The notes beneath the pieces were generated by a model. It saw nothing but the letters and a program-made list of their open reading frames with translations, had not been told where the DNA came from and made no database searches. A stretch of 59,525 bases of DNA from Thermincola carboxydiphila (lineage in GTDB: Bacteria > Bacillota > Thermincolia > Thermincolales > UBA2595). Made by a program: the position numbers and the translations under genes. Within the stretch, counting starts at the first letter, position 1. Each line of letters opens with the position of its first letter. The stretch is taken from the NCBI GenBank assembly GCA_016841045.1, contig JAENZX010000022.1, positions 1 to 59,525 of the forward strand, in the 5' to 3' direction. This document shows positions 1-59,525 of the stretch, piece by piece.

Positions 1-620
1 CCTGTTAAGAGCCTGTAATGATCTTCGCTCGGCTGTTATGAACCCTTTACGTTCATTATTGTGCCCAGGCAGATACTATTGATACATGGCAGATGTTACC
101 TTATCAGAAACCATTATCTGGCGCAAGTGCGGGTAATTCTGCCCGGGAAAATGCCGGGAAAGCATGAAAAGAGCCCATAACAACCTATCGCCGGCTACCA
201 TAGATCCCTACAGACCCAGCAACAACCTTTCGGCTGCTACAGAGCCTTACGGAACCTATGACAACCTTTGTCAGACCATAATAAGTCCTTACCGAGCCTG
301 TAATGACCTTTCGGCCATTACAGACCCCTAAGCCGCGTATCCAGAGCAAAGTCTAAAAAGGACCCTTCCAGAACCTATTATGATCGTGGCCCGACTATTA
401 CAAATCCCTTTTGAGCCCATAGTGATCGTTCGGACCACTATAGACCCATACGAGACCTGTAATAATCTGCGCTCCGGCCATTACAGAGCCAAAAAGAAAC
501 CAAAAGGAAACTAAAAAGACCCTGTAATGACCTTTGCCCGACCATCACAGACCCTGTTAAGAGCCTGTAATGATCTTCGCTCGGCTGTTATGAACCCTTT
601 ACGTTCAGTATTGTATCCCG
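1..620. repeat. Degenerate repeat field upstream of trmK
   Basis: No gene is visible. The stretch consists of loosely repeated units of about 40-60 bases built around a core like TGTAATGACC-TTTC-GGCCATTACA, an imperfect inverted repeat, followed by AGACCC. The clearest copies are near 290-330 and 425-485. Bases 1-62 recur at 553-614 with one mismatch, so the window opens inside a larger direct repeat with a 552-bp period. Some units form only weak, wobble-rich hairpins. Function is unknown. It could be an intergenic structured repeat or a decayed mobile element. Confidence 0.6.
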
Positions 621-781
621 AAAGTAAATTTTAAATACGCCTGTGGCGAAGATTTTTTCTTATTGGTTATTTTACCGGGAAAATACCTTATTAAAGAGGT
701 TTTTAATGCTGTAATGTGGAAAATAATAATAAGGCAGTAATTAGAACAAAAGTTTCAATAACGTCATAAGAGGTATGTGTC

Positions 782-1489
782 TTGAGACTTCCCCTGCGCC
801 TGCTGACAATTGCAAAGTTTATTCCTGCCGGCAGTGTGGTCGCAGATATTGGTACCGACCATGCCATGTTACCGGTTTATCTGATTAATGAAGGCATTTC
901 TGAAAAAGTAATTGCCGGGGACCTCAACAAAGGGCCGCTGGAAATGGCAGAAAGAAATGTCCTTGAGGCCGGACTTGCGGACCGGATAACTCTCAGGCAG
1001 GGTGACGGCCTCCAAATAATCAGCCCCGGTGAAGCGGATACGGCTGTTATTGCGGGAATGGGAGGTGCCACCATCCGGGAGATTATTGAAAATGCCGGTA
1101 TAGCTGTCTCTGGATTGAAAAGACTGGTCTTACAGCCAATGAATGATTCCCGGCAGCTAAGGAAATGGCTGGTCAAAAACGGGTGGAGTATTGATGATGA
1201 GGATATTGTTGAGGAAGATGGCCGCCTTTATGAGGTCATCTGTGCTGTCCCCGGAACCGGGATAACCGGTGATATGGATTTAGCGGCTGTCGGGCCGCGG
1301 CTTTTTGAAAAGAGACACCCACTCCTGATTAAACTGATACAGAATGAATTGGAAAACTATTATAGAATTATTTCAGATATGGAAAAAAGCGCATCTCCGA
1401 AAACTGCTACCAGGAGGCGCGAAATCATGAAGGAAATCGGAATTTTGGAAGGGATTGAAAGATGCCTGCACTCAAATGCCAGACAGTAA
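782..1489 (+). CDS. trmK: tRNA (adenine(22)-N1)-methyltransferase TrmK
   Basis: This is a 235-residue SAM-dependent methyltransferase that makes m1A22 in tRNA in the cytoplasm. The N-terminal part carries the class I SAM motif (VADIGTDHAMLPVYL, about residues 20-34), then an acidic strand end (AGDLN) and an AGMGG motif at about 91-95, as in YqfN/TrmK. Length is typical for the family. The start is TTG at 782, with AGAGG about 9 bases upstream. It overlaps the next gene by 28 bases. The trmK-nif3 pairing is the usual Bacillota arrangement, which strengthens both calls. Confidence 0.93.
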   Translation: MRLPLRLLTIAKFIPAGSVVADIGTDHAMLPVYLINEGISEKVIAGDLNKGPLEMAERNVLEAGLADRITLRQGDGLQIISPGEADTAVIAGMGGATIREIIENAGIAVSGLKRLVLQPMNDSRQLRKWLVKNGWSIDDEDIVEEDGRLYEVICAVPGTGITGDMDLAAVGPRLFEKRHPLLIKLIQNELENYYRIISDMEKSASPKTATRRREIMKEIGILEGIERCLHSNARQ

Positions 1490-2583
1490 TCAGTTTCATA
1501 GAAAAGCATTTTCCCAAACGGCTTGCTGAGGAATGGGACAATGTAGGCCTCCAGGTTGGGGACCCCCGCAGTGAGGTAACCGGAATTCTGGTAACCCTTG
1601 ATGTCAATTCCGGGACTGCGGCTGAGGCTGCAGCCAGGGGGGCCAATCTGATTGTCTCACATCACCCTTTGATTTACAAACCTTTAAAGAATCTCAGGAG
1701 CGACCTGGCCCATGGCAGCATGTTGTCCGGACTCATTAAAAATGACCTTAGCGTATATTGTGCCCATACCAATATGGACAGCGCCCGGGAAGGAGTTAAC
1801 CAGGTGCTGGCACAGTTGTTGGGGCTGCAGGACCTGGAAGTATTAAATCCTGATAAAACCGGGATACTATATAAAATAGTGGTATATATCCCCCGGGGCT
1901 ATGAGGATACTGTCCGTGAAGCCATGAGCGGGGCCGGAGCAGGATGGATCGGTAATTACTCTGACTGCACGTTTTCGGTGCAGGGAACCGGTACCTTTAA
2001 GGCAGCAGAAGGCGCGGACCCGTTTATCGGCCAGGTGGGTACCCTCGAAAAAGCCGAGGAATCCAGGATGGAGACAGTGACCCGGGAGGAAGACCTCCAT
2101 AGGGTTATTAAAGCAATGGTCAAAGCCCATCCCTATGAAGAGGTGGCCTATGATGTCTTCAGGCTGGAAAACCCCGGTGAAAAGCTGGGCCTCGGAAGAG
2201 TCGGCAGACTGCGGGAGGCAGTGCGCTTTGCAGAACTGCTGGACTGTATCAAAAAAAATCTGAACATACCAACACTGAGGTATGGCGGGGATTTGGAAAT
2301 GATGGTACGGAAGATAGCGGTTTGCGGGGGCAGCGGCGCCAGTCTGATGCATAAAGCTGTATTTGCCGGAGCAGAAGTGTTTGTCACCGGTGATTTGAAA
2401 TATCACGAAGCACAGGAAATTATGGCCCAGAAAATGGCTTTTGTTGATGCCGGGCATTTTGCCACCGAATTCCCGGTGGTGGACAGGGTTGCCGTTTTAC
2501 TGCGGGACGGCCTTGGCAGCATGGGATATAATGTGCCTGTTTATGTTTCCGAAAAGAACAGTGATCCTTTCAGATATTATTAA
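1462..2583 (+). CDS. Nif3-like dinuclear metal center protein (YqfO family)
   Basis: The product has 373 residues, the length of the long Bacillus YqfO form. That form has the two Nif3 halves separated by a CutA/PII-like insert. Metal-ligand motifs are visible: VSHHPLIYKP near residue 65, AHTNMD near 100, and the C-terminal GD and DAGHFATE segments near 310-340. The insert spans about residues 130-235. Family members bind two metal ions and form a hexamer. The biochemical role is not settled; GTP cyclohydrolase I type 2 is a common but weak label. It overlaps trmK, so translation is probably coupled. Confidence 0.9.
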   Translation: MPALKCQTVISFIEKHFPKRLAEEWDNVGLQVGDPRSEVTGILVTLDVNSGTAAEAAARGANLIVSHHPLIYKPLKNLRSDLAHGSMLSGLIKNDLSVYCAHTNMDSAREGVNQVLAQLLGLQDLEVLNPDKTGILYKIVVYIPRGYEDTVREAMSGAGAGWIGNYSDCTFSVQGTGTFKAAEGADPFIGQVGTLEKAEESRMETVTREEDLHRVIKAMVKAHPYEEVAYDVFRLENPGEKLGLGRVGRLREAVRFAELLDCIKKNLNIPTLRYGGDLEMMVRKIAVCGGSGASLMHKAVFAGAEVFVTGDLKYHEAQEIMAQKMAFVDAGHFATEFPVVDRVAVLLRDGLGSMGYNVPVYVSEKNSDPFRYY

Positions 2584-2584
2584 T

Positions 2585-2608
2585 AGAAGGCTGCAGCCTT
2601 CTATTTTT
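2585..2608 (+). terminator. Hairpin terminator after nif3-like gene
   Basis: A perfect palindrome of 18 bases (AGAAGGCTG/CAGCCTTCT) directly follows the stop codon, then ATTTTTAG. Because the next gene starts only 42 bases later, it may attenuate rather than fully stop transcription. Confidence 0.6.
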
Positions 2609-2649
2609 AGTTGAAGTATAAATTGAAAAACTATAAAGGGGTGACCGGA

Positions 2650-3360
2650 TTGGAAATTATTGAATACCTTTGGGAACTTCAGAACCTGGAAGAAAACAGC
2701 CGCAAAATACAAGAACAGATGAAGTCAATACCGGAATACAGGGAGCTGAAAGAGTTAAAAACAGAGATAGAGGCCGGGCAGAAGGAAGTACACGGATTGA
2801 AACAGGAACTGGAGACGGTGAAAAAAAGCATTCGCCTTGAAGAGGATGCCCTGGCTATAATTAAGGACAAGATAAAAAAATCAAGTGATGAACTGTACGG
2901 GGGCCAGATGACCGGAGCCAAGGAACTGGAAACAGCAGAAAAAAATATCGATAAACTCAATCAGCAGTGTGGCGCCGCTGAGGATAAAATACTGACAATC
3001 ATGGAGACTGCCGATAATCAGGAAAACAGGATTGCCAAAATGACGGCCGCACTGGAAGAACGCAAAAATGCCTTTAAAAACCTCAACAGCAGGTATAAGA
3101 AAACAAAAGAGGATTTACAGAACGCCCTTGCTGAGATTACTTCTCGCATAGAGGCTCTGAAGGAGAAAATACCGCCGGATGAGCTGGAAAAGTACCGGAA
3201 ACTGTGCTCCCGATTTAAAGACAGCAGGGCAATCGCGGTACTGCAGGGGGGAATATGTTCAGGATGCAATATGGGTGTTTCTTTTGACATCCGAAAGAAA
3301 GCCAAAAATGACAGTAATGTAAAATGTGATAACTGTGGGAGGCTCCTGATAATAAAGTGA
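2650..3360 (+). CDS. C4-type zinc ribbon coiled-coil protein
   Basis: The product has 236 residues from the TTG at 2650, which has AAAGGGG 8-9 bases upstream. A longer reading from TTG at 2611 is possible but would begin just behind the hairpin. Almost the whole length is charged heptad-like coiled coil. The C-terminus has two CxxC knuckles (CSGCNM and CDNCGR, about residues 204-230), the hallmark of the zf-RING_7/CT398-like family. Members are thought to bind nucleic acid or act as chaperone-like partners, but no biochemical role is firmly known. It lies between nif3 and rnpB, as often seen in Clostridia. Confidence 0.85.
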   Translation: MEIIEYLWELQNLEENSRKIQEQMKSIPEYRELKELKTEIEAGQKEVHGLKQELETVKKSIRLEEDALAIIKDKIKKSSDELYGGQMTGAKELETAEKNIDKLNQQCGAAEDKILTIMETADNQENRIAKMTAALEERKNAFKNLNSRYKKTKEDLQNALAEITSRIEALKEKIPPDELEKYRKLCSRFKDSRAIAVLQGGICSGCNMGVSFDIRKKAKNDSNVKCDNCGRLLIIK

Positions 3361-3471
3361 AATAAAAAATCACTTCTTGTCTGTTTTCATAAAGCACATA
3401 AATATTTATCTTCATATAATGGTATTAGGCAGTTCCTGTGAAATATGAAGACAGTAGGGAGTGTATGAAAA

Positions 3472-4212
3472 TTGAGTACATTATATATAGCCGTGGCCGG
3501 CCATGCACATCAAAATAACGGTGATTCCGGTATCGGTATCTGTTATTATACCGACCCAACCGGGGAACCGTTTTATGAGGAAGCGGACTACGTGGGTATT
3601 GAGACCCAGAATTCCACGGTGTATCATGCGATTATCAGGGCCATGTCGCGAGCTGCGGAATGGAAGTTTAAGAATGTGGTGATATTGTCTGATAACCGGC
3701 TGGTAGTCGGTCAGCTTGCCGACAATATGTCGGTCAGGGCACAAAGTATTATGCCGCTTCATGAAGACGTAAAAAAAATCTCCAGGTCATTTGACAACCT
3801 GAAGGTATCTTTTGTACACGGGAACAAAAACCAGAGGCCCAAACAGCTTGCCAGGGCCGCCTCAGTCGCATCACCGGAGCGGATAACCGCCCAGGCGCTG
3901 GATTTCGAGGTCTATCCCGGCATATCGGGACTTATTCTTGCCTTTACCCCCAAAATGATGCTGGTCAGGTTTAATTATAAGAAGGGTTCCAAAATTGGAG
4001 TCCATAGCCATTATCACGAACAGGGCAGCTACATTGTTGAAGGGGCACTCAAGTACGTTGTTGCCGACCAGGATATTGTAATGCTCAGGGGGGCCGGTCT
4101 GGTGGTAAGTTCATATGCTGACCATGAGATTGAAGCCCTTGAAGACACTGTCGAAATAGTGACTTATCAGCCTATGCGGGCAGACCTGCTGGAAGTAAGC
4201 CAGCAGAAATAG
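3472..4212 (+). CDS. RNase H-fold protein fused to a cupin domain
   Basis: The product has 246 residues with a TTG start at 3472 and an upstream AGGGAG. Residues 1-130 have the RNase HI-like fold pattern, including VVILSDNRLVVGQL, where the Asp corresponds to the third catalytic carboxylate. The usual first Asp (DG after strand 1) is replaced in AVAGHAHQN, and the Glu of the AE.L.L helix is absent (VYHAIIRA), so nuclease activity is doubtful. Residues 140-246 form a cupin barrel with the metal-type motif GVHSHYHEQGSYIVEG. The fusion may turn the RNase H fold into a binding module. Function is not known. Confidence 0.75.
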   Translation: MSTLYIAVAGHAHQNNGDSGIGICYYTDPTGEPFYEEADYVGIETQNSTVYHAIIRAMSRAAEWKFKNVVILSDNRLVVGQLADNMSVRAQSIMPLHEDVKKISRSFDNLKVSFVHGNKNQRPKQLARAASVASPERITAQALDFEVYPGISGLILAFTPKMMLVRFNYKKGSKIGVHSHYHEQGSYIVEGALKYVVADQDIVMLRGAGLVVSSYADHEIEALEDTVEIVTYQPMRADLLEVSQQK

Positions 4213-4287
4213 CGCCATTTGGTTAAATAAGGTATTTGACTTATCCGGGGAAAGATGTTAAGATAAGTATCCAAAGTTGAATATAAA

Positions 4288-4645
4288 TCGAGTAAATCAG
4301 GTGATCGCGGGTACCAGTCCGAAAGGCGGTATCTGAGGAAAGTCCGGGCTCCACAGGGCAGGGTGCTGGGTAATACCCAGTGGGGGCGACCCTAAGGAAA
4401 GTGCCACAGAGACATACCGCCGATGGCCCGTAAGGGCACAGGTAAGGGTGGAAAGGTGAGGTAAGAGCTCACCAGCGGCTAGGTGACTAGTTGGCTAGGT
4501 AAACCCCACCTGGAGCAAGACCGAATAGGGGAACTATGGAGCTGCCCGTTCCGTTCCCGGGTTAGGTCGCATGAGGCGTCCTGGTAACAGGCGTCCCAGA
4601 TAGATGATCATCCAACGACAAAACTCGGCTTATCGATTTACTCGG
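4288..4645 (+). ncRNA. rnpB: RNase P RNA
   Basis: This is the catalytic RNA of RNase P, which matures tRNA 5' ends. The P1 ends pair (CGAGTAAATC at 4289-4298 with GATTTACTCG at 4635-4644). Core landmarks are in order: GAGGAAAGTCCGGGCTCC near 4335-4352, ACAGAGACATACCGCC near 4405, GGTAAGGGTGGAAAGGTG, and the 3' CATCCAACGACA near 4609-4621 that pairs in P4. It lies downstream of the RNase H-cupin gene, as an independent RNA with its own terminator. Confidence 0.96.
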
Positions 4646-4663
4646 TTTTAATTATGCAGTCAC

Positions 4664-4696
4664 GATGAATATTTATACAAATATCCATCATTTTTT
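4664..4696 (+). terminator. rnpB intrinsic terminator
   Basis: GATGAATATTT pairs with AAATATCCATC around a short loop, followed by six T residues. It lies about 20 bases past the RNase P RNA 3' end. Confidence 0.75.
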
Positions 4697-4755
4697 ATGC
4701 CTAAATCGCCTGTTTAATTAACCCGAACATGGTGGATTAAATGGCTGAACTGCGT

Positions 4756-4784
4756 TTAGACGGTCTGAAAAGTTTTAGTATAAT
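4756..4784 (+). promoter_or_regulatory. Sigma-A-type promoter in repeat copy 1
   Basis: TTAGAC at 4756-4761, a 17-base spacer, and TATAAT at 4779-4784. The ATG of the WYL remnant begins only six bases beyond the -10, so that remnant would be leaderless. The promoter was probably taken from elsewhere or once served a different gene. Confidence 0.6.
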
Positions 4785-4789
4785 TATCG

Positions 4790-4978
4790 ATGCGGATAGT
4801 GATAAAAGTGGAACCGGAGCTGGCATACAGGTTTAAGCTGATTACATACCATCCCAGCCTGAAGGTTGAGGAGGAATTGGAGGACGGTTCAGTGATAGTG
4901 TCTTACAAAACATGCGGCATATATGAGTTTACGGGCTGGCTGCTGCAATGGGCTGACTTTTTTAAAAACCTTAAATAA
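4790..4978 (+). pseudogene. C-terminal remnant of a WYL-domain regulator
   Basis: This is a 62-residue frame whose sequence (VEPELAYRF...HPSLKVEEELEDGSVIVSY, then WLLQWADF) matches the WCX extension at the C-terminus of WYL-domain transcription regulators. The helix-turn-helix and WYL core, normally about 220 residues upstream, are missing, and there is no ribosome site. It is therefore read as a broken gene, left at the junction of the 125-bp repeat. It could be expressed from the adjacent promoter, but no function is expected. Confidence 0.7.
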
Positions 4979-4984
4979 GTGGTA

Positions 4985-5379
4985 TTGGATGAGGGCCATC
5001 TTTATAGCAGTGCATTTGGCAGTAATATGGCATATGTTGTTAGGAGGCTAAGACGGGTGTGTTCCCGGTTAGGCAGCGATCCGGTTTTTGCCATGGCCAG
5101 TGCGACGGTCGGGAACGGGAGCCCTTTATACGGTTAGCTTTCAACAGGTCTTTGAACCCATTTGAGCAATATTGCACGCTTTTAAGAAAAACAAAAACTG
5201 TAAAGAACGGTTTTATGGGTGTACTAATTATTCACCAAAATGTATAAAAGGGCAGATATATAGCTTATAATGTTAAAAAACGGTATTCAGGTTGAATTCT
5301 TTCGCTTGTACTAATAAAATATAAGTAACAGGACTTGTGGGCTTGTTTGGAATGCTAAACAGGAGGGAGGAGATTACCA
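4985..5379. other. Intergenic stretch before the MNT/HEPN pair
   Basis: No convincing gene is seen. A short frame around 5059-5247 lacks a recognisable domain and a good ribosome site. A GTTCCCG/CGGGAAC inverted pair sits near 5062-5118. The 3' part is AT-rich and holds the promoter of the downstream pair. Confidence 0.4.
5292..5320 (+). promoter_or_regulatory. Promoter of MNT/HEPN operon
   Basis: TTGAAT at 5292-5297, a 17-base spacer, and TAAAAT at 5315-5320, about 60 bases before the ATG with its GGAGGGAGGAG ribosome site. Confidence 0.6.
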
Positions 5380-5700
5380 ATGGTAGATAATCAAAAGATA
5401 TCTATAATTGTAGAAAAGCTGGTAAAGGCCTATGAACCAAAGAAAATATATCTTTTTGGCTCCTTTGCATGGGGAACACCACAAGAGGACAGTGACCTGG
5501 ATATTCTTATAATTGTTGAACACTCAGAACAAAAACCATATAAAAGAATGAAACCGGCTTATCAGGCTCTGAGGGATATGAGAGTTTCAAAAGATATATT
5601 GGTATACACCGAAGAGGAATTTGAAAAACTTGCATTAGAGCCATCTTCATTATTTTATAAAATAAAACTCCATGGAGTGAAACTTTATGAAGCCGCATGA
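5380..5700 (+). CDS. MNT-domain nucleotidyltransferase (antitoxin-type)
   Basis: A 106-residue minimal nucleotidyltransferase. It has the exact GSX10DXD signature (GSFAWGTPQEDSDLD, about residues 27-41). In characterised MNT-HEPN pairs this domain AMPylates and neutralises its HEPN partner. The start ATG at 5380 follows a very strong AGGAGGGAGGAG. It overlaps the HEPN gene by 14 bases, the usual arrangement for this toxin-antitoxin type. Its position between two copies of the rnpB-side repeat suggests acquisition as a small cassette. Confidence 0.87.
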   Translation: MVDNQKISIIVEKLVKAYEPKKIYLFGSFAWGTPQEDSDLDILIIVEHSEQKPYKRMKPAYQALRDMRVSKDILVYTEEEFEKLALEPSSLFYKIKLHGVKLYEAA

Positions 5701-6073
5701 AGACTGGTTAATTAAGGCTGAACACGATTTATTGTCTTCGAAGAAATTATTTGCTGGTGACGATCCAATTCTTGATACAGCGGTATATCATACGCAGCAA
5801 TGTGCTGAGAAATCATTAAAGGCCTATTTAGCATATTACGGAAAACCTGTGATTAGGACTCATGATCTGAATGAACTGGTTAACCAATGTGCTGACATTG
5901 ACCCGGATTTTGGTGTTTTACATGACCTTGTTGATGAATTAAATCCTTATAGCACACTTTTCCGATATCCCGGTGATTTATTGATACCGGAATACTCAGA
6001 TGTGGAAATAGCTATTGAATTTGCTGCGAAGGTAATGAGTTTTGTCACAGAAAAGATTAAGAAGCACGACTGA
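5687..6073 (+). CDS. HEPN-domain protein (toxin-type partner)
   Basis: A 128-residue all-helical HEPN protein of the COG1895 type. Family signatures are seen in order: WLIKAEHDL near the start, HTQQCAEKSLKAYL near residue 35, and RTHDLNELV near 56. The canonical RX4-6H RNase motif of HEPN toxins is not evident; only the RTHDL segment is. Ribonuclease activity is therefore less certain than the fold. It is translationally coupled to the upstream MNT gene by a 14-base overlap and followed by a strong terminator. Together they form a two-gene toxin-antitoxin candidate. Confidence 0.85.
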   Translation: MKPHEDWLIKAEHDLLSSKKLFAGDDPILDTAVYHTQQCAEKSLKAYLAYYGKPVIRTHDLNELVNQCADIDPDFGVLHDLVDELNPYSTLFRYPGDLLIPEYSDVEIAIEFAAKVMSFVTEKIKKHD

Positions 6074-6100
6074 CAAACATCTGTCACTTATCCTTGGTAT

Positions 6101-6132
6101 AATCCCCCTGAGAACATTCAGAGGGATTTTTT
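6101..6132 (+). terminator. Terminator of MNT/HEPN operon
   Basis: ATCCCCCTGA pairs with TTCAGAGGGAT around a short loop and runs into TTTTT. It lies 28 bases after the HEPN stop codon. Confidence 0.8.
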
Positions 6133-6372
6133 ACGTGAATCAGATGTTGCAGGTTTAGATAACTTATAACTGACAAACTTTTTTCACCTTCCAGTGCAGC
6201 AGCCTGGAGAGCAGAATGGGTTGGGGCAGGACATTTTCTCCGGTCAGACCTTTGAACCGCCTCGCCATATTCCGCACCGTACCGGCAGAAATCCTAATAG
6301 GAGTATTGCGACGGGGGGCCAATAGCAGATTCTGTCCTGAGCGTTTTGAAGGCAGAAATTGGAGGAGTTGCT

Positions 6373-6408
6373 ATGAGAGCAAAAATCAAAAAAGTTGAAA
6401 CACGGTGA
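6373..6408 (+). pseudogene. Eleven-codon frame truncated at the repeat junction
   Basis: A textbook TTGGAGGAG ribosome site precedes ATG at 6373. The frame reads MRAKIKKVETR and then stops at 6406-6408, inside the first bases of repeat copy 2 (6401). The simplest reading is the start of a real gene cut off where copy 2 joins. A genuine micro-peptide cannot be excluded. Confidence 0.4.
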
Positions 6409-6525
6409 ATATTTTTACAGATATTCATCATTTTTTATGCCTAAATCGCCTGTTTAATTAACCCGAACATGGTGGATTAAATGGCTGAACTGGGTTTAGA
6501 CGGTCTGAAAAGTTTTAGTATAATT
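6401..6525 (+). repeat. 125-bp direct repeat, copy 2
   Basis: Second copy of 4661-4785. The left end again holds the hairpin plus T-run, and the right end a promoter (TTAGAC 6496-6501, 17 bases, TATAAT 6519-6524). No rnpB precedes it, so this copy is displaced. The sequence to its left shares no visible similarity with rnpB. Confidence 0.85.
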
Positions 6526-7031
6526 GCCAAAAAATTATTTTGTGTCAGTAATGTCGGTTTTGTTTTCGAAATAGAGGATTTTGCGATGGCAACGTAGTAT
6601 TAATAACAGCAACAATTAGGAAATTAACATATTAACTGGCAAACTTTGTGATTGCTGGGAGCGCAAAGGACCAGTCTTAACCCAAAGGGGCCAGTCTGTT
6701 CAATTTGCACTTAATTTTTTGTACTAAAATTGTTGGAGTTTTCGCAGCTCAGCCGGCAATACCCGGACACCTGTTCCTTTTAGGGCAGGTGTTTTTGTTT
6801 TTAAGAGAGGATGATTACGGTTTTTTAGAGTAATTGAAGCTGCTTGTAAACTCTCAGTGATTAGGTTGAATTATTCCGAAGTATTTAAGGGACGGAATAT
6901 TTACCAAGCTGCACTGTCAAACTGGGTTATAGAAAATCCTATCAAGCTATTTTGGGGGGTGGAAGCTTCCTTCTGAGTGAAAACGTATTCGTTCCGAGAA
7001 AACCCAATCTTCTTCCTATTAAGTAGATTTT
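6526..7031. other. Gene-free leader of the BREX island
   Basis: No open frame with domain support is present. Near 6584 a GAGGA followed by ATG GCA ACG TAG gives only three codons, another apparent gene stub. The stretch contains one clear terminator (6767-6803) and grows AT-rich toward the BREX promoter. Confidence 0.4.
6767..6803 (+). terminator. Intrinsic terminator upstream of the BREX island
   Basis: ACACCTG/CAGGTGT hairpin followed by TTTTTGTTTTT. No intact gene precedes it, so it probably belongs to a lost gene, to the promoter of repeat copy 2, or to a small untranslated RNA. Confidence 0.7.
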
Positions 7032-7060
7032 TCGACAGAGTATACAATTGAATGTAAAAT
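7032..7060 (+). promoter_or_regulatory. Candidate promoter of the BREX operon
   Basis: TCGACA at 7032-7037, a 17-base spacer, and TAAAAT at 7055-7060. This leaves an untranslated leader of about 115 bases before brxP. It is the best match in the stretch; no other strong promoter is visible between the BREX genes. Confidence 0.45.
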
Positions 7061-7181
7061 ACTAGAAGGAGTTTGTATTTACGATAGAGAACGTTTATTA
7101 ATTTAGGCTACTTTCGTTGTTTTTTACTTGTAATCTATCTACCTCAATGGTTCCAAAAATACTATAAGATTGGGTGAAACA

Positions 7182-9542
7182 ATGTATAAAATATGTTGGG
7201 ATATGGGAATTAATGGTGTTTTGATTTCTGATTCAATTCACGAAAAAAATGATATTGTACCACCAAGACCAGTATTTCATGAGGAACTAGACCTTCTTGG
7301 ATTTAAAGAAAAGTTTAATTATTCGGACTCGAAGGCTCCGTTACTTTGGGCAATAGATAGGCGTTATTATTATATGGGGCAATTAGTAGCAGAGGTGCGT
7401 GGGGGTAGCATTTATAAGGATCCCCAAGTTTCCTTTGCTGAGGATTTTAAACTGAAATCGTTTGAGCCGATTGATGTTAATACAATGATTCAGAGAAACA
7501 TGAAATCCATTTCTGCCCTTGAAAATGAGGCAATGGACTTTGCCCGAGACGCTTTTTCAAAATACAAAAATAAGGTTGATGGATTTGTTGTGGCCTTTAG
7601 TGGGGGGAAGGATTCGCAAGTTATACTCGATATTGTTAGTCGAGTAATACCGCCAAAGGAATACAAAGTGATATTTACAGACACGGGGATGGAACTTCCG
7701 CTTACCTATGAAACAGTCGAACAAACTAGAAAAGTTTACAGTAAAAAATATAATGATTTTGAATTAGTAAAAGCTGAAAGTGACAAAACGGCTATTAGCC
7801 TTTGGAAGAAGTATGGGCCACCAAGCAGAATAAATAGGTGGTGCTGTTCTGTTTTAAAGACTGCGCTTTTTGGGAGAAAAATGCGAGATTTGCTTTCTGT
7901 AAAAGGACAACCAAGATTGGTTGTATACGAAGGGGTTCGCGCTGACGAAAGTAATAAACGGGAGACCTATAACAGAATAGGTGAAGGAGTTAAACATATA
8001 AACCTAACTAATTGTAGGCCTATTTTTAAATGGAACACAACAGAAATTTTTCTGTATCTATTTTACCGGGAAATAGAAATTAATGCCGCTTATAGATTAG
8101 GTTTTAACAGAGTTGGTTGCAGTGTATGCCCCTTTGCGTCCGACTGGTCGGAGTTTTTGATTAGAAAGCATTATGAGGATATTGCAAAGAGTTATGTTGA
8201 TGTTATTGCAAGAATGGCGAAAAATATGGGGATTGTTTCTGAAACAAAAATTCAAAATTACATTGATGTAGGAAACTGGAAAAAGAATGCCGGAGGCAAA
8301 GGTTTGGAGGTCGATGGTTCTCGAATTGATGTTTTAACAAAAGAGCCAAACTTTGAGGCCGTTATAACTCAACCAAAAACCGAGTTTTTGACCTGGCTTC
8401 AAATTGTTGGTGATTTTATGTTAAACAAAAAAGACGAAAATACATATCTCGGTGAACTGAATTACAATGATGAAGTTTATAGATTTGAATTGCAAACAGT
8501 TGACTCTCAAAAAGCGGTTTTTAAAGTATTTAACACCACTAATAAAATTTTATTAGTTAGTGCTTTAAATAAAATATTAAATAAAACCGCTTATTGCGAA
8601 AAATGCGGAGTATGCGAAATGGAATGCCCCACGGGAGCACTAAGGATATTACCAAATCACCAGGTTGAGGTTTCTGCATGTGCACGATGCAGGAATTGCT
8701 TAAATGTAGCTAGTAAGGGCTGCATTATCGCAGAGAGAAGAAAATTTACGGAGGGGGAAACCAAAGTGAGTTTGAAATCTTCAAGTATTGACAAATACTC
8801 AACCTTCGGGCTAAGGGAATTGTGGCTTACAAACTTTTTTGAAGAAATGGATAACTGGTTTTTGAATAACGGTGGGCTTGGTAGCAAACAGGTTCCCGCA
8901 ATGATCAGTTGGTTAAGGGAATCTGAATTACTTGAAGCTAAGGAGAAAAAAACCACTGAGTTAGCGAAAATACTGAAGGGCATTTTTTATAAAAATCCGT
9001 TATTAGTTTGGCAAATTGTCTGGGTCAATCTAGCTTTTAATTCTACAATTGTTAAATGGTATGTGGAAAAAGTACAGAATGAAATAGCTTATTCTAAACC
9101 TGAATTGTTGATTCAGCTAAAAGAAGATTATCCTAATTTTAAAGAAGGAACGCTGGATAATCCTCTATCTGCATTATTTAATACCTTTGAAAACTCTCCT
9201 TTAGGATCTTCTTTAGAAATTGGGGTTATTCAAAAAAGAGGAAACATTCGTAGCGTAGTTAAAATAGGGGGCAATTTTATTAGTTCAGCGACAATAGCAT
9301 ATTTAATATACAAGTTTGCAAGGCAAAGAAACTGTTTTGAACTTACAGTTTCCGATCTATATAATGAGGCAGGTAATCCAAGTAAGTTACTTGGTGTCTC
9401 TACTGATTATTTTTTAAATTGTTTAAGATCTCTTCAGGAGGAAGGAAAAGACATAGTAAAAGTAGACTTGCTTGGTGGCCTTGATAATATACATCTTTGT
9501 GAAGATTACGATGAATTGGCTATCTTAAGAATGCTTATTTAG
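7182..9542 (+). CDS. brxP: BREX type 4 PAPS-reductase-like protein BrxP
   Basis: The product has 786 residues from ATG 7182, chosen for its GGGTGA ribosome site; an in-frame TTG at 7170 overlaps that site. An ATP-pyrophosphatase P-loop (FSGGKDS, residues 139-145) opens a PAPS-reductase domain. It carries the paired-cysteine RWCCSVLK and GCSVCPF motifs typical of 4Fe-4S APS reductases. A ferredoxin-like segment near residues 465-510 (CEKCGVCEMECP, then CARCRNC) could hold further Fe-S clusters. The C-terminal ~270 residues are unassigned. In type 4 BREX this protein replaces the PglX methylase, which suggests sulfur-based rather than methyl DNA marking. First gene of the island. Confidence 0.88.
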   Translation: MYKICWDMGINGVLISDSIHEKNDIVPPRPVFHEELDLLGFKEKFNYSDSKAPLLWAIDRRYYYMGQLVAEVRGGSIYKDPQVSFAEDFKLKSFEPIDVNTMIQRNMKSISALENEAMDFARDAFSKYKNKVDGFVVAFSGGKDSQVILDIVSRVIPPKEYKVIFTDTGMELPLTYETVEQTRKVYSKKYNDFELVKAESDKTAISLWKKYGPPSRINRWCCSVLKTALFGRKMRDLLSVKGQPRLVVYEGVRADESNKRETYNRIGEGVKHINLTNCRPIFKWNTTEIFLYLFYREIEINAAYRLGFNRVGCSVCPFASDWSEFLIRKHYEDIAKSYVDVIARMAKNMGIVSETKIQNYIDVGNWKKNAGGKGLEVDGSRIDVLTKEPNFEAVITQPKTEFLTWLQIVGDFMLNKKDENTYLGELNYNDEVYRFELQTVDSQKAVFKVFNTTNKILLVSALNKILNKTAYCEKCGVCEMECPTGALRILPNHQVEVSACARCRNCLNVASKGCIIAERRKFTEGETKVSLKSSSIDKYSTFGLRELWLTNFFEEMDNWFLNNGGLGSKQVPAMISWLRESELLEAKEKKTTELAKILKGIFYKNPLLVWQIVWVNLAFNSTIVKWYVEKVQNEIAYSKPELLIQLKEDYPNFKEGTLDNPLSALFNTFENSPLGSSLEIGVIQKRGNIRSVVKIGGNFISSATIAYLIYKFARQRNCFELTVSDLYNEAGNPSKLLGVSTDYFLNCLRSLQEEGKDIVKVDLLGGLDNIHLCEDYDELAILRMLI

Positions 9543-9560
9543 ATATTGGAGTTGATGTAA

Positions 9561-9758
9561 ATGACATCGAAGATATGCCATTATTGCTTGAGTAAGCTTG
9601 ATAGAGATACTGTTGGTTTGAACAAAAAACTTTTAGGTAGACAAACAAAACAATTTCTTTGCTTGAAATGTTTGCAAGGGTATCTTGAGGTAACAGAGGA
9701 AGAATTACTGGAGAAAATTCAGTACTATAAAGATCAAGGTTGTACATTGTTTGTATAG
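9561..9758 (+). CDS. Small double-CxxC protein between brxP and brxC
   Basis: A 65-residue protein with two zinc knuckles, CHYC at residues 6-9 and CLKC near 34-37, followed by an acidic helix (VTEEELLEKIQYY) and a short CTLF tail. ATG 9561 follows a GGAG. It sits 18 bases behind brxP and 23 bases before brxC, in the same operon and with the same AT-rich composition. It is not one of the four classic type 4 BREX genes. By size and position it may be a zinc-binding adaptor or regulator for BrxP or BrxC. The family is not recognised. Confidence 0.75.
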   Translation: MTSKICHYCLSKLDRDTVGLNKKLLGRQTKQFLCLKCLQGYLEVTEEELLEKIQYYKDQGCTLFV

Positions 9759-9781
9759 CATCAAGGAGGCGAAATAATCAA

Positions 9782-12700
9782 ATGAAGTTTTCAGAAGTAG
9801 TTGGGATACATTCCTATTTTCAAGATGTTTTCGATATGATGGATGAACACGAAAATTATTGGAAAAGGTTTATTTCAAACGAAATGTTCGAAGATATATT
9901 GAATACTACATTAGATTGTTTAACAAATTCATCCGATGATAAGAAAAAATCTGTGTGGGTACAAGGAGCTTATGGAACAGGGAAAAGCCATTCAACATCG
10001 GTAGTAAAACATTTATTATCGGATGAATTCGACCTCATTCAGGATTATATTGACCAAATAGGTAATGTGCAATTAAGGCAAAGACTGTCTGTGTTCAGGT
10101 CTACTAATAGGGTATTTCCGGTGGTTCTTAAAGGTGTAAATAGTATCGTTGATTCATTGGATTTATGTTATGTTATTCAAAATGCTGTAACCAACGCCCT
10201 CTCAAGCCGAGGTATAGAACTAACTACAACTTCAGATTTCAGCCAAATGATTGAACGTCTTGACGAGGCGAAATTAAATGGCTTCTGGGAAAGTGCGTTA
10301 GAGTCTAACCAAGAACTTTCGATGTATGCTAACAATATAAACGACCTAAAACAAGAACTTGCAAACCATAACAAGAATGTTTTAAGAATTTTAACTAATG
10401 AGCTTAAGCAGGCCAATCTTATTGTTGGCCAGCGCTCAATTGAAAAATGGTTAAAAGAAGTTTTAGAAGAACTTAGGGGAATTCACATTGCCGATCAAAT
10501 GGTTATCTTTTGGGATGAGTTTACGTCAGTTCTTGAACTTAATGATCGTAGGTCTCTTCTTACACAGATTCAAAATATTGCAGAATTAAGTAAAACTGGA
10601 GTTTATTTATATATTGTTTCACATAAAAAGATGGATGCCATTTTAGGTTTTAAAGAATTAAAAGAAGATGAAAGAACCATGGCAAAAGATAGATTTCGGG
10701 AAAAAGGATATGATATGCAGCCGACTACTACATATCATATTATTTCAAGTGCTATTCTGAAGCATGATGAAGAAAAATGGGCTGAATTAAAGCAAAGTCG
10801 TATTTCTGAAAATATCGAACTTGTTGATTTAATTCATAAATTAACACAAAATACAGTAAATAGTGGCATCGTTAAAGAAAAAATGCAAGATATTTATCCA
10901 ATTCACCCCTATACTGCATATCTTGCCACTTTTGTTTCTCGGAATATTGGGTCAACTGAAAGAAGTATATTTAAGTTCTTAAATAACGAAGAACGCGGCT
11001 TTAAACATTTTCTACAGAATAAAGTTGTAGATAAGCCTTTTTTGTCCGCAGAATATATTTGGGATTTTTTTGTAGATGATTTTGAACAAGATACTGCCAA
11101 TAAATTTGATTCGGTCACAAATAAATATAAGTTATATATTAACCAGATTGATCCCAAAGGTGAAATATATGTAAATGTATTTAAAGTTGTATTACTTTTA
11201 AACATCCTTTATAAAATGACAATGACTTTAAGCGTAACAGATGAAAAGAGTTTCGTTGTACCCAGCGAAGAGAACATTACATTATCTTTTAGAGGTGTCT
11301 ATAATTCGGAAGATGTTAGGAAGGTTCTTGACTATATAGACAATAATCAAATTATTTATAAATCTCCAGAAGGTATTTTTGAAATTGCATTTACAAGTTT
11401 GCCACCCAAACAAATACAGGATGAGAAAAATAAAGAGTACCGTAAATACGAAGATGTAACAAAGTTACTTGACCAGTACACATTGGACAAAGATCGTCTT
11501 GTAAATCAGTTGAAAAGAGCAGTACCGCGAGAATTAGAGGTAAAATTCTTCTGGGGGGGTGAAAGTGAGCATTTAACAAGAAATCGTTTTAGCACTGCCT
11601 TTACCCGGCCTAATGCTCTTTCTATAGCTGTCGCACTCTTTAGAGGTGAAACGAAAAATCTTGATGATCTTATTTCAAGGCAAGAAAAGAGCCTTGCCGA
11701 AGCATTGAACACAATTATAAATATCTCTAAACAAGCAGACTTTAAAAATATTGCATTTATTGCTGTGCATGAGCCATTAGGTGAAAAAAGATTAGAAGGT
11801 TATGTGGAGCATATAGCGCATAGTATTGTTGCCAAAAACCATAGCTTTGCAAATGAAAAGGTTGAATATGAGACGAAGGCTGCTAAATGGATTAAAGGAT
11901 GGGTTGACAGTATTATAAATAGTTCAGATGCATCAGTCATTTTTAGGGGTAAACAAGTTAACAAACCTTTTAAACTTCTTTGCAATTATTTCGCTGAAGA
12001 TTTGTCCAAAGTCATCTTTTTCAATGGTCTTGAAAAATTAAATCTCAATACAGAGACTATTTGGAAAAAGCAGAATTCCAAGGCTGCTATTGAATGTTTT
12101 GTTTTTCCTGATAGCCGTACTGAATTAGAAGAAAAACTGGTTGGAAATATGGCTTACTTAAGAAATATAGTAAAGAATTCTTCCGGTGATTACATTATTA
12201 ATGAAAAAATGGCCTTTAGAGAAAACACTCCTGAAGACCATGTTTTATATATTATTTGCCAAAAAGTAGAGGAAATAATTGAAGCTTCAAAAGGGAAATC
12301 AGTAGTAAATCTTGGTGATATTTTAAAACCGTTAAATGAGCCACCATACGGTTTGTATCAAAACATAATCAGTATGGCAACTATGTCCTTTGCCTTAAGA
12401 ACTTTGATAAATAAGATATACAAAGAAGGTACAGGTAAATTAGCAGATAAAAACATCATTCGTGATACACTTGTTTCTTTGTTCAACTATTGGAAGGATA
12501 ATAAAGAAAAAGATAAATTATACTTTCGATTTAGCACCGATGAAGAACGGGAGTTAGTGGAACAATTAAAAAAATTATTTGGTTTAGAAGAGGCGGAGGG
12601 ACTGATTAAGACTAAATGGGCATTAAGAGAAAAATTCGCATCTAGTAATAATAGTCCCTTGTGGGCGTTAAAGTATCTAGATAATTCAAACCAAAATTTA

Positions 12701-13249
12701 AACACAACTCTTGATAAATTATTCGAATTTACTATAAAAGTAGACCAAGATATTCAGCAGGCTGATGTTTGCGAGTTATTGGAACTGATTAAAAATAACT
12801 TCATTGATATTTCTCTTGCTCTTTCCAATTTAGGAACGGAGAACGGTTTAAATGCTTATTTCATGCAAATCGCCGAAGCAAATATTAATGAAGCTGATAT
12901 TCCGCAATTAATTGTTTACCTGGATACAAATTTGCATGAGAATAAAGCATTTTGGGAAGAAGAAAAAGTACATCAATTGGTTTGGAAATGGCTTGCAATA
13001 CGCAACACACCCCCTCCTGGGCCTAATCCCAACCCTAACCCTCCTGGTGGCGGAGAACCTCCCCTTCCACCTCAACCTTGGCCAGATGATAATGGGGATG
13101 ATTCAACTGACGAAGATACAGAACAACAAATATTGATTGAGAAAATTACTAATTATCAAGGGAGTTATGAAGACTTTAAGCACGTAATTATAACTGTTGT
13201 GAAGGAAAATCCTAGTTTGATTTTTGTAATTCGTAAATACTTGGATTAG
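9782..13249 (+). CDS. brxC: BREX P-loop ATPase BrxC
   Basis: A 1155-residue large ATPase. ATG 9782 is chosen because AAGGAGGCG lies 7-12 bases upstream; the in-frame ATG at 9740 lies inside the previous gene. Walker A GAYGTGKS is at residues 62-69, and a Walker B-like MVIFWDEF is near residue 240. A proline-rich low-complexity linker (PPPGPNPNPNPPGGG) lies about 75 residues before the end. BrxC/PglY proteins are essential BREX components that are thought to couple ATP use to DNA engagement. Codon use is strongly AT-biased compared with the flanking metabolic genes, which fits lateral transfer. Confidence 0.9.
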   Translation: MKFSEVVGIHSYFQDVFDMMDEHENYWKRFISNEMFEDILNTTLDCLTNSSDDKKKSVWVQGAYGTGKSHSTSVVKHLLSDEFDLIQDYIDQIGNVQLRQRLSVFRSTNRVFPVVLKGVNSIVDSLDLCYVIQNAVTNALSSRGIELTTTSDFSQMIERLDEAKLNGFWESALESNQELSMYANNINDLKQELANHNKNVLRILTNELKQANLIVGQRSIEKWLKEVLEELRGIHIADQMVIFWDEFTSVLELNDRRSLLTQIQNIAELSKTGVYLYIVSHKKMDAILGFKELKEDERTMAKDRFREKGYDMQPTTTYHIISSAILKHDEEKWAELKQSRISENIELVDLIHKLTQNTVNSGIVKEKMQDIYPIHPYTAYLATFVSRNIGSTERSIFKFLNNEERGFKHFLQNKVVDKPFLSAEYIWDFFVDDFEQDTANKFDSVTNKYKLYINQIDPKGEIYVNVFKVVLLLNILYKMTMTLSVTDEKSFVVPSEENITLSFRGVYNSEDVRKVLDYIDNNQIIYKSPEGIFEIAFTSLPPKQIQDEKNKEYRKYEDVTKLLDQYTLDKDRLVNQLKRAVPRELEVKFFWGGESEHLTRNRFSTAFTRPNALSIAVALFRGETKNLDDLISRQEKSLAEALNTIINISKQADFKNIAFIAVHEPLGEKRLEGYVEHIAHSIVAKNHSFANEKVEYETKAAKWIKGWVDSIINSSDASVIFRGKQVNKPFKLLCNYFAEDLSKVIFFNGLEKLNLNTETIWKKQNSKAAIECFVFPDSRTELEEKLVGNMAYLRNIVKNSSGDYIINEKMAFRENTPEDHVLYIICQKVEEIIEASKGKSVVNLGDILKPLNEPPYGLYQNIISMATMSFALRTLINKIYKEGTGKLADKNIIRDTLVSLFNYWKDNKEKDKLYFRFSTDEERELVEQLKKLFGLEEAEGLIKTKWALREKFASSNNSPLWALKYLDNSNQNLNTTLDKLFEFTIKVDQDIQQADVCELLELIKNNFIDISLALSNLGTENGLNAYFMQIAEANINEADIPQLIVYLDTNLHENKAFWEEEKVHQLVWKWLAIRNTPPPGPNPNPNPPGGGEPPLPPQPWPDDNGDDSTDEDTEQQILIEKITNYQGSYEDFKHVIITVVKENPSLIFVIRKYLD

Positions 13250-13261
13250 AGGGGTTACGAT

Positions 13262-15607
13262 ATGTCTCAAGAAGTATTTGGAAAGTATGTCTCAGTATTA
13301 CAAGAGGATAAAGAAAAAGAAGGAAGTTATAAACGTTACCCGGTAAGGTTCATTTTTCTCCCAGATACCCAGTTTTACGAAAAATTAATTTCTCACCTCG
13401 CTAATAATGGGAGTGAGGTCGTTGAGCTGTCGTCGTTACTGAAAAGGGATGACGGTTGGATTGATTATTCTATGTTGTTTGATATTATTAAGTCTTTTGA
13501 TAAAAATAAGGACTACACCGTAGTTGGTTTTTCCGAGGTAGTTAGGTTTTACAAAAAATCCGAGCTGGAAACGCTGATTGTATCTTTGTTGTCTGACCTG
13601 GAAAACTTAGGTGGTGGCTCAAATCGAAGGATATACATTCTTTGTTTGGGGTTGTATGATTTAATATACAAAATATCAAACGAGAAACACAACCGGCTCA
13701 AAGTCTATAATCCTGTCATTTTCCCAGGTGTTTTGCAGTCAGAAACAAATATAAATCTTTATTTTACAGAAGTTGAAAATTTAAATGAATTAACAAAAGT
13801 TCAGATAAAAACCGTAAGAGAGTGGCTAAACATCTGGACGAAAGGTAATCAAATCTCCAGTCCTTTAATATGTACTTCTAGGACATTAAACTATTGGTAT
13901 TCAAACGCAAAACCAGATAACGTCTTCTTAATTCAAAAACTTGATAACGAAAAGGAAATACTTAAAAAAATACTAAATTTTGATTTTCCCTTTAGTTATA
14001 AGGCAGACGAACGTAAATTCTGGTCAAATCTTTTGGTTGATGCGTACGAAAATCCGGAGAAAAGTCCAATTGAATTAATTTCATCTATCCTAAACATTCA
14101 TAACCTTGCTAATGTTAGTTTGACAGACGTTTGGCTTCTAAATAATGATACCTATAAGAGATGGTTAATTAAACTTTTAGTAGAGCATTACTCTAATCTT
14201 CTTGGTATTGATGATTATCATAAGACTGTTATTGAAAAGTTGAAGACCTTTGAAAATGAAGAATACATTAGAATGGCTTGGATGACGATTTTTGGAACCG
14301 AGCAAGATTCAGATGATTGGTTTAGACAGAGAAAGAAGCTTTTGATGCAAATCAATTCGCATAACATAAACCACTTAATTTTTGAAGATGAATTGAATCT
14401 AATTCTAAATGGTATAAACGACATTGAATTACTTAAGAAATTATTAACAGATATAACATCTGCCGAAAAGAAAAAAATCATAAAGCTTTTCGCTGAAAGC
14501 TTCATAAATGAAAGTGAGGTAAAAGAACTTTACCCATCCTTTTATTCTTACATTAAAGGAACTGTAAATTATGATAACATTAATAACGTACAATGGATAA
14601 TGTCATATATTTCAAAATATAAAAACGCTAAAATTCATAATGACTTTACAGATGAATTAAAAGATGCTATTAATAGGTGCAACGGTAATAGTGAAAAGTT
14701 TTATAAATGGTATTTTAGACTTCAATATGTTAATGAAATTTTAAAAAATGAACATTACGACAGAATCATTTTTTTGGATGGGGTGGGAATTGAGTGGGCA
14801 GAAGTAGTCGCTAATGCAATCAACAATAAAAAATATTTTATTAAAAGGGCATTCATTGCAAAATCCGAATTGCCTTCCATAACTGAATGTAACAAGCTTG
14901 ATGATGGAAACCCCCAACCTATACAAAACTTTGACAAAGAAGTAATTCATGGTAGTTATTATTTATGGCCCGATAAACTAATCGAAGCCATAGATTTTAT
15001 CAATAAAATAATTAATAATCAAATATTTCTTAAAGAGAATGAGACGGTTGCTATTATTTCCGATCACGGAAGTACCTGCACTCACTGTTTAGCAAAAGAC
15101 ACAAAAATTTACAACTACGAAAAAGCAGAACATGGTGGCAGATGCATGGTTTGGGATCAGGGCATAGTAGAAAATGAAGATTATCTAGTATATAACAATA
15201 AAAATCAGGAAAAATGGGTTGTACCCCTAAATCATATTTCGTTAAAAAATCGTTCTCCATATGAGGTACATGGAGGGGCAACTCCTGAAGAAGTAATTAT
15301 TCCAATCTTTTTAGTATCTAAACGGAAATCAAAAGACGAAGTTAAAATTAAGAACTATGAAATCGAAGCAATTAATTGTAAAATTACCGGATTAAACAGA
15401 AAAGTCAGTTTCAAAATTACTCCTACGCCTCACATGAAACCGGTATTAATTGATGAAACGCAAAAAGAGTATCAATTAAATGAAACTAATGGTTTATGGG
15501 AAACCGAACTAACTAAGGTCAAAAAACAGAATGTAACTATTGTGATAGGCACGCAGAAAAAGAACTTTGTCATAAAGACTTCGTTTGAAGAAGGTGACTT
15601 ATTTTAA
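13262..15607 (+). CDS. pglZ: BREX phosphatase-superfamily protein PglZ
   Basis: The product has 781 residues. The PglZ domain occupies the second half: IIFLDGVGIEW near residue 500 and AIISDHGST near 598 provide the Asp and His ligands expected for an alkaline-phosphatase-like metal site. The C-terminal ~90 residues form a beta-rich segment. PglZ is the signature gene of all BREX types. ATG 13262 follows AGAGGGG, 12 bases after brxC, and its stop overlaps the brxL start in TAATG. The N-terminal half is unassigned, as is common for this family. Confidence 0.9.
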   Translation: MSQEVFGKYVSVLQEDKEKEGSYKRYPVRFIFLPDTQFYEKLISHLANNGSEVVELSSLLKRDDGWIDYSMLFDIIKSFDKNKDYTVVGFSEVVRFYKKSELETLIVSLLSDLENLGGGSNRRIYILCLGLYDLIYKISNEKHNRLKVYNPVIFPGVLQSETNINLYFTEVENLNELTKVQIKTVREWLNIWTKGNQISSPLICTSRTLNYWYSNAKPDNVFLIQKLDNEKEILKKILNFDFPFSYKADERKFWSNLLVDAYENPEKSPIELISSILNIHNLANVSLTDVWLLNNDTYKRWLIKLLVEHYSNLLGIDDYHKTVIEKLKTFENEEYIRMAWMTIFGTEQDSDDWFRQRKKLLMQINSHNINHLIFEDELNLILNGINDIELLKKLLTDITSAEKKKIIKLFAESFINESEVKELYPSFYSYIKGTVNYDNINNVQWIMSYISKYKNAKIHNDFTDELKDAINRCNGNSEKFYKWYFRLQYVNEILKNEHYDRIIFLDGVGIEWAEVVANAINNKKYFIKRAFIAKSELPSITECNKLDDGNPQPIQNFDKEVIHGSYYLWPDKLIEAIDFINKIINNQIFLKENETVAIISDHGSTCTHCLAKDTKIYNYEKAEHGGRCMVWDQGIVENEDYLVYNNKNQEKWVVPLNHISLKNRSPYEVHGGATPEEVIIPIFLVSKRKSKDEVKIKNYEIEAINCKITGLNRKVSFKITPTPHMKPVLIDETQKEYQLNETNGLWETELTKVKKQNVTIVIGTQKKNFVIKTSFEEGDLF

Positions 15608-17037
15608 TGAATGCTCTTGATCAGAAAATAAAAAGTTGTTTTGTTGAAGAATCGGTTCTTAAATATCCTGAACGGTACGGTATCTTTTCCGGAAAGAACC
15701 TACCTTCATTTATCAAAGACTGGCTTATAAAACGATATTCAGATTATAATGGTGAAATAGATAAGGAAGGGTTGCTAACTTTTCTTGAAAATCACATTCC
15801 AGGGAAAGATAGCAACATAAAAACCCGACTTATTCAAGGAGAGGAAATTAAAATACTTGCAAGGGTACTCATTGAGTCAGACTTAAAGAGTGGAGTTCAT
15901 AAATTTGCTATCCCGGACATTGGAATTAAAGCTAACGAAGGTAGAGTAGCACCCTATGTTATAAAGTTAAAGAATGGATTAAAAGAAGGAGAAAACTGGG
16001 GAGTTATTACACTTGATTACATGCAACCCGATGGTAAGGAAAAAGGATATGCCGAACTATCTGAATTTAAACCTTTCAAACCTTACAAAGTTGATTTCGA
16101 ATATTTCTGCGAGGCTCGTAAATCATTTTCCACGCCAGAATGGATTGACTTCCTTATTCGTTGTATGGAATATAACCCGGAGGGCTTTGAAAACTTGACC
16201 CAAAAGTTATTCTTCCTTACAAGGCTACTTGTGTTTGTAGAACCAAATTTAAATTTAATTGAGCTTGCACCTAAAGGTACTGGGAAATCTTATGTTTATG
16301 ATAACTTAAGTAAATATGGCTGGCATATCAGCGGTGGAAAAGTAACCAGAGCAAAATTATTTTATGATATGAATACCAATGTGCCAGGGATTATACCTTC
16401 CTATGAATTTGTTGCAATGGATGAGATTCAGACTATTTCCTTTGATAATGAAGAAGAGTTAAAAGGCGCATTAAAGAACTATCTTGAATTTGGGAATTTT
16501 ACAGTTGGTAAGACAAAGCAAGTATCGCAAGCCGGGTTGATTCTTTTGGGTAATATAGATTTAGACTCTGAAAGAAAACCAATCAGCAAAAAATATTTTA
16601 TGGAACTCCCTCAAATTTTCCACGAGACAGCATTACTAGATAGATTTCATGGATTTATTGAGGGGTGGAAACTACCAAGAATTAACGAAGACCTTAAGCT
16701 TAAAGGCTATACATTGAACGTAGAATATTTTTCAGAAATTTTATCACACATGAGGTCAATTTCAAGATATTCGGCATTAATTTCAGAACTACTTAAAGTT
16801 CCAACTAAAGCTGATACTCGCGATACTACAGCAATCAAAAGATTAACAACGGCTTACTTTAAACTTCTTTTCCCGCATATTACTACCCACGATGGGTTAG
16901 ATATTAACGAATTTAAAACTTTTTGTTTTGAATCTGCATATGAGAAACGAGGAATTATTAAAAAACAACTTGCAATGATGGATCTCGAATATAGAGCTAA
17001 TTTGCCTGATATTGAGATTCGAAACTTTAAATCTTAG
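15607..17037 (+). CDS. brxL: BREX Lon-like ATPase BrxL, short form
   Basis: A 476-residue AAA+ protein with Walker A APKGTGKS at residues 221-228 and Walker B FVAMDE at 268-273. The N-terminal ~200 residues resemble the BrxL N-terminal region. The classic type 1 BrxL is about 680 residues and carries a Lon-like protease fold at its C-terminus. This protein stops before that, as in the shorter BrxL subfamily, so proteolysis is not expected. The start overlaps the pglZ stop by one base, indicating translational coupling. It is the last gene of the BREX operon. Confidence 0.87.
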   Translation: MNALDQKIKSCFVEESVLKYPERYGIFSGKNLPSFIKDWLIKRYSDYNGEIDKEGLLTFLENHIPGKDSNIKTRLIQGEEIKILARVLIESDLKSGVHKFAIPDIGIKANEGRVAPYVIKLKNGLKEGENWGVITLDYMQPDGKEKGYAELSEFKPFKPYKVDFEYFCEARKSFSTPEWIDFLIRCMEYNPEGFENLTQKLFFLTRLLVFVEPNLNLIELAPKGTGKSYVYDNLSKYGWHISGGKVTRAKLFYDMNTNVPGIIPSYEFVAMDEIQTISFDNEEELKGALKNYLEFGNFTVGKTKQVSQAGLILLGNIDLDSERKPISKKYFMELPQIFHETALLDRFHGFIEGWKLPRINEDLKLKGYTLNVEYFSEILSHMRSISRYSALISELLKVPTKADTRDTTAIKRLTTAYFKLLFPHITTHDGLDINEFKTFCFESAYEKRGIIKKQLAMMDLEYRANLPDIEIRNFKS

Positions 17038-17081
17038 CCTTCAATTTGGAGGTATTTAAAAAAGCTGACTAATCAATTAAT

Positions 17082-17115
17082 AAGCCCTTGCCAAATTTTC
17101 TGGCAAAGGCTCTTT
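17082..17115 (+). terminator. Terminator of BREX operon
   Basis: AGCCCTTGCCA pairs with TGGCAAAGGCT, followed by CTTTCGC. The T-run is weak, but the stem is strong and lies about 45 bases behind brxL. Confidence 0.6.
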
Positions 17116-17161
17116 CGCGCTAGGTTATAGTTATTTTAATTTGTCTATTGCTTCCCTTTTT

Positions 17162-17830
17162 TTACCCGCATTCGTATGCGTATATATGGGTACTCCCTGG
17201 ATCCAAATGCCCCATCAGCTCCTGAATGGTGACCAAATCAACCCCTGCATCAAGCAAATTAGTAGCAAATGTATGCCGGAGCTTATGAGGCGTATAAATC
17301 TTGGGGTCCAGTCCGGCCTTTGCAATACAATTGCCGAACCGGGTCCGCAGTGTACATCTATCCAGCCTATTACCTTTTTCATTAATGAAAATTGCTTTAT
17401 TAACAAGGGGTAAACGTGTTTGCAAATAGTCCCAGGCCAATTCCAGGACAACATCCTTAACTGGCAGCACCCTTTCCTGCTGTCCTTTACCCATAACCTT
17501 TAATGTTGCTGCTTTAAAGTCAAGGTCATTCCAGTTTAAACTGAGAAACTTTGTGCGCCTGACACCCGTATAGCCGAACACATAAAGCATGAGCTTATCC
17601 TGCAGCCAAAGGTCGTCTTCTTGCATAAAATCAGGCACCCGAAGCAGCCGCTCAAATTCACCTGGTTTTAGATAAATTGGTATCCTCTTAGGTTTTTTGG
17701 CGGTTTGATTTTTCTCATGGGAGAAGCCAATATATAGCCCTGGTCAATACAGTAATTAAAGAAGCTTCTCATGCTGTTTACTCTTCTTGCAATAGTGGCA
17801 GGCTTGTAATTTTTTGTCTGCCCTAAGTGA
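17162..17830 (-). pseudogene. Decayed tyrosine recombinase/integrase
   Basis: The intact part (17162-17638) encodes the catalytic domain. It shows the TGVRRTKFLSL arginine motif, the HKLRHTFAT His-Arg motif, and HLDPGSTHIYAYE with the final His and Tyr. The N-terminal core-binding segment (RRVNSMRSFFNYCIDQG) is recognisable near 17740-17810 but in another frame, so at least one frameshift separates it from the catalytic part. Farther upstream on the same strand, near 17800-17960, an EAVsQPLVrKF-like segment occurs twice, suggesting local duplication. It lies directly behind the BREX island and is probably a relic of the element that brought it in. Confidence 0.8.
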
Positions 17831-18062
17831 ATTAAAACTTATGAACCAAAGGCTGATTAACCGCTTCAACCTGAGGATATGCTTGGTCTGTCCCGGGTGA
17901 AGCAGGAATTTGCGGACCAGAGGCTGGGAAACAGCTTCCACTTTTTCTTTAACAGAAACTTTTGTGCCCCGTTTGGGTCTGGTTTTCGCCTCGAAGTAAT
18001 TCCATCGGATAAAAAGGATAACTGAGGACGAGTGAAAATCGAATGCCGGCAAATTTACTGAA

Positions 18063-18135
18063 AAGCAAAGGCCAATATTTCAACCCTCGAAAGCCGCATT
18101 TCAACCCCTGGAAGCCGCATTTTAATCCAATATGG
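18063..18135. repeat. Short tandem repeat
   Basis: The phrase AAAGCCGCATTTCAACCC and close variants (GAAGCCGCATTTTAATCC) recur near 18090-18130. No gene or role is evident. Confidence 0.4.
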
Positions 18136-18195
18136 CGGGAAATTGTAGAATTAGAGAGAAATATTAGATATACTGTAATAAAACGGAATATAATC

Positions 18196-18296
18196 GGATT
18201 CCGAGATAATGGCAAACCCGCCGAAAGGCGGGGACGCAAAGCCACGGGTCTAAAATTAGTGCAACTGATCATGACCGCCGGGTTACCGAAGGAACC
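18196..18296 (+). promoter_or_regulatory. Cyclic di-GMP-I (GEMM) riboswitch
   Basis: The conserved GEMM-I core is present: GGCAAACC, a CCGCCGAAAGGCGG stem-loop with its GAAA tetraloop, GGGACGCAAAGCCACGGGTCT, then ATGACCGCCGGGTTACCG. It is followed at once by a terminator hairpin and lies upstream of an exported peptide and an exported transglutaminase-like protein. It most likely ties their expression to the cyclic di-GMP level. Whether the ligand turns expression on or off is not visible. Confidence 0.93.
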
Positions 18297-18314
18297 AGTT
18301 TTATCATCGTAAAA

Positions 18315-18347
18315 AGACACCAGTCCCTTTGATCCGGGCAGGTGTTT
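18315..18347 (+). terminator. Expression-platform terminator of the c-di-GMP riboswitch
   Basis: ACACCAGTCCC pairs imperfectly with CCGGGCAGGTGT, followed by TTTTTTG. It begins about 20 bases behind the aptamer. Confidence 0.75.
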
Positions 18348-18423
18348 TTTGTTTCAATATGGAGAAAAACCTTATGGCGGCAGATTTCTTTTCTGACAAG
18401 AGAAGTGTAAAGGGGGAGATTTA

Positions 18424-18555
18424 ATGAACAAATTCATCAAAGTATTTGCTGTCAGCATTATTTTTCTGTTCCTTGCTGCCAATACAGGACAGGATATAAC
18501 AGTCAGCAGAGGTATTCAATGGATTAGTGCCCAGCAATCCCTTGAGGGGCATTAG
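18424..18555 (+). CDS. Small exported peptide
   Basis: A 43-residue frame. ATG 18424 follows AAGGGGGAG at ideal spacing. It starts MNKFIKVFAVSIIFLFLAA, a short basic-hydrophobic signal-like segment, and ends with a polar tail. No family is recognised. It is the first frame behind the c-di-GMP riboswitch and precedes the large exported protein by about 60 bases, so both are probably co-regulated. It might also be a truncated gene. Confidence 0.5.
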   Translation: MNKFIKVFAVSIIFLFLAANTGQDITVSRGIQWISAQQSLEGH

Positions 18556-18617
18556 AGTTGGACTCGAGAGATATCTTGATCCCGGTAAAACAGTCATAAG
18601 GGAGGGGAGTGTTGGTT

Positions 18618-21131
18618 ATGAAGAAAAAAGTTTTTAGGGCTATATCAATAATGCTGCTTCTGGCCATGTCTGCAACTTTTATCCCCCACCCGGTACACGC
18701 AAAAGCGGCAATGAGCGGAAATGCTGATACTACCGGCCAGGCCTTGAACGGCCAGCAGGGAAAACCTCTTACATATCAGGAACTCTTGGAACAAGACCCG
18801 TCATATCAGATCAATAAAACTTTAGAGCAGCTTGAAAACCATATTCAACAAATAGAAAATAGGGATGCTAATAAACCAGGGCAGGAAGCAAAAAATTTAA
18901 CAGGTTTTAAAAAACAACTGGAAAAAGCATCACAAGAGTTACAAACGCAATTTGGCCCAACAAGAGAGCGCCTGGCGGCTTTAGGTGTTTCGGAAACCAT
19001 CATAAAGCGTTATGAACGTTTTATTGAACAGTACACATATAACCTGCAAAAAACTTACCGGTACATTGATGAAATTAACGGCGCCAAAGATGAGAAGGAA
19101 TTACATCACGGTTTAACAAAACTTAAAGAGCATATTCGTACCAAGCAAAAAAAGCAGCCCCGGCAGGAACTGGGAAGTGAAACACTGCCGTTTAGAAACG
19201 CGGAAGCGACGGAAAAAAGTCCTATGCTTGGCGCTTCGATTACTCCGGCATATGCAGGCGGCAGCACAAACAACACAGAGAATTATTTAGGTCTCAGCCC
19301 TATTCCGGAAGACCTGGGCCAGACAATAGAAGTTGAAATAACTCCTGATATCCAAGAGTTAGCCGATTCCTTAAATCATGATCCTGTAAAAATATACAAT
19401 TATGTTCTAAACAATATTAATTTCCAGATCTATTACGGCTCAGTAAAAACTGCCCAACAGGTACTAGGGGATAAAGCCGGAAATGATTTAGACCAGGCTT
19501 CATTACTTATCGCATTACTGCGGGCATCAGGCATTCCGGCCCGTTATGTCAGAGGGGCGGCAATGCTTACCCTGGACCAGCTTGCCAATTGGGTGGTAAC
19601 AAAGGATAATCTGGGCGCTGTGTTAATGCTGGCGAATGCAGGATACCCGGTTTCGCCGCGGAGTCAGGGGATCAGTGTAGACCATACGTGGGTTGAAGCG
19701 TTTATTCCGTACAGAAATTACAGGGGTAAAGCGAACGATGAAAGTGGCAAGTTTTGGATTCCCCTTGATCCCTCTCTAAAAGAATACAATTTCGGACAGG
19801 AAAAAGATATCTCCAAAGAAATAAGTTTTCCTTGGGATGAGTACCTTAGCCTGGAAAGAAGTGTATCCCCAATTGAGTACTATGAACAAAAATTAACTGA
19901 TTACATATATTCCCGTTATCCTGGAAAAACATTAGAGCAATTGTCTTTAACAAAGCAGATTAAGAAGAGAGACTACAGTATTTTGCCTTCATCAACACCT
20001 TTTAAAGTACTTAAAGTTTATGGTGAATACACTGAAGTACCTGACAGTCTCAGACAGAAAATTGTGGTTAGGTCTGATGGACTTAACCAGACGCTGAATA
20101 TCTCTCAGGTATCATCAAAACGGATAACGGTTTCATACAAACCTGCTACGGCCGAAGATGAGACCGTAGTTGAGGAATACAGCGGTTTAGACTATACTCC
20201 TTCCTATCTGATCAAACTTAAACCTGTTTTGAAAATTGAAGGGGAAATATTTGCGGAAGGAACAGAAACCAATGTTGGCGAACCCCAGAACCTGTATCTG
20301 GATTTTCTATCCCCGGGTCATGACAGTGATACTGTGGAAAAGGTAATGACAGCTGGGGACTACTATGCCATAGTTATCAGCCCCCAAGGATTAAACCCGC
20401 AGTTTGTTGATGAAAGGTTTAAGGACCTTAGATATATCTACAGCCGGGATATTGACAACCATGACGGAGAGGAATTATTTCAATTAGGTATGCATTATCT
20501 TCTCACCACGGAATCCACTCAAAAACGGCTGGAAAATTTAATGGGGATGCGGGTATTACACTACACCACCGCTGCCTTTATATCCTATGACAAAAAATAT
20601 GATTATACGTTTGAATCAGCTTATTCTTCCCGGGATTCAGGTATGACAATAGATGTTAAGAGAAACATGGTCAGTGTGTTTTCAGTAAACGGGGACACCA
20701 GCAGGAAAAAGCAGTTCATGATGGTCGCAGGCCTAGACGGCTCTTACTTTGAGCATGAGATATACAATACCAGGTATGGGTTAAAAGGATCCTCAACAGT
20801 AAAAGCCCTTCAACTTGCAAACGAACGGGGAATAAAAATATATAATATCAACCGGGATAATATCAATCAGACTGTACAGTATTTAAAAGTGCCTGATTAT
20901 GTTAAACAATCTATAATCGATTTTGCGAACACAGGCAAAGAGATAACAATCCCTAAACAGGAAATAGAGAATTTCGGTACTACTGTAGTGGGGTATATAG
21001 TTATGGATCCGAAAACAGGCGCTGCCGGATACCTTATATCAGGGGGCAGCGCCGGAGGTAAAACTAGCTTTCTTCAAGGGATGGGCGATTCAGTAAAAGA
21101 TTTGGTGCTGTCTGGAGCCGTTAATTCATAA
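18618..21131 (+). CDS. Exported transglutaminase-like domain protein
   Basis: The product has 837 residues from ATG 18618, which follows GGAGGGGAG; GTG at 18609 overlaps that site. A signal peptide spans the first ~30 residues (cleavage near HPVHA-KA). A helical segment follows (about 60-190). A transglutaminase-like fold lies around 285-395 with LLRASGIPARYVRG, the DHTWVEAF His and the PLDPS Asp. The catalytic Cys position reads Asp (GNDLDQASLL), a pattern common in Rhs-associated relatives, so cross-linking or protease activity is doubtful. The rest is beta-rich and unassigned. Riboswitch control suggests a role in surface or biofilm-type behaviour. Confidence 0.78.
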   Translation: MKKKVFRAISIMLLLAMSATFIPHPVHAKAAMSGNADTTGQALNGQQGKPLTYQELLEQDPSYQINKTLEQLENHIQQIENRDANKPGQEAKNLTGFKKQLEKASQELQTQFGPTRERLAALGVSETIIKRYERFIEQYTYNLQKTYRYIDEINGAKDEKELHHGLTKLKEHIRTKQKKQPRQELGSETLPFRNAEATEKSPMLGASITPAYAGGSTNNTENYLGLSPIPEDLGQTIEVEITPDIQELADSLNHDPVKIYNYVLNNINFQIYYGSVKTAQQVLGDKAGNDLDQASLLIALLRASGIPARYVRGAAMLTLDQLANWVVTKDNLGAVLMLANAGYPVSPRSQGISVDHTWVEAFIPYRNYRGKANDESGKFWIPLDPSLKEYNFGQEKDISKEISFPWDEYLSLERSVSPIEYYEQKLTDYIYSRYPGKTLEQLSLTKQIKKRDYSILPSSTPFKVLKVYGEYTEVPDSLRQKIVVRSDGLNQTLNISQVSSKRITVSYKPATAEDETVVEEYSGLDYTPSYLIKLKPVLKIEGEIFAEGTETNVGEPQNLYLDFLSPGHDSDTVEKVMTAGDYYAIVISPQGLNPQFVDERFKDLRYIYSRDIDNHDGEELFQLGMHYLLTTESTQKRLENLMGMRVLHYTTAAFISYDKKYDYTFESAYSSRDSGMTIDVKRNMVSVFSVNGDTSRKKQFMMVAGLDGSYFEHEIYNTRYGLKGSSTVKALQLANERGIKIYNINRDNINQTVQYLKVPDYVKQSIIDFANTGKEITIPKQEIENFGTTVVGYIVMDPKTGAAGYLISGGSAGGKTSFLQGMGDSVKDLVLSGAVNS

Positions 21132-21291
21132 AGTTATCTCTAAAAATACATTTCCCTTTAGAGAAGAACAGTTTTATGAAACAGCCGCACAAGGCCTGTT
21201 AAGGGGATACATCAGTGGCTTTGTTGGCACAGTTAAGTCAGAATGGAATGCTAGAGACAAAAAAGTAAATGAACAAAGAGTGAGGTAAAAA

Positions 21292-21836
21292 GAAATTGAG
21301 ACCGTGGCCAGGGCAAAAGACAGGGAAATTGAAGACCTGAGGTACCGCCTACTGAAAAAGAAGAAACAGATCAACAAACTTGAAGGAATGCTGTCTTCAA
21401 TATCCGGAGAACTGCGCAAGATGAAGCAGCTGAAAGAAAACGATAAGTTAGGGAACTGGCAATAACCGGTGCCCTGCTCCATGACATTGGCAAACTGGAC
21501 GAATACGAGTTTGATTATTCTATTGAATTAACAGACGAGGGAAGGCTGCTGGGGCACATAGTTCTTGGCCTGAAAATCCTGGATGACCTGATTGACCGCA
21601 TACCGGATTTTCCCGATGAACTGAGGCTTGCCCTGCATCATATCATCACCAGCCACCATGGCAGGTATGAGTGGCAGTCACCCAAAAGGCCCAAAACCAT
21701 CGAGGCCTGCCTGATCCATTATGCCGATGCCATGGAAGCAGACATGTGGAAGTTCAGCAGTCTCAGGGATAAATACGAGGGTGAGAATTGGAGTCCCTGG
21801 GAGAGGAGTTTGGAGAGGTGTGTTTATTTGAAATAG
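21292..21836 (+). pseudogene. Frameshifted remnant: coiled coil plus HD-domain nuclease
   Basis: Two overlapping fragments lack any start codon. At 21292-21465 a charged coiled coil reads EIETVARAKDREIEDLRYRL. At 21447-21836, in another frame, an HD phosphohydrolase reads ALLHDIGKLDEY, then HHIITSHHG and IHYADAMEADM. The order and motifs resemble YhaM-type 3'-5' exoribonucleases. The missing N-terminus and the frame change indicate a dead gene. It is probably a relic left behind the exported transglutaminase-like gene. Confidence 0.65.
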
Positions 21837-22020
21837 CGGTACGCATAGTCAGACCAAATTAAATATTACAGCATTTAAAAAGGGAATCGGGTATTCTGCC
21901 GGAATTAATTTGTAATATTAGTATTAGTAACTCTAGTTCCATAAAGTCGGGCTAATCTAACAGTGCTTCAGGGAGGCTCTATGGAAAACATTTTTATGCT
22001 CTTCGGTGGCTATTGAAAAG

Positions 22021-22087
22021 ACGGCTCTAATTAGTTTCCCGCTGGATTAACCGGTGGGGCAACTGTCACTAAACTAATCAGAGCCGT
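22021..22087. other. Long inverted repeat
   Basis: ACGGCTCTAATTAGTTT at 22021-22037 is complementary to AAACTAATCAGAGCCGT at 22071-22087, one base off perfect. The 33-base loop itself is partly GC-rich. T-runs are weak on both sides. It lies at the 3' end of the minus-strand small exported protein gene and could act as a terminator or be a MITE-like remnant. Confidence 0.5.
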
Positions 22088-22113
22088 GGGTTTTCATTAT
22101 TATCTATTCAATA

Positions 22114-22302
22114 CTATTTCATTTCACATACAGGCATTTTGGCACATTCGGAGACACCCTTGTCCATTGCCTGGGCACACTGGGCTACGGCTTTACCGCC
22201 GTGTGTGGTTGCCATTTGGGAGACAGCGTTTTGCGCAAAAGCGAAACTTGAGAAGCTCAGTACCATGGCAGCTGTAGAAACCAAAATTGCAATCTTCTTC
22301 AC
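22114..22302 (-). CDS. Small exported cysteine-containing protein
   Basis: A 62-residue protein with a clear signal peptide (MKKIAILVSTAAMVLSFSSF, cleavage after AFA). The mature part of about 38 residues has three cysteines in an alanine-rich context (CAQAMDKGVSECAKMPVC). GTG at 22302 follows GGAGGTGA. No family is recognised. The cysteines could form a disulfide or bind metal outside the membrane. Confidence 0.65.
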   Translation of the reverse strand: MKKIAILVSTAAMVLSFSSFAFAQNAVSQMATTHGGKAVAQCAQAMDKGVSECAKMPVCEMK

Positions 22303-22459
22303 ACTTTCACCTCCTTAAGTTGATTTGACCGATTGAAAAAACGGATTTTAGTTAAGTCACGTTTTCACTCATTATAGCAGAGAATTTTGAACAGATAATG
22401 ATAAATGTGTGACCAAAATGTGAAATATTACTACGAATCATAGTAGGTTTGGATATAGA
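22303..22459. other. Intergenic region of the small exported protein
   Basis: Holds the leader and ribosome site of the minus-strand exported peptide. Nothing else is recognised. Confidence 0.3.
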
Positions 22460-22499
22460 AAATAAACACCTTCCGGTTGTTCTGATAACTGGAAGGTGT
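22460..22499 (-). terminator. Terminator of the DUF1599 gene
   Basis: Read on the minus strand, ACACCTTCCAGTT pairs with AACCGGAAGGTGT and is followed by TTATTTTC. It lies about 25 bases beyond the stop codon. Confidence 0.7.
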
Positions 22500-22524
22500 C
22501 TTTGCTAGGGTTTCATATAATTCC

Positions 22525-23181
22525 TCAATTTTTCAGCTTAATCAGGGCAAAAATACAGTAATTGAGAATATCACTGTAATGGGAATCAATATCCTCTGAG
22601 ATCATTGGTTTCTTTTTATTCTGTTCAATTGACCTGATCCGCTGGATTTTGACCAGAATCTGGTCAGTGATTGACGGTAGCCTCATATCCCTCCAGGCCT
22701 CGCCGTAATCATGATTCTTCCTGGACATTAATTCTCCCGTTCTTTTGAGGACCTCATCATACAACTCACCTGCCTGGACCTCGTCCAGGCCCTGGGACTT
22801 TTCATTTAACAGTATATCCATGGAGGGCAGCTTATCATTAAACCATAATTTGATTAATGCCATTACACAGTAATTAAGTATACCCTTGTATTCCACATCT
22901 ACCCCTTCGGATACCAGCGATTTCCCCTGCAATTCTTCCAGTCTCCGGATCCGTTTGGCCTTAATCAATAACTGGTCAGTCAATGAGGTTAACCGGAAAA
23001 TAACCCATGACGGTCCATAATCCTTTAATTTTGCCAAGTATAATTCCTTACAGTGTGATACCACTTCACCGTAATGCTCAGGCATGTTTTGATTATCAGG
23101 CATATTCTGATTCAATGATAATTTCATCTCCTTTGTCCCGTTCTTTTGCGCAATCAGCGATCTCAGAAGCTGAAACAACAT
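22525..23181 (-). CDS. Duplicated DUF1599 (nucleotide modification-associated) protein
   Basis: A 218-residue protein made of two similar halves. Residues 35-110 contain KLKDYGPSWVIFRLTSLTDQ, KAKRIRRLEE and GILNYCVMALIKL. Residues 140-218 repeat the plan with KNHDYGEAWRDMRLPSITDQ, KIQRIRSIE and DILNYCIFALIKL. This matches the DUF1599/Nmad1 family, predicted from context to act in nucleotide modification. Its biochemistry is unknown. ATG 23181 follows AAAGGAAATA. It is a single gene with its own terminator. It lies some 5 kb from the BREX island, and a link is not shown. Confidence 0.78.
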   Translation of the reverse strand: MLFQLLRSLIAQKNGTKEMKLSLNQNMPDNQNMPEHYGEVVSHCKELYLAKLKDYGPSWVIFRLTSLTDQLLIKAKRIRRLEELQGKSLVSEGVDVEYKGILNYCVMALIKLWFNDKLPSMDILLNEKSQGLDEVQAGELYDEVLKRTGELMSRKNHDYGEAWRDMRLPSITDQILVKIQRIRSIEQNKKKPMISEDIDSHYSDILNYCIFALIKLKN

Positions 23182-23454
23182 TATTTCCTTTAGACCAAAA
23201 AACTTAATCTAATATTTTCTACCAAAAGAACAAAATGTCCTGCAAAACATGACCCCTTCAGGGACATCATTTGCCGATTTCACTGTTTTTATCCGATAGC
23301 TAACCGCCGCTAAGATTTCCACCTCTTGGTCAAAATAGGGACAGATGACCCTTGTTAGCCCGGGACAAATGCACTATGATAAAGACAGGAAACAGGACAG
23401 ATGTTCCGGGACACTTGGCCGGGTATTTCAGAAACCTGAAGGGAGAGGATGGAT
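23182..23454. other. Intergenic region with GGGACA motifs
   Basis: Contains three copies of a GGGACA-type motif (23261-23274, 23338-23351, 23361-23374) and a weak GGGACAC at 23408. A TATGAT at 23375-23380 could be the -10 of the downstream membrane genes. No open frame is supported. Confidence 0.45.
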
Positions 23455-23886
23455 ATGTCAGATGTGGTGATCAATATTTACATTATAGTCTGCATCGGAT
23501 TGTTGATTTCGCTGTTGTTCCATACTGCCAGGGGGCACCGGCGCATTGTCATAAACCTTGCCTGGTGGACTATTATCGGGGTTTTTATCAGCACTGTGGG
23601 AAGTATCCTGCTTCTGGGGACATTCACCCCCAATATGGCCGATGCCGGCTTAACTACCAGGGAGATATACAATACCTTTATCTGGGCCGGTAAGGATATG
23701 CCCGAGTACAGTGAGGCCCTGCAGGGGATATACAATATAGGAGTCGTTATCAATGCCATGGGGCTGGGTGTACTGGTGATGGTTGTCCTGGGAGGTTTCT
23801 TTCCCAAGACCTTCTTCCGGCAGGCTCAGCCCAGGCAGGGGCAGGGACAAAGTCAAAGACCAAGGCGAGGTGATACATATGAGTAA
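23455..23886 (+). CDS. Membrane protein of unknown function
   Basis: A 143-residue protein with three to four hydrophobic segments (about residues 5-23, 34-55 and 93-118) and a basic, Gln/Arg-rich tail. ATG 23455 is preferred over the ATG at 23449 because GAAGGGAG then sits 9 bases upstream. It overlaps the next small membrane gene by 8 bases. No family is recognised. The GGGACA motifs upstream link it by inference to the nearby redox gene cluster. Confidence 0.65.
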   Translation: MSDVVINIYIIVCIGLLISLLFHTARGHRRIVINLAWWTIIGVFISTVGSILLLGTFTPNMADAGLTTREIYNTFIWAGKDMPEYSEALQGIYNIGVVINAMGLGVLVMVVLGGFFPKTFFRQAQPRQGQGQSQRPRRGDTYE

Positions 23887-24043
23887 GAGAGATTCTCTTA
23901 TATCATTAATACTTGTTGCCTATTTTGTCCTGGCACCGGTAATATACTTTAAGCTTGGAGGGATAAACGGAATTTTGCCGGTGGTTATAGCCTCCATTGC
24001 TTTGACACTGTACATTTCACTGAAGAAGCTGCGGTTTCAGTAG
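23879..24043 (+). CDS. Small two-helix membrane protein
   Basis: A 54-residue protein, ATG 23879, preceded by AGGCGAGGTGAT. It has two hydrophobic helices separated by a GGING turn and ends with a basic tail. The start lies inside the last codons of the preceding gene (ATGAGTAA), so the two are translationally coupled and likely form one complex. Function is unknown. Confidence 0.65.
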   Translation: MSKRDSLISLILVAYFVLAPVIYFKLGGINGILPVVIASIALTLYISLKKLRFQ

Positions 24044-24073
24044 GCAGCGGTTAGCTGTTATCGGATTCAGAGG

Positions 24074-24105
24074 GAGCGTGCCCATTGCAGGGCGCTCTTT
24101 TTTTT
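24074..24105 (+). terminator. Terminator after the small membrane genes
   Basis: GAGCGTGCCC pairs with GGGCGCTC, two bases bulged, followed by TTTTTTTT. Confidence 0.8.
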
Positions 24106-24200
24106 GTCCGCTGATTTCCACAAATTCACACAGGCCTGGTCAATATAACCCCTGCAGGCGACCATTCAGTGCCGAATAATACCCGGAAACCCCGGATTTA

Positions 24201-24230
24201 TTGACCAGACTACGTTGTGTAGTATACAAT
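24201..24230 (+). promoter_or_regulatory. Promoter of the sensor kinase gene
   Basis: TTGACC at 24201-24206 with TATACA (16-base spacer) or TACAAT (18-base spacer, 24225-24230). An imperfect direct repeat (tcaGcGTCATGGAaGCCGG) follows at about 24297-24340, next to the ribosome site. Confidence 0.5.
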
Positions 24231-24347
24231 ACTAACACAATTACCCCCCAATGACCAAATTATCACCGTTAATCAAATCATCATCTTTGACCAAATCAGC
24301 GTCATGGAAGCCGGATTACAAATCAGTGTCATGGAGGCCGGGATTAA

Positions 24348-25787
24348 ATGAATGAAATTTTAGAACCAAACGTTTTGGCAATGTATTTTGTCTACGGGCT
24401 TTCCTTTTATACGATGGGAATTGCTATTGCTTTACAGTACCGCAGTTACAGCAGTTTTCGGATGGCCAACAGCCTCAGCCTGCTGGCGGCCTTTGCCCTG
24501 CTGCACGGCTTCAGTGAATGGGGGAGTCTGTTTATGCCGGTACGGGTCCCGGATTTCGGTGATTTCCCGATGTGGAAACTTATTGCCATCCAGAGACTGC
24601 TGCAGTCAGTGTCCTATTTCTTCCTGTTCTGTTTTGGTGTCAAACTTATTTCTGATACAAAGAGATACAACTTTTTCATGGTACTGCTTCTGCCGACTTT
24701 TGCCTTTTTGATTTGGTTCATAGAGTTTGCCCGTTTCATTCCCCTGGTTGGGACTGAAAGGCTTATAGAATGGCTTCTGGTCAGTGAGAGCTGGTCCCGG
24801 TACCTCCTTGCTTTTCCTGCCAGCCTGTTTACTGCCTATGGACTTTACCTGCAGATACCCGAGGTTAGTAAGATTAGTGACCGGGCTATTCTGCGCAACC
24901 TGTGGCTGGCTACAGTTGTTTTCGTACTATATGCCTTTTTCGGCGGAATTGTGGTATCTCATGACGTGATTGGAGGTTTGGGCAAACTCATTAATGCCGC
25001 AACATTCCTCCGGTTTACCGGCATGCCCATCGAGTTATTCCGTACCGGAACAGCCGTACTGGCTACCTGGTCTATTACCAGGATGCTGGCCATCTTTGAC
25101 CTGGAGAAACAGCGTCAGGTTATAGAGAGCCGCCGCCTGGAGGTGGTATATAGGGAAAGAGAGCGCTTTGCCCGGGACCTCCATGATGATGTTATCCAGT
25201 CAATTTATGCTGTGGGCCTGGACCTGCAGACCACCAACCACTTATTCGCCAAAGACCCTGAACGCGCCTCCGGGCAGGTTAATTCTGCAATCGAAAGGCT
25301 TAACAGGGTAATTCACACCCTGAGGGCATATATCCGCGGCCTGGAATCAAAAGGCCGGGAACAGGACCTGAAGGCGTCACTGGTCAATATGATCAATCAG
25401 TTTCAGGAGGAGACAGGGCTGGCTGTTGATTTCAATTTCCCCCTGTCAAGCGGGGCCTATATTGAACCTGCTGTGGAAACTGAAGACTGGCAGCAGCAGC
25501 TGCGCCAGATCATCCGGGAGGGACTGCACAATGTTGTCCGGCATGCCGGGGCAACAAGGGCAGAAGTGGATATTGGCGTCTCCGGCAAGTCTCTTGTGAT
25601 TACATTAAAAGACAATGGAAAGGGTATGACCGGGGAAGAAATACTGTCTGTTGAGAGGAGTGATTCACACCTGGGAATCCGTAATATGCGCTCCAGAGCC
25701 AGACTCCTCGGCGGGGTATTCAAAATATTTTCCCAGCCCGGTAAAGGGACCAGGTTAGTGATCAGTATACCCCTGAACAGGGAGTAA
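24348..25787 (+). CDS. NarL-type sensor histidine kinase
   Basis: A 479-residue integral-membrane sensor. About seven hydrophobic helices fill residues 10-245. A linker helix then leads into a HisKA_3 dimerisation box with the phospho-acceptor His279 (ARDLHDDVIQ). The HATPase region (about 385-478) has REGLHNVVRHAGA, DNGKGM and GIRNMRSRARLLGG. There is no extracytoplasmic sensor loop of note, so the signal is likely sensed in the membrane. GGAGG precedes ATG 24348. The cognate regulator follows after 134 bases, and the cytochrome/NrfD genes lie downstream, which points to respiratory or redox control. Confidence 0.87.
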   Translation: MNEILEPNVLAMYFVYGLSFYTMGIAIALQYRSYSSFRMANSLSLLAAFALLHGFSEWGSLFMPVRVPDFGDFPMWKLIAIQRLLQSVSYFFLFCFGVKLISDTKRYNFFMVLLLPTFAFLIWFIEFARFIPLVGTERLIEWLLVSESWSRYLLAFPASLFTAYGLYLQIPEVSKISDRAILRNLWLATVVFVLYAFFGGIVVSHDVIGGLGKLINAATFLRFTGMPIELFRTGTAVLATWSITRMLAIFDLEKQRQVIESRRLEVVYRERERFARDLHDDVIQSIYAVGLDLQTTNHLFAKDPERASGQVNSAIERLNRVIHTLRAYIRGLESKGREQDLKASLVNMINQFQEETGLAVDFNFPLSSGAYIEPAVETEDWQQQLRQIIREGLHNVVRHAGATRAEVDIGVSGKSLVITLKDNGKGMTGEEILSVERSDSHLGIRNMRSRARLLGGVFKIFSQPGKGTRLVISIPLNRE

Positions 25788-25921
25788 CCGTGTCAGGGCC
25801 GGAGGTAACCAAAAGAGTTAAATGTCCCCTCCAATTTGGTATAGATGTCAGTTGTCACAGTTACCCCTGTCTATTAGGATGGAATTAGGCCAATCATCAA
25901 TATTGAAAGGAGTGCGGTCAG

Positions 25922-26578
25922 GTGGAAAAAAATAAAATCAAGGTTCTTGTAGTTGATGACCATGAAATAGTAAGGTTGGGACTGACTCACTTTATGGAGC
26001 AATATCCTGACCTGGAGGTTGTGGACAGTGTGGGTAGTATGGGAGAGGCCCTCATTAGGACCGAACAGCACCGTCCCGATGTGGTGATTATGGATATCAG
26101 CCTTAAAAAGAGCAGCGGCATAGATGCCTGCAGGGAAATCTGCAACTGTTTTCCCGGGACAAAAGTGATTATGCTGACATCCTACGGGGATGAAGACATG
26201 TTGATGGAGTCCATTTTTGCCGGGGCCAAGGGCTATGTCCTTAAAGATGTGGGAAGTGATGAGATAATCAGGGCTGTAAGGGCGGCCTACCGGGGAGAGT
26301 CCCTTCTGGATTCGGTGGTTACCAACAAGCTGTTGGATCAGATGCGCAAGAACGGACAAAAGTCCCATGATGCCCTGGAACAGTTAACAACTCAGGAAAA
26401 GAAAGTCCTGGTCCTGATTGCTGAAGGGAAGACTAACAAAGAAATCGCAGAGACAATTTACCTGAGCGAAAAGACAGTCAGAAACTATGTCAGCAGTATC
26501 CTGGCCAAACTCAACCTGGTAAACCGTACTGAAGCCGCGGCATATGCGGCCAAAAAGAACATATTTAAACAAGCATGA
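25922..26578 (+). CDS. LuxR/NarL-family response regulator
   Basis: A 218-residue regulator. The receiver domain occupies residues 6-122 with DD at 12-13, phospho-acceptor Asp58 (VIMDIS), and the Thr/Ser and Lys switch residues in MLTSYGDED and GYVLKD. The LuxR helix-turn-helix covers about 152-210 (LTTQEKKVLVLIAEGKTNKE). GTG 25922 follows GAAAGGAG. It forms a two-component system with the upstream kinase. Its targets are plausibly the GGGACA-type sites that recur before the cytochrome operons nearby. This last point is inference. Confidence 0.9.
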   Translation: MEKNKIKVLVVDDHEIVRLGLTHFMEQYPDLEVVDSVGSMGEALIRTEQHRPDVVIMDISLKKSSGIDACREICNCFPGTKVIMLTSYGDEDMLMESIFAGAKGYVLKDVGSDEIIRAVRAAYRGESLLDSVVTNKLLDQMRKNGQKSHDALEQLTTQEKKVLVLIAEGKTNKEIAETIYLSEKTVRNYVSSILAKLNLVNRTEAAAYAAKKNIFKQA

Positions 26579-26584
26579 GAATCA

Positions 26585-26610
26585 CAAGCCTGAGAAATCA
26601 GGCTTTTTTC
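26585..26610 (+). terminator. Terminator of the two-component operon
   Basis: AAGCCTGA pairs with TCAGGCTT and runs into TTTTTTC. It lies directly after the regulator stop codon. Confidence 0.85.
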
Positions 26611-26638
26611 TTTGGGTTGCGGACCGTCCGTCAGACAC

Positions 26639-26717
26639 GGGACAAATGCCCTCAAAACACCATGATATTTGGGACAATTACCCCTGACAATCTTAGACTT
26701 ATTGGGGACAGTTGACA
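26639..26717 (+). promoter_or_regulatory. Array of three GGGACA-type operator candidates
   Basis: GGGACAAATGCCC (26639-26651), GGGACAATTACCCC (26671-26684) and GGGGACAGTTGACA (26704-26717) lie with centres about 32-33 bases apart, near three helical turns. The last is about 45 bases before the expected transcription start. The spacing suits a dimeric activator binding one face of the DNA. Confidence 0.5.
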
Positions 26718-26719
26718 TC

Positions 26720-26748
26720 TGACTTTTAATTCAGCTTCCCCTTATAAT
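26720..26748 (+). promoter_or_regulatory. Promoter of the cytochrome/NrfD operon
   Basis: A perfect TATAAT at 26743-26748 with a poor -35 (TGACTT, 17-base spacer). The weak -35 next to the operator array fits activator dependence. Confidence 0.5.
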
Positions 26749-26810
26749 AACACTAAGAACCGTAGCAAGTCACAGAATCATCATATGTCGTAATAAGGAG
26801 GGTGATAGGA

Positions 26811-27311
26811 GTGGCAAAAGCAAAAGAAGGCGGGTCCGGGTTTACCCGGAGTGCCCTGTTCAGGATAGGGACCCTGCTGGGTTTGGTCCTGGTGATTTTC
26901 GCCTTCGTCCGGACAACAGCGGTACCGGCTTCCTTTGGAGAATATGGCCGCTACAGGGGTGACAACATCACAGAAAATGTTAACAAAGAAGCAGGTTTTA
27001 CCAAAGATAATTCGGTCTGTGGAAAGTGCCATCAGGCTGAATTACAGACACTGGCCGGGAACGAGCACCAGGCGCTCAACTGTGAATCCTGTCATGGTCC
27101 CGGGAACAGGCATACTGAGCAGCCTGCCGCAGTATCGCTGAAAATTACGGAGACTGCAGAATTATGTAGTTCGTGTCATGCTGAAATAGCTGCCAGGTCA
27201 GAAGACAAAATAGCCACGGTCAGGCCCTTTATGCACAGTGGGGGAGGAGACTGTGTCATGTGTCATAATCCTCACCGGCCGTTGGCCAGGATAGGAGGAG
27301 AGGTCCAATGA
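26811..27311 (+). CDS. Membrane-anchored tetraheme cytochrome c
   Basis: A 166-residue protein with one N-terminal hydrophobic helix (about residues 15-37) and four CxxCH heme sites (CGKCH, CESCH, CSSCH, CVMCH), facing outside the membrane. GTG 26811 has AAGGAGG at good spacing; GTG 26802 would overlap it. The stop overlaps the ferredoxin gene start by 4 bases. With the ferredoxin and NrfD subunits downstream it forms a quinone-linked electron-transfer module of the Nrf/Psr/Qrc type. The heme protein probably relays electrons between the ferredoxin subunit and an external partner. Confidence 0.87.
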   Translation: MAKAKEGGSGFTRSALFRIGTLLGLVLVIFAFVRTTAVPASFGEYGRYRGDNITENVNKEAGFTKDNSVCGKCHQAELQTLAGNEHQALNCESCHGPGNRHTEQPAAVSLKITETAELCSSCHAEIAARSEDKIATVRPFMHSGGGDCVMCHNPHRPLARIGGEVQ

Positions 27312-28075
27312 AAAAGAAGATAAATCGCCGGGAATTCCTGATTACATCATGCAGACTGCTGGCCACTGCAATAATTCCGGTAAGCAGCCTGGGATTGATG
27401 CAAAAGGCTTCTCTGGCCAACGGAGCGGTGGAAGATACCGATTGGGCGAAGGTCTGGGAAGGTAAGGAATGGGGGTTTGCGGTCGATACCCACAAGTGCA
27501 TTGGCTGCGGTATGTGTGTAAAGGCATGTAAACAGGAGAACCATGTACCCCTGGATGATGAAGTCTATCGTACCTGGGTGGAGCGATACATAGAGACGGA
27601 ACAGGGGGTAAAAATTGACTCCCCCGATGGAGGCCGGAAATTCCCGCCTAATGAAGTTGCCGGCGGAAAACAATTCTTTGTTCCCAAGCTCTGCAACCAG
27701 TGTAAAAACCCGCCATGTGTCCAGGTATGCCCGGTAGGCGCTACCTACAGGACCGGAGATGGAGTCATCCTGGTGGATGATAAACGCTGTGTGGGCTGCC
27801 GTTACTGCATCCAGGCCTGTCCCTACGGAGCGCGTTTCCTTCATCCCGAAACACATGTGGCTGATAAATGTACCTGGTGTTATCATCGGGTGATGAAAGG
27901 CCTCAACCCTGCCTGTGTCACGGTTTGTCCCGCAGGGGCCAGGAAATTCGGGAACCTTAAGGACCACAGTGAGGTTAAGGAAATCCTCGAAACTGAACGA
28001 ATCAGGACTCTGAAGCCTGAAAAAGGGACAAAACCAATGGTATTCTACGTCGGACTTGATGAGGTGGTGATGTAG
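27308..28075 (+). CDS. Tat-exported four-cluster ferredoxin subunit
   Basis: A 255-residue iron-sulfur protein of the DsrO/NrfC/HybA type. The N-terminus has a twin-arginine signal (NRREFLITS) and a hydrophobic stretch ending near residue 40. Four cysteine groups can hold 4Fe-4S clusters: CIGCGMCVKAC, CNQCKNPPCVQVCP, CVGCRYCIQACP and CTWCYHRV...CVTVCP. It is coupled to the genes on both sides by overlaps of 4 bases and 1 base. It passes electrons between the NrfD quinone subunit and the tetraheme cytochrome or another partner. No catalytic molybdopterin subunit is encoded nearby. Confidence 0.9.
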   Translation: MKKKINRREFLITSCRLLATAIIPVSSLGLMQKASLANGAVEDTDWAKVWEGKEWGFAVDTHKCIGCGMCVKACKQENHVPLDDEVYRTWVERYIETEQGVKIDSPDGGRKFPPNEVAGGKQFFVPKLCNQCKNPPCVQVCPVGATYRTGDGVILVDDKRCVGCRYCIQACPYGARFLHPETHVADKCTWCYHRVMKGLNPACVTVCPAGARKFGNLKDHSEVKEILETERIRTLKPEKGTKPMVFYVGLDEVVM

Positions 28076-29346
28076 TGGAAGGGTTTATATATCCAAACGA
28101 AATTGAAATCAACTGGGGCTTGTTTATCGTACTGTATCCTTATCTTACCGGTCTGGTGGCGGGAGCCTTTATTGTATCTTCCCTCTATCATGTTTTCGGG
28201 GTAGATAAACTAAAACCGGTATCCAGGCTGGCCCTGATATCCGCCCTGGCAGTATTGCTGGTGGCTCCGCTGGCTTTGATATCACATCTTGGCAAGCCGT
28301 TACGCGCTCTGAACCTAATGTGGACTCCCAACCCAACCTCGGCAATGGCCGGGTTCGGTTACATCTACAGTTTTTACCTGATTATTGTACTCCTTGAGAT
28401 CTGGTTTATGTACCGTAAAGACCTGGTAAAATGGGCAGCCACGAAGCAGGGCTTCATGGGTAAGGTCTACAGTATCCTGACCCTCGGCGCCAGGGATATC
28501 TCCGAAAAGGCCTTGCATACAGACCACAAGGTGGTAACATTTCTGGCGATTCTGGGTATCCCTTCAGCAGCCTTCCTGCACGGGTATGTCGGATTTATTT
28601 TCGGGGCTATCAAGGCCAATCCGTGGTGGTCTACTCCGCTGATGCCGGTAATCTTCCTGTTATCAGCCATAGTCTCCGGGGTTGCCCTGCTGATAGTGGT
28701 TTATGCTGCATCATGCCGCATCCGGAAAAAGAAAATTGATTTTGACTGTTTAATGACGATGAACAAGTACCTTTGGGTCTTCCTGATCTTTGCCTTTGTC
28801 CTGGAGGTCCTGGAAGTAGTCCACCTGGCCTACGAGGCTGAGGAGGAGTGGCCGGCCGTCAGGGGCCTGATTACCACAGTAATCCCCTTCGAATATTTTG
28901 TCATCCAATTGGGTCAAATGGTGGCAGCGTTCTTCCTGCTGCTGGCAGCAAGGTTTGAAAGTGTACCGAAGACAGTCCGCAAGTTCCTTACTATCGCTTC
29001 CGGAGGCATGATTCTCGTCAGTGTGCTGGCCATGAGGTTTAACGTAGTTGTCGGTGGACAGCTTGTTTCCAAGAGCCTGTCCGGGTATTCTGAGTTTCAT
29101 TGGCCGCTCTGGCATGAAGGGGTTATTCCCACCATCGGTTTTATGGTCCTTCCCTTTGTGTTTCTCCTGGCGCTTGTCAGGCTGCTTCCGCCATGGATGG
29201 CCGGAGAGGAAGAAGCAGTCCTGCAGCCAGCATCTTCTGCAGAGGATGACACACCTGCGGTGGAGGGAGTCTGGGGATGGCTTGTGTCAGGTGTTAGCCG
29301 TAGTATATCAAGGTTAGGTATCAGGGGTCTTTGGAGAGAGGAATAA
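28075..29346 (+). CDS. NrfD/PsrC-family membrane quinone subunit
   Basis: A 423-residue polytopic protein with about ten membrane helices, GTG start at 28075 overlapping the ferredoxin stop. The family pattern is visible: an N-terminal WGLFIVLYPYLTGLVAGAF helix, SHLGKPLRALNLMWTPNPTSAM in the first loop, and paired acidic residues near the middle. The C-terminal 40 residues are polar. NrfD proteins exchange electrons with menaquinone in the membrane. It is the central membrane part of this redox complex. Confidence 0.9.
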   Translation: MEGFIYPNEIEINWGLFIVLYPYLTGLVAGAFIVSSLYHVFGVDKLKPVSRLALISALAVLLVAPLALISHLGKPLRALNLMWTPNPTSAMAGFGYIYSFYLIIVLLEIWFMYRKDLVKWAATKQGFMGKVYSILTLGARDISEKALHTDHKVVTFLAILGIPSAAFLHGYVGFIFGAIKANPWWSTPLMPVIFLLSAIVSGVALLIVVYAASCRIRKKKIDFDCLMTMNKYLWVFLIFAFVLEVLEVVHLAYEAEEEWPAVRGLITTVIPFEYFVIQLGQMVAAFFLLLAARFESVPKTVRKFLTIASGGMILVSVLAMRFNVVVGGQLVSKSLSGYSEFHWPLWHEGVIPTIGFMVLPFVFLLALVRLLPPWMAGEEEAVLQPASSAEDDTPAVEGVWGWLVSGVSRSISRLGIRGLWREE

Positions 29347-29367
29347 AAATCAAGGAGGTGGGTTCAA

Positions 29368-29730
29368 ATGACTGAAATGCTGGTAATCATAATGGGACTG
29401 GCAGCTATGTTCGGGCTTTTCCTGGGGATTTATCTCTTCGTCTGGCGGCTTAATTTAAACAGGGTAGTGGGCTGGACAGCAGGTATTTTTAGTGGCGTTA
29501 TTTTTGGCGGACTGCTGGCCTTTGCAACCTTTATGCTTATCTGGCCGCCGTTCAGCCTGCTGCTGGCAATGATTATGCTGGCACTGGTAGTTGCAGTGGC
29601 TGTGATGATCATTGTTGACAGGGATAACCGGGCCCGGGAGGCTAAAGTTAGTGAGAACGGGGTGAATGAACATGATGATGTGGATGTTCCTGGCCTTGGC
29701 CTTGATTTTGACGCTGGCACTAGGTCTTAG
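29368..29730 (+). CDS. Small membrane protein of the redox operon (1)
   Basis: A 120-residue protein with three hydrophobic helices in the first 90 residues, then an acidic tail. AAGGAGGTGGG precedes ATG 29368. It shares the WPPF-type motif with the next protein (WPPY), and both seem to be related small subunits. It overlaps the next gene by about 60 bases. No family name is certain. Location implies a structural part of the NrfD complex. Confidence 0.7.
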   Translation: MTEMLVIIMGLAAMFGLFLGIYLFVWRLNLNRVVGWTAGIFSGVIFGGLLAFATFMLIWPPFSLLLAMIMLALVVAVAVMIIVDRDNRAREAKVSENGVNEHDDVDVPGLGLDFDAGTRS

Positions 29731-29974
29731 CATCGGAGGTTTGGTAGTAAAATACCGCCAGGGGCCCCGGGAAAATATAGCCCGCTATTTCCTGGTGGGA
29801 TTGATGGGAATCGCTATTTCAGCCTTAAGCATGGTCCTGATTACCATCGCCGTCTGGCCCCCCTATGATGCCATCTCCTTCATCCTGACACTTGGGTTCA
29901 TCTTCCTGGTAATTGGTGTTGTCTGCTTTGTCAGGTTAACCAATAACGCTCCTGACCTTACTGAGAGCGAATAA
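29672..29974 (+). CDS. Small membrane protein of the redox operon (2)
   Basis: About 100 residues with three hydrophobic helices (MWMFLALALILTLALGL, then two in the middle and C-terminal part). Several ATG codons are clustered. 29672 or 29675 best fits GGGGTGA at 29659-29665; 29666 is the longest reading. It resembles the preceding protein in size and WPPY motif. It is the last gene of the operon and ends before a bidirectional terminator. Confidence 0.7.
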   Translation: MMMWMFLALALILTLALGLSIGGLVVKYRQGPRENIARYFLVGLMGIAISALSMVLITIAVWPPYDAISFILTLGFIFLVIGVVCFVRLTNNAPDLTESE

Positions 29975-29981
29975 TGCCTGA

Positions 29982-30040
29982 CTCATAATACAGCCCTCTG
30001 CATCCAGCTGTCTCAGCTGAGCAGAGGGCTGTATTATGAG
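29982..30040. terminator. Bidirectional terminator between convergent genes
   Basis: CTCATAATACAGCCCTCTG (29982-30000) is perfectly complementary to CAGAGGGCTGTATTATGAG (30022-30040). The stem lies between the redox operon and the convergent decaheme cytochrome gene and can serve both strands. Confidence 0.8.
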
Positions 30041-30100
30041 TTATTGAGCGTTTCCCAATCTGGTAATCATTCGCACCGCTACCGGTAACATCATTTCTGT

Positions 30101-31090
30101 TTACAGCCAGTGGCATTGATTGCAATAGGTGCCGGTAACATTCTTCCCGGGTTCGGGCTTGGTCTTGTCATGACAGGTCAGGCAATTCCGGACTCCTCTT
30201 TCGGCTGCTATGGCAGGGTGGGCAGCGAGCATGGAATCTCCGTGCATTTCTGGCCGGACCAGGTGACAGTTGTAGCAAAAACTCTGGGCCCTGGCAAAAT
30301 CAGCAGCAATATCGCCCGTCGACGGTGTGATAAACTTGGGTTCTCCGGGGATAACGTGGCACTTGGTGCAATCACCGATTCCAGCCCTGGCCGTTTTGCC
30401 GTGGTCAGCTTTCCAGGTGGGCACCTCGTGTGACGGAAGAGTGTCTATGGAAGTATGGCAGGCACTACACTCACGGGTAACATTGGCTCCCCTGTGACAT
30501 TCCAGACAGACCCACATACTCGGCTGGAGGTAATACCTGGTGGATACTTTTCTGGCTTCATCAACATTCCAGGCATCAGGGTCACTCAGCCTTCCTTTCA
30601 CGGTCAGCCCCCGGTCGGCAATCTTCGCATGGACCACTCCGCTGTGACATTTAACACAAAGTACCCCGGCAGCTGAATGCCTGTCATGGGGGATAATCAG
30701 GTCACCTGACACTGTAGCCTCACGGTTTGAGGTATGGCACTGTTCACAGACCTCATTGGGGATCACATCAGCCATTTTAATGGGTACAGTCAGGTTTTTC
30801 TTCTTCTGAACCGGCTGACCTTCACTGTGACCGGATTCATAGCGGGATGTGTCAATGTCATGGCAGCTTGTACAGGATATCTTACTGTGGGAAGAAATCT
30901 GCCAGGTCAGTATCTCCGGTGCCAGTTCATGACAACCGGTACAGTTTTCATCGGGTCCGCTTCCTGGCTGGGCAGATGAGACCTTGCCGGCAGTTTCCTT
31001 AACAGGTTCGCCGGTCAGGGCTGCCCCAAGGAAAATCATAAATAACAAGACTGCGAATACTGCAAGGTAAGCGTTTCGGTGTCCCCGCAT
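30101..31090 (-). CDS. Membrane-anchored decaheme cytochrome c
   Basis: A 329-residue protein with one N-terminal membrane helix (AYLAVFAVLLFMIFLGAAL) and ten CxxCH sites: CTGCH, CTSCH, CEQCH, CVKCH, CLECH, CSACH, CTKCH, CYNCH, CLTCH and CNQCH. Additional His residues between them can be distal heme ligands. AGGAGGT precedes ATG 31090. It faces outside and probably accepts or donates electrons for the convergent NrfD complex. GGGACA-type sites and a TATAAT (minus strand, 31190-31195) lie upstream. Whether it serves extracellular electron transfer is not shown. Confidence 0.88.
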   Translation of the reverse strand: MRGHRNAYLAVFAVLLFMIFLGAALTGEPVKETAGKVSSAQPGSGPDENCTGCHELAPEILTWQISSHSKISCTSCHDIDTSRYESGHSEGQPVQKKKNLTVPIKMADVIPNEVCEQCHTSNREATVSGDLIIPHDRHSAAGVLCVKCHSGVVHAKIADRGLTVKGRLSDPDAWNVDEARKVSTRYYLQPSMWVCLECHRGANVTRECSACHTSIDTLPSHEVPTWKADHGKTARAGIGDCTKCHVIPGEPKFITPSTGDIAADFARAQSFCYNCHLVRPEMHGDSMLAAHPAIAAERGVRNCLTCHDKTKPEPGKNVTGTYCNQCHWL

Positions 31091-31189
31091 TTTTTTGACC
31101 TCCTAGTTTAATATTGTCATCTAACACAGTTTTTTGTTCCTGACACCTCCTGACAACCTGTTCCCATGATGAATTGAATCAGCACTTCT

Positions 31190-31268
31190 ATTATACTGTG
31201 TTATTTCCCGAACTTCCTCATGTCAGATGCCATAAAAACACGGGACAGATATCCCGGGACAGAATCCC
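31190..31268 (-). promoter_or_regulatory. Promoter and GGGACA operators of the decaheme cytochrome gene
   Basis: TATAAT on the minus strand at 31190-31195 with no good -35. Two abutting sites, GGGACAGATATCCC (31242-31255) and GGGACAGAATCCC (31256-31268), lie about 65-80 bases upstream of the likely start, a usual activator distance. Confidence 0.45.
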
Positions 31269-31360
31269 TAAAGGCTGTATAGATACTGGGACTGATTGCT
31301 AAGGACTGCGTCGGCTGACCCAATAGATAATGCTCTCCGTGAGGGAAAACCAAAAAACGA

Positions 31361-31395
31361 ACCCCCATCTTTACCGGATGGGGGTTTACTGTTTG
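31361..31395 (+). terminator. Hairpin terminator upstream of the NifU-like gene
   Basis: ACCCCCATC pairs with GATGGGGGT, followed by TTACTGTTTG. No gene on the plus strand ends here, so it may isolate the NifU-like gene from read-through. Confidence 0.55.
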
Positions 31396-31483
31396 ACACA
31401 GGACAGAAAATGAATTACCATAATAATGGGCATATGCTCTTGAAAACCGGTTGGGAAGTGAGTCTTGTAAGGAGGGGTAACTA

Positions 31484-31873
31484 TTGTTCTCAGAAAAAGT
31501 CATAGACCATTTTCAGAATCCCCGCAATGTAGGCAGGATAGAAGAAGCGGACGGCGAGGGAATCATGGGCTCCGGAGAATGCGGGGATTACCTGGTGATT
31601 ACAATCAGAGTCTGTTCAGAAGAGATTATTACAGATGTTAAATTTCAGGTAAAAGGTTGTGTTGCCGCGGTTGCTGCCAGCAGTATGACTACAGAACTGG
31701 CAAAAGGAAAACACGTTTATGATGCATTAAACATAAGTGAAATTGATATTGTCAATGCTTTGGGCGGACTTCCCGATGAGAAGATACACTGTTCCGTACT
31801 GGGGGCCGGGGCGCTCAAAAAGGCCATTTATGATTACCTGGGCAAAAAATATATTGCAGATAAACAGGGTTAG
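31484..31873 (+). CDS. NifU/IscU-like iron-sulfur scaffold protein
   Basis: A 129-residue single-domain scaffold. The three cluster cysteines are present (Cys33 in GECGDY, Cys59 in KGCVA, Cys103 in IHCSV) together with the stabilising Asp35. TTG 31484 follows GGAGGGG. No cysteine desulfurase lies next to it, so it is a solitary copy. It probably provides clusters for local Fe-S enzymes such as the ferredoxin and the radical-SAM lipoate proteins. That link is inferred only from position. Confidence 0.85.
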   Translation: MFSEKVIDHFQNPRNVGRIEEADGEGIMGSGECGDYLVITIRVCSEEIITDVKFQVKGCVAAVAASSMTTELAKGKHVYDALNISEIDIVNALGGLPDEKIHCSVLGAGALKKAIYDYLGKKYIADKQG

Positions 31874-31945
31874 CAGGCAGGTGCACTTGCCTCACCGGCA
31901 GTTTTGGCAAAGGCAGCCGGATTCTGTCCTATGTAACTGATAGGT

Positions 31946-32476
31946 TTATACAGGAATACATATCACCTGGCCCGGTGTTAAGTTATTCGGGTCAATCCCC
32001 TGATTGGCATTGATCAAAGCATTAACAGTAGTGTTATAACGGCGGGCAATGCTGTATAATGTATCTCCCGAGACAATAGTATAAAACCTTCCTCCCGGGC
32101 AGGGCGCAGGTTGGGCCGCGGGAATGCAGATTGACTGGCCAATCACCAGCCTGTCAGGATCAACCCCCGGATTAGCGGCAATTAATGCCGGGACAACAGT
32201 GCCAAAGCGGCGGGCAATAGAGTAATAGGTATCTCCCGGCTTAATCACGTAAAGAAAACCGCCTGGACACGGTGTGCCTGCAGGAACGCCGGGGATACAA
32301 ATTTGCTGACCTATTCGCAGATTCTGTGGGTCTGTACCGGGATTGGCAGCAATCAACGCATCCACGCTAATATTAAACCTCCTGGCCAGACCAAAATATG
32401 AATCTCCGGGTATGATGGTGTATAAAGTGCCTCCGGGACAAGGCGGGACCTGATTAGATTTGATTTTGTCTGTCAT
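31946..32476 (-). CDS. Triple LysM-domain protein
   Basis: A 176-residue protein made of three LysM repeats of about 50 residues. Each has the pattern YTIxxGDTxYxIARRFN...LIAANPGxDPxxLxIGQxICIP, separated by CPGG linkers. LysM modules bind peptidoglycan or chitin-like glycans. There is no signal peptide, as in several spore-coat LysM proteins, so a spore or cell-wall role is possible. ATG 32476 has GAGGGTG upstream. A GTG three codons earlier is the alternative. Confidence 0.87.
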   Translation of the reverse strand: MTDKIKSNQVPPCPGGTLYTIIPGDSYFGLARRFNISVDALIAANPGTDPQNLRIGQQICIPGVPAGTPCPGGFLYVIKPGDTYYSIARRFGTVVPALIAANPGVDPDRLVIGQSICIPAAQPAPCPGGRFYTIVSGDTLYSIARRYNTTVNALINANQGIDPNNLTPGQVICIPV

Positions 32477-32589
32477 TGATAACACACCCTCAGAAATTAT
32501 TTAGTTCATTATATGAACTAAAACCTGGACGGTGCTTCCGCCAAGAATTTATAATTTAAGAGTTGCGGGTTAAAATTTTCCAAAACATC

Positions 32590-32618
32590 TTGACACTGGC
32601 TGTTATGGTATGTAATAT
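32590..32618 (+). promoter_or_regulatory. Promoter of the gcv operon
   Basis: TTGACA at 32590-32595, a 17-base spacer and TAATAT at 32613-32618, about 70 bases before the glycine riboswitch. Confidence 0.8.
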
Positions 32619-32687
32619 AAAAGGTAAGTAGTTAAAATTAGTAATGTTATAAACTGGGGAATTATTTAACTAATAAATTAATATAGC

Positions 32688-32886
32688 CGGATGAAGGTTG
32701 TGGGAGAGTCCTTTTTTAGAAGGCGCCGAAGGAGTAAGGGGATAGTTGGCTGAACGAACCCCGAAACTCTCAGGCAAAAGTACTGCAGCCGGACGGATCT
32801 CTGGAGAGTTTCTAAGGTAACTTAGAACACCAAAGGGGAATAACTCCGTCAGGGAGTGAATCTCTCAGGTCGCAAGGACAGAGAAA
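32688..32886 (+). promoter_or_regulatory. Tandem glycine riboswitch 1
   Basis: Two adjacent glycine aptamers. The first has GGGAGAGTCC, GGCGCCGAAGGAG and CTCTCAGGCAAAAGTACTGCAG. The second has CTGGAGAG, ACACCAAAGGGG and CTCTCAGGTCGCAAGGACAGAG. It precedes gcvT and ends in a terminator. In known cases glycine binding opens expression of the cleavage system. Confidence 0.95.
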
Positions 32887-32922
32887 ACAGCGAAAGTTGT
32901 TTGCTCTGTCCTTTTATTTTTT
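32876..32922 (+). terminator. Expression-platform terminator of glycine riboswitch 1
   Basis: GGACAGAG plus AAACAG pairs with TTGTTTGCTCTGTCC, followed by TTTTATTTTTT. The left arm is shared with the end of the second aptamer, giving the switch. Confidence 0.85.
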
Positions 32923-32980
32923 CACCTTTGCTATCCTAAAAAGTGTATTCCATAAAAATTTTATCAAGGAGGTAAAAAAA

Positions 32981-34075
32981 GTGACAAGTTTAAAGCGCAC
33001 CCCTCTGTATGAGACACATGTGAAGGCAGGAGCCAAAATTGTGGAGTTTGGCGGATGGGAAATGCCGATACAGTATACCGGCATAATTGAAGAACATAAT
33101 AATTGTCGTAATTATGCCGGAATATTTGACGTTTCCCACATGGGTGAGATCGATGTTAAGGGGCCTGATGCACTAAAGTTCGTAAATAAGCTGGTAACAA
33201 ACGATGTGGAGAAGATGGCCCTGAAGCAGTGCCTCTACAGCCCAATGTGCTATGAGGACGGCGGAGTGGTTGATGACCTGTTGGTTTACAAAATGGCAGA
33301 TGATCATTATTACATCGTAGTAAATGCCTCCAATACAGACAAGGATTATGACTGGTTTCTGCAAAACGCCAAGGGAATGGATGTTAAGGTTGACAATATA
33401 TCTGACCAGGTTGTCCAGATAGCTTTGCAGGGACCCAAGGCCGAAGGCATTCTTCAGAAAATCACTGATTGTGATTTATCGAAAATTAAATATTACTGGT
33501 TTGATTACGGCAAAGTAAATGGGATAGAAAGCATAATTTCCCGTACCGGATACACCGGAGAAGATGGTTTTGAGATCTACGTCAAGCCGGAATTCGGACC
33601 GGGAATATGGGACAAAATTATGGAAACCGGCAAAGATGAAGGGGTAACCCCTATTGGATTGGGAGCCCGTGATACCCTGCGCCTGGAGGCCAGGTTACCG
33701 CTTTACGGCCATGAAATGTCTGATAGTATCAGTCCCTTGGAAGCCGGGCTGGGGATTTTTGTAAAACTGAATAAGGAAGATTTTAATGGAAAAACTGCCC
33801 TGGTGAAGCAGAAAGAAGAAGGTCTGAAAAGGAAGCTGGCAGGTTTTGAAATGGTTGAAAGAGGGATCCCCAGGGCTGAATACCCTATTACCAAAGACGG
33901 TAAGGAGATCGGCTGGGTTACCAGCGGTTCATTTGCCCCGTCACTGAATAAAAACATTGGTTTAGCTTTGATTAAGGCCGAATATGTATCAATCGGTTCC
34001 GAAATTGAAGTGAACATCAGAAACAAGGGTATAAAGGCAAAAATTGTGGAGACACCCTTTTATAAGAGGGGTTAG
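32981..34075 (+). CDS. gcvT: Glycine cleavage T-protein (aminomethyltransferase)
   Basis: The product has 364 residues from GTG 32981 with AAGGAGG seven bases upstream; a longer frame runs back into the riboswitch leader and is not credible. It transfers the methylene group from aminomethyl-lipoyl H-protein to tetrahydrofolate and releases ammonia. Family motifs are seen: FGGWEMPIQY, GIFDVSHMGEI, RTGYTGEDGFEIYV and GLGARDTLRLEA. The C-terminal barrel is complete. First gene of an operon with gcvH and gcvPAB. In the reverse direction it supports glycine synthesis from CO2 and C1 units. Confidence 0.95.
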   Translation: MTSLKRTPLYETHVKAGAKIVEFGGWEMPIQYTGIIEEHNNCRNYAGIFDVSHMGEIDVKGPDALKFVNKLVTNDVEKMALKQCLYSPMCYEDGGVVDDLLVYKMADDHYYIVVNASNTDKDYDWFLQNAKGMDVKVDNISDQVVQIALQGPKAEGILQKITDCDLSKIKYYWFDYGKVNGIESIISRTGYTGEDGFEIYVKPEFGPGIWDKIMETGKDEGVTPIGLGARDTLRLEARLPLYGHEMSDSISPLEAGLGIFVKLNKEDFNGKTALVKQKEEGLKRKLAGFEMVERGIPRAEYPITKDGKEIGWVTSGSFAPSLNKNIGLALIKAEYVSIGSEIEVNIRNKGIKAKIVETPFYKRG

Positions 34076-34187
34076 AATCTAAATTTCCTACCGGCATGGT
34101 CGGGTGCGCGAGAGGCGTTAAGGCGGGTTCATGGGAAAAAGGGCTGACGAAATTAAAATAAACAATAAAAAAAGGGGGAAAAACTGT

Positions 34188-34574
34188 ATGGAAAATCCAA
34201 AGGACCTGAAGTATACCAAAGATCATGAGTGGGTAAGGGTAGAAGGCAATAAGGCAGTTATAGGGGTGACAGATGTAGCTCAAAGTCTGATGGGAGATGT
34301 GGTATTCGTGGAACTGCCGGAAATCGATGCTGAGTTTGCGGCCGGGGAGGCTGCAGCTAACATCGAGTCAGTAAAGGCAGTATCTGAAGTTTTTGCTCCT
34401 GTGGGAGGCAAAATAGCAGAAGTAAATACCGCACTGGAAGATACCCCGGAACTTATCAACAAGGATGCATTTGGTGAGGGATGGATTTTTACAGTAGAGA
34501 TATCAGATTCTGCTGAGCTGGATAACTTACTCACTGTGGAGGAGTACGGTAAACTCTTAGTGGAGGGGGAGTAA
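34188..34574 (+). CDS. gcvH: Glycine cleavage H-protein (copy 1)
   Basis: A 128-residue lipoyl carrier. ATG 34188 follows AAAGGGGG; the frame upstream to 34131 is ignored. Lipoyl Lys63 is in NIESVKAVSEV. H-protein shuttles the aminomethyl group between P-, T- and L-proteins. A second, very similar copy lies at 51710. The two share their opening residues (MENPKDLKYTKDHEW) and DVAQSLMGDVVFVELPE, so they probably arose by recent duplication. Confidence 0.96.
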   Translation: MENPKDLKYTKDHEWVRVEGNKAVIGVTDVAQSLMGDVVFVELPEIDAEFAAGEAAANIESVKAVSEVFAPVGGKIAEVNTALEDTPELINKDAFGEGWIFTVEISDSAELDNLLTVEEYGKLLVEGE

Positions 34575-34575
34575 A

Positions 34576-35931
34576 ATGAACTTTGTACCTCACACGGAAG
34601 ACGAACGCAGGGAAATGCTTAAGGCCATAGGGGTCGATTCGATTGAAGCCCTGTTTGCTGATATACCTGAAGGATTACGCCTCGGGCGGGATCTTGAAAT
34701 CCCCGGACCTCTGTCAGAGATGGAACTGACAAGGCATATGGATGAGTTGGGGAAAAAGAACGGCTCCCTCAATGAGTACATATCTTTTCTGGGAGCGGGG
34801 TCTTATGATCACTATATACCCAGTGTGATCAACCATATGCTGTTAAGGTCGGAGTTTTATACGGCATACACACCATATCAGCCCGAAATCAGCCAGGGCA
34901 CACTGATGTCAATATTCGAATACCAGACCATGATTTGTGAGCTGACAGGTATGGAAGTAGCCAATGCTTCTATGTATGACGGAGCATCAGCAATGGCAGA
35001 AGCGGCCTTTATGGCATGTGAGAGCAAGCGCCGCAAAAAGATAGTTGTTGCTGATACCGTGCATCCGGAGTATCGCGAAGTACTGCAGACATATGCCGGA
35101 CCCCTGGACATTGAAGTAGTGATAGCACCTTTCACTGATGGTATTACCGATACCGCTGCTTTAGCCGAATTAGTAGATGATAAGACTGCGGGAGTGATTA
35201 TCCAACAACCGAATTTCTTTGGCGGACTGGAAAAAGTCACTCAGATATCTGATTTAATCCATGAAAAAGGCGGCCTGTATATAGCTGTGGTCGACCCGAT
35301 ATCACTGGCTATTTTGAAGCCCCCTGGAGAATATGGGGCAGACATAGTGGTTGGCGAAGGACAGTCACTGGGTAATCCGGTAAGTTTTGGCGGCCCGCAG
35401 CTTGGCTTCTTTGCCTGTACCGGAAAATTCATGCGCAGGATGCCGGGCAGGGTAGTCGGGCAGACGGTTGATACCAGCGGGCAAAGGGCATTTGTCCTTA
35501 CACTTCAGGCCAGAGAACAGCATATCCGCAGAGAGAAAGCCACCTCAAACATCTGTTCCAATGAAGCCCTTTGTGCGCTGGCAGCCACCATTTACCTGAG
35601 TATGCTGGGTAAGAGCGGTCTGGCGGAAGTGGCCGGATTGTGTGTGCAAAAAGCCGCTTATCTGAAGGAAGAGCTGAAAAAAATAGGTGTTGCGCCGGCC
35701 TTTGAAGCGCCGACATTTAAAGAATTCGTTGTCAGGACCGGGCGCCCGGTAGAAGAGGTCAATCGCGAACTGTTACAGGAAAAAATAATCGGTGGGCTTG
35801 ACCTGGGAAGATTCTATCCTGACTTAAAAAATCACATGTTAATTTGTGTCACTGAAAAGCGAACCAGGGAAGAAATGGCCTCTCTTGTAAAAGCTATGGC
35901 AAAAATTGAAGGGAGGGGTTATAATGAGTAA
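34576..35931 (+). CDS. gcvPA: Glycine dehydrogenase (P-protein) subunit 1
   Basis: A 451-residue alpha subunit of the split P-protein, the glycine decarboxylase. The canonical motifs are intact: [25 protein letters not shown] (about 96-108), ELTGM, and [11 protein letters not shown] near residue 320. It begins two bases after gcvH and overlaps gcvPB by 8 bases. It pairs with GcvPB to form the PLP enzyme. This copy is the reference for judging the divergent paralogue at 42830. Confidence 0.95.
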
Positions 35932-37372
35932 ACGGCTGATTTTTGAAATGAGCAGACCTGGGCGCCGGGGTGTCAGCCTGCCGGAATCAGATGTACCCGA
36001 AACGGAGCTTTCAGCGCTGATTCCCCGGGAATACTTAAGGGATGAGGCGCCGTCGCTGCCTGAAGTAAGCGAGATAGATGTGGTAAGGCATTTCACAGAA
36101 CTGTCGACCCTCAATCACGGAGTTGATACAGGATTCTATCCCCTGGGTTCGTGTACCATGAAATATAACCCCAAGGTTAATGAGGACATGTCCAGGCTGC
36201 CTGCTTTTGCAGCTATCCACCCTTATCAGCCTGAGGAAACTGTTCAGGGCGCTCTGGAATTAATGTTCCTGACGGAAAAATACCTGGCGGAAATTGCCGG
36301 AATGTCAAAAGTAACCCTTCAGCCGGCGGCAGGAGCGCATGGTGAATACACAGGGATGGCAATCATCAATGCTTATCACCGCAGCCGGGGAGAAAACAGG
36401 ACCAAGGTAATTGTGCCTGATTCGGCTCATGGTACCAACCCTGCCACGGCCAATGTATGCGGGTTCAGGATAGTTCAGGTTAAATCCGACGAACGTGGCG
36501 GGGTTGACCTGGAATCACTGAGGGCTGAAATGGATGAGGAAGTCGCCGCATTAATGCTTACCAATCCCAATACGCTAGGGTTGTTTGATGAGAACATACA
36601 GGAGATTGCCAGGATTGTTCACGAAAAAGGCGGACTGCTTTATTATGACGGGGCCAATGCCAATGCAATCATGGGTATAGCACGTCCCGGGGACATGGGT
36701 TTTGATGTCATCCACTTTAATTTGCACAAGACATTTTCCACTCCACACGGTGGCGGCGGTCCGGGATCAGGACCGGTAGGGGTTAAGGATTTTCTGGAGC
36801 CCTTTTTGCCCAAACCTGTGATTGGGGTGAAAGAGGGCAGGTACTATCTGGACAATGACAGGCCCCAGTCCATAGGTAAGGTACACAGTTTTTACGGTAA
36901 CTTCGGAGTTGTGGTTAAGGCTTATGCATACATCAGGGCCCTGGGAGGAGAAGGTCTGAAGTATGTGACTGAGCATGCTGTGCTAAATGCAAACTACCTG
37001 ATGAAAAAGCTGAGGGAACGTTTCCATCTCGCTTATGACAGGATATGCAAACATGAATTTGTGCTTAATACAGCTAATCAGAAGCAATATGGAATACACA
37101 CCCTGGATATAGCCAAGCGACTCCTTGACTATGGATATCATCCACCGACCATTTATTTTCCATTGATTGTGGAAGAGGCAATGATGATAGAACCAACTGA
37201 AACAGAGAGCAAAGATACTCTGGATCAGTTTGTTGATGCAATGTTAAAGATTGCCGATGAAGCTGAGACAAATGCTGAATTAGTCAAAGAAGCGCCTCAC
37301 AGCACAGTTGTCGGCCGTCTGGATGAAACACTGGCTGCACGCCAGCCTGTGCTGAGATTTAAACCGGAATAG
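35924..37372 (+). CDS. gcvPB: Glycine dehydrogenase (P-protein) subunit 2
   Basis: The product has 482 residues from ATG 35924, behind GGGAGGGG. It is the PLP-binding subunit, with Lys269 in [20 protein letters not shown]. Other canonical motifs are [22 protein letters not shown] and [15 protein letters not shown]. With GcvPA it decarboxylates glycine and loads H-protein. It overlaps gcvPA by 8 bases (ATGAGTAA), so their synthesis is coupled. Confidence 0.95.
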
Positions 37373-37414
37373 TATGGGACTAACCGGAACACTTATTAAT
37401 GGAAGGGATTATAA

Positions 37415-38272
37415 ATGGAGCAAATGCTTAATGAAGCCTGGCAGGTAAGGCAGAATAATTTTCCAAATATAATACAGCTTGATTTCCCGGCAAAAACCAA
37501 GTCCATAAGTGTTACCGGAACAGAGTGTCTGCTGAAATGTGCTCACTGTAACGGACATTTTCTGCAGACAATGGAACCAATCAGCAACTGGCAGGAAAAT
37601 TTGGACCAGGAGATTAAAAGTTGTTTGATCTCAGGTGGCTGTGACAGGGAGGGAAGGGTTCCTGTGTCACGATACCTGCCTTACATCAGGGGGATAAAAG
37701 ACAGTGGGCGCCAGATAAACCTTCATGTCGGGCTGCAGGATGAGAAGGAGATTGAGCAGTTGAGCGAGGCAGCCGATATCATTTCTTTTGATTTCGTCGG
37801 TGACAATGAAACAATCAGGGAGGTTTACGGCCTGAACAAGAGGGTGGAGGACTATATCCTCACATACCTTCGCCTTAGGCGAAAGGTTACCGTAATTCCA
37901 CATATCTGTATTGGACTGCGTGGCGGTCAAATCAGCGGAGAATACAAAGCTCTGGAAATTTTAAAGGAACTGGGAGCAGAAGGGTTAGTCTTTATTGTGT
38001 TTTTTCCGACAGACGGAACCCTTTATGCTGACAGGGAACCGGCTCCGTTAGAGGAGGTTATCCGGATCCTCTGTAAAGCCCGAATAGATTTTCCTGACAT
38101 ACCGATAAACCTCGGCTGCATGAGGCCCAAAGGTAGATACAGGTTTGAGCTGGACCGGTTGGCACTGCGTAGTGGAGTCAACAGAATAGTGCAGCCAACT
38201 CCGGGTGTCTCAGCTCTGGCGGAGGAAATGGGGCTTGAGGTCGTCAGGGGAGAGGAGTGCTGTGTATTATGA
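37415..38272 (+). CDS. Radical SAM protein, LipS-type lipoyl synthase component
   Basis: A 285-residue radical SAM enzyme. The 4Fe-4S motif CX3CX2C is at residues 38-45 (CLLKCAHC). It lies between gcvPB and a second radical-SAM gene, followed by a lipoate ligase-family gene. This combination matches the two-component LipS1/LipS2 lipoyl synthase known from archaea and anaerobic bacteria, which inserts two sulfurs into octanoyl-H-protein. Which of the two is LipS1 is not settled here. No classical LipA is in the window. The stop overlaps the next start by 4 bases. Confidence 0.7.
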   Translation: MEQMLNEAWQVRQNNFPNIIQLDFPAKTKSISVTGTECLLKCAHCNGHFLQTMEPISNWQENLDQEIKSCLISGGCDREGRVPVSRYLPYIRGIKDSGRQINLHVGLQDEKEIEQLSEAADIISFDFVGDNETIREVYGLNKRVEDYILTYLRLRRKVTVIPHICIGLRGGQISGEYKALEILKELGAEGLVFIVFFPTDGTLYADREPAPLEEVIRILCKARIDFPDIPINLGCMRPKGRYRFELDRLALRSGVNRIVQPTPGVSALAEEMGLEVVRGEECCVL

Positions 38273-39228
38273 TTAAGCTGTCTGCAGGTACGGCCCATGT
38301 CCTGGGAATGAGGAAACTGTCTACTGATGCTCTCCCCACTACTGCTTACATGATGAGTGGAGAAAGATGCACACATGACTGCGGTTTTTGTCCTCAGGCC
38401 AGGAACGCGTCATCCCGTACCGACCTTTTATCAAGAGTTACATGGTCACAGTGCAGGATAACGGACATGGTGAATAGGATCAGAGCTGCTTACGAAAAAG
38501 GACAGCTTAAACGTGCCTGCCTGCAGGTTGTAGATGGCTGTAAGGCGATTGAACAAATTAAAGAAATTGTCAAAGAAATCAGAAACTGTTCTGATATACC
38601 CATCTGCGTTTCTGCCAAGGTTAAGCGACGGGAAGAAATTCTGGCTCTTGCCGAAGCCGGTGTGGACAGAATCGGCCTGGCGCTTGATGCCGCCAGTGAG
38701 CGGGTGTTCAGGTTAACCAAAACAGGCAACTGGCAGGAAACACTGGACCTTATCAGTGAAGCAGCCGACCTCCTGCCGGGCCGGATATCCACACACCTTA
38801 TAGTCGGCCTGGGAGAGACCGAAGAAGAGATGGTCAATATGATCCGTTACATGAGGGACCTGGGTGTAATAGTGGGGCTGTTTGCCTTTACTCCGGTCCC
38901 CGGGACCAGGATGGTGGGCATGAGGCCGCCAAGACTCGATTGCTACCGGAGAATGCAGGTTGCCAACTACCTGATGGATATAATAAACACAGGTGACTGC
39001 AGGTTTAATTCCGGGCGTCTGATTGACTTTGGATTAAGCGCCGAATTGCTGACAGAGTACCTTAAAGACGGAAAAGCATTTGAAACATCGGGATGCCCCG
39101 GATGTAACCGCCCATATTATAATGAAAAACCCGGGGGGATAATCTACAATTTTCCGCGTCCCCTGTCGAAGTCGGAAATTGAGGAAGCCATTGACATTGT
39201 TCTCAAAACACTGGATGGAAGGTCATAA
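38269..39228 (+). CDS. Radical SAM protein, biotin synthase-like LipS partner
   Basis: The product has 319 residues from ATG 38269 in an ATGA overlap with the preceding gene. The radical-SAM motif CTHDCGFC (CX3CX2C) is near residue 30. The sequence resembles biotin synthase (LIVGLGETEEEM, FTPVPGTRM), and a C-terminal CPGCNRPYYNEKPGG could ligand a second cluster. Biotin synthase itself is unlikely because the gene is embedded in a gcv-lipoate operon. It is read as the partner in a LipS1/LipS2 lipoyl synthase. Confidence 0.7.
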   Translation: MIKLSAGTAHVLGMRKLSTDALPTTAYMMSGERCTHDCGFCPQARNASSRTDLLSRVTWSQCRITDMVNRIRAAYEKGQLKRACLQVVDGCKAIEQIKEIVKEIRNCSDIPICVSAKVKRREEILALAEAGVDRIGLALDAASERVFRLTKTGNWQETLDLISEAADLLPGRISTHLIVGLGETEEEMVNMIRYMRDLGVIVGLFAFTPVPGTRMVGMRPPRLDCYRRMQVANYLMDIINTGDCRFNSGRLIDFGLSAELLTEYLKDGKAFETSGCPGCNRPYYNEKPGGIIYNFPRPLSKSEIEEAIDIVLKTLDGRS

Positions 39229-39230
39229 TT

Positions 39231-40043
39231 ATGGAGAATTGGCGCCTGATTATTGATGAGCCATTTACCGGGGCTATGAACATGGCCTTTGACGAAGCTA
39301 TCATGAATGCTGTTATGCAGGGGCTGGCACCACCGACTATCAGGTTTTACCGCTGGTCGCCTCCTGCAATCAGCCTGGGATATTTCCAGAAGCTGGAGAA
39401 GGAGATAGACCTGGAGATCTGTCGGGCAAATGGCATAGATGTGGTCAGAAGGCTCACCGGAGGCCGGGCAGTACTTCATCAGTATGAGCTTACTTACAGC
39501 CTGATTGCTCCCGAAACCAATCAAAAGATAGCGGGTTCTGTACTTCAGTCTTACCTGGCTGTAAGCAGGGGCCTTGTCAAAGGACTGGCAGCATTGGGAG
39601 TTCAGGCAGAGCTCTCAGAAGGCAAAAAGCACAGTGACTTCAATTCAGCTGCCTGTTTTGATGCCCCGTCATGGTATGAGATGGTTGTCGGAGGCCGGAA
39701 ATTGGTGGGCAGCGCCCAGACCAGACGCGGGGGCTGCATACTTCAGCATGGCTCTGTCCCGACCCGGATGGATGCAGATTTGCTTTTTACGGTCCTGAAG
39801 TTTAAAAGCCAAAAGCTCCGTGAAAGGGCCAGGACCTTTTTCCTGACAAAAGCAACCAGCCTTAGTGAAATATTAGGTTACAGCCCTGAATTCAGTAAAC
39901 TTTGTGAATGCTTTAAAATTGGTTTCGAGACAGAACTGGAAATAAATCTTACAGAAGCCGGACCATTAGCTGAAGAGGCTGCCATGGCGGAGGAATTGGC
40001 TGCCTGTAAGTATGCGGCCGATGACTGGAACGGACGCAGGTAA
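39231..40043 (+). CDS. Lipoate/octanoate protein ligase-family protein
   Basis: A 270-residue BPL/LplA/LipB-fold protein. The motifs VVRRLTGGRAVLHQYELTYS (about residues 74-93) and GGRKLVGSAQTRRGG (about 156-170, with the conserved Lys) are present. It attaches lipoate or octanoate to the H-protein Lys. It could be an LplA ligase or an octanoyltransferase of the LipM type. A Cys in SAACFDAPSWYEM near residue 142 favours the LipM-like possibility. It follows the radical-SAM pair by two bases, giving a full lipoylation set in one operon. Confidence 0.83.
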   Translation: MENWRLIIDEPFTGAMNMAFDEAIMNAVMQGLAPPTIRFYRWSPPAISLGYFQKLEKEIDLEICRANGIDVVRRLTGGRAVLHQYELTYSLIAPETNQKIAGSVLQSYLAVSRGLVKGLAALGVQAELSEGKKHSDFNSAACFDAPSWYEMVVGGRKLVGSAQTRRGGCILQHGSVPTRMDADLLFTVLKFKSQKLRERARTFFLTKATSLSEILGYSPEFSKLCECFKIGFETELEINLTEAGPLAEEAAMAEELAACKYAADDWNGRR

Positions 40044-40062
40044 GACGGAAAGGAGAGATGAG

Positions 40063-41442
40063 ATGGCTTACAAAATTGCAATTATCGGCGGAGGCCCGGG
40101 AGGATATGTTGCCGCTATCCGGGCTGCTCAACTGGGGGCCAGGGTTGCAGTAATAGAAAAAGCAGACCTGGGAGGGACGTGCCTGAATTGGGGATGTATA
40201 CCTACTAAGGCCCTGGTAGCCGGGACGGAAACACTGGCCATGATTAAAAACAGTGAGGAATTCGGCATTAAGGCAGATAACCCGGAAGTAAATTTTGCAG
40301 CCATGATGGCGCGTAAAGACCAGGTAGTCCAGAGGCTTGTTAAAGGAATACATTTTCTGTTTAAGAAAAATAAAATCGACCTCTATGAGGGTACAGGCAG
40401 ACTTACCTCTGTCAGCAGCATTGAGGTTATGAAGAAAGATGGCACTACTGATAAGATAGAGGCGGAAAATATTATTATTGCTACAGGATCGGAACCGGCA
40501 CTGATCTCCGGTTTGGGCTATGACGGAGACAGGGTGATTACCAGTAATGAAGCCCTCTCTCTAACCGAGGTGCCCAAGAGTTTGCTGATTATCGGCGGTG
40601 GTGTTATCGGTTGTGAGTTTGCCTGCATATTTGCTGAGCTGGGATGTGAGATTACCATAGTTGATATTATGCCCACCATTTTGCCCGGAGTCGATGAAGA
40701 GGCATCCAAAACAATGCAAAGCTTGTTTAAAAGGCGCAAAATAAAGATTAAAACAAATGCCAAAATAACCTCAGTACGTAAAGACAGCGATTCTGTGGCT
40801 GCGATTTTGGACAGTGGTGAGGAACTCTCTGCAGACAAGGTCCTTATATCCATTGGGCGCACCTTTAACACTGAGGGGCTTGGATTTAAGGAACTGGGGA
40901 TTGCACAGGGACCCAAGAATGAAATAATTGTTAATTCCCGGATGCAGACCAACATTCCCGGCATTTATGCCATCGGAGATATTACCAACAAGATTCAGCT
41001 GGCCCACGTTGCTTCGGCACAGGGCATTGCGGCTGTGGAAAATATTATGGGCAGAGACAAAGAAATGAATTACGATGTTGTACCTAATTGTATCTTTACA
41101 GCTCCCGAGGTGGCCGGGGTCGGAATCACCGGCCAGCAGGCCCGGGAGCAGGGAATAAGTGTCAGTACAGGGAAATTTCCCTTTATGGCCCTGGGGAAAG
41201 CGCAGGCTTCCGGAAAGACCGACGGTTTTGTGAAGATACTGGCTGATAGTCACACAGACCGGATTCTGGGGGTACATATTGTCGGCCCTCATGCCACGGA
41301 TTTAATTGCTGAAGCTGCCCTTGCGGTTAAACTGGGAGCAACATCTGGGCAGCTTGCAGAAACCATTCACGCCCATCCTACATTAGCGGAGGCAATGATG
41401 GAAGCGGCTGAGGCTGTTCATGGAAAGAGTATTCACATTTAA
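40063..41442 (+). CDS. lpdA: Dihydrolipoyl dehydrogenase (L-protein)
   Basis: The product has 459 residues from ATG 40063 behind AAAGGAGAG; the longer upstream frame overlaps the ligase gene. It is an FAD/NAD disulfide oxidoreductase. It shows the FAD motif IGGGPGGY, redox cysteines Cys40 and Cys45 (GGTCLNWGCIPTK), the NAD motif IGGGVIGCEFA and the C-terminal HAHPTLAEAMMEAAE with the catalytic His-Glu. It reoxidises H-protein dihydrolipoate with NAD, or runs in reverse during glycine synthesis. Last gene of the first glycine operon. Confidence 0.95.
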   Translation: MAYKIAIIGGGPGGYVAAIRAAQLGARVAVIEKADLGGTCLNWGCIPTKALVAGTETLAMIKNSEEFGIKADNPEVNFAAMMARKDQVVQRLVKGIHFLFKKNKIDLYEGTGRLTSVSSIEVMKKDGTTDKIEAENIIIATGSEPALISGLGYDGDRVITSNEALSLTEVPKSLLIIGGGVIGCEFACIFAELGCEITIVDIMPTILPGVDEEASKTMQSLFKRRKIKIKTNAKITSVRKDSDSVAAILDSGEELSADKVLISIGRTFNTEGLGFKELGIAQGPKNEIIVNSRMQTNIPGIYAIGDITNKIQLAHVASAQGIAAVENIMGRDKEMNYDVVPNCIFTAPEVAGVGITGQQAREQGISVSTGKFPFMALGKAQASGKTDGFVKILADSHTDRILGVHIVGPHATDLIAEAALAVKLGATSGQLAETIHAHPTLAEAMMEAAEAVHGKSIHI

Positions 41443-41464
41443 AAATAACTTTCCATAAAAACTG

Positions 41465-41493
41465 TTGACTAAATGCATCTTCTGCTGTAATAT
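41465..41493 (+). promoter_or_regulatory. Promoter of the second glycine locus
   Basis: TTGACT at 41465-41470, a 17-base spacer and TAATAT at 41488-41493, the same architecture as the first gcv promoter. Transcription would start about 80 bases before riboswitch 2. Confidence 0.75.
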
Positions 41494-41579
41494 ATAATTA
41501 CCTATAGTGTTTTCCTTGGCAGTTACGATTCGGTAATTAAAGTTACATAATATATGGTTACTGCAAAAACTGAATAAAG

Positions 41580-41850
41580 ACGGATGAAGGCTGCGGGAGA
41601 GACCTTTTTTAAAAGGCGCCGAAGGAGCAAGGGGGGGTACAGCTAAACCGGCCCCGAAACTCTCAGGCAAAAGTACTGCAGCCGGACGGGACTCTGGAGA
41701 GTTTCTAAGTTCATGAACTTAGAACACCAAAGGGGATATCTTCTAAAGAGAAGTGAATCTCTCAGGTCATCAGGACAGAGAAAACCAGAGAATTTAGGAC
41801 AAGAGATTGACTTTTTTAGAAATAAATCTCTCAGGTCGTAAGGACAGAGT
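41580..41850 (+). promoter_or_regulatory. Tandem glycine riboswitch 2 with duplicated 3' half
   Basis: Two aptamers closely match riboswitch 1 (GGGAGAGACC, GGCGCCGAAGGAGCAAGG, CTCTCAGGCAAAAGTACTGCAG, then ACACCAAAGGGG and CTCTCAGGTC). The 3' part of the second aptamer occurs twice: CTCTCAGGTCATCAGGACAGAG at about 41759-41780 and CTCTCAGGTCGTAAGGACAGAG at 41828-41849. A hairpin (AGAGATT/AATCTCT) lies between them. No intact gene follows directly. Confidence 0.9.
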
Positions 41851-41887
41851 AAACATCCAATAGCGGTTGTTTACCCTGTCCTTTTTT
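41842..41887 (+). terminator. Expression-platform terminator of glycine riboswitch 2
   Basis: GGACAGAGTAAAC pairs with GTTTACCCTGTCC and is followed by TTTTTTG. Confidence 0.85.
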
Positions 41888-41923
41888 GTTAGCCGTGGAA
41901 AACATGTTGCTAAGGGAGTATGG

Positions 41924-41977
41924 ATGACTTTTTTAGAAGCAGTACGGGACAGGTTTGGGTGGACCCCCTGGGTTTAG
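41924..41977 (+). pseudogene. Seventeen-codon frame behind glycine riboswitch 2
   Basis: ATG 41924 follows TAAGGGAG. The frame MTFLEAVRDRFGWTPWV then stops. It has the look of a gene start cut short, replaced by riboswitch 3 thirty bases downstream. It may also be a leader peptide. A longer alternative frame from 41920 runs into the riboswitch and is not credible. Confidence 0.4.
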
Positions 41978-42007
41978 TGGCAGAAAACAGAATGAATTTA
42001 ATAAAGA

Positions 42008-42420
42008 CGGATGAAGGCTGCGGGAGAGACCTTTTTTATACTACAGGAAAGTATATCTTTTCCACATATACCCGCAAGGGGTACGCCGGATCCGTAGACC
42101 GCTAAAGCGGTAACGGCTCCGCAGTGTGGAAAAGGCTAAGGAATGTAGTACAGAGTGCGTAGCCCTTGAAGCGCAGCTTCTTAGGGATGCGGCCCAACCC
42201 TCGCGGGTGAAAGCGCGCGTATAGGGAACTGAAATATACGCGCTTTTCTAGAAAGGCGCCGAAGGAGCAAGAGGTGGTGTAGCTGGGACGACCTCGAAAC
42301 TTTCAGGCAAAAGAACTGCAGCCGGACGGGGCTCTGGAGAGTTTCTAAGTTCATAAACTTAGGACACCAAAGGTGTTAACTTCAAAGAAGAAGTGAATCT
42401 CTCAGGTTAAAGGACAGAGC
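42008..42420 (+). promoter_or_regulatory. Tandem glycine riboswitch 3, interrupted by an insertion
   Basis: The first aptamer opens as in riboswitch 2 (CGGATGAAGGCTGCGGGAGAGACC) and breaks in the small T-rich hairpin loop near 42037. It resumes at 42251 with AAGGCGCCGAAGGAGCAAG. The rest of aptamer 1 (TTTCAGGCAAAAGAACTGCAG) and aptamer 2 (ACACCAAAGG, CTCTCAGGTTAAAGGACAGAG) are complete. Because the insert sits in a stem-loop tip, ligand folding may be preserved. It controls the gcvPA/gcvPB paralogues. No separate promoter is evident, so it may depend on read-through of riboswitch 2. Confidence 0.88.
42038..42250 (+). other. ~210-nt structured insertion inside a glycine aptamer
   Basis: The insert is absent from the two sister riboswitches. 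It folds in nested fashion: TACTACA (42039-42045) with TGTAGTA, enclosing CTTTTCCACA with TGTGGAAAAG. Inside are a TACCC/GGGTA hairpin, a GCCG/CGGC stem and an ACCGC-TAAA-GCGGT hairpin. The 3' part has CCCT-GAAGC/GCTTC-AGGG and AAAGCGCG.TATA/TATACGCGCTTT. No open frame is supported. It could be a mobile structured RNA element, for example a relative of IS200/IS605-guide RNA or HEARO-like RNAs, or an unknown intron-like RNA. Identity is not established. Confidence 0.7.
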
Positions 42421-42461
42421 AAACAGCAAAATACTGTTTGCGCGCGTCCTTTTATTTTTTT
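42412..42461 (+). terminator. Expression-platform terminator of glycine riboswitch 3
   Basis: GGAC..CAAACAG pairs with CTGTTTG..GTCC and is followed by TTTTATTTTTTT. The middle of the stem is mismatched by a CGCGC stretch not seen in riboswitch 1. Confidence 0.75.
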
Positions 42462-42829
42462 CGGCGCGGCTTACGGATTCTTTACATAAATCGGTGAGAA
42501 GAAACGAGAATTATGTCACATTTTGTTTGTAAATCAGGGATATAGTGTTGTAAAATAGGAGTACTAACTGCTCTAATTATTGAAAGCAACTTTAAACACA
42601 CCCCAAATCACTTCAATATTCTTCAATAACTATATAAGGAGGTGAACTCTGCAAATCTTGCCGATATGACTTCTTCTGTCTCGGTGATTCATTCAGAAAA
42701 AACATTACGACGCCTGGGAAAGTCCTAACAAATGATGGGAGGTGGGAGCGAAAAAACTGTGATAAAAGTAGCAGCTTTCTAATTGGTTCACTATGTTTTA
42801 CTTTTAATTAATAAAAGGAGGAACGATAC
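42462..42829 (+). other. Long leader before the gcvPA paralogue
   Basis: Two ribosome-site-like AAGGAGGTGA and GGGAGGTGGG stretches (about 42641 and 42737) precede short frames. One, GTG near 42647 to a stop near 42731, is 27-28 codons (ANLADMTSSVSVIHSEKTLRRL in part); the other is under ten codons. They could be leader peptides or gene remnants. A TTGTAA/TAAAAT pair near 42527-42556 is a weak promoter candidate. The true ribosome site of the next gene is AAAGGAGG near 42815. Confidence 0.4.
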
Positions 42830-44227
42830 ATGAGCAAACCGGTCTATCCTTATATACCCAACTCCGTACCGGAACAAAAACAAAGACTGCTGAATGAAAT
42901 TGGTATTGACAGTGTTGAAGAGATTTTTAAGGAGATTCCTGACCACCTGCGGTATAAGGGGGAAATGAAACTTCCCGAGCCTTTTCTTTCCGAATACGAA
43001 CTGAGGAGACACGTAGAAGGTATACTTAACAAAAACAAGTCCTGTAAAGAATATACCAACTTCCTCGGTGCCGGAACATGGCAGCATTATGTCCCGTCCG
43101 TGGTAGATGAAATCATCACCCGTGATGAGTTCCTGACCGCATATGTGGTAGGAGACGCTCAGGGGGACCACGGAAAGTGGCAGGCCCTCTTTGAAAGTGC
43201 CAGTATGATAGGCGAAATGACTGGCTTTGAAGCGGTTAATAAACCGACTTATGACTGGGCAAATGCGATTGCCATTGCCTGCCGGATGGCTGCCCGGATG
43301 ACAGGCCGCCGGGAAATTCTTGTAGCCGGAAACATGAGTCCCCGGAGGCTGTCAGTTGTTGTGAACTATTGCAAACCCGAAATTAAAGTTGAGAAAGTAA
43401 AATATGACAAAGATACCGGCCTCATGGACCTTAATGATCTAAAAGCAAAAATTTCTTCTAATACTGCAGCTGTTTATTTTGAGAATCCGTCTTACCTGGG
43501 CTTCATTGAACTTCAGGCTGAAGAAATTGCTAAAATCGCCCATGATAACGGTGCAGAAGTCATCGCGGGTGTAGACCCCAGTTCCCTGGGTGTGCTGGCA
43601 GCCCCTGCTGATTACGGCGCTGACTTTGCTGTAGGTGATTACCAGCCGCTTGGTCTTCATATGCAGTGGGGCGGCGGGCTGGCCGGTTTTGTATGTACCC
43701 GTGACGAAGAGAAGTATGTTGCTGAGTATCCCGGCCTGCTGTATGGGATCACAACTTCTGTAAAAGAAGGGGAATACAGTTTCGGTGAAGTCTTCTATGA
43801 AAGAACTTCTTATGCATCAAGGGAAAAAGGCAAGGACTTTATCGGTACAACAACCGCATTGTGGGGTATTGCCGCAGGTGTCTATATGGCTCTGATGGGA
43901 CCCCAGGGTTTCAGGGACCTCGGTGAAGGCATTATGCAGCGTGTTAAGTATACCCAGGGCCTGCTTTCAAATATCAAGGGTGTAAAGGTTCCTGTTCTTA
44001 AATCACCCAGTTTTAAAGAGTTTATAGTTAACTTTGACGATACCGGCATGACAGTCGCTCAGATTAATAAAGCGTTACTGGAGCATAAGATTTTTGGCGG
44101 CCTGGACCTCAGCCAGGAGTTCCCCGAGTATGGACAGAGCGCATTGTACTGCATAACTGAAGTTCATACCAAGGAAGATCTCAAGAAACTGGCTCTGGCC
44201 TTGGATCAAGTTATCAAGGTACTATAA
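42830..44227 (+). CDS. Divergent P-protein-like subunit 1 paralogue
   Basis: A 465-residue homologue of GcvPA under glycine riboswitch control. Overall fold motifs remain (FLGAGTWQHYVPS, EMTGFE). Active-site signatures are changed: the canonical [13 protein letters not shown] reads TAYVVGDAQGDHG (103-115), and the ATSNIC(S/T)N motif reads DFIGTTTALWG. The beta-strand VDPxSL is kept. It pairs with the downstream 518-residue subunit. The changes suggest an altered substrate or role rather than simple duplication of glycine decarboxylase. Automatic annotation would call it GcvPA. Confidence 0.8.
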   Translation: MSKPVYPYIPNSVPEQKQRLLNEIGIDSVEEIFKEIPDHLRYKGEMKLPEPFLSEYELRRHVEGILNKNKSCKEYTNFLGAGTWQHYVPSVVDEIITRDEFLTAYVVGDAQGDHGKWQALFESASMIGEMTGFEAVNKPTYDWANAIAIACRMAARMTGRREILVAGNMSPRRLSVVVNYCKPEIKVEKVKYDKDTGLMDLNDLKAKISSNTAAVYFENPSYLGFIELQAEEIAKIAHDNGAEVIAGVDPSSLGVLAAPADYGADFAVGDYQPLGLHMQWGGGLAGFVCTRDEEKYVAEYPGLLYGITTSVKEGEYSFGEVFYERTSYASREKGKDFIGTTTALWGIAAGVYMALMGPQGFRDLGEGIMQRVKYTQGLLSNIKGVKVPVLKSPSFKEFIVNFDDTGMTVAQINKALLEHKIFGGLDLSQEFPEYGQSALYCITEVHTKEDLKKLALALDQVIKVL

Positions 44228-44251
44228 TTAAACAGAAAGGGTGAGAAATAT

Positions 44252-45808
44252 ATGGCTGTTGTAAGAATAAAGAAAGACTTTCATGAAGCCCGTTGGTGCG
44301 AGCCTATCATATATGAATTATCAACCCCTGGAATGAGAGGGATATTGGTCCCCATGCCTGATGATGAAATAAAAAGAGCTGCAGGTGACGTCATGTCCGA
44401 TATTCCTGCCGGTATGCGCAGGAAGGAGCTTAATCTCCCTGAAATGGACCAAAAACATGTTTTACAGCACTATGTCCGCCTGAGCCAGGAAACTTTGGGG
44501 GCAAACCTCACTAACGATATCAGTGAAGGTACCTGTACCATGAAATATAACCCGCGTGTTAATGAAGACCTGGCAGCCAATCCTAATTTTGCTGAGCTCC
44601 ATCCCTGTCAGGATGAGGATACTGTCCAGGGCATACTTGAAATCTATTACAAGTTCGAGCAGATGCTTAAGGAAATTTCCGGTATGGACCGGGTAACCTT
44701 CCAGCCCGGCGGAGGCAACCATGCTGTATATACAGCAGCAAGTATTGTCAGGGCTTACTGGGAGGCCAGGGGTGAACTGGACAAGAGAGATGAGATTATC
44801 ACTACCATCTACTCACATCCCTGTGATGCTGCTACTCCTGCTACTGCCGGTTTCAAAGTTATCACACTTTATCCTGATAAAGACGGCTTCCCTGATATTG
44901 AAGCATTGAAGGCTGCTGTTTCGGAAAGAACTGCTGCTATATTCATGACAAACCCCGAGGACATCGGGCTGTACAACCCCAGGGTTGACGAATTTGTTAA
45001 GATTGTCCACTCAGTCGGCGGTCTGTGCTTCTATGACCAGGCTAATGCCAATGCATTCCTGGGTGTTGCCAGGGCCAGAGAAGCCGGATTCGATATGTGC
45101 CACTTTAATGTCCATAAAACATTCGGTACACCGCACGGATCCAGCGGACCGGCTAACGGCGCCCTGTGTGTTAAGGAAGAACTGGCCAAGTTCCTGCCTG
45201 TACCTACAGTAGGATTTGACGGCAAAAAGTATTACCTGGATTATAACCATCCGGAAAGTTTCGGTATGGTAAGAGATTTCTGGGGTACTGCAGGGGTTAT
45301 TCTGAAGGCTTATGCCTGGACAATGAACCTGGGTGCCGACGGCTTACGGGAGTGTGCCGACATCTCTGTTCTTAACAACAACTATCTGGAGAAAAAACTG
45401 CTTACTATCCCCGGATTGTCAGAATGCTACCAGGGCAACGGCCACCGCAGGCTGGAGCAGGTACGTTACTCCTGGGAGAAACTCAAGGAAGATACCGGTG
45501 TGGGTACAACTGAAGTCAACTACCGTGCCGTAGATTATGGTATTCCACATTACTGGTTCAGCCACCATCCATGGGAGATCCCCGAACCGATGACTCTTGA
45601 GCCGTGTGAGTCTTACTCTGTGGACGACCTTGATGAATACTATGAAGTCCTCAAACAGATCAGTAAAGAGGCCTATGAAACTCCTGAGGTTGTGATGAAT
45701 GCACCTCATAAGGCTGCCGGTCATAAGAGAAATGATGAGGCAGCTCTGGATGATCCCAAGAAATGGGCTACTACCTGGAAGGCTTATCTCAGAAAGCATA
45801 GGAAGTAA
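44252..45808 (+). CDS. Divergent P-protein-like subunit 2 paralogue (PLP)
   Basis: A 518-residue homologue of GcvPB, about 36 residues longer. PLP Lys289 is conserved in HFNVHKTFGTPHGSSGPA, but the usual glycine-rich GGGGPGSG is SSGPANG. Canonical [11 protein letters not shown] reads [19 protein letters not shown] reads GGNHAVYTA, and [11 protein letters not shown] reads YSHPCDAATPATA. The extra length lies mainly in the C-terminal third (about 390-450). It is probably still a PLP decarboxylase working with an H-protein. Preceded by GAAAGGGTGAG. Confidence 0.82.
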   Translation: MAVVRIKKDFHEARWCEPIIYELSTPGMRGILVPMPDDEIKRAAGDVMSDIPAGMRRKELNLPEMDQKHVLQHYVRLSQETLGANLTNDISEGTCTMKYNPRVNEDLAANPNFAELHPCQDEDTVQGILEIYYKFEQMLKEISGMDRVTFQPGGGNHAVYTAASIVRAYWEARGELDKRDEIITTIYSHPCDAATPATAGFKVITLYPDKDGFPDIEALKAAVSERTAAIFMTNPEDIGLYNPRVDEFVKIVHSVGGLCFYDQANANAFLGVARAREAGFDMCHFNVHKTFGTPHGSSGPANGALCVKEELAKFLPVPTVGFDGKKYYLDYNHPESFGMVRDFWGTAGVILKAYAWTMNLGADGLRECADISVLNNNYLEKKLLTIPGLSECYQGNGHRRLEQVRYSWEKLKEDTGVGTTEVNYRAVDYGIPHYWFSHHPWEIPEPMTLEPCESYSVDDLDEYYEVLKQISKEAYETPEVVMNAPHKAAGHKRNDEAALDDPKKWATTWKAYLRKHRK

Positions 45809-45822
45809 AGGAAGGTTATTAT

Positions 45823-45855
45823 TGTGTTCCGCATTCGTTTTGAATGCGGAACACA
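45823..45855. other. Perfect hairpin between the P-protein paralogue and the kinase-like gene
   Basis: TGTGTTCCGCATTC (45823-45836) is perfectly complementary to GAATGCGGAACACA (45842-45855) with a five-base loop. No T-run follows. It may be an mRNA-stability or processing element within the operon. Confidence 0.55.
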
Positions 45856-45899
45856 TAAACCTTGAGGAAGATTTAGGGAAGTAAAATGTTTACTGCTAG

Positions 45900-47033
45900 G
45901 TGGTGAAACTGAAATTGAAAAAAAAGCTGGGATTGATAGTTAACCCGGTAGCCGGTGTGGGAGGAAGAGTCGGACTCAAAGGCAGTGACGGTGAAGAAAT
46001 ACTTAAAAAAGCTTTGGAACTGGGGGCAACACCTGAATCTCCCAAGCGAGCAATGGATGCCCTGGAACGACTTGCAGCAATCCAAAATGAAATTGATGTA
46101 ATTACATATCCTCATGAAATGGGTGAGCAGGAGGCCAGGGACTGCGGGTTTAAACCCCAGGTTATTGGCTCTATTCAGCCCGGTAAAACCAGTGCCAAAG
46201 ATACTATAGATGCTGCCAAAGCTTTGGCGGAAAAGGATGTGGACCTGATTTTATTTGCGGGAGGTGACGGGACAGCCAGAAATATTTATGATGCCATAGG
46301 CAGTACCAATATACCGGTAATTGGTATTCCTGCCGGGGTAAAGATTCATTCAGCCGTATATGCAACTAATTCCAGAAATGCCGGTGAAGTAGCTTTGATG
46401 TACCTACAGGACAAAATTAAAAAAATTCAGGATGCAGAGGTTATGGATATTGATGAAGCTGCATTCAGAGAAGGAAGAGTTACGGCAAAACTGTATGGCT
46501 ATCTTAAGGTGCCTCATGAAGCGAAACTGGTGCAGGGGTTAAAATCTGGCAGAACAGAAGGAGAAGAAGCTGCTCTAAATTCCATTGCTGACCATGTAAT
46601 AGAGAATATGGAAGATGATGTTATCTATGTGATCGGACCGGGAACCACAACCAGGGCGGTAATGCAGAAGCTGGGACTGCAGAACACCTTACTGGGTGTA
46701 GATGTTATCCTTAACAAAAAAGTATTGGCCAATGATGTAACAGAATCACAGCTGCTAGATTTAATCAAAGGGAAGAAAGCTAAAATTGTAGTAACCATAA
46801 TAGGCGGCCAGGGCTATATCTTCGGCAGAGGTAACCAACAGATCAGCCCAAGAGTGCTGAGAGAAGTGGGTAAAGAAAATATTATCGTGATTGCCCCACA
46901 AAGTAAACTCTCAGCATTAGGCGGTAATCCCTTATTGATTGATACCGGTGACTATGAGGTAAACAACATGTTAAGTGGTTACTACAGGGTAGTAATCGGT
47001 CTGGACAGGACAATGATGCGTAAGGCAGAATAA
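45900..47033 (+). CDS. AcoX/ATP-NAD kinase-family protein
   Basis: A 377-residue protein of the COG3199 type, distinct from the shorter housekeeping NAD kinase. The N-terminus has GLIVNPVAGVGGRVGLKGSDG and the middle LILFAGGDGTARNI (GGDGT, near residue 120), the phosphate-loop of the NAD-kinase/diacylglycerol-kinase fold. Relatives occur in acetoin (acoX) and glycine-reductase loci, with no proven substrate. The start is uncertain: GTG 45900, GTG 45903, or TTG 45915, which is best placed behind AGGTGG. Its place in the operon suggests cofactor or metabolite phosphorylation linked to the paralogous P-protein. Confidence 0.82.
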   Translation: MVKLKLKKKLGLIVNPVAGVGGRVGLKGSDGEEILKKALELGATPESPKRAMDALERLAAIQNEIDVITYPHEMGEQEARDCGFKPQVIGSIQPGKTSAKDTIDAAKALAEKDVDLILFAGGDGTARNIYDAIGSTNIPVIGIPAGVKIHSAVYATNSRNAGEVALMYLQDKIKKIQDAEVMDIDEAAFREGRVTAKLYGYLKVPHEAKLVQGLKSGRTEGEEAALNSIADHVIENMEDDVIYVIGPGTTTRAVMQKLGLQNTLLGVDVILNKKVLANDVTESQLLDLIKGKKAKIVVTIIGGQGYIFGRGNQQISPRVLREVGKENIIVIAPQSKLSALGGNPLLIDTGDYEVNNMLSGYYRVVIGLDRTMMRKAE

Positions 47034-47054
47034 AAAATTGAGGGAGGTTAATCT

Positions 47055-48485
47055 ATGTCAGCTGAAACACAACAGCAGATTAGCGCTGATCAGGAATTGG
47101 CCAAATTTGGTTATCAACAGGAACTCAAGAGGTCTCTTTCCTTTTGGGAGCTAACAGCGTTTGGTATTAACTATATGATCCCTATCGCACCGGCGATTAT
47201 TTTCGGATATCTGGTTCAAATTTCAGGAGGAACGGTTTCACTGCCGTACATGTTGGCCGGGGTAGCCATGATTTTTACTGCTATGAGCTATTCAGTTATG
47301 GTAAAGAACTACCCTTTGGCCGGTTCAATTTACAACTACGTATCCCGTGGCTGGAACCCGCATATAGGTTTCCTTTCAGGATGGGTGCTTATCCTGGACT
47401 ACATACTCATCCCAACGGTTACTTCAATGAGTGCTTCACTCTATATTATGCAGTTTTTCCCGGAAGTACCTTATGCGGTATGGTTATTGGTTTTTGCCGT
47501 AAGTATGGGTCTCCTGAACCTCTTCGGTGTCGAGCTGATGGCTAAACTGGGCCTGTGGATGGTTGCCATCGGTGAATTTGTGGTCTTCACTGGGTTTGCT
47601 GTATGGGGTTATGCGGTGGCTGTTAAAGGAGTTGGTACCGGAACACTGTTCAGTTCCGTACCGTTCCAGTTCTCCAGTGTAAGCGCATTGGCGACGGCCA
47701 CATCGGTAGCCGTACTGAGTTACCTTGGATTTGACGCTATTACTACACTGGCAGAAGAAACCAACAACCCGAAAAGAGATGTTCCCAAGGCTATCTATGC
47801 ATCTGTAATTATTGGTATGTTTACCATGTTTATGACCGGTTATCTTGGAATGCTGGTTATTCCTAACTGGCAGGAACTGATCAACCAGCCGGGCTGGGCT
47901 GATACAGCCCTGTTCCACGTTGCTGAGTTGACCGGCGGCCGTTGGTTCTCGATTTTCTATACTGCCGGATTCGTACTTGCCATGGGTGTATTCAACGTTG
48001 TTGCTACCGCAGCCGGAGCACGCCTGCTCTATGGTATGGGACGTGACAACATGCTGCCCAAGAGCATCTTTGCTAAAATAAACAAGAAATATCAGACCCC
48101 TCATTACAACATCATTATTATCGTTGCCCTTGAATATGCCCTTGGAATTTTCTTAACAGTTGACAAAATTACAAACCTCATCAATTACGGCGCCTTAGGT
48201 GGATTTGCCGCCCTTAACATCGGGGTTATCTGGCTCTATTATGTTAAGAAGAAAGGTAATTCACCCGAGAAGCTGGGCGAGACTCCTAACTGGTCACCTG
48301 AAGGCGGTTATCACATCAGGTATTTCCTGGCCCCACTGCTGGGCTTCGCCATTGTTGCCTGGGTGTTCAGCAGCATGGACCGTACTGCATTACTGGTCGG
48401 TACAATATGGCTGGTAATCGGTATAGTTTATGAGTTTGTGAAGACCAAAGGCTGGAAAGAACTGCCGCCACAGTTGGAACTCTAA
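47055..48485 (+). CDS. APC-superfamily amino acid permease
   Basis: A 476-residue transporter with about 12 membrane helices. The typical N-terminal motif (FWELTAFGINYMIPIAPAIIFGY) and a cytoplasmic EETNNPKRDVPKAI loop near residues 232-246 are present. It imports or exchanges amino acids or amines. GAGGGAGG precedes ATG 47055. Its place behind the P-protein paralogues makes their substrate, glycine or a related amino acid, the first candidate cargo. Confidence 0.88.
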   Translation: MSAETQQQISADQELAKFGYQQELKRSLSFWELTAFGINYMIPIAPAIIFGYLVQISGGTVSLPYMLAGVAMIFTAMSYSVMVKNYPLAGSIYNYVSRGWNPHIGFLSGWVLILDYILIPTVTSMSASLYIMQFFPEVPYAVWLLVFAVSMGLLNLFGVELMAKLGLWMVAIGEFVVFTGFAVWGYAVAVKGVGTGTLFSSVPFQFSSVSALATATSVAVLSYLGFDAITTLAEETNNPKRDVPKAIYASVIIGMFTMFMTGYLGMLVIPNWQELINQPGWADTALFHVAELTGGRWFSIFYTAGFVLAMGVFNVVATAAGARLLYGMGRDNMLPKSIFAKINKKYQTPHYNIIIIVALEYALGIFLTVDKITNLINYGALGGFAALNIGVIWLYYVKKKGNSPEKLGETPNWSPEGGYHIRYFLAPLLGFAIVAWVFSSMDRTALLVGTIWLVIGIVYEFVKTKGWKELPPQLEL

Positions 48486-48539
48486 TTACTGTCATATATT
48501 AATATTCTCCTCAAAAAAATACAGGTATAAATTAGGCTA

Positions 48540-48585
48540 TAGCCCCCCGTGGCCAGAAGTTTCAGTGGGCTGTGGGGGGCTATTC
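48540..48585 (+). terminator. Terminator after the permease gene
   Basis: ATAGCCCCCC near 48540 pairs with GGGGGGCTAT near 48575-48584. The following TCTTAA is only weakly T-rich, so it may be partial. Confidence 0.6.
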
Positions 48586-48604
48586 TTAATAAGGTAGGGA
48601 GAAA

Positions 48605-49831
48605 ATGTCAGAAAAATTGTTGTACTCAAAATACAGGTGGATAGTAGGAATATTACTACTTTTAGGACTGGCGGGGCTGAATATTTTATGGTTTGCCCCA
48701 TCTCCGCTGCTTACTGAGATAATGGAAGACCTTGGTATGGACCTTATGGAAGGCGGACTAATCATGTCCATTGTCTGCCTCATGATTGCGGCTGTAGGTG
48801 TTATCGGAGGTGTACTTACAGATAAGCTTGGGCCCAAAAGGGTTTTTGCGGCAGGACTCTGGCTAATGGGGATAGGTTCCATAGCTAACTTTGCCGTCAG
48901 TAGTTTTCAAGGGCTTTTTGGTACCAGAGTCATAATTGGGCTGGGGATCGGCCTCTGCTTACCTGTTACCGGCGCTTTGATTATGGAGTGGTTCCCTGAG
49001 AAAGAGAGGCCATATATCAATACCATCAATTCTGTTCTGCCATATGTAGCCACAACGATTACCTTTACTATGACTGTCCCAATATATATGGCATTTAACC
49101 ACTCCTGGAGACTGACACTTACATCGACCGGTATTTATATGGCAGCAATTGCGGTGGCCTGGAGTATCTGGGGCAGGGGGCTCAGGACAGGGCATCATAG
49201 CGCGGACAGTGATCCAAAGGAAATAAATCTCATCAGAAGTGTCCTGAAAAACCGGGAAGTTGTCCTTCTCAGCATTGCTGAGGCCGGAGACATGTGGAGT
49301 TTTCAGTTTCTCACATCATATTTACCGACATATTACATTACCGAAGCCGGGTTAGATATGCAGGCTGCCTCAAATATTACCGCAGTATTTCCTGTCGCCG
49401 GAATAATTGCCGGACTGCTCTGTGGGTTCTGGATGAGTAAGGCCGGGCTGCGAAAACCTTTCACCTGGCCTTTACACCTGGTAACCTTTACCGGAACTCT
49501 TCTGGCTATCAATGGTACAGGACTTGTCAGGCTGCTTGGTGTAAGTATGGCAGGATTTGGTAATGCGGGATGGGCTCCGGCCCTGTTTACAATGCCGATG
49601 GAATTTGATAAAATGACACCTGCCAGGGTTGGGGCGGTATATGCAGTTGTTCTGTCATCAGGCTTTCTGGCAGCTTTTATCTCACCTTGGATAGGGGGAT
49701 GGCTTGGCGAATCCATTGGTTTACACCATACCATTTTCTTGTTTTCTTTTTCATCACTGATAGCTGCTTTATGCACATTTTTAATGAAAGAGACCGGACC
49801 TCTCGCGAAAAAGCAATCTATTACTGTATAG
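48605..49831 (+). CDS. MFS transporter
   Basis: A 408-residue protein with about 12 membrane helices. The MFS motif A loop (GGVLTDKLGPKRV) follows helix 2 at about residues 68-80, and R/E-rich loops separate the halves. The substrate is unknown. The sequence resembles small-anion or organic-acid carriers more than drug pumps. GGTAGGGAG precedes ATG 48605, and it is 12 bases from the UPF0340 gene. As a second transporter in the locus it may export a product or import a precursor. Confidence 0.85.
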   Translation: MSEKLLYSKYRWIVGILLLLGLAGLNILWFAPSPLLTEIMEDLGMDLMEGGLIMSIVCLMIAAVGVIGGVLTDKLGPKRVFAAGLWLMGIGSIANFAVSSFQGLFGTRVIIGLGIGLCLPVTGALIMEWFPEKERPYINTINSVLPYVATTITFTMTVPIYMAFNHSWRLTLTSTGIYMAAIAVAWSIWGRGLRTGHHSADSDPKEINLIRSVLKNREVVLLSIAEAGDMWSFQFLTSYLPTYYITEAGLDMQAASNITAVFPVAGIIAGLLCGFWMSKAGLRKPFTWPLHLVTFTGTLLAINGTGLVRLLGVSMAGFGNAGWAPALFTMPMEFDKMTPARVGAVYAVVLSSGFLAAFISPWIGGWLGESIGLHHTIFLFSFSSLIAALCTFLMKETGPLAKKQSITV

Positions 49832-49843
49832 GGGGTCTTAATT

Positions 49844-50401
49844 ATGAGTGAATTCCAATTAGATTTAAATGAAATTACTGAAAGAGCGAAAACCGCATTA
49901 GAGGAACTGTTGGCAGTGGCAGCCTTAAAACCGGGTAATATCGTGGTTATTGGCTGCAGCACCAGTGAAGTAGGCGGACACAGGATAGGGTCCAATTCCA
50001 GTATGGAAATTGCAGAAGCATTAATGAAAGGAATACTTCCGGCCATCAGGGAAAATGACCTTTATCTGGCTGTTCAGGGGTGTGAACACATCAACAGGGC
50101 ATTGATTGTGGAAGAAGAGTGTGCTGAAAAATACGGTTTTGAGATTGTAAATGTAGTCCCACATCGCAAAGCCGGTGGTTCGTTTTCCACGACTTATTAT
50201 GCAAACTGCACAAAACCGGTAGCTGTTGAAACTATTCAGGCTCATGCCGGATTGGATATAGGCGATACCTTTATAGGTATGCATCTTAAGAGAGTTGCTG
50301 TCCCTGTCAGGTTAAGCATAAAAGAAATTGGTAAGGCGCATGTGACTGCTGCCCGTGTCCGGCCAAAATTAATTGGCGGGGAAAGGGCAAAATATAAGTA
50401 A
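49844..50401 (+). CDS. UPF0340 (YwlG/TIGR01440) family protein
   Basis: A 185-residue protein matching the YwlG family across its full length: VVIGCSTSEVGGHRIGSNSS near residues 35-52, VQGCEHINRALIVEEE near 78-92, and HAGLDIGDTFIGMHLKRVAVP near 140. The function is unknown. In Bacillus subtilis ywlG lies beside glyA (serine hydroxymethyltransferase). Here it lies beside pdxS within a glycine-regulated locus, which supports a link to PLP-dependent glycine/serine metabolism. Conserved Cys and His suggest metal or thiol chemistry. Confidence 0.88.
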   Translation: MSEFQLDLNEITERAKTALEELLAVAALKPGNIVVIGCSTSEVGGHRIGSNSSMEIAEALMKGILPAIRENDLYLAVQGCEHINRALIVEEECAEKYGFEIVNVVPHRKAGGSFSTTYYANCTKPVAVETIQAHAGLDIGDTFIGMHLKRVAVPVRLSIKEIGKAHVTAARVRPKLIGGERAKYK

Positions 50402-50447
50402 TAAGTAAAGGGAAAATTAATTTTAGGATTTTTGAGGAGGATTTATA

Positions 50448-51332
50448 ATGACGGACAAAGGCACCTGGACACTGAAAAAAGGGTTGGCAGAGATGCTCAA
50501 AGGTGGAGTAATAATGGATGTTACTACTCCTGAACAGGCAAAAATTGCAGAAGAGGCCGGTGCATGTGCAGTAATGGCATTAGAAAGAGTGCCTGCCGAT
50601 ATCCGTGCTGCCGGTGGAGTTGCCAGGATGGCTGACCCTACGGTCGTTACCAAAATAGTTGATGCTGTAACCATACCTGTTATGGCCAAGGCCCGAATTG
50701 GGCACTTTGTTGAGGCACAGATACTGGAAAGCCTTGGAGTAGACTATATTGATGAAAGTGAAGTACTGACTCCGGCAGATGAACAATTTCACATTAATAA
50801 GCACGAGTTCAGGGTTCCGTTTGTCTGTGGCGCCCGGAATCTTGGTGAGGCCCTGAGGCGTATCGGCGAAGGGGCTGCAATGATAAGGACCAAGGGAGAG
50901 CCGGGGACAGGCAATGTTGTTGAAGCAGTACGCCATATGAGAATGGTTATGGCTGAAATAAGGCTTGTACAAAACATGCCTGAAGAAGAGTTGATGACTT
51001 TTGCCAAAAGTATTGGCGCTCCTTATGATTTAGTGCTCCAGGTGAAAGAACTTGGCAGACTGCCGGTGGTCAATTTTGCTGCCGGAGGAATTGCCACACC
51101 TGCTGATGCAGCCTTAATGATGCAGCTGGGATGTGATGGAATTTTTGTGGGTTCCGGCATATTTAAGTCTAAGGACCCGGAAGCCAGGGCAAAAGCAATT
51201 GTTGCCGCAACCACTCATTACAATGACAGCAAATTGCTGGCTGAAGTATCCAAAGGACTTGGCGAAGCAATGCCCGGGCTTGATATTTCCCAGATACCGG
51301 ATGTGGAACGAATGCAGGAACGTGGTTGGTAA
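50448..51332 (+). CDS. pdxS: Pyridoxal 5'-phosphate synthase subunit PdxS
   Basis: A 294-residue PLP synthase subunit that makes PLP from ribose 5-phosphate, glyceraldehyde 3-phosphate and ammonia. Key residues are in the standard numbering: Asp24 (VIMDVTTP), Lys81 ([10 protein letters not shown]) and Lys149 ([11 protein letters not shown]). The usual glutaminase partner pdxT is not in the window, so free ammonia may be used or pdxT is elsewhere. Ammonia is itself a product of glycine cleavage. GAGGAGG precedes ATG 50448. It supplies cofactor for the P-protein-type enzymes. Confidence 0.95.
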
Positions 51333-51371
51333 TCATATACCGGACCTACAAACTATAAGGGGGAATGGCTT

Positions 51372-51638
51372 TTGGCTTCGAGACGCAAAGCGGTTTTAAT
51401 AGTTTCCCTTGCTTTATTCCTGAATTTTGTTTTCTTTCTCTTTTCCATATGGCCTTATAAAGGATTAGAGAAACTCGACCCGATTCAGAAGCCGGGTAAT
51501 CCGGAAATAACCATTGAGCACGAGATAAATCAGGAGATTTATAAAACTAATTTAACAACATATATTACAATTAATGTCGCTTGTCTGGTGCTGGGGATGT
51601 CGGCTCCTGTGCTATTAAAAAGAAAGACTGCCAGATAA
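51372..51638 (+). CDS. Small two-helix membrane protein
   Basis: An 88-residue protein with a hydrophobic helix at each end (residues 7-26 and 62-80) and a polar middle rich in Glu and Ile. TTG 51372 follows AAGGGGG. No family is recognised. It lies between pdxS and gcvH2 in the same direction, so it is probably co-transcribed. Confidence 0.6.
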   Translation: MASRRKAVLIVSLALFLNFVFFLFSIWPYKGLEKLDPIQKPGNPEITIEHEINQEIYKTNLTTYITINVACLVLGMSAPVLLKRKTAR

Positions 51639-51709
51639 CGTGTTTCTTTATTTTGCTGCAGTGGCAGCCTGAAAACAATCTATAGTGATCTGAAAGGGGA
51701 TATTGTTAA

Positions 51710-52096
51710 ATGGAAAATCCGAAGGACCTGAAGTATACCAAAGATCATGAGTGGATAAGAGTGGAAGGAACAAGGGCGGTAATAGGTGTGACGGATGTGG
51801 CTCAAAGTCTTATGGGAGATGTGGTTTTTGTAGAATTGCCGGAAGTGGGGGCAGAATACACATCCGGAGAAGCTGTAGCCAATATAGAATCAGTCAAGGC
51901 AGTTTCTGAAGTTTTTGCTCCTGTGGGCGGCAAAGTACTTGAAGTAAACACTGCACTTGAAGAAACTCCGGAGCTGATAAACAAAGATGCATTCGGTGAA
52001 GGCTGGATCCTGGTACTGGAGATTTCCGATACCGGTGAACTGGATAACTTACTCAGTGTTGAAGAGTATGGCAAACTATTGGTCGAAGGGGAATAA
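51710..52096 (+). CDS. gcvH: Glycine cleavage H-protein (copy 2)
   Basis: A 128-residue lipoyl carrier, nearly identical to copy 1 at 34188, with the lipoyl Lys in NIESVKAVSEVFAPVGG. ATG 51710 has GAAAGGGG upstream. It is likely the carrier for the divergent P-protein subunits in this locus. The strong similarity implies it can use the same lipoylation enzymes and L-protein. No T-protein copy accompanies it. Confidence 0.95.
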   Translation: MENPKDLKYTKDHEWIRVEGTRAVIGVTDVAQSLMGDVVFVELPEVGAEYTSGEAVANIESVKAVSEVFAPVGGKVLEVNTALEETPELINKDAFGEGWILVLEISDTGELDNLLSVEEYGKLLVEGE

Positions 52097-52184
52097 AATC
52101 AGGCACAAACATTGCCTGGAACTTAATAATATAGTAAAATATGTCCATATAGTTTACTATTAAAAATTTTATACTGTAAAAGTG

Positions 52185-52434
52185 ATGAAAGGGACAGTAA
52201 ACAAATGTGGTTTTTACAGAGAGCCGGTGGGAGGTGAAAACCGGTGAAACCTGTTGTTGATCCACCCTGGAACAGTAAGTGGTTAAAACACATTACCGGT
52301 TAATACCCGTTAACGTATTCAAAGAGGGCTGGAATATGTATTATTTCAGCCAAGCAGGGTGGTACCGCGGGGAACAAGACTCTCGTCTCTGGAAAAAATA
52401 ATTTTTCAGTTGCGGGAGTTTTTATTTTCTTTAA
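52185..52434 (+). promoter_or_regulatory. T-box riboswitch (serine candidate)
   Basis: A T-box leader. The antiterminator signature AGGGTGGTACCGCGG is at 52356-52370, and a terminator (ACTCTCG.../...CGGGAGT, then TTTTTATTTTC) ends at about 52434. Stem I features include GGGACAGTAA near 52190 and GGAACAGTAAG near 52270. A UCC at 52261-52263 could be the specifier codon for serine, in agreement with serA downstream. The specifier is inferred, not folded by computation. Confidence 0.87.
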
Positions 52435-52458
52435 AAGTTTTGAAGGAGGGGATTTTAG

Positions 52459-54045
52459 GTGAAGGTATTGGTATTGGACAATGTCTCTGAAAAAGCGGTC
52501 AGAATTCTGTCTGAAGGCGGTATTGAAGCGGTAGTAAACAATAACAAACTGACTGAAGATGAGCTGTGCAGGATTATAGGTGATTATGACGGGGTGATTG
52601 TCAGGAGTGCCACCAAAATAACGGCTCCGGTTATTGCAGCAGCCCAAAAACTTAAGATCATTGGACGTGCCGGAGTTGGTGTGGACAATATTGACATTCC
52701 TGCGGCAACCCATGCTGGTGTGATTGTTGTTAATGCCCCCGATGGCAATACCATTGCCGCCACTGAGCAGACAATGGCATTAATGCTGGGTTTGGCACGC
52801 AACCTGCCACAGGCACACAAAGATCTGAAGGAAGGTAAATGGATGCGCAAGGAATACCTTGGTGTGGAACTGAGGAACAAAGTCCTGGGTATTATTGGCC
52901 TGGGCAGAATCGGGACTGCCGTTGCCAAAAGGGCTCAGGCTTTTGAAATGAAAACCATCGGTTATGACCCCATGGTATCTCCGGAGGCAGCTGCAGCCAA
53001 TGGAATTGTACTTAAGGCTATGGAGGATGTCATCAAAGAGGCGGACTTCCTGACTCTCCATATTCCCAAGACAAAGGAATCCCTTAACATGATCAACCGG
53101 GAAACCCTGGCTATGATGAAGGACGGCGCCAGGATAATAAATGTTGCCCGCGGAGGCATTATAAATGAAGCAGACCTTTATGAAGCTTTGAAGAGTGGTA
53201 AGTTGGCCGGAGCGGCACTGGACGTATTTGCTGCCGAGCCCACCACTGAGAGTCCTCTTTTTGAATTGAACAATGTTATTGTGACTCCACACCTGGGTGC
53301 ATCTACCAGGGAGGCTCAGGTGAATGTTGCCCTTGATGTGGCCAAAGAATTTGTAAATGTGCTGGTAAAAGGTGAAATGGCTGTAAATGCTGTCAATGTG
53401 GCACCGATCAAGCCGGATCTGCTTGCTGCTGTCAGGCCCTACCTGACTCTGGCGGAAAAACTGGGTAAAATGCAGGCACAACTGGTTGAAGGAAGTATTC
53501 ATAATATCAGGATTACATATACCGGTGAACTGGCTCAAATTGATGTATCCCCATTGACAATATCATACCTTAAAGGGTTTCTTGAGTCATTGGCTGAAGA
53601 ATCAGGGGCGGTTAACTTCGTAAATGCACCTGTTATTGCCAAAGAAAGAGGAATCATGGTTGAAGAGATCAGGACAGGTGAAGCCGGTGATTATACCACA
53701 CTGATTTCTGCCAGGACCGAATCGGCAGATACCCTGGAAATTGCGGGGACCCTGTTCGGAAGGGATGACCCAAGAATCGTACTGGTCGACGGATTCAGAG
53801 TTGATGTTGTGCCCAGGGGTAATATTCTGGTAATTCCCCACCATGACCGGCCAAGAGTTGCCGGCCCTGTCGCCAGTATAGTCGGGGAACATAACCTAAA
53901 TATTGCGGGCATGCAGGTAGGCCGTAAAAGCGTGGGAGGTAAAGCCATTATTATGTTGGCCGTTGACACGGCTGCTCCTGATGAAGTGCTGGCTGAGATT
54001 AGTAAAGTGGACGGTGTGCTGGATGTAAAGATGGTTACCCTTTGA
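52459..54045 (+). CDS. serA: D-3-phosphoglycerate dehydrogenase
   Basis: A 528-residue SerA of the long type: NAD-dependent dehydrogenase (about 1-310), intervening ASB domain (about 320-450) and C-terminal ACT domain (about 455-528). The NAD motif GIIGLGRIGTAVAKRA and the catalytic Arg (NVARGGIINE), Glu and His (VTPHLGAST) are seen. It starts serine synthesis from 3-phosphoglycerate; serine is convertible to glycine. GTG 52459 follows GAAGGAGGGG. T-box control links it to charged tRNA, probably tRNA-Ser. Confidence 0.95.
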   Translation: MKVLVLDNVSEKAVRILSEGGIEAVVNNNKLTEDELCRIIGDYDGVIVRSATKITAPVIAAAQKLKIIGRAGVGVDNIDIPAATHAGVIVVNAPDGNTIAATEQTMALMLGLARNLPQAHKDLKEGKWMRKEYLGVELRNKVLGIIGLGRIGTAVAKRAQAFEMKTIGYDPMVSPEAAAANGIVLKAMEDVIKEADFLTLHIPKTKESLNMINRETLAMMKDGARIINVARGGIINEADLYEALKSGKLAGAALDVFAAEPTTESPLFELNNVIVTPHLGASTREAQVNVALDVAKEFVNVLVKGEMAVNAVNVAPIKPDLLAAVRPYLTLAEKLGKMQAQLVEGSIHNIRITYTGELAQIDVSPLTISYLKGFLESLAEESGAVNFVNAPVIAKERGIMVEEIRTGEAGDYTTLISARTESADTLEIAGTLFGRDDPRIVLVDGFRVDVVPRGNILVIPHHDRPRVAGPVASIVGEHNLNIAGMQVGRKSVGGKAIIMLAVDTAAPDEVLAEISKVDGVLDVKMVTL

Positions 54046-54059
54046 GAACGGCTATTAGG

Positions 54060-54098
54060 GGCAGTGGATATCAATTGATATTCACTGCCTTTTTATTT
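54060..54098 (+). terminator. Terminator of serA
   Basis: GGCAGTGGATATCAA pairs with TTGATATTCACTGCC, almost perfectly, and runs into TTTTTATTTG. Confidence 0.9.
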
Positions 54099-54133
54099 GA
54101 TGGTAACTTCTGAGGGAAGTAACTAAAAAAACA

Positions 54134-54163
54134 TTGACAATAAGAAATGTTATAACGTATAAT
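54134..54163 (+). promoter_or_regulatory. Promoter of the 2TM gene
   Basis: TTGACA at 54134-54139, an 18-base spacer and TATAAT at 54158-54163. A short AATGTTATAACGT near-palindrome lies in the spacer, and AATGTTATG recurs downstream; these may be repressor half-sites. Confidence 0.65.
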
Positions 54164-54204
54164 AAAAATAAACAAATAAATGTTATGAAAACGGAGGGGT
54201 TATC

Positions 54205-54414
54205 ATGAATAACAAATTTGAAAGTCGACAAATGAGAGCGGCAGATGAGAAGTTGGGGTTTAGAATCCACAGGACGGTTTATCTGTGTGTAATCAGCCTG
54301 CTGGTGTTTATTAACCTAAATTTTGTTCCCGGGTTTATTTGGTTTATCTTTCCCATGATCGGATGGGGGATCGGATTGACGGTACACTATATGAATATCA
54401 AAAACCTGGCTTAA
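54205..54414 (+). CDS. 2TM domain-containing small membrane protein
   Basis: A 69-residue protein with a charged N-terminal helix (RQMRAADEKLGFRIH) and two membrane helices, matching the 2TM domain family often found alone or fused to histidine kinases. GGAGGGG precedes ATG 54205. Function is unknown. It has its own promoter. Confidence 0.75.
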   Translation: MNNKFESRQMRAADEKLGFRIHRTVYLCVISLLVFINLNFVPGFIWFIFPMIGWGIGLTVHYMNIKNLA

Positions 54415-54519
54415 GAAGCAGGTAACAGGTGACATTATAACAGGTGATATGTAACAAATGATAACAAGTGATGGCGTGACAAATGATATTATAAAAAGTG
54501 ATCTAGAGGGGGTGGCCCG

Positions 54520-55353
54520 ATGAAAATTGTTTTGCGGAAAAAAGACAGTGTAACCAGTATTGTTTTATTTCTTTTCAATATTTACGGTCAGTATACCGGG
54601 CAGTATTCGATAGGTCTGAATAAATTAATCAGGTTCATGCAGCAGTTTGAGAAGAACGAGACATCTACCCGGATGGGACTGTCCCGAATGGTAAAAGCGG
54701 GAATATTGTCTAATCAGCGGCGCGGAACTGAGGTTTATTACCACCTGACTGAATACGGCCTGGAAAACGTAAAGATATGGAATGAGGGTATCGGCAGATT
54801 CTTTGCACGTTTTAACAAAAGACATAATGCATGGGACCAAAAATGGTACCTGGCTGCTTTAATGAATTTTCATAAATCAGACAGGGAAAATCAATTAATT
54901 GTTGATGAATTGATGGAACTCGGCCTGCGTGAAATAGAGAAGAACGTTTGGCTCAGCCCATACAGGGTATCTGGAGAGATGGCTGATCTGTCAAAGGAAA
55001 ATGAATTTGAGTACATAGAATTATGGGGAGGAAATATATTTTACAATTTTACGGCAGACCAGCTGTTAAAGGACATTTTTAAAATCGGGCCGGTAAAAAA
55101 AAGCTACCTCAAACTTCTGGGTCTGATTGAAGATATCAAAAGCGAGACTGCCGGATTAAAAGGTGATGGCGGATATTGTCTCCCGTTGTTGTTTAAGCTG
55201 GGCTGGAACTTTTATGATACCGCTGTTTCTGACCCTGTTTTACCAGTGGAGTTAATCCCGGATTGGGAAGGTGACCTGGCCGCAAGGGAGTTTACTAATC
55301 TGAGAAAGCACCTGTATGACAGGGTAACTGCATATTTTGGAAAGTCCAATTAA
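54520..55353 (+). CDS. PaaX-like transcriptional regulator
   Basis: A 277-residue regulator. Residues 20-85 form a winged helix with the MGLSRMVKAGILSNQRRG recognition segment. The middle and C-terminal parts match PaaX-type proteins, including SDPVLPVELIPDWEGDLAA near residue 238. PaaX represses phenylacetate genes through phenylacetyl-CoA in enterobacteria. No phenylacetate genes are in view, so its ligand is unknown. GAGGGGGTGG precedes ATG 54520. The MBL-fold gene follows after 30 bases and may be its target. Confidence 0.72.
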   Translation: MKIVLRKKDSVTSIVLFLFNIYGQYTGQYSIGLNKLIRFMQQFEKNETSTRMGLSRMVKAGILSNQRRGTEVYYHLTEYGLENVKIWNEGIGRFFARFNKRHNAWDQKWYLAALMNFHKSDRENQLIVDELMELGLREIEKNVWLSPYRVSGEMADLSKENEFEYIELWGGNIFYNFTADQLLKDIFKIGPVKKSYLKLLGLIEDIKSETAGLKGDGGYCLPLLFKLGWNFYDTAVSDPVLPVELIPDWEGDLAAREFTNLRKHLYDRVTAYFGKSN

Positions 55354-55383
55354 AATAATTTTTGGGGGAGAGGAGTTTTAAAA

Positions 55384-56367
55384 ATGATGAAAATTATGGC
55401 TTATGTCATATTGGCTGTGGTTGTGTTGGGTTTGTTTGTATTTGCCTTTTCTGTGCGCAATTTTTTGCGGAACAACAAAATCGCTGAGGCTTCCTGGGAG
55501 GAATATAAGCCGGAAAAGTTAGAAAATCTTGGCACAGTAAAAGAACTTAAAATAATGCCTTTGGTTGATCACTATACCGTTAATGACTCCCTGGCCGGGG
55601 AACCCGGTGTCTCTTATCTGGTGAGCGCCGGCGGTAAAAAGATACTCTTTGATGTAGGATACAATCTAAATAATGAGCATCCGTCCCCCCTGTTAAGAAA
55701 TATGAAGCAGTTGGGGGTGGATATTAACGATATTGACACTATTGTAATATCTCACAATCATGTTGACCATACAGGTGGGATGAAGGCAATGAAACAACAT
55801 ACCTTTTTGCTTTCCCGGGAAGAAGTTGATCTAAGTCATGTGAAGGCTTATGTGCCTGAAAAGATGTCTCACACCACAGCAGAAGTGGAAGCAACTCCGG
55901 GGCCAAAGAAAATTGCAGAAGGTATTGCCACCATTGGGACCATTGACAGGGCAATCTGGGGAATGGGGATTACCTCAGAACAGGCGCTTGCCGTCAATGT
56001 AGAAGGTAAGGGACTGGTGTTAATTGTCGGATGTGGTCACCAAAAAGCTGTCAGGATTCTTGAAAGGGCCAGGGACCTGTTTGATGTGCCAATTTACGGA
56101 GTGATAGGAGGACTTCATTACCCTGTTGAAGAATCAAGAATGAAGTATAATCTGCAGAAAATTTTCGGGACCGGCAAATTACCCTGGCAGAAAATCGAAA
56201 AACAGGAAGTTCTGGAAGCTGTTGCTGAATTGAATAAAACCAATCTAAGAATAATAGGTATTTCGGCCCATGACAGCTGTGACTGGACACTGGATAAGTT
56301 CAGGGAAGTATTCCGGGATCGGTATGTGGATGTTATGGTTGGCAGAGAGATCAGAGTGGGCCAGTGA
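55384..56367 (+). CDS. MBL-fold metallo-hydrolase with N-terminal membrane anchor
   Basis: A 327-residue protein. Residues 3-26 form a membrane helix. The metallo-beta-lactamase signature SHNHVDHTGG (HxxxDH type, about residues 122-131), a later GCGHQKA and a C-terminal SAHDSCDW fit the subfamily that includes the MptB-like/tetrahydromethanopterin-related phosphate synthase. The exact substrate is unknown. GGGGGAGAGG precedes ATG 55384. It is transcribed behind the PaaX-like regulator. Confidence 0.82.
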   Translation: MMKIMAYVILAVVVLGLFVFAFSVRNFLRNNKIAEASWEEYKPEKLENLGTVKELKIMPLVDHYTVNDSLAGEPGVSYLVSAGGKKILFDVGYNLNNEHPSPLLRNMKQLGVDINDIDTIVISHNHVDHTGGMKAMKQHTFLLSREEVDLSHVKAYVPEKMSHTTAEVEATPGPKKIAEGIATIGTIDRAIWGMGITSEQALAVNVEGKGLVLIVGCGHQKAVRILERARDLFDVPIYGVIGGLHYPVEESRMKYNLQKIFGTGKLPWQKIEKQEVLEAVAELNKTNLRIIGISAHDSCDWTLDKFREVFRDRYVDVMVGREIRVGQ

Positions 56368-56404
56368 ATCTATGTAGTGACCGGCACCTGTGGAGGGAAA
56401 GTAT

Positions 56405-56782
56405 ATGTCCGTAAAGTTGAAATTTTTAGCCGGAATCATGATTTTTCTGGGGTTTGCTGTTATCGCGTTCTGGGTTATATTTATTCTCACAGGCAGCATG
56501 ACAAACGGTATTTATACTGTCGAAAACAACCAGTACATCATTTTTCACCAGATTGCCGAATTCGCTATGGCGGCTGCAGCGCTTGCCGGAGGGATTATGC
56601 TTTGGAAAGGTTCCGGCAAAGGAAAACATATTACCTTCCTGGCCATTGGTATGCTGCTCTATTCGTCGATTAACAGCAGTGCACATGCTGTAAAAAACGA
56701 TATCACATTAATGCCGGTATTTATATTTACGTTTATTGCATGTATAGCCGGGTTATTTATCTTATTGAAAGGTAATAAATAA
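56405..56782 (+). CDS. Four-helix membrane protein
   Basis: A 125-residue protein with four hydrophobic helices and short loops. ATG 56405 follows GGAGGG; a longer frame to 56390 lacks a site. No family is recognised. It follows the MBL gene by 37 bases and is probably the last gene of that operon. Confidence 0.65.
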   Translation: MSVKLKFLAGIMIFLGFAVIAFWVIFILTGSMTNGIYTVENNQYIIFHQIAEFAMAAAALAGGIMLWKGSGKGKHITFLAIGMLLYSSINSSAHAVKNDITLMPVFIFTFIACIAGLFILLKGNK

Positions 56783-56855
56783 TTAAATTGGATTTAAGTA
56801 GATTTACAAACTGACCTGATTGGTATTAAACTGTGAACTGTAAGGACCCGCTTTA

Positions 56856-57749
56856 TTAAAAGCGGGAACGAACAAACAGGCCAACAAAAGCTTCTTTGTA
56901 AGAGGGGAGCACAATATCCGGGCGCATTGCGATACAGATGTAGTCCGGGTCAAAATACCGGTCGAGCGGGATAACTGCCAGATTCCTATTTCGCAGCGCC
57001 GGCAGATCCCTGACAACCGTGGCAAATGTAATTCCCAGGCCCATTTCACAGTAGAGGGAACTCAGCTCCACATTGGATGATTCCATAACAACCCGGTATT
57101 CTAGGTTGTACTCTGAAAACAGCCTGTCCAGTTTTTGACGATAACTGAATTCGGCTCCCCAGGGAGGCAGTATCAGGGGATAATCGGCCAGGTGTCCGGG
57201 ATTAACCTGTTTTTCCCTGGTTAAGGGGTGGCCAGCCGGTACCAGTAAAACAACTTCAACCTTTTTCCATTTTTCACGGTGCAATTCTTTTGGTACCATT
57301 GATTCCAGAATAAATCCAAAATCAACTTCCCCCTCTTTAAGAAGCTGAATGACATTTTTCTGGGTGCGGTCCAATACGGTTAACTCCACCCAGGGCAAAT
57401 CAGTAGTGTACCTTTCCAGCGGAACAGGGAGTAAGTTATACAGGGTGGTGAACGGGGCAGCAATTTTAAGCTGTCCCTTTTTTATTCCCTTTAATTCGTT
57501 CAGGTCATCAATTAAACTGTGATGTTTTTTCATTAATTCCTCAGCAAATGAATAGAGCCTCTCGCCTGCGGTTGTGAGTCTAATCCTGCGTTTCCCGATT
57601 CTTTCAAACAACAGGCAGCCTAATTCTGATTCCAGAGATTTAACCTGGTGGGTGAGGGCTGACTGTGTTTTAAAAATGGCCTCAGCCGCCTTAGTAAAAC
57701 TGCCGTGTTTGGCCACGTGATAGAAACCTGTGATTTGATTCCAGTCCAT
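56856..57749 (-). CDS. LysR-family transcriptional regulator
   Basis: The product has 297 residues from ATG 57749, chosen for the GGGAGGTGG site; the frame extends five codons farther. The N-terminal winged helix is typical (FYHVAKHGSFTKAAEAIFKTQSALTHQVKSLESELG), and the C-terminal co-inducer domain is complete. It is divergent from an FlK-type thioesterase gene, the usual arrangement for a LysR regulator and its target. An ATTCAT...ATGAAT inverted pair lies between them. The effector is unknown. Confidence 0.9.
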   Translation of the reverse strand: MDWNQITGFYHVAKHGSFTKAAEAIFKTQSALTHQVKSLESELGCLLFERIGKRRIRLTTAGERLYSFAEELMKKHHSLIDDLNELKGIKKGQLKIAAPFTTLYNLLPVPLERYTTDLPWVELTVLDRTQKNVIQLLKEGEVDFGFILESMVPKELHREKWKKVEVVLLVPAGHPLTREKQVNPGHLADYPLILPPWGAEFSYRQKLDRLFSEYNLEYRVVMESSNVELSSLYCEMGLGITFATVVRDLPALRNRNLAVIPLDRYFDPDYICIAMRPDIVLPSYKEAFVGLFVRSRF

Positions 57750-57785
57750 CTGTCCACCTCCCAAATATAATTATATATTAAAACC

Positions 57786-57813
57786 ATTCATAAATATAAT
57801 GAAATTAATGAAT
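57786..57813. promoter_or_regulatory. Candidate LysR operator
   Basis: ATTCAT at 57786-57791 and ATGAAT at 57808-57813 form a spaced inverted repeat in the very AT-rich intergenic region. It suits a LysR dimer that regulates both divergent genes. Confidence 0.45.
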
Positions 57814-57875
57814 TTGCTTTATATATATAACCCTGATATATTTAAATTACAATATTAACAGAGGGGTGTATTAAC

Positions 57876-58298
57876 ATGAAGGAATCTTTACAGCCCGGTC
57901 TGACATTTGAATTTGAATTCACAATTACGGAAAATAAAACTGTGCCACATCTCTATCCGGAATCACCCGAATTCCAGGCAATGCCAGGAGTACTGGCGAC
58001 CGGTTACATGGTAGGTTTGTTTGAATGGGCCTGCATCAGGGCAATAAACCCGTTCTTAGACTGGCCCCGGGAGCAAACTGTCGGTACTCACGTTAACTTG
58101 AGTCACATTGCGGCTACACCGCCAGGCCTGACGGTTACCGTTAAGGGAGTGCTTGATGAGGTCAGCGGCAGAAAGCTGGTATTCTCATTAACCGGTAATG
58201 ATGGCATGGATATGATTTCCCGGGGCACTCATGAGAGGTACATAATAGATGCGGCCAGATTCAATGAACGGGTAAAGGCAAAAGCCGAAAAGGCTTAG
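57876..58298 (+). CDS. FlK-type thioesterase
   Basis: A 140-residue hot-dog protein of the fluoroacetyl-CoA thioesterase-like family. Thr42, Glu50 and His77 (in GVLATGYMVGLFEW and THVNLSHIAATPPG) align with the catalytic Thr, Glu and His of FlK. Most relatives act on other acyl-CoAs or small toxic thioesters, and a fluoroacetate role is not implied. ACAGAGGGGTG precedes ATG 57876. It is divergent from the LysR gene. Confidence 0.82.
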   Translation: MKESLQPGLTFEFEFTITENKTVPHLYPESPEFQAMPGVLATGYMVGLFEWACIRAINPFLDWPREQTVGTHVNLSHIAATPPGLTVTVKGVLDEVSGRKLVFSLTGNDGMDMISRGTHERYIIDAARFNERVKAKAEKA

Positions 58299-58341
58299 GA
58301 GTTTTTTTACGAACATGCGGAGAAACTTATTTCACTTGGTA

Positions 58342-58372
58342 GCAGCGGTCTGGGTGACCGTTGTTTTTTTTT
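58342..58372 (+). terminator. Terminator of the thioesterase gene
   Basis: GCAGCGGTC pairs with GACCGTTGT around TGGGT, followed by TTTTTTTTT. Confidence 0.8.
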
Positions 58373-58393
58373 GAACTTTAAGGTAAAAATAAA

Positions 58394-58422
58394 TTGACAA
58401 AATGTAATAAATACATTACAAT
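58394..58422 (+). promoter_or_regulatory. Promoter with overlapping palindromic operator
   Basis: TTGACA (58394-58399), a 17-base spacer and TACAAT (58417-58422). TGTAAT (58403-58408) and ATTACA (58415-58420) form an inverted repeat inside the spacer and -10, with another TACATTAC at 58433. This is a typical site for autorepression, probably by the XRE regulator two genes downstream. Confidence 0.7.
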
Positions 58423-58476
58423 AAGTCTAAAGTACATTACTATAAGTAGGGTGGAGTTAATATAGGGGGGATAGTT

Positions 58477-58881
58477 ATGGATAAAAAGAAATTCCGTTCA
58501 TACTCGGTGGTAATTTCTGCGCTGATGGGGGCCGGTGTAGGGATTTCCGTAGCTAACGGAAAACCTGGTATTGCACTGGCGGTTCTGTTGACAGGACAGT
58601 GGTCAATTTACTGGTTGAAATCGAGGGTTAAAGAGGTTATGGAAGATGAGATGATTACAATGTATGCCGGTAAGGCGGCCAAAAAAGTTTTTGAGATTTT
58701 CGGCCTGTTAATATCAGCCGGCAGCATGGTGTTTATAGCCTTGAAAAGCAGGGAACCGTATTTCGAATATGTTGGCTATACCCTGGCATTTTCGGCGGTT
58801 ACGATGGTCTTAATATATGCAATTGCTTATTATTACTACACCAGGGGATTGAGGGGACTGATGAGTGATGATAACGAATAA
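58477..58881 (+). CDS. DUF2178-like membrane protein
   Basis: A 134-residue protein with four hydrophobic helices and a short basic loop ([12 protein letters not shown]) after the second. It matches the pattern of DUF2178 proteins, which are typically encoded with a small XRE regulator. AGGGGGG precedes ATG 58477. It overlaps the next gene by 14 bases. Function is unknown. Confidence 0.75.
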
Positions 58882-59074
58882 AATAAAGGTCTTCAGGGCA
58901 ATAAATGATATGACCCAGGGGGAATTGGCCGAGAAGGTGGGGGTAACTCGCCAAACCATAATTGCCCTGGAGAAAGGCAAATATAACCCCTCCCTGGAAT
59001 TGGCCTTTAAAATCGCTCATGTCTTTGATGTGGGGATTGAAGAAGCATTTTCCTATCAAGGCAGCGAAAATTAA
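58868..59074 (+). CDS. Small XRE-family regulator
   Basis: A 68-residue single-domain helix-turn-helix protein ([25 protein letters not shown], about residues 14-38), like the YgzD/Xre-type repressors of membrane-stress cassettes. ATG 58868; a GTG one codon earlier is possible. It overlaps the preceding membrane gene, so the two are coupled. The likely operator is the TGTAAT/ATTACA palindrome at 58403-58420. Confidence 0.87.
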
Positions 59075-59109
59075 TTAATCAAAATAACATCTTTTTAGGA
59101 GGGATTCAG

Positions 59110-59298
59110 GTGAAACAGCAAAAGGAAAGAAAGACATCAGACTATGCAGTGGGATTAGGTATTGTTTTTGGTTCCGCAATAGGCGCAACTTTTGCGGTTT
59201 TAACCGGGGGGAACATTGCCCTCGGGGCTGGCTATGGGATAGCATTGGGTATAATTCTCGGTTCAGTTATAGTATTATTGGGGAAAAAGAAACAGTAA
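59110..59298 (+). CDS. Small glycine-rich two-helix membrane protein
   Basis: A 62-residue protein with two Gly/Ala-rich helices (FGSAIGATFAVL and ALGIILGSVIVLL). GTG 59110 follows AGGAGG. It continues the DUF2178/XRE cassette. No family name is certain. Confidence 0.65.
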   Translation: MKQQKERKTSDYAVGLGIVFGSAIGATFAVLTGGNIALGAGYGIALGIILGSVIVLLGKKKQ

Positions 59299-59335
59299 TT
59301 TATTATAAAAACTATGAGGGTCGAGGTGTAATCTG

Positions 59336-59525
59336 TTGCAGCTAAAGGTGGATGAATGGATGCAGGCGGTTCAATACCGGCATTCTACCAGAAAATTCAA
59401 TGGACAGTCTATTAATAATGACTTGGTTCAGCATTTAGATGTTTTTGTTGCAGGCCTTAACAGTGGTATGGAAGGTGCCAGGGCAGCGCTGGTTTTAGAA
59501 AATCCCGACAGGGTTTTTAAAGGTA
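59336..59525 (+). CDS. Nitroreductase-like protein, 5' part only
   Basis: TTG 59336 follows GAGGTG. The first 63 codons are visible, and the gene runs past the window end. The N-terminus has AVQYRHSTRKFNGQSI, the FMN-phosphate-binding RxSxRxF motif of nitroreductase-family proteins. The remainder would decide the subfamily. Confidence 0.7.
   Translation, partial: MQLKVDEWMQAVQYRHSTRKFNGQSINNDLVQHLDVFVAGLNSGMEGARAALVLENPDRVFKG

Follow-up and report, generated by a model that had tools for sequence, protein, structure and literature searches.

An intact type 4 BREX island in Thermincola carboxydiphila with a conserved gene for a predicted small zinc-ribbon protein

Type 4 ranks among the less common kinds of BREX and, according to a comparative study (PMC12839542), is found in 457 prokaryotic taxa. 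The same study describes a DNA phosphorothioate (PT) apparatus that replaces the methylase in this type, and a cysteine desulfurase encoded in the cluster in 56% of the type 4 taxa. It equates the PAPS reductase with SspD and DUF4007 with SspB, and states that in type 4 the two are frequently joined in one protein (PMC12839542). In PMC11931770 and PMC12839542, both of which cite Yuan et al. 2024, brxPCZL is treated as a PT-making system. As regards the Ssp system, nicking by SspB is required for PT formation, and IscS can stand in for SspA or DndA in some systems (PMC8092258); SspA binds SspD, and chromosomal iscS failed to replace sspA in one Ssp system (PMC7188994).

Here, an island of Thermincola carboxydiphila was compared with these systems. 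The whole stretch of DNA that was analysed, called the window below, comprises positions 1 to 59,525 of contig JAENZX010000022.1 (assembly GCA_016841045.1). A preliminary description had placed a complete type 4 BREX cluster at positions 7182-17037, and family matches bore out both the coordinates and the genes:

7182..9542, + strand: brxP, ATG at 7182, 786 aa; PADLOC BrxP PDLC02510, E 6.7e-247, model covered almost end to end
9561..9758, + strand: small zinc-ribbon gene (predicted), 65 aa; homologues in type 4 loci
9782..13249, + strand: brxC, ATG at 9782, 1155-aa AAA+ ATPase; PADLOC PDLC02472, E 1.6e-214, full length
13262..15607, + strand: pglZ, 781 aa, metalloenzyme of the alkaline phosphatase superfamily, BREX-4 kind; NF033445 match
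15607..17037, + strand: brxL, 476-aa AAA+ ATPase that lacks a Lon domain at its C-terminus; TIGR02688, PF13337

The four core genes brxP, brxC, pglZ and brxL are collinear and intact, each has a family match of near full length (PADLOC, Pfam, NCBIfam), and "complete" is a fair word as regards these four. All five frames, that of the small gene included, are open, of full length, and keep every conserved residue. The claim that a PglX methylase is missing held up genome-wide: nothing reached the family cut-off, the best match scoring 55.9 bits against 500 and lying on a different contig. What was found, namely the four core genes, a BREX-4 PglZ and a PAPS-reductase protein in the place of PglX, agrees with type 4; a desulfurase in the cluster is an optional component of this type, not a defining one, and none is encoded within the cluster. 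Judged from its sequence, the locus represents type 4 BREX, a known anti-phage system, in an intact and unremarkable copy. The preliminary description had passed over three features, namely that a further gene lies at 9561-9758, that the C-terminal third of BrxP is SspB-like (DUF4007), and that the cluster lacks a cysteine desulfurase.

BrxC, present here as the short variant of 1155 aa, has the Walker A motif GAYGTGKS at residue 62 and the Walker B motif WDEF at residue 244, which are 95-99% conserved in 78 sequences; its residues 185-485 are partially similar to SspC (PADLOC models, E 2.5e-22). PglZ scored 528.8 bits with NCBIfam BREX_PglZ_4 (NF033445) at a cut-off of 140, and contains the motif residues D506, D601-H602 and H670, all of which, as well as D558 and E676/E677, are invariant in 74 sequences. 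BrxL matched TIGR02688 of NCBIfam (471.9 bits, cut-off 329.3), PF13337 (E 8.8e-113) and the PADLOC BrxL model (E 8.5e-209); GTGKS is found at residue 224, and residues 5-457 match the solved BrxL structure 8emc. BrxL was rightly called short, and this is not a truncation: its relatives have ~470-520 aa, and ~480 aa is usual in type 4 loci. Overall, the motifs of BrxC, PglZ and BrxL are 95-100% conserved, as calculated from 73-78 sequences per family.

In BrxP, Pfam places a PP-loop PAPS-reductase-like domain at residues 136-317 (PF01507, E 7e-28) and DUF4007 at residues 540-780 (PF13182, 29.6 bits, cut-off 27). The motifs SGGKDS at 140, RWCC at 219 and GCxxC at 312, and the cysteines of a 4Fe-4S ferredoxin-type segment at ~465-514 (472, 475, 478, 482, 500, 503, 506 and 514), are invariant in 26 sequences. 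The motifs listed above for all four proteins are present and conserved in dozens of relatives; since those of BrxP are invariant and those of the other three proteins are kept at 95-100%, their occurrence here is not due to chance. In the AlphaFold2 model of BrxP (mean pLDDT 89), residues 533-786 resemble the SspB crystal structures 6lb9 and 6juf (Z 21.2, rmsd 3.1 Å over 251 residues), and residues ~105-330 resemble APS/PAPS reductases and other enzymes of the PP-loop kind (Z 15-18). An Ssp locus in another genome of the same phylum, L177, encodes a 556-aa protein that matches positions 21-517 of the BrxP model, followed by a separate 296-aa SspB (DUF4007, E 3.3e-81), SspC and the SspA desulfurase. 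From these split genes and from the fold and domain matches, BrxP is best read as an SspD-SspB fusion in a single chain, in line with the published correspondence (PMC12839542). As a motif search found no match in BrxP to ECG(I/L)H, the motif of assimilatory reductases, the protein is unlikely to be a reductase of sulfate assimilation.

The preliminary description called BrxP an effector, and this is probably wrong. An SspD-like PP-loop sulfurtransferase domain, a ferredoxin segment and an SspB-like module are the domains of a modification writer, which is what BrxP most likely is; the candidates for restriction are PglZ and BrxL. Were BrxP instead an effector triggered by infection, it might, for example, deplete a sulfur or adenylated metabolite, or nick DNA via its SspB-like module, rather than write sulfur into DNA. 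The fold of this module, that of a DNA-nicking nuclease, and a locus without its own desulfurase would both suit such a role. However, the architecture is that of SspD and SspB of a PT-writing system, PT synthesis is assigned to brxPCZL in PMC11931770, and a desulfurase gene in the clusters of most relatives (43 of 66 loci) links the system with the transfer of sulfur; an effector is thus very unlikely.

It had also been proposed that BrxP makes a sulfur or another mark on the host DNA. Sulfur is the best supported of these, but the idea is not new: a sulfur mark for type 4 is supported and already published (PMC11931770, PMC12839542). By analogy with relatives, type 4 BREX very probably introduces sulfur, in the form of phosphorothioate, into the DNA backbone. 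The best explanation of the data, in which we place high confidence, is that of an intact type 4 BREX island gained by horizontal transfer, where BrxP and BrxC would write PT, and PglZ and BrxL would restrict.

For the sulfur chemistry, the selection of sites and the restriction step, we infer from relatives the following scheme. The PP-loop domain of BrxP would use ATP to activate a backbone phosphate, after which sulfur would be inserted, with the Fe-S clusters participating. The donor would be a housekeeping cysteine desulfurase, delivering sulfur as a persulfide; elsewhere in the genome there are three candidate genes of the desulfurase type, NifS-, IscS- and SclA-like, of which NifS exceeds the curated cut-off. 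The SspB-like C-terminal module would bind, and may nick, the DNA, setting site and strand, and BrxC, as a relative of SspC, would be the ATPase coordinating the loading. Unmarked DNA, for example that of an incoming phage, would then be met by PglZ, acting as a metal-dependent phosphodiesterase or in a nuclease-like manner, together with the ATPase BrxL. The product of the small zinc-ribbon gene would be an accessory part, more probably a regulator or assembly factor than a sulfur carrier. The transfer of function to brxP relies on family membership, its closest relatives being only 52-55% identical. Because of the failure of iscS to replace sspA mentioned above (PMC7188994), a locus without a dedicated desulfurase, such as this one, could lack its sulfur donor.

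Type 4 relatives were collected with an alignment query, which gave 80 loci; the search of contigs with the single BrxP sequence gave 0. BREX-4 relatives with conserved motifs span many phyla. A tree built from 83 BrxP sequences puts that of the window together with four loci of Clostridia (support 100), within a wider group that includes Syntrophaceae, Desulfonema, Archaeoglobi and others; BrxC in this wider group mostly has ~1130-1190 aa, as against ~1390 aa elsewhere. The island is located downstream of rnpB. Synteny with three family members extends through rnpB and ends at ~4712; the DNA beyond this point differs in each genome, which makes the stretch downstream of rnpB a variable site. 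Two metagenomic phage records and a plasmid of Methanosphaera (39%) contain complete relatives of BrxP, and no near-identical copies of the island were found on plasmids. A repeat of the rnpB 3'-region, sought past the end of the island that faces away from rnpB as a mobile-element end, was not found, and a direct repeat of 125 nt flanks only an MNT/HEPN pair. Two weak and partial matches to SspE in the host genome, both in one 698-aa frame, were not counted as a part of the BREX system.

This setting bears on whether the island could be the remains of a mobile element, fallen silent or in decay. Its G+C content of 32-36% differs from the 46% of its flanks, the frame of a tyrosine recombinase directly after brxL, on the opposite strand, is short (158 aa) and has no counterpart to the N-terminal portion of the family models, and the cluster has no desulfurase, all of which would agree with a relic. 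Nevertheless, the five frames are open and of full length with all conserved residues kept, and the gene order is retained in most relatives of the short-BrxC lineage; we regard a relic as highly improbable.

The gene at 9561-9758 encodes 65 residues in the gap between brxP and brxC, and a GGAG sequence resembling a ribosome-binding site precedes its ATG by 9 bases. The protein, a predicted zinc ribbon, contains CxxC...CxxC and a C-terminal GCTLF, and no family of Pfam, NCBIfam or PADLOC covers it. In 62 distinct homologues, C6, C9, C34, C61 and F64 are invariant, while C37 is found in 61 and replaced by His in one. The structure model (pLDDT 90.5) gave weak fold matches, mostly HTH-like (Foldseek E 0.78 at best; highest Z 4.0, with sigma region 4). 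Of 66 type 4 loci whose context is complete, 57 have a homologue. Counted as complete were loci having the four core genes and either sufficient sequence past brxL or a desulfurase (the latter even if the downstream sequence was short); they include a few near copies, L049 and L089 being one locus. In the closest relatives (L074, L075, L076, L078 and L082) the gene occupies the same brxP-brxC gap; in other loci it is located between pglZ and brxL, or 3' of brxL, which makes three operon positions in total. The top 10 matches to the protein among 398 genomes of the phylum (E 1e-23 or better) were all in BREX-4 genomes; 15 genomes carry a BREX-4 brxP, fragmentary ones counted, giving a hypergeometric p of 1e-16 if relatedness is ignored.

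All 43 loci that have a DndA-like desulfurase also contain the small gene, usually just 5' of the desulfurase gene, and in none of the 66 loci did a desulfurase occur without it (Fisher p 2e-5, the loci being related by descent). Such co-occurrence made it attractive to view the protein as a dedicated persulfide carrier from cysteine desulfurase to BrxP, the more so as the Cys of the C-terminal GCxLF is invariant in all 62 homologues, beyond the four zinc-type cysteines. On the other hand, 14 loci, that of the window among them, have the gene without a desulfurase, and the weak HTH-like similarity suits a regulator better. Two findings speak against a simple role in carrying sulfur: distant homologues that share the C-terminal Cys-x-L-F adjoin alpha-galactosidase genes, and no homologues were found alongside Ssp-type loci in the 398 genomes. 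For these two reasons the dedicated carrier was demoted, and we now deem it unlikely; from the sequence comparisons, a regulator or an assembly factor is likelier.

More broadly, we tentatively suggest that the protein may serve in control, in assembly or, through its invariant C-terminal Cys, in sulfur delivery to BrxP, and that PT marking or defence would then depend on it. If so, work on brxPCZL alone would omit a part that PT marking or defence needs, and the gene would be a concrete missing part for the reconstitution of type 4. In PMC12839542 (2026), a small zinc-finger protein beside the type 4 desulfurase is mentioned in one sentence and tied to the desulfurase. It is probably of the same family, being likewise small, Cys-rich, HTH-like and beside the desulfurase in most loci, whereas the family described here also occurs without a desulfurase and in three operon positions. 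The conserved 65-aa gene is the sole addition of this study to the published picture. In its own right, an intact copy with a compact BrxC and an SspD-SspB-like BrxP offers a testable module for sulfur marking combined with PglZ and BrxL.

Compared with known systems, the locus is closest to BREX type 4 (brxPCZL), with which it shares the four genes, their order, the BREX-4 PglZ, the BrxP-DUF4007 fusion, the short BrxL and the lack of PglX. It differs from the typical system in belonging to the lineage with short BrxC, and to a subclade with the zinc-ribbon gene in the brxP-brxC gap, and in having no desulfurase in the cluster. With regard to Ssp (SspABCD), residues 1-517 of BrxP are similar to an SspD-like protein, residues 533-786 have the SspB fold, and BrxC is in part similar to SspC; however, SspD and SspB are encoded by separate genes there and fused here, and defence is provided by SspE or SspFGH in Ssp and by PglZ and BrxL in type 4 BREX. 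The PP-loop ATP pyrophosphatase domain of BrxP is related to DndC of the Dnd system (DndABCDE; E 6e-10), but the similarity is low and limited to this domain, and none of the cluster genes that were identified is a DndD or DndE; a published comparison (PMC12839542) reports that the Cys dyad of DndC is missing in the type 4 counterpart. Finally, BrxP has the PP-loop fold in common with the assimilatory APS/PAPS reductase CysH (Z 15-18), yet it scored 52.8 bits with the CysH model against a cut-off of 165.1, has no ECG(I/L)H catalytic tail, and is fused to ferredoxin-type and SspB-like modules. The arrangement of its CC and CxxC motifs presumably resembles that of Fe-S type APS reductases, a likeness of layout rather than of residues aligned one by one.

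Downstream of the RNase P RNA gene (rnpB), which precedes the BREX island, each related genome that was checked carries different DNA. Because of this variation, the site after rnpB may be an integration hotspot. In a Thermincola relative, a tyrosine-recombinase-like frame is likewise present downstream of rnpB. The following features of the window are relevant here:

4289-4648, + strand, RNase P RNA gene (rnpB)
4661-4785 and 6401-6525, two copies (96% identical) of a 125-nt direct repeat
5380-6073, MNT nucleotidyltransferase/HEPN pair
17162-17638, - strand, XerC/XerD-like frame of 158 aa, directly after brxL

The direct repeat flanks the MNT/HEPN pair, which lies just 3' of rnpB; its two copies are the only ones in the genome, and it starts where the synteny around rnpB ends on the 3' side. 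The repeat looks like a duplication resulting from an insertion, and the short XerC/XerD-like frame is probably an integrase remnant.

Beyond the island, the window contains several riboswitches:

18202-18291, + strand, c-di-GMP-I riboswitch
32691-32884, 41584-41780 and 42331-42420, + strand, glycine riboswitch aptamers

Downstream of the c-di-GMP-I riboswitch, a gene starting near 18609 encodes a large protein, which, as read off its sequence, would be secreted and transglutaminase-like. Four of the five glycine aptamers are arranged as two tandem pairs, and the fifth stands alone about 550 bases 3' of the second pair.

Within the island, a small gene separates brxP from brxC and is conserved across type 4 BREX loci, and no curated family for its product was found in Pfam, NCBIfam or PADLOC. 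Distant homologues in other Bacillota retain the Cys-x-L-F ending, and each adjoins an alpha-galactosidase (Melibiase_2) gene:

9561-9758, + strand, predicted 65-aa zinc-ribbon gene (window)
L170 5947-6204, L172 5919-6122 and L173 5937-6140, - strand, distant homologues

In several type 4 loci, a separate second protein of about 255 aa matching brxP is encoded directly 3' of brxP:

L079 7303, L080 4318, L081 12337, L083 12389, L084 12291, L086 5337 and L107 12288

This protein is apparently a duplicate of the SspB-like (DUF4007) module, and the 65-aa gene was not detected in these seven loci. Elsewhere in the host genome, outside the window, a 698-aa frame (G000:C75:272554-274383; L179, L180) bears weak similarity at each end to SspE, a defence protein of Ssp phosphorothioation systems.

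Follow-up and report, generated by a model that had tools for sequence, protein, structure and literature searches.

A small mobile element was found inside the aptamer of a tandem glycine riboswitch in Thermincola carboxydiphila. The insert, ~212 nt at positions 42040-42251 of the 59,525-nucleotide stretch of DNA analysed here (the window), occupies the T-rich P2 loop (TTTTTT) of the first aptamer, and related copies with conserved folding occur in other genomes of the same family, where relatives retain the corresponding sites empty. The insert is probably a non-autonomous, selfish, two-hairpin DNA element, MITE-like and belonging to the Thermincola family, which entered the P2 loop and is tolerated there as an extension of P2; its neutrality for the riboswitch is what we infer from predicted structures.

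The host genome (G000, Firmicutes, 4.16 Mb) belongs to a family that also includes Thermincola ferriacetica and HGW-Firmicutes-14. Three tandem glycine riboswitches are present in the window, at 32691, 41584 and 42002, and the third is the interrupted one. The first lies upstream of gcvT-gcvH-gcvPA-gcvPB, while the other two lie in series upstream of a second gcvPA-gcvPB pair, with gcvPA at 42830 and gcvPB at 44252 (gcvT and gcvH were named from their translations, and gcvPA and gcvPB of the second pair from NCBIfam equivalogs). The two gcvPA-gcvPB sets (34576-37372 and 42830-45808) are both downstream of glycine riboswitches. Positions 41584-42462 contain two complete tandem riboswitches before gcvPA, each followed by a terminator-like hairpin, a serial arrangement seen again in the relative G007 and, judged by the spacing of matches, in G001 and G005. 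The first serial riboswitch carries at 41767-41850 an extra stretch of ~70 nt that duplicates the 3' part of its aptamer 2 (AATCTCTCAGGTC..AGGACAGAG) and is absent from the G007 ortholog.

The interrupted riboswitch and its terminator-like hairpin (42002-42462, forward strand) were delimited by Rfam matches and by 90% identity to the uninterrupted G007 ortholog. An earlier note on this DNA had described the riboswitch as following its neighbour near 41580, breaking near 42037 and resuming at about 42251, and comparison bore this out: it parallels the 41584 riboswitch through the T-run at 42032-42037, the last bases of its 5' half being GAGAGACCTTTTTT, and the likeness restarts at 42252 (AAAGGCGCC). 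Comparison with the paralogs and the ortholog places the 5' strand of aptamer-1 P2 (CCTTT) and the T-run that served as insertion target at 42030-42037, and the 3' strand (AAAGG) at 42252-42256, both on the forward strand. P2 is of an ordinary length, ~14 nt, in both paralogs of the window (CCTTTTTTAAAAGG at 41602 and CCTTTTTTAGAAGG at 32709) and in the G007 ortholog (CCTTATTTTGAAGG), confirming the proposed insertion into the tip of an aptamer loop and disposing of the objection that the insert is a known longer P2 stem. With the element taken as ACTACAG...TTTTCTAG(N), the leftover P2 would read approximately CCTTTTTTATAAGG, 14 nt like the rest. Among the riboswitches examined, this is the only one that bears the insert. 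The Rfam model glycine-GGAnGA (RF03166) matched 42217-42421, spanning the 3' part of aptamer 1 and aptamer 2, with 58.6 bits, below its gathering score of 110 because the insert splits the riboswitch, and the Glycine model (RF00504) matched aptamer 2 (42331-42420) with 43.8 bits, above its cut-off of 32. The tandem aptamers that characterise a glycine riboswitch (RF00504 / RF03166) are therefore recovered by covariance-model matches.

In predicted ensembles with the insert, pairing of aptamer-1 P1 and P3 stays at 0.99 and pairing of P2 drops from 0.98-0.93 to 0.73-0.70. Since P1 and P3 are predicted to be unchanged, the insert can serve as a long P2 extension: in the RNA it would fold on itself, and the ligand-binding core could still form. 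The cell would tolerate the insert, perhaps owing to the preceding second riboswitch pair and the second gcvPA-gcvPB set.

A less likely reading, but one to be taken seriously, is that the insertion inactivated or altered the riboswitch, either through an early stop of transcription at the right hairpin of the element (TTTTC tail) or through a mutated aptamer 1 that no longer binds, leaving gcvPA-gcvPB lowered or uncontrolled. The right hairpin resembles a terminator, with a stem of -16.4 kcal/mol and a short T tail, so that a premature stop might be conceivable; against this, the tail is short, TTTTCTAG, and a consensus terminator scan did not pick out the hairpin. P3 and the terminator of the expression platform carry substitutions relative to the G007 ortholog. 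Aptamer 1 has CTTTCAGG in place of the normally conserved CTCTCAGG at 42302, and the terminator stem is predicted at -19.2 kcal/mol, compared with -22.6 and -23.9 kcal/mol in the paralogs; changes at conserved positions and a weaker terminator stem could fit decay instead of tolerance, and a loss could be covered by the second gcvPA-gcvPB set. However, the riboswitch flanks have kept their identity to the empty ortholog, and the score of aptamer 2 remains higher than the Rfam cut-off.

The element (ACTACAG...TTTTCTAG, 42040-42251, forward strand) is a full-length form, with a core and an inverted core, as defined by full-length copies in two relatives (G004 and G008, 92-95% identical to the window copy), a module map and empty sites; its approximate ends were placed by comparing other copies with their empty sites. 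All three pairs of nested complementary arms anticipated in the earlier note were located. The left hairpin (42039-42150, forward strand), supported by a consensus fold of nine copies, has an outer stem of TACTACA (42039-42045) and TGTAGTA (42144-42150) and an inner stem of CTTTTCCACA (42057-42066) and TGTGGAAAAG (42125-42134). At its tip lies a 56-nt core (42069-42124, forward strand), composed of a CCCGCAAGGGG hairpin and a second hairpin, which is supported by covariation and matched by covariance model R1 with 82.9 bits. A second, diverged core lies inverted between the two hairpins of the element (42155-42209, reverse strand; R1 59.1 bits, E 8.3e-10). The right hairpin (42210-42248, forward strand), defined by copy alignment and consensus fold, pairs AAAGCGCGCGTATA (42210-42223) with TATACGCGCTTT (42236-42247) in the terminator-like stem that precedes the T tail. 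Its conserved loop, GGGAACTGAAA (42224-42234), equals a stretch that probably belongs to the 5' portion of 23S rRNA in bacteria.

The insert contains no ORF of at least 60 aa, in agreement with the earlier reading of it as lacking an open frame. Its folding energy of -89.7 kcal/mol is below that of all 200 dinucleotide shuffles (mean -70.3, z -4.2). Among nine minimal copies of the element, 5 of 32 pairs are changed on both sides, for example TACTACA/TGTAGTA versus TACTTCA/TGAAGTA, and such compensatory changes are present in both hairpins. The conserved folding may serve single-stranded DNA or RNA, as the covariation is compatible with both.

A DNA search of the host genome and 60 relatives found copies of the element in 7 of the 61 genomes, all of them in the host family. 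The minimal form, ~102 bp, consists of TACTACAG, the left hairpin with tip CTTTTCCACAT|ATGTGGAAAAG, GTAGTACAG, the right hairpin AAAAGCGCGCnnATnGGGAACTGAAATATGCGCGCTTTT and CTAG. Minimal copies without a core (L029, L033, L034, L096, L097, L098, L101 and L106) are present in G001, G004 and G008. In longer copies the left hairpin bears the ~56-nt core at its tip, and the longest add the diverged inverted core between the hairpins; deletion forms include one in which the core is reduced to its first hairpin (L017) and others of 57 bp (L112) and 42 bp (L110). Six of nine family genomes had 4-12 copies each under a covariance model of the element (R2), some copies being counted twice. In a genome of another family (G068), the same architecture recurs with a different right stem and with the loop GGAACTGA kept. 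A separate palindrome-rich repeat of ~220 bp (in the flanks of L029, at L117 and L119-L138, and elsewhere), with ~10 to 30 listed matches in each of three family genomes, was also noted; one of its copies itself hosts a minimal element.

Empty sites were found in relatives for several copies, four of them aligning cleanly (L010/L149, L011/L155, L022/L146 and L029/L147). Filled sites read ...RT|ACTACAG...CTAGT|..., and the empty sites are the flanks joined, with no target duplication in any of the four; a TA duplication, considered as a candidate, is compatible with L022 and L029 and contradicted by L010 and L011. Together with the copies in other genomes, these sites substantiate the proposal of a mobile insert, and the dispersed copies and the covariation of the fold rule out random sequence. 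The left ends of the element sit in T-rich DNA: at 13 of 14 distinct left ends the eight bases preceding the element include five or more T, compared with 168 of 3000 background positions (5.6%), and 10 of the 14 follow a terminator-like stem, compared with 766 of 2000 T-rich controls (38%), both counts coming from a small sample of copies related to one another. The T-run of the P2 loop is accordingly an ordinary target for the element.

The ~56-nt core has a wider distribution than the element. In an alignment of 33 cores, 11 of 19 pairs show double changes and 92% of cells pair. The 71 doubly changed cells compare with 22 +/- 3 after shuffling and no more than 16 when partners are slid; kinship inflates these counts, and the slid-partner control speaks against kinship as their sole cause. 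The core has no entry in Rfam 15. Model R1 had matches in 14 of the 299 genomes scanned from the phylum, of which six do not belong to the host family. An exact 20-mer of the core was present in 59 stretches of public genomes, mostly from Thiobacillus, Hydrogenophilales, Gallionellaceae and relatives, with a few from Thermincola relatives. Across eleven betaproteobacterial or related genomes, R1 counted 2 to 140 copies per genome. In the 59 stretches, the core is a 54-57-nt unit that occurs singly or head-to-tail at the same period (L246, L277, L255 and L244). It lies within REP-like repeats (GAGCGGGCTTG|CCCGCGAT; L269 and L271), within GTTGGGCACGCTGCGCTTTG|CCCAACCTACG (L252 and L264) and within a CTAGCAGCCTGTCGGACTTTGG palindrome (L239, L254, L263 and L270). 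It also runs in frame through a PlsC-like ORF (L226 and L232; LHPQGVRRIRNAAEATTTP, repeated) and, likewise in frame, through an aminotransferase-like (L224) and an IS66-like (L248) ORF of betaproteobacterial MAGs, these ORF labels being assigned from motifs.

Complementary arms flank 8 of 28 cores in the betaproteobacterial set (2.5 with shuffled flanks) and 6 of 17 in the Firmicutes set (1.8 with shuffled flanks), counts that include a few entries representing one copy read in two registers. The exact core was absent from the viral contigs searched, and the plasmids searched gave no match; two gut contigs that lack annotation and are filed as phage contain it at ~81%. Six equal core matches in G122 were considered as rRNA operons and rejected, since Rfam found no rRNA there. 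At L185 (G087), the core (56-111) lies ~160 nt from an OLE RNA gene (268-883), and at L007 and L009 cores lie inside long palindromes whose ends read TATGACTRTTTACTCCG / CTCCGTAAACRGTCATACC and which form a further repeat family in the host genome. We tentatively propose that the core could be a distinct, undescribed, structured mobile repeat that crosses phyla, prefers hairpin tips and persists as a module that folds independently. It probably moves by a system other than that of the element, because its flanks and hosts differ. In the proposed sequence of events, the element would earlier have gained two of these smaller palindromic mobile cores, one at the left-hairpin tip and the other, in inverted orientation, between the hairpins; its entry into the T-rich loop of P2 in aptamer 1 would have followed.

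The distribution of the element and the core bears on the remaining explanations. Recruitment of a functional (sensing or regulatory) RNA domain to form a composite switch would agree with the strong covariation of the core and with the conserved loops CCCGCAAGGGG and GGGAACTGAAA. This explanation is improbable, as the element occupies many unrelated sites, mostly downstream of terminators, only one examined riboswitch has it, and the core is found within other repeats and, in frame, within protein genes; such a spread across unrelated sites, repeats and protein genes points to selfish DNA. It is more improbable still that the insert is what remains of an RNA-based mobile element, whether HEARO, a TnpB guide RNA or an intron of group I or II. 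Some group IIC introns insert beside terminator-like sites, and the insert is likewise structured, mobile and adjacent to a terminator-like site. Yet an Rfam scan of 41990-42450 at E<=10 gave no match for the insert and none to HEARO, omega RNA or group I or II introns, the loci of relatives gave none at gathering score, no known family for the insert emerged from the Rfam scans of the window and related loci, the insert has no gene and is too small, and the ~102-bp minimal copies have the same ends. Of the 'mobile structured RNA' suggested in the earlier note, mobility and structure stand, whereas an RNA nature outruns the data, the covariant folds being possible in single-stranded DNA too; the copies are better explained by a small non-autonomous DNA element than by a mobile RNA. 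Expansion of P2 in place can be dismissed almost entirely, for although P2 length is variable in the glycine riboswitch family in general, near-identical sequence stands at unrelated sites of other genomes and the orthologs are empty.

Like MITEs, the element identified here as selfish DNA is short, non-coding and dispersed, with empty sites; it lacks the terminal inverted repeats and target-site duplication of DDE-type MITEs, its ends sharing only ACTA...TAGT. Transposition by Y1 HUH enzymes of the IS200/IS605 type leaves two hairpins, no gene and no target duplication, with a one-sided target preference. Because the element combines these features, there is an even chance that it is moved by such a transposase acting on single-stranded DNA hairpins. 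It resembles PATEs and other non-autonomous IS200/IS605 relatives in its two terminal (or subterminal) hairpins, duplication-free insertion and short one-sided target, but differs in that no partner transposase with matching ends was found in the family genomes searched. Y1 transposase genes (PF01797) are present in five of seven family genomes searched; none in those five has ends like those of the element, which is absence of evidence only, and no autonomous TnpA relative with the same ends was found there.

Palindromic repeats in RNA genes are already known. Rickettsia palindromic elements (RPE) have also inserted into tmRNA and M1 RNA genes (PMC2229807). Like the core, they are short palindromic selfish repeats, found in frame in protein genes and also in RNAs; the likeness is one of behaviour, no sequence relation having been seen, and the core differs in crossing phyla, in its ~56-nt, two-hairpin form and in lying, here, within a second element that itself sits in a riboswitch. 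The pneumococcal repeats BOX, RUP and SPRITE share with the element a modular (boxA/B/C), structured and mutually nested organisation, and SPRITE is terminator-like. One BOX has been found between two T-box riboswitches, which still seem to regulate (PMC3049150), whereas the element lies within the aptamer itself; target duplication accompanies BOX and RUP, and the element shows none. The core shares high copy number, hairpins, inverted pairs and tandem copies with the RAYT-mobilised REP, BIME and REPIN sequences. It is longer, however, inserts into REP-like sequences (L269 and L271) and shows no GTAG or CGTC tag at the hairpin foot (cf. PMC3733652) in the core alignment. For riboswitches, a review of prokaryotic MITEs goes no further than naming the possibility (PMC10969869). 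Among the openly accessible papers searched, we found no report of a MITE inside a riboswitch aptamer and no paper on the core peptide HPQGVRRI. The core, being widely spread, merits a separate description.

The loops of riboswitches tend to be regarded as passive, variable regions; in this case a selfish repeat has joined an aptamer domain. Annotation tools overlook both the core and the interrupted aptamer 1. The case is datable, as an empty ortholog and empty paralogs exist, and toleration or use of the insert by the riboswitch is therefore directly testable. The covarying two-hairpin core occurs in both Firmicutes and betaproteobacteria, and the sequences it enters include RNA-coding, protein-coding and repeat DNA. 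If it does prefer hairpin tips, structured RNAs would be a natural landing zone for it.
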